The notes under the pieces are model-generated. The model did no database searches, was not told the DNA's origin, and saw only the letters and a program-made list of their open reading frames with translations. 21,093 nucleotides of DNA from a virus: positions 1 through 21,093 of IMG/VR virus record IMGVR_UViG_3300003690_000584. One strand, written 5' to 3'. Positions 1 through 21,093 of the stretch are shown in pieces. Both the position numbers and the translations under genes were made by a program. The stretch's first letter is position 1; the number at the start of each line of letters is the position of its first letter.

Positions 1-213
1 GCCATTCATAAAAGTTTCTATGACCAAATTTCCTGTTTCTTGACACTTAAAATCTCTTTTTACTTCTACAGTTGTATCAATTTCAGGAACTATTATGTCC
101 CAGGGCTTGAAATAACCTTTTTTTCTCTTTGCTTGTGGATATTTTATTTGAATTAATTCTTCAATAATGTCTTCGCTTTTTTCCCCTTCTGCAAATGCTT
201 CTGGAAACTTCAT
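1..213 (-). CDS. PD-(D/E)XK nuclease-like protein, partial
   Basis: The first 71 codons of a leftward gene are visible; the C-terminus lies beyond the left window edge. The ATG at 213 is the first in frame after a stop at 237-235. The visible part has D39, then E50-V51-K52, then TGNLVIE at 60-66. This spacing (D, ExK, then a GN..IE strand) is typical of small PD-(D/E)XK nucleases found in phages, so a structure- or end-specific DNA nuclease role is inferred. It sits downstream of the RecT/exonuclease pair, which fits a recombination or DNA-processing role. The SD is weak (GAAGA). The fold call rests on motif pattern only; the missing C-terminal half prevents a firm family assignment. Confidence 0.72.
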   Translation of the reverse strand, partial: MKFPEAFAEGEKSEDIIEELIQIKYPQAKRKKGYFKPWDIIVPEIDTTVEVKRDFKCQETGNLVIETFMNG

Positions 214-257
214 TGATTCTTCATATGCCCTGCATTACGCATACTTTGATTTCGGGA

Positions 258-605
258 TCATAGATCAAACACATCTTTTTGGTCTGATTTGTCCCAACTG
301 ATCACTGCATCCCTGTACTCTAATTCTTTCTGGTGTCTCAATGCGTATAACTTGCCCCTGAGTTCTGGTTTCTCTTCCTGTAGTTTTCGACGGCATCTGC
401 GTATGGACTGTTCATTCGGTAAATCTCCAGCGACATAAAGCTCAAGCAACACCTTAAAACAGTCAAGCTCATAACCCTGGAATCTGTGTTTAAGATCGCT
501 GTTCAACTTCAGCCACCATATATTGGCTACCAGCTTAAAGTCATCATCACGCAGGTGGGTATTACTCTCCAACAAATTCTCTATTATATCTTGATAGTTT
601 TCCAT
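258..605 (-). CDS. small conserved phage-type protein, unknown function
   Basis: A 115-residue, mostly helical and charged protein with a basic patch SIRRCRRKLQEEKPELRG at residues 67-84. I recall similarly spaced RR..RRKLQE..PELRG segments in uncharacterised phage proteins near recombination genes, but I cannot name a family. It lies between RecT and the nuclease fragment in the same orientation. The ATG at 605 has no evident SD: the 15 nt upstream are A/T-rich (CCCCAATTTTTAAAA). Just before that is an inverted repeat (617-654), so translation may depend on local structure. No membrane segment or signal peptide is visible. Confidence 0.75.
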   Translation of the reverse strand: MENYQDIIENLLESNTHLRDDDFKLVANIWWLKLNSDLKHRFQGYELDCFKVLLELYVAGDLPNEQSIRRCRRKLQEEKPELRGKLYALRHQKELEYRDAVISWDKSDQKDVFDL

Positions 606-616
606 TTTTAAAAATT

Positions 617-654
617 GGGGAGCAGGATTATGGAGGTATGGTAGCCCACTCCCC
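617..654 (-). other. inverted repeat in the RecT-downstream gap
   Basis: The 126 nt gap 606-731 between RecT and the 115-residue protein has no ORF of note. It contains arms GGGGAG (617-622) and CTCCCC (649-654) around a 26 nt loop. No U-tract follows on the minus strand, so a classical intrinsic terminator is not supported; the last visible feature before the next ATG is an A/T-rich stretch. Confidence 0.4.
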
Positions 655-731
655 TCTCTAGGTCAACAACAGATTTATATGGGCTTGCGAGGTAGGAACA
701 TTGCCCTTAAGAAAAGGAGAAGTATCTATCG

Positions 732-1604
732 TTAACCTTCTATTGTCATTTGTTCAGGTTCTGTATCGTCTAAATCTTCGTCTTCGTATTCAGGTACATC
801 GGTCATTGAGGTATCTTCTGTACTCTCTATTCTCGACACTGTTTGTTCTTTCTGAACAACGTACCGCCGTTGTTCATCTTCAGGAAAATCATCGATATGT
901 GCAGCTTCATTCATAAGTATACCATGTTCAGTGGTAGCTTTAGGCAGTTTCTTGTCACATAGCTGTCTGATCACGGTCTTGAATGCCATTGCATCAAAGT
1001 CTGTCTGCCAGGGCGAGGACTTGGAGTTATAGGCTTTGGAGAACTGCTTGGCGTGTTTGACCACATCGTCCTTGCTCATCACCTGGAAAGCAACACCGCC
1101 GTTTTTTAGTTCTGCCAGTGCGTAATACGCATAGGGCAGTCCACGATCCTGAAGCAGGTTGGGCGTATGCTCAAACTCAATGCCCTTCGTAGTCTTCTTA
1201 TATACGAAATGATCATTCTCGCAGACCTTGTCAAAGTCCAGGGACTTCAGCATACCCGTATTCCAGGCTAGTTTCATGAGACCTCTATACTCGATAAGGA
1301 ACTGGACATTATTGCCGAAAGGAACCAGTGCTGCCTCGCTCAGTGGCGAGTTCGGTTCTAGACCATAACGTGCAGATTCCATCATCGCCTTGAGGACAGA
1401 AGAGATTTTACACTGTTGCAGCTTAGGTGTCACAGCGATAGCCGTCAGACAGGCAGAGATATATCTCTTTGTGGACAGGCTTCCTTTAGGCAGTGCATTA
1501 TTGATCTGACTAAAGAACTCTCGGCTTTGAATGTGTTCTTTAAGGTCGGACTGTTGTTTAGTCATAGATTTGGACTGTATTTTTGATGTTTTAATGTCAA
1601 CCAT
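732..1604 (-). CDS. recT: RecT-family single-strand annealing protein
   Basis: This 290-residue protein matches the RecT pattern well: PKGSLSTKRYISACLTAI near the N-terminus, SSVLKAMMESARYGLEPNSPLSEAALVPF, then a core VQFLIEYRGLMKLAWNTG and FDAMAFKTVIRQL. RecT-family proteins anneal complementary single strands during phage recombination and work with an exonuclease, here encoded immediately upstream. The C-terminus is strongly acidic (EDEDLDDTEPEQ). I choose ATG 1604 over the TTG at 1610 because GGAGG lies 7 nt upstream of the ATG; the exonuclease stop ends at 1607, so the two genes are almost abutting and likely coupled. Confidence 0.95.
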   Translation of the reverse strand: MVDIKTSKIQSKSMTKQQSDLKEHIQSREFFSQINNALPKGSLSTKRYISACLTAIAVTPKLQQCKISSVLKAMMESARYGLEPNSPLSEAALVPFGNNVQFLIEYRGLMKLAWNTGMLKSLDFDKVCENDHFVYKKTTKGIEFEHTPNLLQDRGLPYAYYALAELKNGGVAFQVMSKDDVVKHAKQFSKAYNSKSSPWQTDFDAMAFKTVIRQLCDKKLPKATTEHGILMNEAAHIDDFPEDEQRRYVVQKEQTVSRIESTEDTSMTDVPEYEDEDLDDTEPEQMTIEG

Positions 1605-1606
1605 TA

Positions 1607-2533
1607 TCAAACCTCCATTTTTTTCAAGATGAAACGGCGACTACCGTTCCTGTTGTTTGTGTATTGCGAATAAAGATCAGGGTTATCTGTTTTGAACTTC
1701 GTCCTGTCAAAATAGGAATGATCTTTAGATTTCCTCCAAGTAACCAGGGTAGTGCCGTTATATTCGAGTAATTCTTTATTACCCAGAGCTTTCATTAATT
1801 CAAGTTTAGCATCTTTGATATTGTTATCGATCTCGAGCTTATTTTCATTTAATGTCTGTAGGTTTCTGCAAATATAATAGTGGCTCTCATCAGCCACCTT
1901 AATGCTGTCGGGATCGACATTATAAAATATCTTTCGTGCATCTTCCAGTGATTCAGGCTCTGGAGGTACTTTAGTCAGTACATGGTCTTTCCAGAAGGAT
2001 ATAAGATCACGTTTCATGTCGCTGATAAACTTATCGTCCCGCTCATATTTTTCGATGATTAATTGCTTGTTGAATCCCAGTGAGAGCGAGGCATAATATA
2101 TATACGGCGATTCAGTCACCATCATTTGGTGCTGAAGCTGGACAAAGTAGTGGTCTGGAATCTCCCCGTCCCAAGGCTGTGCCGAGGTTTTGTATTCAAC
2201 GGGAACTTTTTCACCGACCACCATGCCGTCAAGATTGCAGGTCAGGAAATCATAGTCCTTATGAATCCTGATCTTATTGTCCTGCGTAACTGTCAAGCCT
2301 GTCTGTTCCATGAACAGCTTTCTCATGATCGGCTCAAGGTCACGACCCAATCGCATCGCTAGGTTATCTTCAATGGGATTACCGCCATAAACAATATCGT
2401 CCCAAATGTCCACTTTGGACTGCCAGGGATTAACTCCCAGGACGGATGCTGCCTGAGAAGCTCCTATGGACGGATGTTCCTTCCTGTCCTTTAACCAGTC
2501 TTCGTAATTGTCGGGAGCTTTACGATATCTCAT
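1607..2533 (-). CDS. YqaJ/lambda-exonuclease-type recombination nuclease
   Basis: A 308-residue protein with the YqaJ/viral exonuclease signature: IGASQAASVLGVNPW (23-37), RLGRDLEP (61-68), D102 in NLDG, E113-Y-K115 in VEYKT, and QLQHQM (132-137). D102/E113/K115 fit the metal-binding D..ExK triad. Members digest 5' ends of double-stranded DNA and load the partner annealing protein, here RecT just downstream. A TTG-initiated extension to 2638 is open, but I choose ATG 2533: GGAAG lies 7 nt upstream, homology-like sequence begins there, and the extension overlaps another coherent small ORF (2530-2616) in another frame. Confidence 0.93.
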   Translation of the reverse strand: MRYRKAPDNYEDWLKDRKEHPSIGASQAASVLGVNPWQSKVDIWDDIVYGGNPIEDNLAMRLGRDLEPIMRKLFMEQTGLTVTQDNKIRIHKDYDFLTCNLDGMVVGEKVPVEYKTSAQPWDGEIPDHYFVQLQHQMMVTESPYIYYASLSLGFNKQLIIEKYERDDKFISDMKRDLISFWKDHVLTKVPPEPESLEDARKIFYNVDPDSIKVADESHYYICRNLQTLNENKLEIDNNIKDAKLELMKALGNKELLEYNGTTLVTWRKSKDHSYFDRTKFKTDNPDLYSQYTNNRNGSRRFILKKMEV

Positions 2534-2616
2534 AGTACATCTTCCGTGAATAAGTCCCAGATGAGCTTGATGGCGATAGCTGCTATGATTATGAAGCTGA
2601 ATGTATAAACCATCAT
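2530..2616 (-). CDS. 28-residue single-span membrane protein
   Basis: A tiny ORF starting MMVYTF with a hydrophobic stretch of about 16 residues (5-20), ending in an acidic tail (TEDVL). It is predicted to be a single-span inner-membrane peptide. Its ATG overlaps the upstream gene's TGA (ATGA, 2613-2616), and its own TGA overlaps the exonuclease ATG (2530-2533), so it links two genes with 4-nt couplings at both ends. An AGAGG stands just upstream of the ATG. Too short for homology from memory; the double coupling plus SD is the support. Function unknown. Confidence 0.6.
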   Translation of the reverse strand: MMVYTFSFIIIAAIAIKLIWDLFTEDVL

Positions 2617-2798
2617 TTGCCTCTGCTATTATGAACAATCAAAGAATGTTTCTTTATACTATCTCTTTTTTTATCCAATGATTCTCTTGTAACAACCTCA
2701 GTTACCCAGCCTTTTTTTTCAAGTCTCTTTTTTTCTGAGTTAAGCCAAGGGATATCTATTGTCGGCAACCATGTTGTTATTCTCTCTGATGTTTTCAT
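2613..2798 (-). CDS. small basic protein, unknown
   Basis: A 61-residue basic protein (many K/R; EKKRLEKKGW at 22-31, DKKRDSIKKH at 42-51). I do not recognise a family; charge suggests nucleic-acid binding, but this is only inference. It is the first gene after a good sigma70-like promoter (2845-2873), and GGGAGG stands a few bases before ATG 2798. It therefore heads the operon that goes on to the membrane peptide, the exonuclease and RecT. Confidence 0.72.
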   Translation of the reverse strand: MKTSERITTWLPTIDIPWLNSEKKRLEKKGWVTEVVTRESLDKKRDSIKKHSLIVHNSRGK

Positions 2799-2844
2799 TG
2801 ATGACCTCCCTTATTAGTTTACAAATTCAATTAGAAGTTACTAT

Positions 2845-2873
2845 AGTTTACATTATCATCTTCATTAAGTCAA
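2845..2873 (-). promoter_or_regulatory. sigma70-like promoter of the recombination operon
   Basis: On the minus strand: -35 TTGACT (2873-2868), a 17 nt spacer, and -10 TAAACT (2850-2845). Downstream GTAAACTATA-GTAA makes an imperfect direct repeat, also present at the other two leftward operon heads. It sits in the 99 nt gap ahead of the gene starting at 2798. Confidence 0.7.
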
Positions 2874-2897
2874 GTATAAAATGTTATGGCACACATT

Positions 2898-3533
2898 TTA
2901 TTCTGGGACGACTAATTCAACTTCGTGATTGTGCGAGACATTATTCGTAGACTGATTTGTCAGAAGTCGGAATTTATTGATCAGGGTATTGAACAGGGAT
3001 ATAAAGTTATGCATATCCTGTGGCTTGCCGTTAAGCAGTGCTTTATAGTCCACAGTGGTCATAGCTTGGGTCATGCGGATCAGTTCGACCATCATAGAGG
3101 TGGATAGGTAGTTCATTCCCTGTCGTATGGTGGTGGACTGTTGCGCCATGATATCTTCTCTCTTGTCCCACCAATCCCTGAGAGTGGTTCTAGGTATGGA
3201 AAGCATCTGCTCGACCCTGTAGAACAGGGGTTTCAGTTCGCCAGAATATTTATCCTCATTCTGGAAAGCCTCAAGGAACATCAGTGCCAGATGCTGTTCA
3301 TCGATCCTGTACCTGCCGTTCTTTTTGCGGAGTAGAGGTTCGGAGTCGTAAGCAGGCTCATTAAGCTCTAGCGGCTTCATATTGTCCACCACTAGTCCGA
3401 GTGCTTCACCACGTTCCTTGGCGAACTCGATTTCCTCCTCTGACTTCTTATATGCTATCTTTTGTTTAACTTTCTCTGATCTGTCTTTGTCCATAGAGTT
3501 GCTCAAATATATAAAAGATGGAATTAAAATCAT
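2898..3533 (-). CDS. HTH-containing DNA-binding protein, unknown role
   Basis: A 211-residue protein. Residues about 104-120 (RVEQMLSIPRTTLRDWW) look like a helix-turn-helix: a short helix, a turn at I-P, then a recognition-like helix. The N-terminus is charged and probably helical. Such HTH proteins of about 200 residues include phage small terminase subunits and replication or regulatory proteins; I cannot separate these. The position, next to integrase rather than the large terminase, argues against but does not exclude a small terminase. ATG 3533 is 12 nt beyond the integrase stop; ATG 3494 (residue 14) is an alternative, and both have weak SDs. Confidence 0.75.
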   Translation of the reverse strand: MILIPSFIYLSNSMDKDRSEKVKQKIAYKKSEEEIEFAKERGEALGLVVDNMKPLELNEPAYDSEPLLRKKNGRYRIDEQHLALMFLEAFQNEDKYSGELKPLFYRVEQMLSIPRTTLRDWWDKREDIMAQQSTTIRQGMNYLSTSMMVELIRMTQAMTTVDYKALLNGKPQDMHNFISLFNTLINKFRLLTNQSTNNVSHNHEVELVVPE

Positions 3534-3545
3534 AGACTATATCAG

Positions 3546-4136
3546 TTACTCATAATCTATGGCGAATTCCTCATATGCACTATCGATGTTATGCTGATCC
3601 AGCCCGATATACCGCAATGTATGGTCAGGGTCTTTGTGATTCAGCATCTTCATGACCAGTGCCAGGTCTTTGGTCTTGGCATACACATTGTAAGCTAGGG
3701 TCTTTCTCATACTGTGTGTACCAAAATTCTCCACCCCAGCATAGATGGCAGCTTCTTGCAGTATCACATAAGCTCTGACTCTGTCGATAGGTATGGAAGG
3801 GGTTTTCAGTGAAAAGAACAGGTAGTCGTCATTGATCAGTTCATAGTATTGTACATACTCTATCAAAGCTGGTCTGATCTTACTGTTAAGCTTGATCTTC
3901 TTCAGGACACGGTTCTTTCTCTTGATGGTCTTGGACTCAAACAGGTCTAGATACTCTTTCAGTTCGCCACTTCCGTTAAAGAGGTGTTTCACCTTCATTT
4001 TCAGTATGTCCTTAATGCGAAGACCAGTGTTCAGTCCAAACTTAAGCAACAGGGGATCACGCATATTCCCCTTGCGCTCCAGAAATTGGAGCATGATCGT
4101 GATCTGATCGTTATCTTTGATAGGCTGGACGGTCAA
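3546..4136 (-). CDS. minimal tyrosine recombinase (catalytic domain only)
   Basis: The 196 residues cover only a tyrosine-recombinase catalytic domain: R40 in NTGLRIKDIL, a likely beta-hairpin lysine near 69-72, H141-x-x-R144 (THSMRKT), H167 (LNHKDP) and nucleophile Y176 (TLRYIGL). All catalytic positions are present, so it should be active, but the usual N-terminal SAM-like core-binding domain is missing; most phage integrases are 300-400 residues. The start is a TTG overlapping the preceding TGA (TTGA, 4133-4136) with AAGGAG 7 nt upstream. Role could be integration, or resolution/inversion with a partner DNA-binding protein. No attachment site is evident. Confidence 0.9.
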   Translation of the reverse strand: MTVQPIKDNDQITIMLQFLERKGNMRDPLLLKFGLNTGLRIKDILKMKVKHLFNGSGELKEYLDLFESKTIKRKNRVLKKIKLNSKIRPALIEYVQYYELINDDYLFFSLKTPSIPIDRVRAYVILQEAAIYAGVENFGTHSMRKTLAYNVYAKTKDLALVMKMLNHKDPDHTLRYIGLDQHNIDSAYEEFAIDYE

Positions 4137-4357
4137 GAATCTTCTCCTTGTATCCTTTTCTTAACCGCAGCTATTGTCCTTACCCGAAATGCCTTCTGTC
4201 TTGGAATCACATAAATACCGCACTCTGTGCAGATCGCATACTCGTCTAAAATCTCTATCATAGTGCTGTAGTCATCAGCATTAATACACTCTTCGCCACA
4301 TTCTGGACACTCAGCGTTCCAAACGTGTGTAACTGCATTAACTGTTACTATCTTCAT
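4133..4357 (-). CDS. small zinc-ribbon protein
   Basis: A 74-residue protein with CPECGEEC (18-25) and a second knuckle CTEC (43-46), which together form a two-knuckle zinc ribbon. C-terminus is basic (FRVRTIAAVKKR). A nucleic-acid or protein adaptor role is likely but not known. AGGAGG lies upstream of ATG 4357, and its stop overlaps the TTG start of the recombinase, so the two are translationally coupled. Confidence 0.78.
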   Translation of the reverse strand: MKIVTVNAVTHVWNAECPECGEECINADDYSTMIEILDEYAICTECGIYVIPRQKAFRVRTIAAVKKRIQGEDS

Positions 4358-4358
4358 G

Positions 4359-4622
4359 TTATTCTCCTCCTGATTGAATCAATTTGAATCTTTCTTCTAT
4401 CAAATTGTTGAGTGTTGAAAAACATTCCAGACAGTTTACTTTATGAATATCGGATGATATTTTGGGTGTGGGGTTTTTGAATCTTACTCCTTTTTCGAGA
4501 TGATATGTTGGATTTTCCTTTTTCCTTTTTTCATGTTCTCGATCCCACGCCCAATATTCTTTAATCCATTGTGGACATTCGATGTCCTTGATGTACGCTC
4601 CACCGTAGTGTATCTTTCTCAT
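4359..4622 (-). CDS. small hypothetical protein
   Basis: An 87-residue protein with a W-rich N-terminal part (WIKEYWAWD) and a charged middle. There is one CLEC pair near the C-terminus, which could bind metal together with C16. I recognise no family. Two adjacent ATGs occur; the second (4622) is 6 nt from the AGGAGG, the first (4625) only 3 nt, so I choose 4622. It is the first gene behind the promoter at 4647-4675 and leads into the zinc-ribbon and recombinase genes. Confidence 0.72.
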   Translation of the reverse strand: MRKIHYGGAYIKDIECPQWIKEYWAWDREHEKRKKENPTYHLEKGVRFKNPTPKISSDIHKVNCLECFSTLNNLIEERFKLIQSGGE

Positions 4623-4771
4623 CATTGACCTCCTAACTGTTTACATAGTTTACTAATAATTACAATCAATGTCAATAGCCAATTTAACCCGCCAGACAGA
4701 AAGGTAGTACAAGACCACCTTCCTGGTCTGAAACGGGCTTCTAGGGCTATCCTGTGGCGTTTATCGGTCAT
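4622..4771 (-). CDS. possible 49-residue basic/membrane small protein
   Basis: Begins MTDKRHRIALEARF, ends with a hydrophobic stretch (LNWLLTLIVIIS) and KLCKQLGGQ. Its ATG overlaps the TGA of the preceding frame (ATGA, 4768-4771), and its TGA overlaps the next ATG (4622-4625), the coupling style seen in this operon. Against it: the C-terminal half coincides with the promoter at 4647-4675 and a nested hairpin, so the hydrophobic run may simply reflect A/T-rich regulatory DNA. AGAAGGG upstream could serve as SD. Confidence 0.4.
   Translation of the reverse strand: MTDKRHRIALEARFRPGRWSCTTFLSGGLNWLLTLIVIISKLCKQLGGQ
4647..4675 (-). promoter_or_regulatory. sigma70-like promoter of the recombinase operon
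   Basis: On the minus strand: consensus -35 TTGACA (4675-4670), 17 nt spacer, -10 TAAACT (4652-4647). It is followed directly by a tandem GTAAAC-N3-GTAAAC. Architecture and -10 match the promoter at 2845-2873. The SD AGGAGG for the next gene is about 13 nt downstream of the -10, so the leader would be very short. Confidence 0.75.
4689..4737 (-). other. nested imperfect hairpin between leftward operons
   Basis: Three nested arm pairs can be read: CCCG/CGGG (4688-4691 and 4734-4737), CAGAC/GTCTG, and AAGGT/ACCTT. Alternatively an inner perfect hairpin AGACCA-CCTTCC-TGGTCT (4712-4729) can form. There is no U-tract, so it is not a standard terminator. It may be a protein-binding site, a processing site, or part of a recombination site near the tyrosine recombinase; none of these is shown. 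Confidence 0.4.
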
Positions 4772-4889
4772 TTCCCTTCTGCCTTGAAAAAATAACCATA
4801 CACACAACGGGTTTCCTTTTGTTTGAATGGTATGCCATTTTTAACGCCAACTAAACCACCTCTTCTGTGGTTAGTTTCATCGTGTTCAT
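4768..4889 (-). pseudogene. possible frameshifted small ORF
   Basis: ATG 4889 overlaps the preceding TGA (ATGA, 4886-4889) and reads MNTMKLTTEEVV before TAG. In the -1 frame the sequence continues as GGLVGVKNGIPFKQKETRCVYGYFFKAEGK and ends in a TGA that again overlaps an ATG. Couplings at both ends suggest one gene interrupted by a single frameshift. The start resembles that of the preceding gene (MNMKLT versus MNTMKLT). It could also be two unrelated fragments. Confidence 0.3.
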
Positions 4890-5248
4890 TTGGTTTTTTC
4901 CTTGATCTGTTTGTTGATCGACTCGGATGCACTAATACAATTTTGCAGTTCTCGATAGTGTTCTTGGTATTCTTGCCGATCATACACGGCATCATATACA
5001 CTCAAGAAGTCTCTAAAAACCCACACCAAATCTTTCAAGTCGTCAGCCATGTCTTTAGCAATTTTCACATCAATAGAATCCCAAATTGCCGTTTCGCCAA
5101 ACCCTACTTTCAAAAATTGGTCAGGATAGGGGTATCTGAGAAGTCCTATGCCCTTCTCTCTTTCTTTTCCACCATCATAATAGTCGCCTACAAATCTCTC
5201 CATTCCATCAAGCACATTGAATTGACTTGCACTTAATGTTAGTTTCAT
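4886..5248 (-). CDS. hypothetical protein
   Basis: A 120-residue, soluble-looking protein with an acidic and aromatic middle (GDYYDGG, VWVFRDFL) and a C-terminal basic helix (SINKQIKEKTK). No family recognised. Two close ATGs exist: 5254, overlapping the upstream TGA but only 1 nt from the GGAGGT, and 5248, 7 nt from it; I choose 5248. Part of the small-gene cassette array read leftward from 8.4 kb. Confidence 0.72.
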   Translation of the reverse strand: MKLTLSASQFNVLDGMERFVGDYYDGGKEREKGIGLLRYPYPDQFLKVGFGETAIWDSIDVKIAKDMADDLKDLVWVFRDFLSVYDAVYDRQEYQEHYRELQNCISASESINKQIKEKTK

Positions 5249-5250
5249 GT

Positions 5251-5754
5251 TCATACCTCCTTCAGCAGAGACTTAAATAGCTCTACATGATTGTACCTAA
5301 CGTAAACCTCAAGACCTGTCGAGAAAACATTGCTAGTCCGAGGAAATGCGTAGATTACGTCAAGGTCATCCAGTTTGTCGCTCTCGAATAGACTGTGGAG
5401 AGCATCGAACTCATCTGACGGAGAGAATCCGTCTGTTCCACAGAACCATGTATTTGCGACCTCTTTGTATCCAGGCGGGCATTTGCCAGAATAGTAACCT
5501 CTCCATGCATCCGTAGATGTCCATTTTACGGTGTCAAAGTAACTCTCAATATCTGAGTCTTCAGCGTAGGATGTATAGTTACCGCAACAGTAAGTCTCAC
5601 CGTCGCTTGTCTTCTTCGCTGAAACGACTGCTTCTGCAAGATCATCGCTTTCACAGTCCCAGCAGAGAGGTTCTCCTGCATCTTCTCCTATGGTGGCGCA
5701 AGCGTAATCGTCCTTTTCCAGTATTTCTTCGCAGCTTATGCATTTGATAGTCAT
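5251..5754 (-). CDS. zinc-finger-like hypothetical protein
   Basis: A 167-residue acidic protein beginning MTIKCISCEEILEKDD, with CISC and CWDC (two knuckles about 27 residues apart), so an N-terminal zinc ribbon is likely. Further cysteines (YCCGNY, KCPPGYK, WFCG) may form another site. Function unknown. The start at 5754 is chosen over an upstream ATG because GGAGG stands just ahead and the same leader precedes two neighbouring genes. The preceding gene's TAA shares one base with this ATG. Confidence 0.75.
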   Translation of the reverse strand: MTIKCISCEEILEKDDYACATIGEDAGEPLCWDCESDDLAEAVVSAKKTSDGETYCCGNYTSYAEDSDIESYFDTVKWTSTDAWRGYYSGKCPPGYKEVANTWFCGTDGFSPSDEFDALHSLFESDKLDDLDVIYAFPRTSNVFSTGLEVYVRYNHVELFKSLLKEV

Positions 5755-6038
5755 TATTCTTCCTCCTCTATTCCTTCCTCTGGAATTTCTATACCTTCCC
5801 ATTCTTCGGTGGGAGTAAATCCGTAGAGGATATTCATGTCATCAATGGTGTAGACGATTTCCTGACCTGAGATTTTCTCTTGCAGATCATCGCCTGTAGC
5901 CCCAAAACAGCTAGCAAGGCTGGAAACTCCGTAGCCACTTTCGATATGGACAATCCGTCCATCCTCGAAGACCAAGTCCCAAAGTCCAGACATTGAAAGT
6001 CCAGACAGTCCTCTTATTGTACCTTTAAATGTGGTCAT
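5754..6038 (-). CDS. hypothetical acidic protein
   Basis: A 94-residue protein starting MTTFKGTIRGLSG, predicted beta-rich in the first half (GLWDLVFEDGRIVHIESG), with a very acidic tail (PEEGIEEEE). I do not recognise it. ATG 6038 is preceded by GAGGAGG and is preferred to ATG 6056 upstream. It lies 4 nt from the preceding stop and shares a base with the next start, in a three-gene block with near-identical initiation regions. Confidence 0.72.
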   Translation of the reverse strand: MTTFKGTIRGLSGLSMSGLWDLVFEDGRIVHIESGYGVSSLASCFGATGDDLQEKISGQEIVYTIDDMNILYGFTPTEEWEGIEIPEEGIEEEE

Positions 6039-6042
6039 TATT

Positions 6043-6378
6043 CTACCTCCTCTCACGAATTACAAGCTCTTCGTAATCTGATATGCAACCACCACAGATG
6101 AATTCACCAATGACCCATCCATGTTCTACTGGCAATGTAGGCTCTTCGCAGTCTATGCAAGGTGCTTTCCCATCGTCATGAAATACAATATCAGTGAACG
6201 TATTGTCGCAATGAGTAATGGCACATTCATCTGAATAGCAGATATTAACTCCAGACGTATTAGTGGCTCTTGAACCACCCGTCTTATCTGCTGGTTTACC
6301 ACAAATATCACAGTCAGGGACTTCGCCATGATCCCAAAGCTGTCCACCACCTCGAAAGTATCCTGTTTTTACAGTCAT
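6043..6378 (-). CDS. multi-cysteine zinc-ribbon protein
   Basis: A 111-residue protein with CDIC (23-26), a C-x4-C pair in ICYSDEC (47-52), CIDC (74-77) and CGGC (95-98). This suggests two zinc ribbons. Such small metal-binding phage proteins often act on host or phage nucleic acids or proteins, but no specific role can be given. AGGAGG stands 9-10 nt ahead of ATG 6378, in the shared leader GAGGAAGAATAATG. Confidence 0.75.
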   Translation of the reverse strand: MTVKTGYFRGGGQLWDHGEVPDCDICGKPADKTGGSRATNTSGVNICYSDECAITHCDNTFTDIVFHDDGKAPCIDCEEPTLPVEHGWVIGEFICGGCISDYEELVIRERR

Positions 6379-6395
6379 TATTCTTCCTCCTTCTC

Positions 6396-6558
6396 TTAAA
6401 ACTGCTGAATGATAAAAGACTCACCATCGACAGGAATAACTGTCGTCTGCTCTTCAATGTCTTCTATCGTTTTGTTTCAGCCCCTGATAGGTGAAGTTGT
6501 CTGGACGTAGCTGTTCAAATGCTCGATGAAAAGTATGTTCGTTTACTGTCTGTTTCAT
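6396..6558 (-). pseudogene. frameshifted small conserved-type gene
   Basis: ATG 6558 (with AAGGAGG upstream, and ATGA overlap with the previous stop) reads 34 codons, including FHRAFEQLRPDNFTYQGLKQ, to a TGA at 6454. Removing one base from the four-base run at 6470-6473 restores one reading frame to the TAA at 6396-6398, adding TIEDIEEQTTVIPVDGESFIIQQF. The joined product (53 residues) resembles, from memory, small phage proteins with an F..AF....DNFSYEGL segment followed by an acidic helix. True decay, a sequencing error in the homopolymer, or a +1 recoding event are all possible. Confidence 0.6.
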
Positions 6559-6776
6559 TTTCGTTCCTCCTTGATTAGCTTCTCTTTTAACTCTCTTGCT
6601 TTCCAAACAGCATCTTGACAATCTGTGCATATTGACCTCATTACAGCATCATCAGGTATGGCTTTTATTTGTCTTGTACATGCTGCTTCTAAATCATCAA
6701 GAGTTATTAACCCTTGTCTTTCTAAATGCTCATGACAATCTCTTGTTAGCTTAACATCTTTTAATAATATTTTCAT
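6555..6776 (-). CDS. small hypothetical protein
   Basis: A 73-residue charged protein with CTDC near residues 50-53 and a helical, basic C-terminus (KARELKEKLIKEERK). No family recognised. ATG 6776 has GAAGGAG just upstream; the TGA overlaps the next ATG (ATGA). Member of the small-gene array. Confidence 0.7.
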   Translation of the reverse strand: MKILLKDVKLTRDCHEHLERQGLITLDDLEAACTRQIKAIPDDAVMRSICTDCQDAVWKARELKEKLIKEERK

Positions 6777-6801
6777 GGTTTCTCCTTCTCTTATTTATCT
6801 C

Positions 6802-7085
6802 CTAACTTCCAACACAAACATCTAGGGTTTTATCTTTAGGATTATAATAAACAGATTCTAAAAACATACCCCAATAGCCACAGTCACTTATAATTTCAGA
6901 AGTGGCTTTTATAGAGAACTTGTTTCCAATAAGCCACTCTTGACTTCGACTTCAGTTTTTGATTTATAGTTTTTCCAGACATCTTTATTAATATCCAACT
7001 TATAATCCATCATTTTAGTTGAGATAATATAATTACCGTCTGGGGCATCAATTTTATTATCAAGTAAACTATTAATAATATTCAT
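6802..7085 (-). pseudogene. frameshifted hypothetical gene
   Basis: The stretch has no long intact ORF. ATG 7085, behind AAGGAG, reads MNIINSLLDNKIDAPDGNYI and on to EVEV, then would stop at 6909. In the -1 frame the text continues as QEWLIGNKFSIKATSEIISDCGYWGMFLESVYYNPKDKTLDVCVGS to a TAG at 6804. Joining near the tandem GAAGTC-GAAGTC gives a coherent protein of about 94 residues. Either a base has been lost there or the assembly is wrong. Function unknown. Confidence 0.6.
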
Positions 7086-7114
7086 TTTCGTTCTCCTTCT
7101 CTGTTGTGGCTAGC

Positions 7115-7315
7115 TCAGTCAAAATAGCTTACTACTTCACAGTAAACTTCTTCAAAAAGTTCTCTTCCAAGTTCTGTGAATCCTGATGGATCATCATCAG
7201 TTACTATATTAGTGAGTAGCTCTTTCTCCTGAAGTATGCCATGATCAATTAACATACCAATCACATGATCCCCTATGTTGCATCCTACCTCAATACCGTT
7301 TATCTTCTGTTTCAT
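7115..7315 (-). CDS. small acidic hypothetical protein
   Basis: A 66-residue acidic protein (TDDDPSGFTELGRELFEEVYCEVVSYFD), likely helical; no family recognised. It is the first gene 3' of the hammerhead at 7335-7388: cleavage would give an RNA whose 5' end lies about 25 nt before ATG 7315, with AGAAGGAG as SD. Acidic small phage proteins are sometimes DNA mimics or host inhibitors, but nothing proves this here. Confidence 0.72.
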   Translation of the reverse strand: MKQKINGIEVGCNIGDHVIGMLIDHGILQEKELLTNIVTDDDPSGFTELGRELFEEVYCEVVSYFD

Positions 7316-7334
7316 TATACTTTCTCCTTCTCTT

Positions 7335-7388
7335 GGTTAAGACGGGGAACAAGTCCCCGTTTCTGGCATTAGCCTTCGTCAGTTAACC
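7335..7388 (-). ncRNA. type I hammerhead ribozyme (copy B)
   Basis: Read on the minus strand: stem I 5' arm GGTTAA (7388-7383), core CTGACGA, stem II GGC-TAAT-GCC flanked by an A-A mismatch next to the core, GAAA, stem III CGGGGA-CTTGT-TCCCCG, then TC (U16.1/C17) and stem I 3' arm TTAACC (7340-7335). The GAAA terminal A pairs with the U of the TC. Cleavage is expected 3' of C at 7341 (GUC site). It lies between the stop of one small gene (7395) and the start of the next (7315). Confidence 0.9.
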
Positions 7389-7394
7389 TGTTAA

Positions 7395-7589
7395 TCAGGA
7401 TATGCGTTCTGCTTTGGCGATTAAAGAATGTCTGTACCAATGATAGGCAATGTTATCGCCACCATAGGTGTAGCACTCATAATCTGAGCAATACCCAAGA
7501 TTGTTGTTTTCTACTATTCCTGTTAAAACCATCTTATCGCCAGCATACCAAATAGTAGCAATTCCGATGTCTGATTTTGTGTGCTTCAT
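7395..7589 (-). CDS. small hypothetical protein
   Basis: A 64-residue protein starting MKHTKSDIGIATIWYAGDKM, beta-rich in the middle with aromatic residues (YCSDYECYTYGG). No family recognised. ATG 7589 is chosen because GAAGGAGG lies just upstream; the longer frame from 7625 would begin inside hammerhead A and has no SD. The TGA lies 6 nt upstream of the first base of hammerhead B. Confidence 0.7.
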   Translation of the reverse strand: MKHTKSDIGIATIWYAGDKMVLTGIVENNNLGYCSDYECYTYGGDNIAYHWYRHSLIAKAERIS

Positions 7590-7621
7590 TTTACTTCCTC
7601 CTTCTCTTGGTTTTAAGTTTA

Positions 7622-7677
7622 CCATCGATCCCCAGCATTGACTGGGGATTTCGTCCCTTTAGGACTCGTCAGGATGG
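7622..7677 (-). ncRNA. type I hammerhead ribozyme (copy A)
   Basis: Read on the minus strand: stem I 5' arm CCATC (7677-7673), core CTGACGA (7672-7666), stem II GTCC-TAAAG-GGAC, GAAA (7652-7649), stem III TCCCCAG-TCAATG-CTGGGGA, then TC and stem I 3' arm GATGG (7626-7622). Every helix is perfectly paired and every core residue matches the hammerhead consensus. Cleavage is expected between 7627 and 7626 (AUC site). Outside stem I, GAGT/ACTT can form a distal extension with an internal loop, as natural type I hammerheads use for loop-loop contacts. Confidence 0.94.
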
Positions 7678-7680
7678 CTG

Positions 7681-8037
7681 TTACTCAGGATCAGGGAATA
7701 TTCGAGCCTCTTCCTCTATAATCGCCTTCTCGTCGTTCCTGTACCAAGCTATTTCACCCACAGTATGATTCCCATCGTCAGTCCAAAGGGACAGAGAGAA
7801 AGGATCAGTGCTGATGTAGATTTCATTGCCCCATTCCTTTATGAAGGTATCAAACCATTCCTTCTCTGGAGAATGTGCCAGATTTGCTGTCGTGAAGACA
7901 GTATCGTTATGTTTATGAGTAACCACTATCGGTAATCCACGACTGTCAAAGTATATTGACTCCTGTAGATTGAGATGCCATACTTTTCCATCCACAGCCA
8001 CAATTGGCAGTAAGGTGTTTAGTTTGAGTGTTGTCAT
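7681..8037 (-). CDS. hypothetical protein
   Basis: A 118-residue soluble protein, beta-rich, with many aromatic and acidic residues (EKEWFDTFIKEWGNEIYI). Not recognised. It is framed by ribozymes: hammerhead C ends about 31 nt before its ATG (8037), and hammerhead A begins 3 nt after its TAA (7681-7683). AAAAGGAG serves as SD. Processing at both sites would yield a monocistronic RNA. Confidence 0.75.
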   Translation of the reverse strand: MTTLKLNTLLPIVAVDGKVWHLNLQESIYFDSRGLPIVVTHKHNDTVFTTANLAHSPEKEWFDTFIKEWGNEIYISTDPFSLSLWTDDGNHTVGEIAWYRNDEKAIIEEEARIFPDPE

Positions 8038-8067
8038 TTTCGTTTCTCCTTTTCTTGGTTAGTTATT

Positions 8068-8126
8068 GTCACAGACCCCGAGAATCAATCTCAGGGTTTC
8101 GACCATTCAGGTCTCGTCAGCGTGAC
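8068..8126 (-). ncRNA. type I hammerhead ribozyme (copy C), overlaps stop codon
   Basis: Read on the minus strand: stem I 5' arm GTCACG (8126-8121), core CTGACGA (8120-8114), stem II GACC-TGAAT-GGTC, GAAA (8100-8097), stem III CCCTGAGA-TTGAT-TCTCGGGG with one U-G pair, then TC and stem I 3' arm TGTGAC (8073-8068) with one G-U pair. Cleavage is expected between 8074 and 8073 (GUC site). The UGA stop of the upstream gene (8119-8117) is part of the CTGACGA core, and the last sense codons form stem I. Confidence 0.93.
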
Positions 8127-8413
8127 TCTTCTACTCTCTCTATGAATCCGTAAGGATTGTCTCTGTTACCTGCTGGCTTGGAGTAGATAGCTTGCTCTAC
8201 TTCATATTCCACTAAGTCAGATATTTTTACCTCCATCCATTCTAAGAATGCTGAGGCAATACCCACAGGAGACTGATGCTCATAATTCACATCTAATGTT
8301 ACCTTTTCCACTGGTGTACCATCTCTTGTTAATAACATCTCTATATTTGTACTCCTGTTCCACCTGTCCACCTCACTACTATGCTGTACTGTTATTACGT
8401 CATTCAGTTTCAT
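8117..8413 (-). CDS. hypothetical protein, first gene of the leftward cassette array
   Basis: A 98-residue protein starting MKLNDVITVQHSSEVDRWNR, beta-rich at the N-terminus and acidic-helical after (FLEWMEVKISDLVEYEVEQAIY). Unrecognised. ATG 8413 is preferred to ATG 8440 because GGGGA lies 7 nt ahead of it. Its last codons and UGA are embedded in hammerhead C, so terminating ribosomes should compete with ribozyme folding. It is the first gene left of the divergent intergenic region. Confidence 0.72.
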   Translation of the reverse strand: MKLNDVITVQHSSEVDRWNRSTNIEMLLTRDGTPVEKVTLDVNYEHQSPVGIASAFLEWMEVKISDLVEYEVEQAIYSKPAGNRDNPYGFIERVEESR

Positions 8414-8452
8414 CGTCTGTTCCCCTTTATTGTTGACCATATTTTACCTAAA

Positions 8453-8500
8453 TCAAGTTACACTATTTACAACAGTTTACCAACACTATTTTCTATAATA
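8453..8500 (-). promoter_or_regulatory. probable leftward operon head with GTAAAC repeats
   Basis: Minus strand carries GTAAACTGTT-GTAAATAG around 8480-8463, the same paired GTAAAC motif as at the promoters 2845-2873 and 4647-4675. The TAAACT (8479-8474) lacks a good -35 at 17 nt. An alternative is TTGGTA, 17 nt, TAACTT. A promoter is expected here from context, but the exact hexamers are uncertain. Confidence 0.45.
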
Positions 8501-8621
8501 ATGTATAAAAGAGATATCTGGACATCCTCCTCGACAAAATGAATGTATGACTGATTGATACCGCTAGTATTACCTATTAGACTGGTATTCGTGACTCGAT
8601 CCTAAAGCCTAGGTGAAGAGA

Positions 8622-8640
8622 GGGAGGGAGAAGGGTAGGG
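8622..8640 (+). other. G-quadruplex motif
   Basis: Four runs of GGG with spacers of 1, 4 and 2 nt (8622-8624, 8626-8628, 8633-8635, 8638-8640). It meets the usual G3 N1-7 definition. A second G-rich block at 8844-8914 has several GGG runs with longer gaps. Confidence 0.6.
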
Positions 8641-8706
8641 AAGGTATCACAATCACCGCCCGCCATCTAATGTCGAGGGGTCAGAGGGTGGCAATGAGCC
8701 AATTTG

Positions 8707-8732
8707 CACAACAATTTAGGTATAATGTTGTG
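8707..8732. promoter_or_regulatory. operator-like inverted repeat around a -10 box
   Basis: Perfect 7-nt arms CACAACA (8707-8713) and TGTTGTG (8726-8732) flank TATAAT (8721-8726), preceded by AGG. A repressor bound to the arms would cover the -10. No convincing -35 stands 16-18 nt upstream, so promoter activity is uncertain. Confidence 0.4.
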
Positions 8733-8960
8733 TAGTTTCTCGTCGAGAGACCTTGGATATCCTTATAATATGCATACTATCGGTCATGATGGCATACAAT
8801 TGTAGGGTGCGTGATCCTTCTATGGTGTGTAGGTGTGATGTGTGGGTGGTGTGTGGGTGTGTGTGGTCGATAGTGGGGAGGGTGACCCACCCAGTAGTTG
8901 GGGGGCGGGGTGTCGTTATCGTTATAGCACACGCTTACACCAAACGGTTGAATAAATAGG

Positions 8961-8987
8961 TTGACAAATTTAACATTATGTTATAAT
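8961..8987 (+). promoter_or_regulatory. rightward promoter, possibly giving a leaderless mRNA
   Basis: Consensus -35 TTGACA (8961-8966) and consensus -10 TATAAT (8982-8987), spaced 15 nt; a second register, TAATAT at 8984-8989, gives a 17 nt spacer. The next ATG is at 8995, where transcription would start, and no SD precedes it. Confidence 0.65.
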
Positions 8988-8994
8988 ATCAGAT

Positions 8995-9189
8995 ATGATT
9001 GTTTCCAAGAAGAAGCATGACAAACTCGTATTGGCACATGATAAAGAGTGCAAGAAGAACAGGGAGTTCTCGACATTTATATCTCAGATAGTTGAAATTA
9101 TAAAGCAATGGGAGATCAACAAGATAGGCAACATGAGAGCCATAACTTCCATAAGTTCATTATTCGCTGATGGTAGGGATAAAGAGTGA
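8995..9189 (+). CDS. small basic protein, first rightward gene
   Basis: A 64-residue protein starting MIVSKKKHDKLVLAHDKECKKN, mostly helical and basic; no family recognised. It begins 8 nt after a consensus -10 box and has no SD, so it may be translated from a leaderless message. Its TGA overlaps the GTG of the next ORF (GTGA, 9186-9189). Confidence 0.6.
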   Translation: MIVSKKKHDKLVLAHDKECKKNREFSTFISQIVEIIKQWEINKIGNMRAITSISSLFADGRDKE

Positions 9190-9320
9190 TTAATTTCACA
9201 ATAGGGTTCATTTTCGGATTATTCGTCATGTTTATACTATTGAGCATATCATTTGTGGTAAGGGACGAGCATGAGATAGAGAGGCGTAGGCGGGAGAGGG
9301 AGCGTATCAATGCAGGATAG
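9186..9320 (+). CDS. 44-residue single-span membrane protein
   Basis: GTG-started ORF reading MINFTIGFIFGLFVMFILLS, a hydrophobic segment of about 22 residues, then a highly charged tail (RDEHEIERRRRERER). It is a small membrane-anchored protein with a cytoplasmic-type charged helix. AGGGA is 7 nt upstream, and the start overlaps the preceding stop by 4 nt. A lysis accessory or regulator is possible given the endolysin 100 nt downstream; unproven. Confidence 0.6.
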   Translation: MINFTIGFIFGLFVMFILLSISFVVRDEHEIERRRRERERINAG

Positions 9321-9417
9321 CACAGATAACTGCGAGCATGATAACACAATATATCAGGCAGAGGAGTTTGACACCAACACTCCAGAGCGTTATTATTGTG
9401 GGGATTGCGAAACATAA
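9310..9417 (+). CDS. 35-residue cysteine-containing micro-protein
   Basis: ATG 9310 reads MQDSTDNCEHDN and ends YYCGDCET. C8 and H10, with C30 and C33, could bind one zinc ion. AGGGAG stands upstream; the start overlaps the membrane ORF, and the TAA shares a base with the endolysin ATG (TAATG). Coupling and ligand pattern support it; function unknown. Confidence 0.5.
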   Translation: MQDSTDNCEHDNTIYQAEEFDTNTPERYYCGDCET

Positions 9418-9806
9418 TGCCTAAATTTGGAAAACGATCAAGTACGAATATACAGTCCGCACATCCTGACCTACAGCGGCTTTTCGCTGAGGTCGTTAAG
9501 TTTTTTGACTGTACTGTCATCTGTGGTCACAGAGACAAGGAATCTCAAAATAAAGCTTTCCATGAGGGTTTTAGCAAGGTGAAATTTCCTAAAGGAAGAC
9601 ACAATGCTAAACCTTCAAATGCTGTTGATGTCTGTCCATATCCAGTAGATTGGAAAGATACTGCAAGGTTCCGATATTTTGCGGGTTTCGTCCTTGGAAT
9701 TGCTTCACAGATGAATATAAAAATAAGGTGGGGTGGTGATTGGGATAAAGACTGGCAAGTTAAAGACAATAAATTTAACGATTTACCACACTTTGAATTG
9801 CAGTAG
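9417..9806 (+). CDS. M15-type (VanY-like) peptidase endolysin
   Basis: A 129-residue protein with the M15 zinc-peptidase pattern: CGHRDKESQNKAF (36-48), H62 and D71 in GRHNAKPSNAVD, then WGGDWD and C-terminal H125 (LPHFELQ). H62, D71 and H125 are the expected zinc ligands. This class (L-Ala-D-Glu or D-Ala-D-Ala peptidases) cleaves peptidoglycan stem peptides and commonly serves as phage endolysin. It has no cell-wall binding domain or signal peptide, so a holin is needed for export. I chose ATG 9417 because it overlaps the preceding stop and the homology starts there. Confidence 0.92.
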   Translation: MPKFGKRSSTNIQSAHPDLQRLFAEVVKFFDCTVICGHRDKESQNKAFHEGFSKVKFPKGRHNAKPSNAVDVCPYPVDWKDTARFRYFAGFVLGIASQMNIKIRWGGDWDKDWQVKDNKFNDLPHFELQ

Positions 9807-9817
9807 GGAGTAATAAG

Positions 9818-10042
9818 ATGAACAGGATAAGCACATGGTTAGCTGTTGTAGTGGGTATTATTACGCTTTTAGGTGGTGCATTGGGTACGGCATTCACCAT
9901 AGACTCAAGATATGCGAAGTCAGAGGAGATAGCCATCATTAAGGATTACGTTCAGCAGGTAGACAAGCGTTTAGAGTTAAAGATACTGAAGGACAGGGCT
10001 AAAAGATGCCAGAAGAGGTTCGTGAACAGTACAGAGAGCTAA
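9818..10042 (+). CDS. one-TM coiled-coil protein, holin/lysis-associated candidate
   Basis: A 74-residue protein with a hydrophobic segment at about 7-28 (WLAVVVGIITLLGGALGTAFTI), followed by a charged coiled coil (SEEIAIIKDYVQQVDKRLELKI). This form, right after an endolysin, suits a holin-like or spanin-like lysis protein. The last residues (CQKRFVNSTES) look out of place: the -1 frame continues the coiled coil from 10006, so this gene may be truncated by a frameshift. GGGAG precedes the ATG. Confidence 0.7.
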   Translation: MNRISTWLAVVVGIITLLGGALGTAFTIDSRYAKSEEIAIIKDYVQQVDKRLELKILKDRAKRCQKRFVNSTES

Positions 10043-10092
10043 AGAAGGAGTATGATGACATCATGGAGAAGATTAAAAAGGATGGAGATTAG
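10006..10092 (+). CDS. 28-residue coiled-coil ORF, possible continuation of the preceding gene
   Basis: Reads MPEEVREQYRELKKEYDDIM then EKIKKDGD, a charged coiled coil, overlapping the previous gene by 37 nt. Adding one base to the AAAA run at 10001-10004 would fuse the two into one protein ending in this segment. From memory, related phage membrane proteins carry a C-terminal EEVREEYR..K segment like this one. It could be a separately initiated ORF (AGGG upstream) or the tail of a frameshifted gene. Confidence 0.45.
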   Translation: MPEEVREQYRELKKEYDDIMEKIKKDGD

Positions 10093-10335
10093 ATGAGGAA
10101 TTTATTAAAGACCAGTGAGCTTTGCGATATTATAGGAGTTACGAGGCAATGTTTATATAAATGGCGTAACTTTGAAGAGAACCCCATGCCTGTAGCGGTT
10201 GATAACACGAAGAAGCAGATAGCCAGGGGCAGGGGTAAGACTATCAGATTTGATCTAGAAGACGTAATGGAGTGGTTAAACAGCAATGGAAAAGAAGAAA
10301 AAGCAACCAAAGTTTTACACCAAAAAGAGGACTAA
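10093..10335 (+). CDS. winged-helix/MerR-like DNA-binding protein
   Basis: An 80-residue protein, LKTSELCDIIGVTRQCLYKW at 5-24 forming a helix-turn-helix, then a wing-like basic turn (KKQIARGRGKTIRFD) and a closing helix (LEDVMEWLNS). The pattern fits the excisionase/Nu1/MerR-type winged helix family. It may be a small terminase-like subunit, an excisionase or a regulator; the position upstream of replication and terminase genes fits any of these. ATG 10093 directly follows the previous TAG. Confidence 0.75.
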   Translation: MRNLLKTSELCDIIGVTRQCLYKWRNFEENPMPVAVDNTKKQIARGRGKTIRFDLEDVMEWLNSNGKEEKATKVLHQKED

Positions 10336-10456
10336 TTCTGGCAGATACATAATCATAGCAGAGGGAGAGACACGGCAAGAGCTTATTGATTGTATCAAGG
10401 AAGACAGTGAGACATACAAGAAGAGAGACGGAGGTAACAAATGGCAAAGAGAGTAG
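10286..10456 (+). CDS. 56-residue basic protein overlapping both neighbours
   Basis: An ORF starting MEKKKKQPKFYTKKRTNSGRYIIIAEG and continuing with a helical part (TRQELIDCIKEDSETYKKRD). Very lysine-rich N-terminus suggests nucleic-acid contact. It overlaps the winged-helix gene by 50 nt and the replication gene by 16 nt. The gap between those two genes is otherwise 105 nt and would be empty, which supports it. No strong SD. Confidence 0.5.
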   Translation: MEKKKKQPKFYTKKRTNSGRYIIIAEGETRQELIDCIKEDSETYKKRDGGNKWQRE

Positions 10457-11130
10457 GTGAGAGACCCAAGTATTTCAAGGTTAAGAATTTTGATAAGTAC
10501 CAGCACTATAAAAACAGGAAGCCGCCTTGGATCAAGCTCTACAATGATATTTTGGATGATTATGAGTTTGCATGCTTGCAAGATGATAGCAAGATGCACC
10601 TTATTGCTATCTTTTTGCTAGCAAGTCGCTATCATAACAAAATCAGGAGTGATAGCAGTTGGATAGCCAAAAGGATCAACGCAAAGAACAAGGTTGACCT
10701 GGATGTTTTAGAGGAGGCAGGCTTTATAATATACCTTGATGATAGCATAATGCTAGCAAGTCGCAAGCAAAGTGCTATTCCAGAGACAGAGACAGAGACA
10801 GAGAAAGAGATAGAAAAAGATATATACCCCAATTCCCATAAATCTGTTAAACCAAAAAGTGATAAAACAAAAGTTAAGGTAAAAAGATTTAAAAGACCTA
10901 CTATTGAGGAATGTATTGAATATTTCAAGGAAAAGAAGTATACTAATGCGGAATACGCAGCAAAGAGATTTTATAATTATTATGAGTCTAATGGGTGGAA
11001 GGTCGGCAGAAATAAGATGCAGAGGTGGCATTCCTCTGCTGCCAACTGGAATAATACAAATGAAAGAACTGTGACCAGTAAGAGGGTTTATATCCAGAAA
11101 GACGATCTGAATAAAGAACGTAGATGGTAG
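10441..11130 (+). CDS. phage replication initiator-like protein
   Basis: A 229-residue protein. N-terminal PPWIKLYNDILDDYEFACLQ with DDSKMHLIAIFLLASRYHNKI resembles the winged-helix N-terminal domain of phage replisome organiser/O-like initiators. A linker ETETETEKEIEKD follows, then a C-terminal FKRPTIEECIEYFKEKKY plus AKRFYNYYESNGWKVGRNKM, a module common in such initiators. It likely recruits the host helicase to the phage origin; no polymerase gene is visible here. The gene contains clustered GATAGCA motifs and a repeated 14-mer (see findings). ATG 10441 follows ACGGAGG. Confidence 0.82.
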   Translation: MAKRVGERPKYFKVKNFDKYQHYKNRKPPWIKLYNDILDDYEFACLQDDSKMHLIAIFLLASRYHNKIRSDSSWIAKRINAKNKVDLDVLEEAGFIIYLDDSIMLASRKQSAIPETETETEKEIEKDIYPNSHKSVKPKSDKTKVKVKRFKRPTIEECIEYFKEKKYTNAEYAAKRFYNYYESNGWKVGRNKMQRWHSSAANWNNTNERTVTSKRVYIQKDDLNKERRW

Positions 11131-11283
11131 ATGAAGTTCAGTTTTGAAGTGAACGATCATGACAAAGAGCTAATGGTGAATGAATTGAAAAAGTATTTCA
11201 GGGATAAATATCACACCATGATCGACAAGATGAAATATACAGATGTATACCAGCTGTGGAGCTTGATCAACGGCAAGGTGTAG
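11131..11283 (+). CDS. 50-residue hypothetical protein
   Basis: Begins MKFSFEVNDHDKELMVNELK directly after the previous TAG and ends YTDVYQLWSLINGKV. Mixed helical, charged. It fills the gap between the replication gene and terminase exactly. No family recognised; a very small terminase partner cannot be excluded, but there is no HTH. Confidence 0.6.
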   Translation: MKFSFEVNDHDKELMVNELKKYFRDKYHTMIDKMKYTDVYQLWSLINGKV

Positions 11284-11287
11284 ATCG

Positions 11288-12847
11288 GTGGAGAAAAAAT
11301 TTAAATTCAGTCCCCACGCAGGTAAACAGACAGAGTTTCTTAAATGTAGCGCAGACTGGGTCTTCTATGGCGGTGCCAGAGGAGGAGGCAAATCCCTCAT
11401 GCTGGCATGGAAGGCTGCACTGACACCCAGAGTGTGGCACTATGAGCGTGGTCGTAAAAAGATATCCCAGAAAGAAGCCAATATTCTTAAATCACAGGGA
11501 AAAGGGTTCCAGATCAAGATCGATTCCATATCTATAGATTATCCAGACTTTATAGCACTGTTGGTGAGAAGAACCTATCCCCAGCTAGAAAGGAACTTAA
11601 AACCCGAATGTGATAAGCTGTATAAGCTGTATGGGGCAAGCTGGCAGGAAAGGAATAAATGTTATCTCTTTCCCAGCGGTGCTAAAGTTTATCTGGTTCA
11701 CTGTCAGGACAGAAGAGCTTTGGATAACTATATCGGCGGTAACTATAACTTTATCGGTGTGGATGAGGCTAACCAGTTCCCCGAGGACTGGATCGAAGAA
11801 CTGGCAACCTCAGCCCGTACCGATAATGACCTGCTTACACCGCAATTGTGCCTCACCTCCAACCCTGGCAATATCGGGCATATGTGGCTGAAAAGGAAGT
11901 TCATCGATACCTGTACTCCCATTAAACTCGGAAAGCCTACATATAGCCAGGAATTCGATGTCCATTACCAGAAACTTAAGTCCAGTAAACCCTATGTAGA
12001 CGATGAAGGCATCTCCTACCAGTATATACCCGCCACTGTTTTTGATAACCCCACACTGCTGAACAACGATCCGTCCTATGTAAGAAAATTAAAAAACCTG
12101 AACCCTGTCCTGAGAGCAATGTGGCTGGACGGCAGGTGGGATGTGTTCGCTGGCACTTACTTCGATAACTGGAACCCGTTCCATCATATCATTCCCAGGT
12201 CTGACTTTCAGTTCAATGTCCACTTCAGCAAGAGAACCCATACCCTCTATAGATTCTATGACTATGGCACTAAGGCTCCCTTTGTCTGCCTCTTCGCTGC
12301 GGTTGATCGTGACCAGAATATGATCATATTCGACGAGATCACCGAAACTGGTCTGTCAGCATCTAAACAGGCGAAACTGGTGAATGAGTATTCTTTTAAA
12401 GAACATAAACTTAAAGCAGATGACTTCCTGGACGATATCGCTGACCCTGCCTACTGGACAAAACACAGTGAAAAAGAAGGGATGCTTTATTCGCCTGCTG
12501 ACTTCTATTCCGATGAAGGAATCTTTTTGTCCAGAGCAAATAATGACCGTAAATCAGGAGCGAAGATCGTATATGAAGGTCTGGAAGTGCCAGATGAGGG
12601 CTACCCTAGAATACGTTTTACAGAAAATTGTGGACAATGTATTGAAACCATGCCTAACTTACCATCATCAAGAATAGACCCTGAAGACGTTGATACGAAA
12701 GCCGATGACCACCATTATGATGCGCTGCGGTATGGCTCTCTGAAGGTTCTTCCAGGGTTGGCTATGGACGAAAAACGTAAAAAAGGTTGGCGTTATCGCA
12801 TTAAGAATAAGATCACTGGCGGCTCGTATAGCTGGAAAACAGCTTAA
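11288..12847 (+). CDS. terL: terminase large subunit
   Basis: A 519-residue packaging motor. Walker A GGARGGGKS (28-36), Walker B FIGVDEAN with D159/E160, and a C-terminal RNase H-like nuclease with D325 (YDYG), D386 (ADPA) and DDHHYDALRYG (473-482). It cuts concatemers and drives DNA into the prohead using ATP. The start is a GTG with AAGGTG upstream, 4 nt after the previous stop; its TAA overlaps the portal ATG. Length is typical. The small subunit is not identified; HTH proteins at 10093 and 2898 are candidates. Confidence 0.96.
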   Translation: MEKKFKFSPHAGKQTEFLKCSADWVFYGGARGGGKSLMLAWKAALTPRVWHYERGRKKISQKEANILKSQGKGFQIKIDSISIDYPDFIALLVRRTYPQLERNLKPECDKLYKLYGASWQERNKCYLFPSGAKVYLVHCQDRRALDNYIGGNYNFIGVDEANQFPEDWIEELATSARTDNDLLTPQLCLTSNPGNIGHMWLKRKFIDTCTPIKLGKPTYSQEFDVHYQKLKSSKPYVDDEGISYQYIPATVFDNPTLLNNDPSYVRKLKNLNPVLRAMWLDGRWDVFAGTYFDNWNPFHHIIPRSDFQFNVHFSKRTHTLYRFYDYGTKAPFVCLFAAVDRDQNMIIFDEITETGLSASKQAKLVNEYSFKEHKLKADDFLDDIADPAYWTKHSEKEGMLYSPADFYSDEGIFLSRANNDRKSGAKIVYEGLEVPDEGYPRIRFTENCGQCIETMPNLPSSRIDPEDVDTKADDHHYDALRYGSLKVLPGLAMDEKRKKGWRYRIKNKITGGSYSWKTA

Positions 12848-14730
12848 TGGCTGAAAGGCTTTATACCAAGAATACACCCTCTGGATCACAGTATTCATCA
12901 GGAGTCCTGTCCAAACAGGCAGATAAGGTGTTGAAATGCTGGAAGTATAGCCGTGACTCCTTTGATAAAGCCAGAGAAGAATCTGAAAAAGCAGTAAGGT
13001 ACTTGAATGGCGATACGTTTACCTCAGCCGAGGTGACCAACGCCACGAAATATAAGAAGCCCCTGCTGAAATATAATATTATTACGCCCATCATCTCTAC
13101 TCTCGTCGGCAACGAGCAACTTAACCGTAAGATAGCAAACTTTAAGCCCAATACCATCGAGTCCGTGCAGACAGCCGATATACTCCAGGCTAGATGGAGA
13201 GCGTTGGTAGATGAGCAAGATATAGAGGATAAACTTCAGATCGCCTTTGTCGATGCCCTGACTACCAAACTGGGAGGGTGGATACAAAGGAGTTGGGAAG
13301 TCAATCAGGAGGGCTATCTGGACTTTAAGTATGAAGTGATCAATAATTTTCGTGTACATATAGACCCAGAGACCAGAGCCAATGACTATGAGCTTCAACA
13401 CTGTCGCTGGATCATCAAGGAAGGGTGGGAGTCTCTGGATGTCATGTCGGAAAAATATACCTTCGATCCCTATGACCTGAAAGTTGAAAGGTCTAGTGAC
13501 TGGTGGAACGCACTGTCGCAGACCATCCGCAGAATGACGGATAAAGTCTATTCTTCTAACCTGGAGAACTATGATAAGGTCAATGACCGCTATCGACTCC
13601 TGGAAATGCAGGAACGGATAACAACGAAAATGGTCAATGTCTTCGACGGAACGGACTATATGATCATGACCCGCAAAGATTATAATAAGCTGAAAAAAGA
13701 GAACCCCAGCCTGATGATGGTCAATGAGTTCAATAAAGACCAAATCCATGTGACCACAATAATCCCCTATTTTAAGAACCTGGTGGTGCAGGACGAGAAC
13801 GTCAAACAACCCACATCGAACTTCGATGTGTTTCCCGTCTGGAGCTATAACTATAATGTCCAGGTCAATGAACAGACCTCGCTGGTCGATCACCTACTTG
13901 ACATTCAGGACGATGTTAATAAGGCTAAATCACAGGTCAGGGACTATGTTACCCAGATACTCTCAGGCGGCATATTCATCGATAAGCGTGAGAAAGAGAC
14001 CATTAAAGCACTGAAGGAAAAAGGGAACCAGCCTAATATGGTCTATGAACTGAACAATCCCGCTATCGTGCCGCAAAGACTGTCGCCAGGAACGCTCCCG
14101 CCAGATATTTTGATAAATGCCGAGAATAGCGTTATGTTTGCCCAGCGTGTTTCGCTTATCTCAGAAGCGATGAAAGGCGAAACAGCTAGGTCGGGAGAGT
14201 CGGGAGTGCTGTTCCAGCAGAAAGTCCAAAGGGCAGCGGCGGCTATCAACCCGTACTTTAAGAACCTGAGCAGGCTCAGAAAAGTTATGGCAAAGGACTT
14301 TGTGGATAATTTCTCCTTTGTCTATTCCGAGACAGACAGGGTCATCAGAGTCAAGGAAGGCGATGTCTTTAAAGAAATGATCCTTAACCTGAGTGTCGGC
14401 AGTAAGATGATGAACGATGTCCGTAACCCCTCTATCTATGTGGAACTGGACGAGGGCGAGAGCAATGTGACCCAGAAAGAAGAGAACTTTAACAGAATGC
14501 TGGCACTGTCGAACCTGATCGGTCAGATCAACCCGTCGCTGGTGGATATCAGGACACTGGTTGAAAGCTCATCTATACCTGGATCAGAAAAGTTTGTTGA
14601 GTATATAGACCAGACCATGCAGATGCAGGGCGAGTCCGCACAACAGCAGACAGAACTGGAAAATACTAAGAAGCTATTGGATAACGTCAAGATAGAACGG
14701 GGTATGGTTACTGATAATAAGGAAAAATAA
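12847..14730 (+). CDS. portal protein, P22-like
   Basis: A 627-residue protein. The N-terminal part (CWKYSRDSFDKAREESEKAVRYLNGDTFT, then LKYNIITPIISTLVGNEQLNRK) and the middle (VFPVWSYN, LLDIQDDVNKAKSQVRDYVTQIL, SGESGVLFQQKVQRAAAAINPYF) match the P22-type portal family. It forms the dodecameric portal ring at the capsid vertex, binding terminase and then the tail. ATG overlaps the terL stop (TAATG). A glutamine-rich C-terminal tail is present. A long minus-strand ORF within it is a shadow. Confidence 0.9.
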   Translation: MAERLYTKNTPSGSQYSSGVLSKQADKVLKCWKYSRDSFDKAREESEKAVRYLNGDTFTSAEVTNATKYKKPLLKYNIITPIISTLVGNEQLNRKIANFKPNTIESVQTADILQARWRALVDEQDIEDKLQIAFVDALTTKLGGWIQRSWEVNQEGYLDFKYEVINNFRVHIDPETRANDYELQHCRWIIKEGWESLDVMSEKYTFDPYDLKVERSSDWWNALSQTIRRMTDKVYSSNLENYDKVNDRYRLLEMQERITTKMVNVFDGTDYMIMTRKDYNKLKKENPSLMMVNEFNKDQIHVTTIIPYFKNLVVQDENVKQPTSNFDVFPVWSYNYNVQVNEQTSLVDHLLDIQDDVNKAKSQVRDYVTQILSGGIFIDKREKETIKALKEKGNQPNMVYELNNPAIVPQRLSPGTLPPDILINAENSVMFAQRVSLISEAMKGETARSGESGVLFQQKVQRAAAAINPYFKNLSRLRKVMAKDFVDNFSFVYSETDRVIRVKEGDVFKEMILNLSVGSKMMNDVRNPSIYVELDEGESNVTQKEENFNRMLALSNLIGQINPSLVDIRTLVESSSIPGSEKFVEYIDQTMQMQGESAQQQTELENTKKLLDNVKIERGMVTDNKEK

Positions 14731-14731
14731 A

Positions 14732-15043
14732 ATGGCGAATGATACAAAAGACAAATATAGTGTTTCTTACAGGTCTGGAAGAACTGTAGATAAAAAGAAG
14801 AAAAAGAAAAAAGAAATGACTGAAAGTGAAAAAATGCCGCATGGAATGTATGCAGTTAAGCGAGAAGCATCAACCCTTATACGGCGAAGTCAACCAAAAA
14901 AATACAAATCAAAGCAATGGGCATATATTGCTAATTCTTTGGATAGTTATAAAAAAGCATTTCGTTCTATGCGAAACAAATATGGTGATAACGCCAAATT
15001 TGAGTGGAGAGGAAAAACCTATACAACTAAACTTAAAAAATAA
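14732..15043 (+). CDS. small lysine-rich protein in the head module
   Basis: A 103-residue, very basic protein starting MANDTKDKYSVSYRSGRTVDKKKKKKK, followed by KQWAYIANSLDSYKKAFRSMRNKYG. No family recognised; it may be a minor head or connector protein or bind packaged DNA. The gene is one base behind the portal stop and shares a base with the next start (TAATG). Confidence 0.72.
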   Translation: MANDTKDKYSVSYRSGRTVDKKKKKKKEMTESEKMPHGMYAVKREASTLIRRSQPKKYKSKQWAYIANSLDSYKKAFRSMRNKYGDNAKFEWRGKTYTTKLKK

Positions 15044-15207
15044 TGGCTGGACTAACACCAGAAAAGGCAAAGAAGATTTTAAAAGACGGCGAAGTGAACG
15101 GCAAGCCCCTTACTAAGAAACAGAGGGCGTATTTTGGTCTTATCGCTGGCGGTGGAAAGCCGACAAAATCAAAGAAATCAAGCTCACACCACAGAAAATA
15201 TGTTTGA
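15043..15207 (+). CDS. small conserved head-module protein
   Basis: A 54-residue protein starting MAGLTPEKAKKILKDGEVNG, then KPLTKKQRAYFGLIAGGGKP and a basic tail. The segment GKPLT.KQR..FG.IAGG recurs, as I remember, in small phage proteins next to portal and capsid genes. Function unknown. Overlaps both neighbours by a few nt (TAATG at 15041; ATG of the next gene at 15200). Confidence 0.72.
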   Translation: MAGLTPEKAKKILKDGEVNGKPLTKKQRAYFGLIAGGGKPTKSKKSSSHHRKYV

Positions 15208-15355
15208 TAGTATAGCAGATATTCCTATTATTCCGTCAAGGATAAAGAAAAAAAGGGAAAAGAAGGCTCCACTTACAAAAGATAATGCCCTTAGAAATGT
15301 ATTTCGTGCAAAAAGAAAAAACATCATAAATAAGAGGAAACAAAATGGCAGATAA
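15200..15355 (+). CDS. 51-residue basic protein
   Basis: Starts MFDSIADIPIIPSRIKKKREK and continues basic to the C-terminus (NVFRAKRKNIINKRKQNGR). An in-frame extension to 15134 lies inside the previous gene in another frame and is not used. It overlaps the previous stop and the scaffold start. Unknown; probably a DNA- or scaffold-binding head protein. Confidence 0.65.
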   Translation: MFDSIADIPIIPSRIKKKREKKAPLTKDNALRNVFRAKRKNIINKRKQNGR

Positions 15356-16316
15356 AAATGAAACAGAAGTCCAGGTAGACTCTGGACTTAAAGAAGAGTT
15401 GCAGGAACTGGAAAATAAGTTTGAAAAGGTTTCAGAACCTGAAGAACAAAAAGATACTGCTGTAGAAATTTTGGAAAAAGACGGTGATCTGTATCTTCGC
15501 AGCGAATCCGAGGATGTGGAATCTGATGTCGATCCCAATAAGGGGCAACCTACTCAGAAATTTACAGATTCCGATGATCAAAGCACCGATGGCAAGGAAT
15601 CGTCTTCGTTACAAGAAAGGTCGAAGGAAGAAATGGTCGATTTGTTGATGGATGCCCAGAAAATGATCGGGGATCAATCCAATGAGATCGGAGAACTTCG
15701 TAAGCTAACGGCAAATGATGAAGATTTGTCGGAAGCGGAAATCCTTGAACGCCTGACAGCCGATGATGTCTCTACGGCTTTGTCTACTGAAAAAACAAAG
15801 CTGGATGAGATCGATCCCTATGATTTTGAGTCTGTTGAACAACAGAAAGATATCATCAGGGATATTGAAAACGATCTGATCAATAAAAGGACTCAGGAGC
15901 ATATTCAGGCACGTTTCGATAACCGTGACAATGAAGTGTTTGTTTCTACAATGAAACAACGCTTTAAAGATGACGGTATTGAAATTGAAGAAGATGATTT
16001 TAATGTTGTTAGTAAAGAAGCTAGGAGTTATGCTGAAAACGGGCTGTTAACCGAAAGATCATACCACAAAGCCATGATTGATAAGTTTGGCGTGGATCAG
16101 GTAACTAAATATTACCAGATGTCGGGTGAGCGTAAAGCCAGGAACGATATTCAGAATGCTTCAGCCAAGCAGACTGAAAAGGTCGATGTTCGTGGTACTG
16201 GTAAGAACGCTAAAATGATGAGGATCGCTGACCTCTCTACAAAAGAAATCCGAAACACTTTCGAGAACCTTTCAGTAGATGAACTCCAGAAGCTTTACGG
16301 ACAGCTAAATAAATAA
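15345..16316 (+). CDS. scaffolding-like protein
   Basis: A 323-residue, strongly acidic protein. The first 100 residues are Glu/Asp rich with predicted coiled coil (LKEELQELENKFEKV), then helices to the end, with a basic-neutral C-terminus (VDVRGTGKNAKMMRIADLS). Position immediately upstream of the major capsid gene and composition fit a head scaffolding protein, which guides capsid assembly and leaves before maturation. No protease motif is visible. AGAGGAAAC upstream is the SD. Confidence 0.72.
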   Translation: MADKNETEVQVDSGLKEELQELENKFEKVSEPEEQKDTAVEILEKDGDLYLRSESEDVESDVDPNKGQPTQKFTDSDDQSTDGKESSSLQERSKEEMVDLLMDAQKMIGDQSNEIGELRKLTANDEDLSEAEILERLTADDVSTALSTEKTKLDEIDPYDFESVEQQKDIIRDIENDLINKRTQEHIQARFDNRDNEVFVSTMKQRFKDDGIEIEEDDFNVVSKEARSYAENGLLTERSYHKAMIDKFGVDQVTKYYQMSGERKARNDIQNASAKQTEKVDVRGTGKNAKMMRIADLSTKEIRNTFENLSVDELQKLYGQLNK

Positions 16317-16339
16317 CACTAAACAGGAGTAAATAAAGT

Positions 16340-17557
16340 ATGGAAACAAGTCAAACTTGGATCGCAAATGTTGAAATACTAAATGCTCTGCTTCGCAAAG
16401 AAAGCTGGTTCAATACTTTCTGGGCAAGGTTCTCTGGCAATGTGGATATCTCGCAGGACGATAACGGTAACCCCGTTTATATTCCTTCTGGGAATCCCAT
16501 CGAAATCTTAAACGACTATGTAGCGCAGGGTCGGGACAATATGTTGATCCCGTTCTTGAGCGACCTGTCTGGTGCGCCTGTGTACGGCGATACCACTTTG
16601 AAAGGCACTGGTGAAGACCAGTCCATGAAGTGGCTCCGTGCCTACTGCAACCAGTTCAGAAAAGCCGTTATGAAGAAATCGGGATCAATGTCGGAACAAC
16701 GCCAGAAGGTGTTCAAGCTGATGGATGAAGCAAGACCACAATTAGCCCGTTGGTTTACCAAATGGGAAAACCAGGCGGTATTTCAAGCCTTCTATGAAGG
16801 CGTGTCGCCTAACCTTTCCACTGGTACTACATCCGATGGACTTGGTCTTGTAAAACGATATCACCCGAACTGGTACGCCAATATAGGTGCTGCCTTAACG
16901 GCAATCGGCTCTGAAAAGACCTTAAAGACCAATTCAGACCTTGATGATGTTCTTGGTATGACTGTTGCTGCCAATGCGACCTGTCAAACAGCTATGTCTG
17001 CTGACATTCTAAGGGAACTGCGTGTTAAAGTTATGTCCCTGAAGATTCCGCAGATGGAAACAAAAGACGGTTACAGGTTCTGGTGCATTGTCATGCATCC
17101 AGCACAGCTTGCTTCTCTGCAAACTGATGATGATTATGAACAGGCACAGCGATTTGGCTATATGGGTTCAGGCGGTTCTAAAATGCCTCAACTCACTGGA
17201 ATGGCTGGATACTATGCTGGTTTCGCTACTACAGTTGCGAAACGGTTCGATGATTCTGCCGTTACGCTTGCAAGTGGTGCTGTCAGGGTTCGCAATGCTA
17301 TTGTATTCGGTAAGGGTGCAATTGGTAAAGCCGTCGCTGATGATCTTCACTTCACTTCTGAAGTGGACGATCATGCCAACACCATCGAACTCGGTGGTGC
17401 GGTGATCAACGGCTATAACCGTGCTGACTTTTTTGCTGAAACTGATGCTCTTGAGACAAGCGGTGATGCGTTCTACAAGAACCGATCATCTGTAGAAATT
17501 GCAGCCGAACTATCTTGTGTAAATCAAAGTTCGCTTATTTTAGCGACACAGGATTAA
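16340..17557 (+). CDS. major capsid protein, N4-gp56/DUF4043 type
   Basis: A 405-residue protein. The N-terminus (TWIANVEILNALLRKESWF) and GDTTLKGTGEDQSMKWLRAY followed by VMKKSGSMSEQRQKV fit the N4-gp56/DUF4043 capsid family with the HK97 fold: DTTLKG.GE, then a mobile arm and the spine helix. The C-terminal IELGGAVINGYNRADFF fits too. It builds the icosahedral shell. AGGAG stands 10 nt ahead of the ATG. A 23 nt gap separates it from the scaffold gene. Confidence 0.88.
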   Translation: METSQTWIANVEILNALLRKESWFNTFWARFSGNVDISQDDNGNPVYIPSGNPIEILNDYVAQGRDNMLIPFLSDLSGAPVYGDTTLKGTGEDQSMKWLRAYCNQFRKAVMKKSGSMSEQRQKVFKLMDEARPQLARWFTKWENQAVFQAFYEGVSPNLSTGTTSDGLGLVKRYHPNWYANIGAALTAIGSEKTLKTNSDLDDVLGMTVAANATCQTAMSADILRELRVKVMSLKIPQMETKDGYRFWCIVMHPAQLASLQTDDDYEQAQRFGYMGSGGSKMPQLTGMAGYYAGFATTVAKRFDDSAVTLASGAVRVRNAIVFGKGAIGKAVADDLHFTSEVDDHANTIELGGAVINGYNRADFFAETDALETSGDAFYKNRSSVEIAAELSCVNQSSLILATQD

Positions 17558-17571
17558 CAGGAGAATAGATA

Positions 17572-18003
17572 ATGGCACTTAAAAGTTCATTATGGTTAAA
17601 GCAAAACAACGCTCCGCTTGAATTAGATATTACTTTTTCAGCTGCTGGAGCAGGTACAGCTACGTTGTATCAGAACAAATTGTGTGTAAATCTAACAACA
17701 GGGGCTGCTGTAGCAAGTAGCTCCGTCACAATCGACCAAAAATATTTTGGTGGGATGAGGCTTGTTGATGTATACATCATTGCTTCTGGTACGACAGCTT
17801 CTACTTGTGAAGTCAATAAAGGAACAAGTGCAATCACAGATGCGATTGCTCATGGGACTGCTGACAAAACAAGGGTTGCTGCTGGAACTATCGATGATGG
17901 AAATTGGGATTTTACCGACGATGACCAAGTAAAGTTTGATGTTGGTACAGGAATTTTTGTAGGTTTGGTTGTCCTTGAATGGTCAACTACACCACCATCA
18001 TAA
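17572..18003 (+). CDS. small beta-rich structural protein candidate
   Basis: A 143-residue protein rich in Ala, Thr, Ser and Gly, likely all beta (ITFSAAGAGTATLYQN, VDVYIIASGTTAS, VKFDVGTGIFVGLVVLEW). Location right after the capsid gene suggests a decoration or cement protein, or a tail component. No family recognised. CAGGAG stands ahead of ATG 17572. Confidence 0.68.
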   Translation: MALKSSLWLKQNNAPLELDITFSAAGAGTATLYQNKLCVNLTTGAAVASSSVTIDQKYFGGMRLVDVYIIASGTTASTCEVNKGTSAITDAIAHGTADKTRVAAGTIDDGNWDFTDDDQVKFDVGTGIFVGLVVLEWSTTPPS

Positions 18004-18021
18004 AAACTAACAATCGAAAAT

Positions 18022-18157
18022 TGGGGAGGTAATAGCCCCATATAAAGGTTGACTCAAATGATTAAATTTGGGTATGTTTGGGGGGGGTCTAACGATCCCC
18101 CACCAGACATATAACAGGGTATTCACGGTCTAGCCAGACCTTTAAGCCCGACTTAAA
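18022..18157 (+). promoter_or_regulatory. series of four hairpins in the 167 nt gap
   Basis: TGGGG...CCCCA (18022-18040); GGGGGTC-TAAC-GATCCCC (18083-18100); GGTCT-AGCC-AGACC (18127-18140); TTTAAG-CCCGA-CTTAAA (18141-18157). The last ends in the A-rich start of the AAGGAG site. No hammerhead core (CTGANGA) is present on either strand. The block may control transcription or translation of the next gene. Confidence 0.5.
18049..18078 (+). promoter_or_regulatory. candidate promoter upstream of the 107-residue gene
   Basis: TTGACT (18049-18054), 18 nt, TATGTT (18073-18078). It lies in the 167 nt gap 18004-18170 between two structural genes. Transcription would begin near the eight-G run at 18080-18087, giving a roughly 85 nt structured leader. 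Confidence 0.4.
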
Positions 18158-18170
18158 AAGGAGTGAATAA

Positions 18171-18494
18171 ATGGCAAATATAAATAAATCCAACCAGCTT
18201 CAAGAAAATCTCTCTGCAAGTTTTATGGTCGAGCATGAGATTAGCAATTCTGTTGTATCTGATGGCGGTGCTTTCACAACAGGCACATACGGGATACCCA
18301 GAGGTGTGATCGTTACTGTTGAAATAGGCGGTAGCGGTGCTTTGACCCTCACATTCGGTGATGATTCCACTGTTGTTCTGACAAACGCTGTGGCAAAGAA
18401 TATTTTTCTTAAAGGCGCAATTCTTCCGCTGGCGATCAAATCTTGGTCGTTTGCTTCTACGGAGACCGCCTTTGCACTATTAGCAATGTTTTAA
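18171..18494 (+). CDS. small beta-rich structural protein candidate
   Basis: A 107-residue protein, predicted mostly beta with Gly/Thr/Val stretches (GVIVTVEIGGSGALTLTFGDDSTVVL). No family recognised. AAAAAGGAG precedes the ATG. A place between capsid and tail fibre genes suits a decoration, tail or adaptor protein. The gene has its own candidate promoter and a structured leader, unlike its neighbours. Confidence 0.68.
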   Translation: MANINKSNQLQENLSASFMVEHEISNSVVSDGGAFTTGTYGIPRGVIVTVEIGGSGALTLTFGDDSTVVLTNAVAKNIFLKGAILPLAIKSWSFASTETAFALLAMF

Positions 18495-18506
18495 GGAGAT
18501 AGAAAT

Positions 18507-21093
18507 ATGAAATTTGTAAGCGCAGCACATTTAACAGGTGGCGGTACAATAACAGGCGATTTAACTATATCAGGTGACTTAACTGTAGAAGGTAGTGGAG
18601 GAGCAGTATATGATGAAATAATCGAAGGAAGTTTACATATTAAAACAGCAAGTGCTGGAACTATTTCAGATTTAGCATATGCTGATGATTTAGTTATTGA
18701 AAATAGTGGTGCAGTTGGTATATCCCTAAGAACTCCAGATGCAAATGCTGGTAATATTATGTGGCAGTCTGCTACGAATGATACAGTAGCTCGAATCCTT
18801 GCAGACTATAATGGTGGTAGTGAATTTTTAGCGATTGAGGTAGATGGTTCAGAACGTATGCGTATCGACTCATCAGGCAACGTCATTATAGGTAGCAGTG
18901 GTGCTTTAATAGATGTCTCGTCAAATTTTGAAGTCCAACCGATTGGTAGAATGTCGCTTACCAGAGACCATGGCACAGCAACAGCCGCACCAAGGTTGGG
19001 AGCATACAGACAAGATGGCGGTGTTATAACAACTGGTGATAAAATATTAGGCATCCAAGGATATGCTCACGATGGGACTGACTATCATGATGGGGTCGCA
19101 TCAATAGATTTCGTTTCATCTGGAACTGTATCTGGCAATAGGACTCCTGGTGAAATACAATTTTACACAGCAGTAGATGCGGCTGGTTCTGCTATGTCCC
19201 AGAGGATGGTTATTGACGACGCAGGCAACGTCGGAATTGGAACTGCGGCTCCAGCACAAGCACTGCACGTTTTAGGTGGTGCTCACACTAAATTTAGATT
19301 GGAAGCTGTTTCGACTGGAGAGTGTACGATTGAATTGTTTAATGCAAGTGGGACTGCTTTATCGGCTATTCATACTGATAATAATAAAAATTTAGCATTT
19401 CAAGTAAATGGAACTACAACTGCCATGGTTATTGCTGCAGCAGGCAACGTCGGGATTGGAACTACGGCTCCTGAAAGTGCGTTGCAGATTAGCCACGCAA
19501 CAGACCCAGATATTATATTACATCGAGCCGATACTTCTATTAGTGATGGAGACAATCTTGGTACAATTATTTTTGGAGGTGCGGGTGCAGAGTCTGGGAC
19601 AACTGTAGTTCGGTATGGAGCAAAGATTAAAGCGGAAGCGGCAGATACTTGGGAATCTGATGATGATGAGAAAGGCACAGAACTCCAGTTTTTTACGCAA
19701 GATGATAGTGCTTCCAACACTCTTGGAACTCCTCGTATGGTCATTAATAAAGACGGCAACGTCGGGATTGGTATTGCTGCTCCTGCGGCATTATTGAGTT
19801 TGGGTGATAGTCTAACCAGCACAAGTACAGCTTCTATTATTATTAGTGACAACGCAAGTTTTAGGGGTGAAATTGGTTATAGCGAATCTGGGACTACTCG
19901 AATGTGGTTTGATAATACATATAATAATGCTGCCGCTACGATGGAATTTCGGATGGCGAACAACATTCGATTCAAATTAGATGGCAACTCCCGCATCTCG
20001 CTCTCGAATAATGATTTAGGTACTTATAATACGATATTCGGGAAAAATGCAGGACTTGTGGTTGCGTCTGGCGGTACTTATAACGTATTGATTGGAGAAA
20101 ATAGCGGTAATGATTTAACGACGGGAGATTCTAATGTCGCAATTGGTTTTGATGCTTTGGCTTTGGCGTCAACAAATGCAGATGACAATGTAGCAATCGG
20201 TAAAGGTGCTATGAGTGGTTCTATTGTTGCTGAAGATGTAGATGACTGCGTTGCTATTGGCACTAATGCTTTATCTGGTGCGTTAGATAGTACAGATGGT
20301 GCTGATGAAGCTTCTGGTACAGTAGCTATCGGAAAATCGGCTTTAGCCGCCCTCACATCTGGTGCTAAGAATATGGGAATAGGATATCTCGCTGGTGCAG
20401 TAGTTGCGGATGGTACAGATAATACACTAATTGGCTATCAATCTGGATATCAGACTACTTATGGTATAACAAGTGGTGACCATAATACAGCATTAGGTTC
20501 AAGCACTTTAGGTGCTTCAGCGGCAGCACATATTACAGGAAGTGGAAATACAGCAATTGGTAGTAGTTCGATGTTAGAAGCACAAGGAGCAGTCGGTAAC
20601 AACACAGCAGTGGGTAAGCTTTCTTTGGGCAACCTTACGTTAGGGACAGAAAATACAGCTTTAGGGTTTCAAGCGGCAAGACAACTTGGGGTAAGTGAAG
20701 TTGGGAATGTTGCGGTTGGTGCTAATGCTTTGAACACCTTTGATGAAGGCACTAATGGAAACATTAACTACAACATTGCGATTGGAGTAGAGGCGTTTAT
20801 TGGTGGAAATCTTGATACAGCATCAACTGATGTAATAGGGAATATCGCTATAGGAGCCTATGCTCTTGATGGCACTACTACTAATGCCCAAACTGGTACA
20901 ATCGCAATCGGACACCAAGCACTCTCAGCCCTCACAACTGGTGCTGGGAATATTGCTGTTGGGTATTCTGCATTATCAGGAATCACGACAGGCGGGGACA
21001 ATATCGCCATTGGATACGGAGCATTAGATGCTGTTGTTGATACTGAAGAAGATAACATTGCAATCGGAACAAATGCTATGGGTGCTGTTAATC
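18507..21093 (+). CDS. tail fibre/spike-like repeat protein, partial
   Basis: Open for 862 codons to the right edge with no stop, so incomplete. It begins MKFVSAAHLTGGGTITGDLT, a beta-strand repeat region (TGDLT, SGDLT). Then GNVGIGT-AP motifs occur near residues 240, 313 and 417, with a related GNVIIG at 124. From about 540 on, motifs like NVAIGxxAL repeat, resembling the trimeric autotransporter head repeats (left-handed beta-roll). These features suit a trimeric receptor-binding fibre or spike. AAGGAG stands ahead of ATG 18507. A C-terminal chaperone or adhesin tip, if present, lies beyond the window. Confidence 0.82.
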   Translation, partial: MKFVSAAHLTGGGTITGDLTISGDLTVEGSGGAVYDEIIEGSLHIKTASAGTISDLAYADDLVIENSGAVGISLRTPDANAGNIMWQSATNDTVARILADYNGGSEFLAIEVDGSERMRIDSSGNVIIGSSGALIDVSSNFEVQPIGRMSLTRDHGTATAAPRLGAYRQDGGVITTGDKILGIQGYAHDGTDYHDGVASIDFVSSGTVSGNRTPGEIQFYTAVDAAGSAMSQRMVIDDAGNVGIGTAAPAQALHVLGGAHTKFRLEAVSTGECTIELFNASGTALSAIHTDNNKNLAFQVNGTTTAMVIAAAGNVGIGTTAPESALQISHATDPDIILHRADTSISDGDNLGTIIFGGAGAESGTTVVRYGAKIKAEAADTWESDDDEKGTELQFFTQDDSASNTLGTPRMVINKDGNVGIGIAAPAALLSLGDSLTSTSTASIIISDNASFRGEIGYSESGTTRMWFDNTYNNAAATMEFRMANNIRFKLDGNSRISLSNNDLGTYNTIFGKNAGLVVASGGTYNVLIGENSGNDLTTGDSNVAIGFDALALASTNADDNVAIGKGAMSGSIVAEDVDDCVAIGTNALSGALDSTDGADEASGTVAIGKSALAALTSGAKNMGIGYLAGAVVADGTDNTLIGYQSGYQTTYGITSGDHNTALGSSTLGASAAAHITGSGNTAIGSSSMLEAQGAVGNNTAVGKLSLGNLTLGTENTALGFQAARQLGVSEVGNVAVGANALNTFDEGTNGNINYNIAIGVEAFIGGNLDTASTDVIGNIAIGAYALDGTTTNAQTGTIAIGHQALSALTTGAGNIAVGYSALSGITTGGDNIAIGYGALDAVVDTEEDNIAIGTNAMGAVN

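Follow-up and report, generated by a model that had tools for sequence, protein, structure and literature searches.

The window analysed here, a 21,093-base stretch of DNA from a marine tailed phage, carries three minus-strand elements at junctions between small leftward ORFs. Their identity as type I hammerhead ribozymes is strongly supported, and the class assignment draws on sequence covariation and gene context in many virus contigs. We think it likely, with a probability of roughly 0.8, that they act in cis as "stop - cut - start" linkers, through which a leftward polycistronic early mRNA would process itself into single-gene mRNAs.

Three hammerhead elements and their gene boundaries

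The window was searched with a strict descriptor of the type I fold, composed of the core CTGANGA, stem II, GAA, stem III, UH and stem I. It gave exactly three matches, all on the minus strand, and none in 1000 dinucleotide shuffles of the window searched on both strands. The elements and their surroundings, listed in the direction of leftward transcription, are as follows.

8117..8440, minus strand: small ORF upstream of copy C, 107 aa or shorter depending on the start, with its TGA stop (8117-8119) inside the CTGACGA core of C
8068..8126, minus strand: hammerhead C, from descriptor, covariance model (52.7 bits) and fold; predicted cleavage between 8074 and 8073; stem I GTCACG/TGTGAC, core CTGACGA, stem II GACC-TGAAT-GGTC, GAA, stem III ACCCTGAGA/TCTCGGGGT, C17
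8030..8060, minus strand: Shine-Dalgarno leader after C, AACCAAGAAAAGGAGAAACGAAAATG..., repeat family D1
7681..8037, minus strand: small ORF between C and B, 118 aa, with its TAA stop two bases upstream of copy B
7587..7691, minus strand: identity island spanning the whole B junction, 100% identical over 105 nt to the related contig L048; flanking genes unrelated
7621..7678, minus strand: hammerhead B, from descriptor, covariance model (48.3 bits) and fold; predicted cleavage between 7627 and 7626; stem I GCCATC/GATGGT, core CTGACGA, stem II GTCC-TAAAG-GGAC, GAA, stem III ATCCCCAGT/GCTGGGGAT, C17
7582..7612, minus strand: Shine-Dalgarno leader after B, AACCAAGAGAAGGAGGAAGTAAAATG..., repeat family D1
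7395..7589, minus strand: small ORF between B and A, 64 aa
7335..7388, minus strand: hammerhead A, from descriptor, covariance model (43.0 bits, one mismatched pair marked) and fold; predicted cleavage between 7341 and 7340; stem I GGTTAA/TTAACC, core CTGACGA, stem II with an A10.1-A11.1 mismatch followed by GGC-TAAT-GCC, GAA, stem III ACGGGGA/TCCCCGT, C17
7308..7338, minus strand: Shine-Dalgarno leader after A, AACCAAGAGAAGGAGAAAGTATAATG..., repeat family D1
7115..7315, minus strand: small ORF downstream of A, 66 aa

All three copies have CUGANGA and GAAA in the right order with an NUH cleavage triplet, which is GUC in A and C and AUC in B. When the copies were folded with their flanks, the hammerhead secondary structure was both the minimum-free-energy and the centroid fold of each. 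Stem I has 6 bp in every copy (B ends in a closing G-U pair) and is flanked by As on both sides, while loop II reads UGAAU in C, UAAAG in B and UAAU in A. The three helices, open at stem I, and the covariation found in relatives back a type I hammerhead for the window copies.

A first-pass annotation, made from the sequence alone, had recognised three minus-strand hammerheads of type I within 7335-8126 and had reported every element in the right order and at hammerhead spacing. The placement is borne out by the descriptor matches, but the elements of copy A are not all canonical, the exception being positions 10.1/11.1. Mapping the copies element by element returns the same predicted RNA starts (7340, 7626 and 8073). 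The claimed surroundings are also there, with small ORFs on both sides of every copy and a similar AAGAGAAGGAG-type leader of repeat family D1 following it. The helices differ between copies and remain paired, as had been claimed, with two corrections: stem I of B had been drawn too short and is in fact the 6-bp GCCATC/GATGGT, and stem II of A follows a mismatch.

That mismatch sets copy A apart. Copies B and C begin stem II with a G10.1-C11.1 pair, whereas copy A has A-A, behind which only 3 bp and a 4-nt loop II remain. Counterparts of copy A in two relatives, L007 and L008, are 93% identical over 59 nt and have G-C at 10.1/11.1 and a UGAAU loop II. The A10.1-A11.1 combination recurs in L039, L247 and L266, and twice in L267. 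The mismatch would be either tolerated or the mark of a slow variant. Because it stands where the class has G-C, the activity of copy A is doubtful, and three active ribozymes in the window are less certain than two.

Of the roughly eighteen leftward junctions that the window contains, only three have a copy, and a covariance model built from other viruses (R1, described below), run with filters off, revealed no further divergent copies at the other window junctions.

Covariance models and the class in other viruses

The first-pass annotation had proposed a covariance search as a check. Rfam 15 produced no match in the window at gathering thresholds. Below threshold, RAGATH-1-hammerhead (RF03152) scored 39.3 bits for C and 33.8 for B against a gathering threshold of 56.3, with no listed match for A. 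Hammerhead_1 (RF00163; gathering threshold 34 bits) had no match at that level in the window or in 12 hammerhead-rich contigs, and its one listed sub-threshold match scored 31.5 bits against 34. As no Rfam hammerhead reached gathering level in those 12 other contigs either, the miss lies with the Rfam models, whose reach is limited where this design is concerned. With Rfam the check is thus formally ambiguous, and we therefore built the independent model R1 from 33 sequences of other virus contigs, with the window and its terminase relatives left out. R1 gives the three copies 43-53 bits (scores listed above), and the next best site in the window 8.4 bits with filters off.

RAGATH-1-hammerhead, the best Rfam match, resembles the window copies in its type I-like core order and short stem I. 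It differs in that its model places a hairpin upstream and gives stem II a single pair, whereas stem II of the window copies has 3-4 bp; membership is ruled out by these two features and by the sub-threshold scores. Hammerhead_1 shares the type I topology and the catalytic core. A plus-strand Rfam match to SNORD11 was judged to be due to chance.

The ribozyme design of the window copies was found in well over a hundred other virus contigs (IMG/VR). Its stem I has 6 bp and is flanked by an A at either side, its stem II has 4 bp, and its loop II is a 5-nt UNANU. Among 235 copies with a 6-bp stem I, an A precedes stem I in 232 and follows it in 233, and loop II is mostly UNANU. From these sequences we infer that loop II touches the A-flanked open end of stem I in a conserved tertiary contact, which would correspond to the contact between loops I and II in classical hammerheads.

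Viral contigs were scanned with a pattern that ignored stems I and III and required the core, a loop II of the form TNAAT, UC, and AAGGAG downstream; 60 loci matched. The GGTTAA/TTAACC form of stem I was found by pattern scan at no fewer than 120 viral loci (at least 120, several contigs being near-duplicates); loci collected by this pattern are biased in stem I, while the terminase relatives and the TNAAT-pattern loci are free of that bias. The GGTTAA form is rare in bacterial genomes: a pattern scan of genome contigs gave five, two of which are long Bacteroidota MAG contigs (MKTZ01000026.1 and JAGIAT010000003.1).

The helices of the class covary. At 64 sites chosen only by core, loop II, UC and Shine-Dalgarno sequence, stem I is paired 6/6 in 61, where shuffling the partners gives a mean of 8.7 and a maximum of 16. 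Stem II is paired 4/4 in 58, against a shuffled mean of 10.4 and maximum of 17. These sites include 30 distinct strands of stem I and 21 of stem II. The R1 alignment (107 matches, 87 distinct), which leans towards structure, contains two-sided pair changes in 488 cells against 140 when shuffled; when partners were slid by 1-3 columns, paired cells fell from 99% to 30-39% and two-sided changes numbered 35-72. A free alignment of 33 equal-length sequences, preselected for pairing, gave 156 two-sided changes against 36 when shuffled.

These data bear on the possibility that the elements are inactive relics or ordinary intergenic hairpins, such as terminators, RNase III sites or attenuators. The strong stem III hairpin and the off-consensus copy A would suit such a reading, but the CUGANGA...GAAA...UH core is invariant in many contigs while the helices vary freely, no U-run follows stem III, and no minus-strand terminator-like site was seen in 6300-9400. 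We regard this explanation as highly improbable. A reading of the elements as terminators or promoters was rejected, with scan counts equal to the shuffled expectation.

Searches for relatives of the phage yielded eighty viral contigs through the terminase, most at 65-88% identity, and six through the integrase. Across these 86 loci, some of which are parts of one contig, R1 made 24 matches, and the transcription side of every one agrees with that in the window. Comparison of copy C with its counterpart in L048 illustrates the covariation: stem III is letter-identical, and stem I is GTCACG/TGTGAC in one and GGTTAA/TTAACC in the other, paired in both. The first-pass reading of type I hammerheads, one per junction, in an early-side phage operon is strongly supported by the covariation and by the gene context in many virus contigs.

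No DNA relatives of the hammerhead region were found in deposited phages. Copies of the class are present in two cultured phages, Methylophilales phage MEP301 (701-755, between gp02 and gp03, 62.6 bits) and Flavobacterium phage elemoB (17211-17271, 53.7 bits). Roseobacter phage CRP-7 has a weak hammerhead-like match (L278:552-595, 18.5 bits) with CTGATTA replacing CTGANGA, perhaps a decayed copy. In contig L187, six or more hammerheads are each followed by a common AAAAGT(C/G)AGG..GCA(C/G)ACTATAACAGGC-like stretch in place of the Shine-Dalgarno leader. Separately, window positions 8700-8990, between the divergent operons, are about 75-83% conserved in L003, L007, L008 and L048 and are probably an early regulatory region.

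Stop codons, neighbouring genes and mosaic junctions

The position of the elements between genes is a property of the class. Counting only ORFs of at least 50 codons, 147 of the 223 copies with enough flank have a stop codon within -6..+13 of the element's 5' end together with an ATG within 45 nt downstream; the same arrangement was found 0 times on the reverse strand and 0-2 times at random positions. Under a looser ORF cut-off, stops are concentrated at +6, where GGTTAA supplies a TAA, and at +10, where the CUGA core supplies a TGA; the next start follows the element at a median distance of 17 nt. The most extensive array, in contig L097, has 14 copies in 6.3 kb and occupies all gene boundaries of its cluster but one. 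That operon (L097:2083-8837) consists of small ORFs and a large protein with a weak HATPase match, rIIA-like by eye.

The concentration of stops at +6 and +10, and the window ORF that ends in the core of copy C, would be expected if the ribozymes were active but regulated, for example by ribosomes terminating in stem I or the core, with upstream translation controlling release of the downstream mRNA. The same placement may be mere sequence economy, and we consider such regulation unlikely.

Pfam and PHROGs offered no convincing family for the ten small leftward ORFs scanned, including those beside the hammerheads; the 118-aa ORF had no relatives in viral contigs, and the genes beside the window copies had none in the fetched virus loci. 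In five relatives (L007, L008, L013, L042 and L045) a hammerhead adjoins a gene of one family, and the two family members scanned (L007 and L045) both have ArdC N-terminal and zincin domains, of the anti-restriction type. Such neighbours fit an early anti-defence region with fast gene turnover. This gene and hammerhead neighbourhood is found at L007:3344-3397, at L045:3377-3434 and around them. In Agrobacterium and Legionella, ardA has been noted as a neighbour of hammerheads (Perreault et al. 2011, PMC3088659). The window itself encodes RecE- and RecT-like proteins and an integrase, and from this content and its divergence from the packaging and capsid genes we take the leftward operon to be probably early.

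Several comparisons point to mosaicism at the junctions. In addition to its identity with L048 (listed above), the B junction is 94% identical to L045, again with unrelated genes on both sides. The gene following hammerhead B in L045 is a 73-aa ORF (3125-3346), and the window ORF at 6454-6569, which has no hammerhead, looks like a shortened form of it. A further mosaic island, the 140 nt at 4638-4777, is 98.6% identical to L048 and lies in an ORF without a hammerhead. The junctions form islands of identity between unrelated genes and are perhaps recombination linkers. We would also like to note that the leaders after B (7590-7626) and C (8038-8073) include TTAAAACCAAGAGAAGGAG and CTAACCAAGAAAAGGAG, both close to TTAACCAAGAGAAGGAG, with which copy A directly ends; these may be remnants of an older GGTTAA-type hammerhead that B and C replaced.

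It could be argued that the common junctions, 60-105 bp long, are kept mainly so that phage recombinases can swap whole genes, cleavage being secondary or incidental. The B-junction islands in L048 and L045, the L045 gene that recurs in the window apart from any hammerhead, and the RecE- and RecT-like proteins are all in keeping with this idea. A pure DNA linker, however, would not need two-sided helix changes around a fixed catalytic core, and the 4638-4777 island indicates that mosaicism is not special to hammerhead junctions. We see this account as a possible one, though rather doubtful.

Proposed self-processing of the operon and its precedents

We return to the preferred reading, that the elements cut the leftward transcript. 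Cleavage, its speed, the resulting RNA ends and the benefit are what we infer; the sequences, their structure and covariation, and their strand, gene-boundary position and spread are as described above. As the long leftward transcript emerges, each hammerhead would fold and cleave 3' of C17. The upstream product would keep its own stop codon and carry at its 3' end the GC-rich hairpin of stem III, followed by U-C and a 2',3'-cyclic phosphate, while the downstream product would begin with a 5'-OH and a leader of 25-37 nt that includes the Shine-Dalgarno site. The outcome would be single-gene mRNAs, with neither host RNase III nor extra promoters needed. A 5'-OH end would escape the bacterial RNA decay that is stimulated by a 5'-monophosphate, and a terminal hairpin would slow 3' exonucleases. 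Each gene might then benefit from independent stability and translation, and genes would be exchangeable at the junctions. Three observations speak against this reading: copy A departs from the class, most leftward junctions of the window have no copy, and the Rfam scores stay below threshold.

Two other phage systems are similar in part. In phage T7, polycistronic early mRNA is cut at gene boundaries by RNase III, giving stable mRNAs with 3' hairpins. The likeness lies in the division of an early polycistronic phage transcript at gene boundaries; in T7 a host enzyme cuts, whereas here the RNA would cut itself, leaving a 5'-OH and a cyclic phosphate. T4-type phages have mobile regulatory cassettes, short intergenic regulatory segments made of a promoter and a stem-loop that act as shuffling linkers. 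The linker role would be alike, with a ribozyme and a Shine-Dalgarno leader here instead of the promoter and stem-loop.

The closest precedent is the description of multiple hammerheads flanking single genes in prophages, for which the same splitting of transcripts was proposed (Perreault et al. 2011, PMC3088659). Splitting into single-gene RNAs with 5'-OH ends would likewise be the natural reading here, supported by analogy with those clustered prophage hammerheads. The window resembles them in that at least two hammerheads, lying on the coding strand of the phage DNA, border single genes or short gene blocks. Three tandem arrangements of prophage hammerheads cleave in vitro and one in E. coli (PMC3088659); the proposed function is the same, but cleavage was shown there on other examples and is only predicted here. 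The published set spans types I, II and III, and for about 40% of it a Watson-Crick pseudoknot was predicted (PMC3088659). In contrast, the elements described here are uniformly type I, with an A-flanked 6-bp stem I, a 5-nt loop II, a stop codon that falls at or within the element, and arrays with as many as 14 copies. Since both the splitting idea and the cleavage of other examples were published in 2011, the window hammerheads are a variant of a kind known since then. No earlier report of this exact arrangement was found beyond Perreault et al. 2011; the literature covered was mainly open papers, so that this absence carries little weight. The uniform type I design, the stop inside the element, the one-per-gene arrays, the spread over virus contigs and the identity islands were not found described in the open literature.

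More tentatively, these elements could represent a widespread, uncatalogued class of phage type I hammerheads that serve as mobile "stop-cut-start" linkers. An early gene between two linkers would then be an independent expression unit, whole operons with arrays of up to 14 would dice themselves, and the timing of the cut may be set by ribosomes that terminate inside the ribozyme. At its thresholds Rfam misses a large set of phage ribozymes. A 2017 review treated the role of hammerheads in bacteria and phages as an open question (PMC6155905). The class described here is uniform and tied to gene boundaries, forms arrays of up to 14 and has the cultured carriers MEP301 and elemoB, which makes that role directly testable. 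Our findings suggest that phages may dice their operons independently of the host and shuffle their small early genes.
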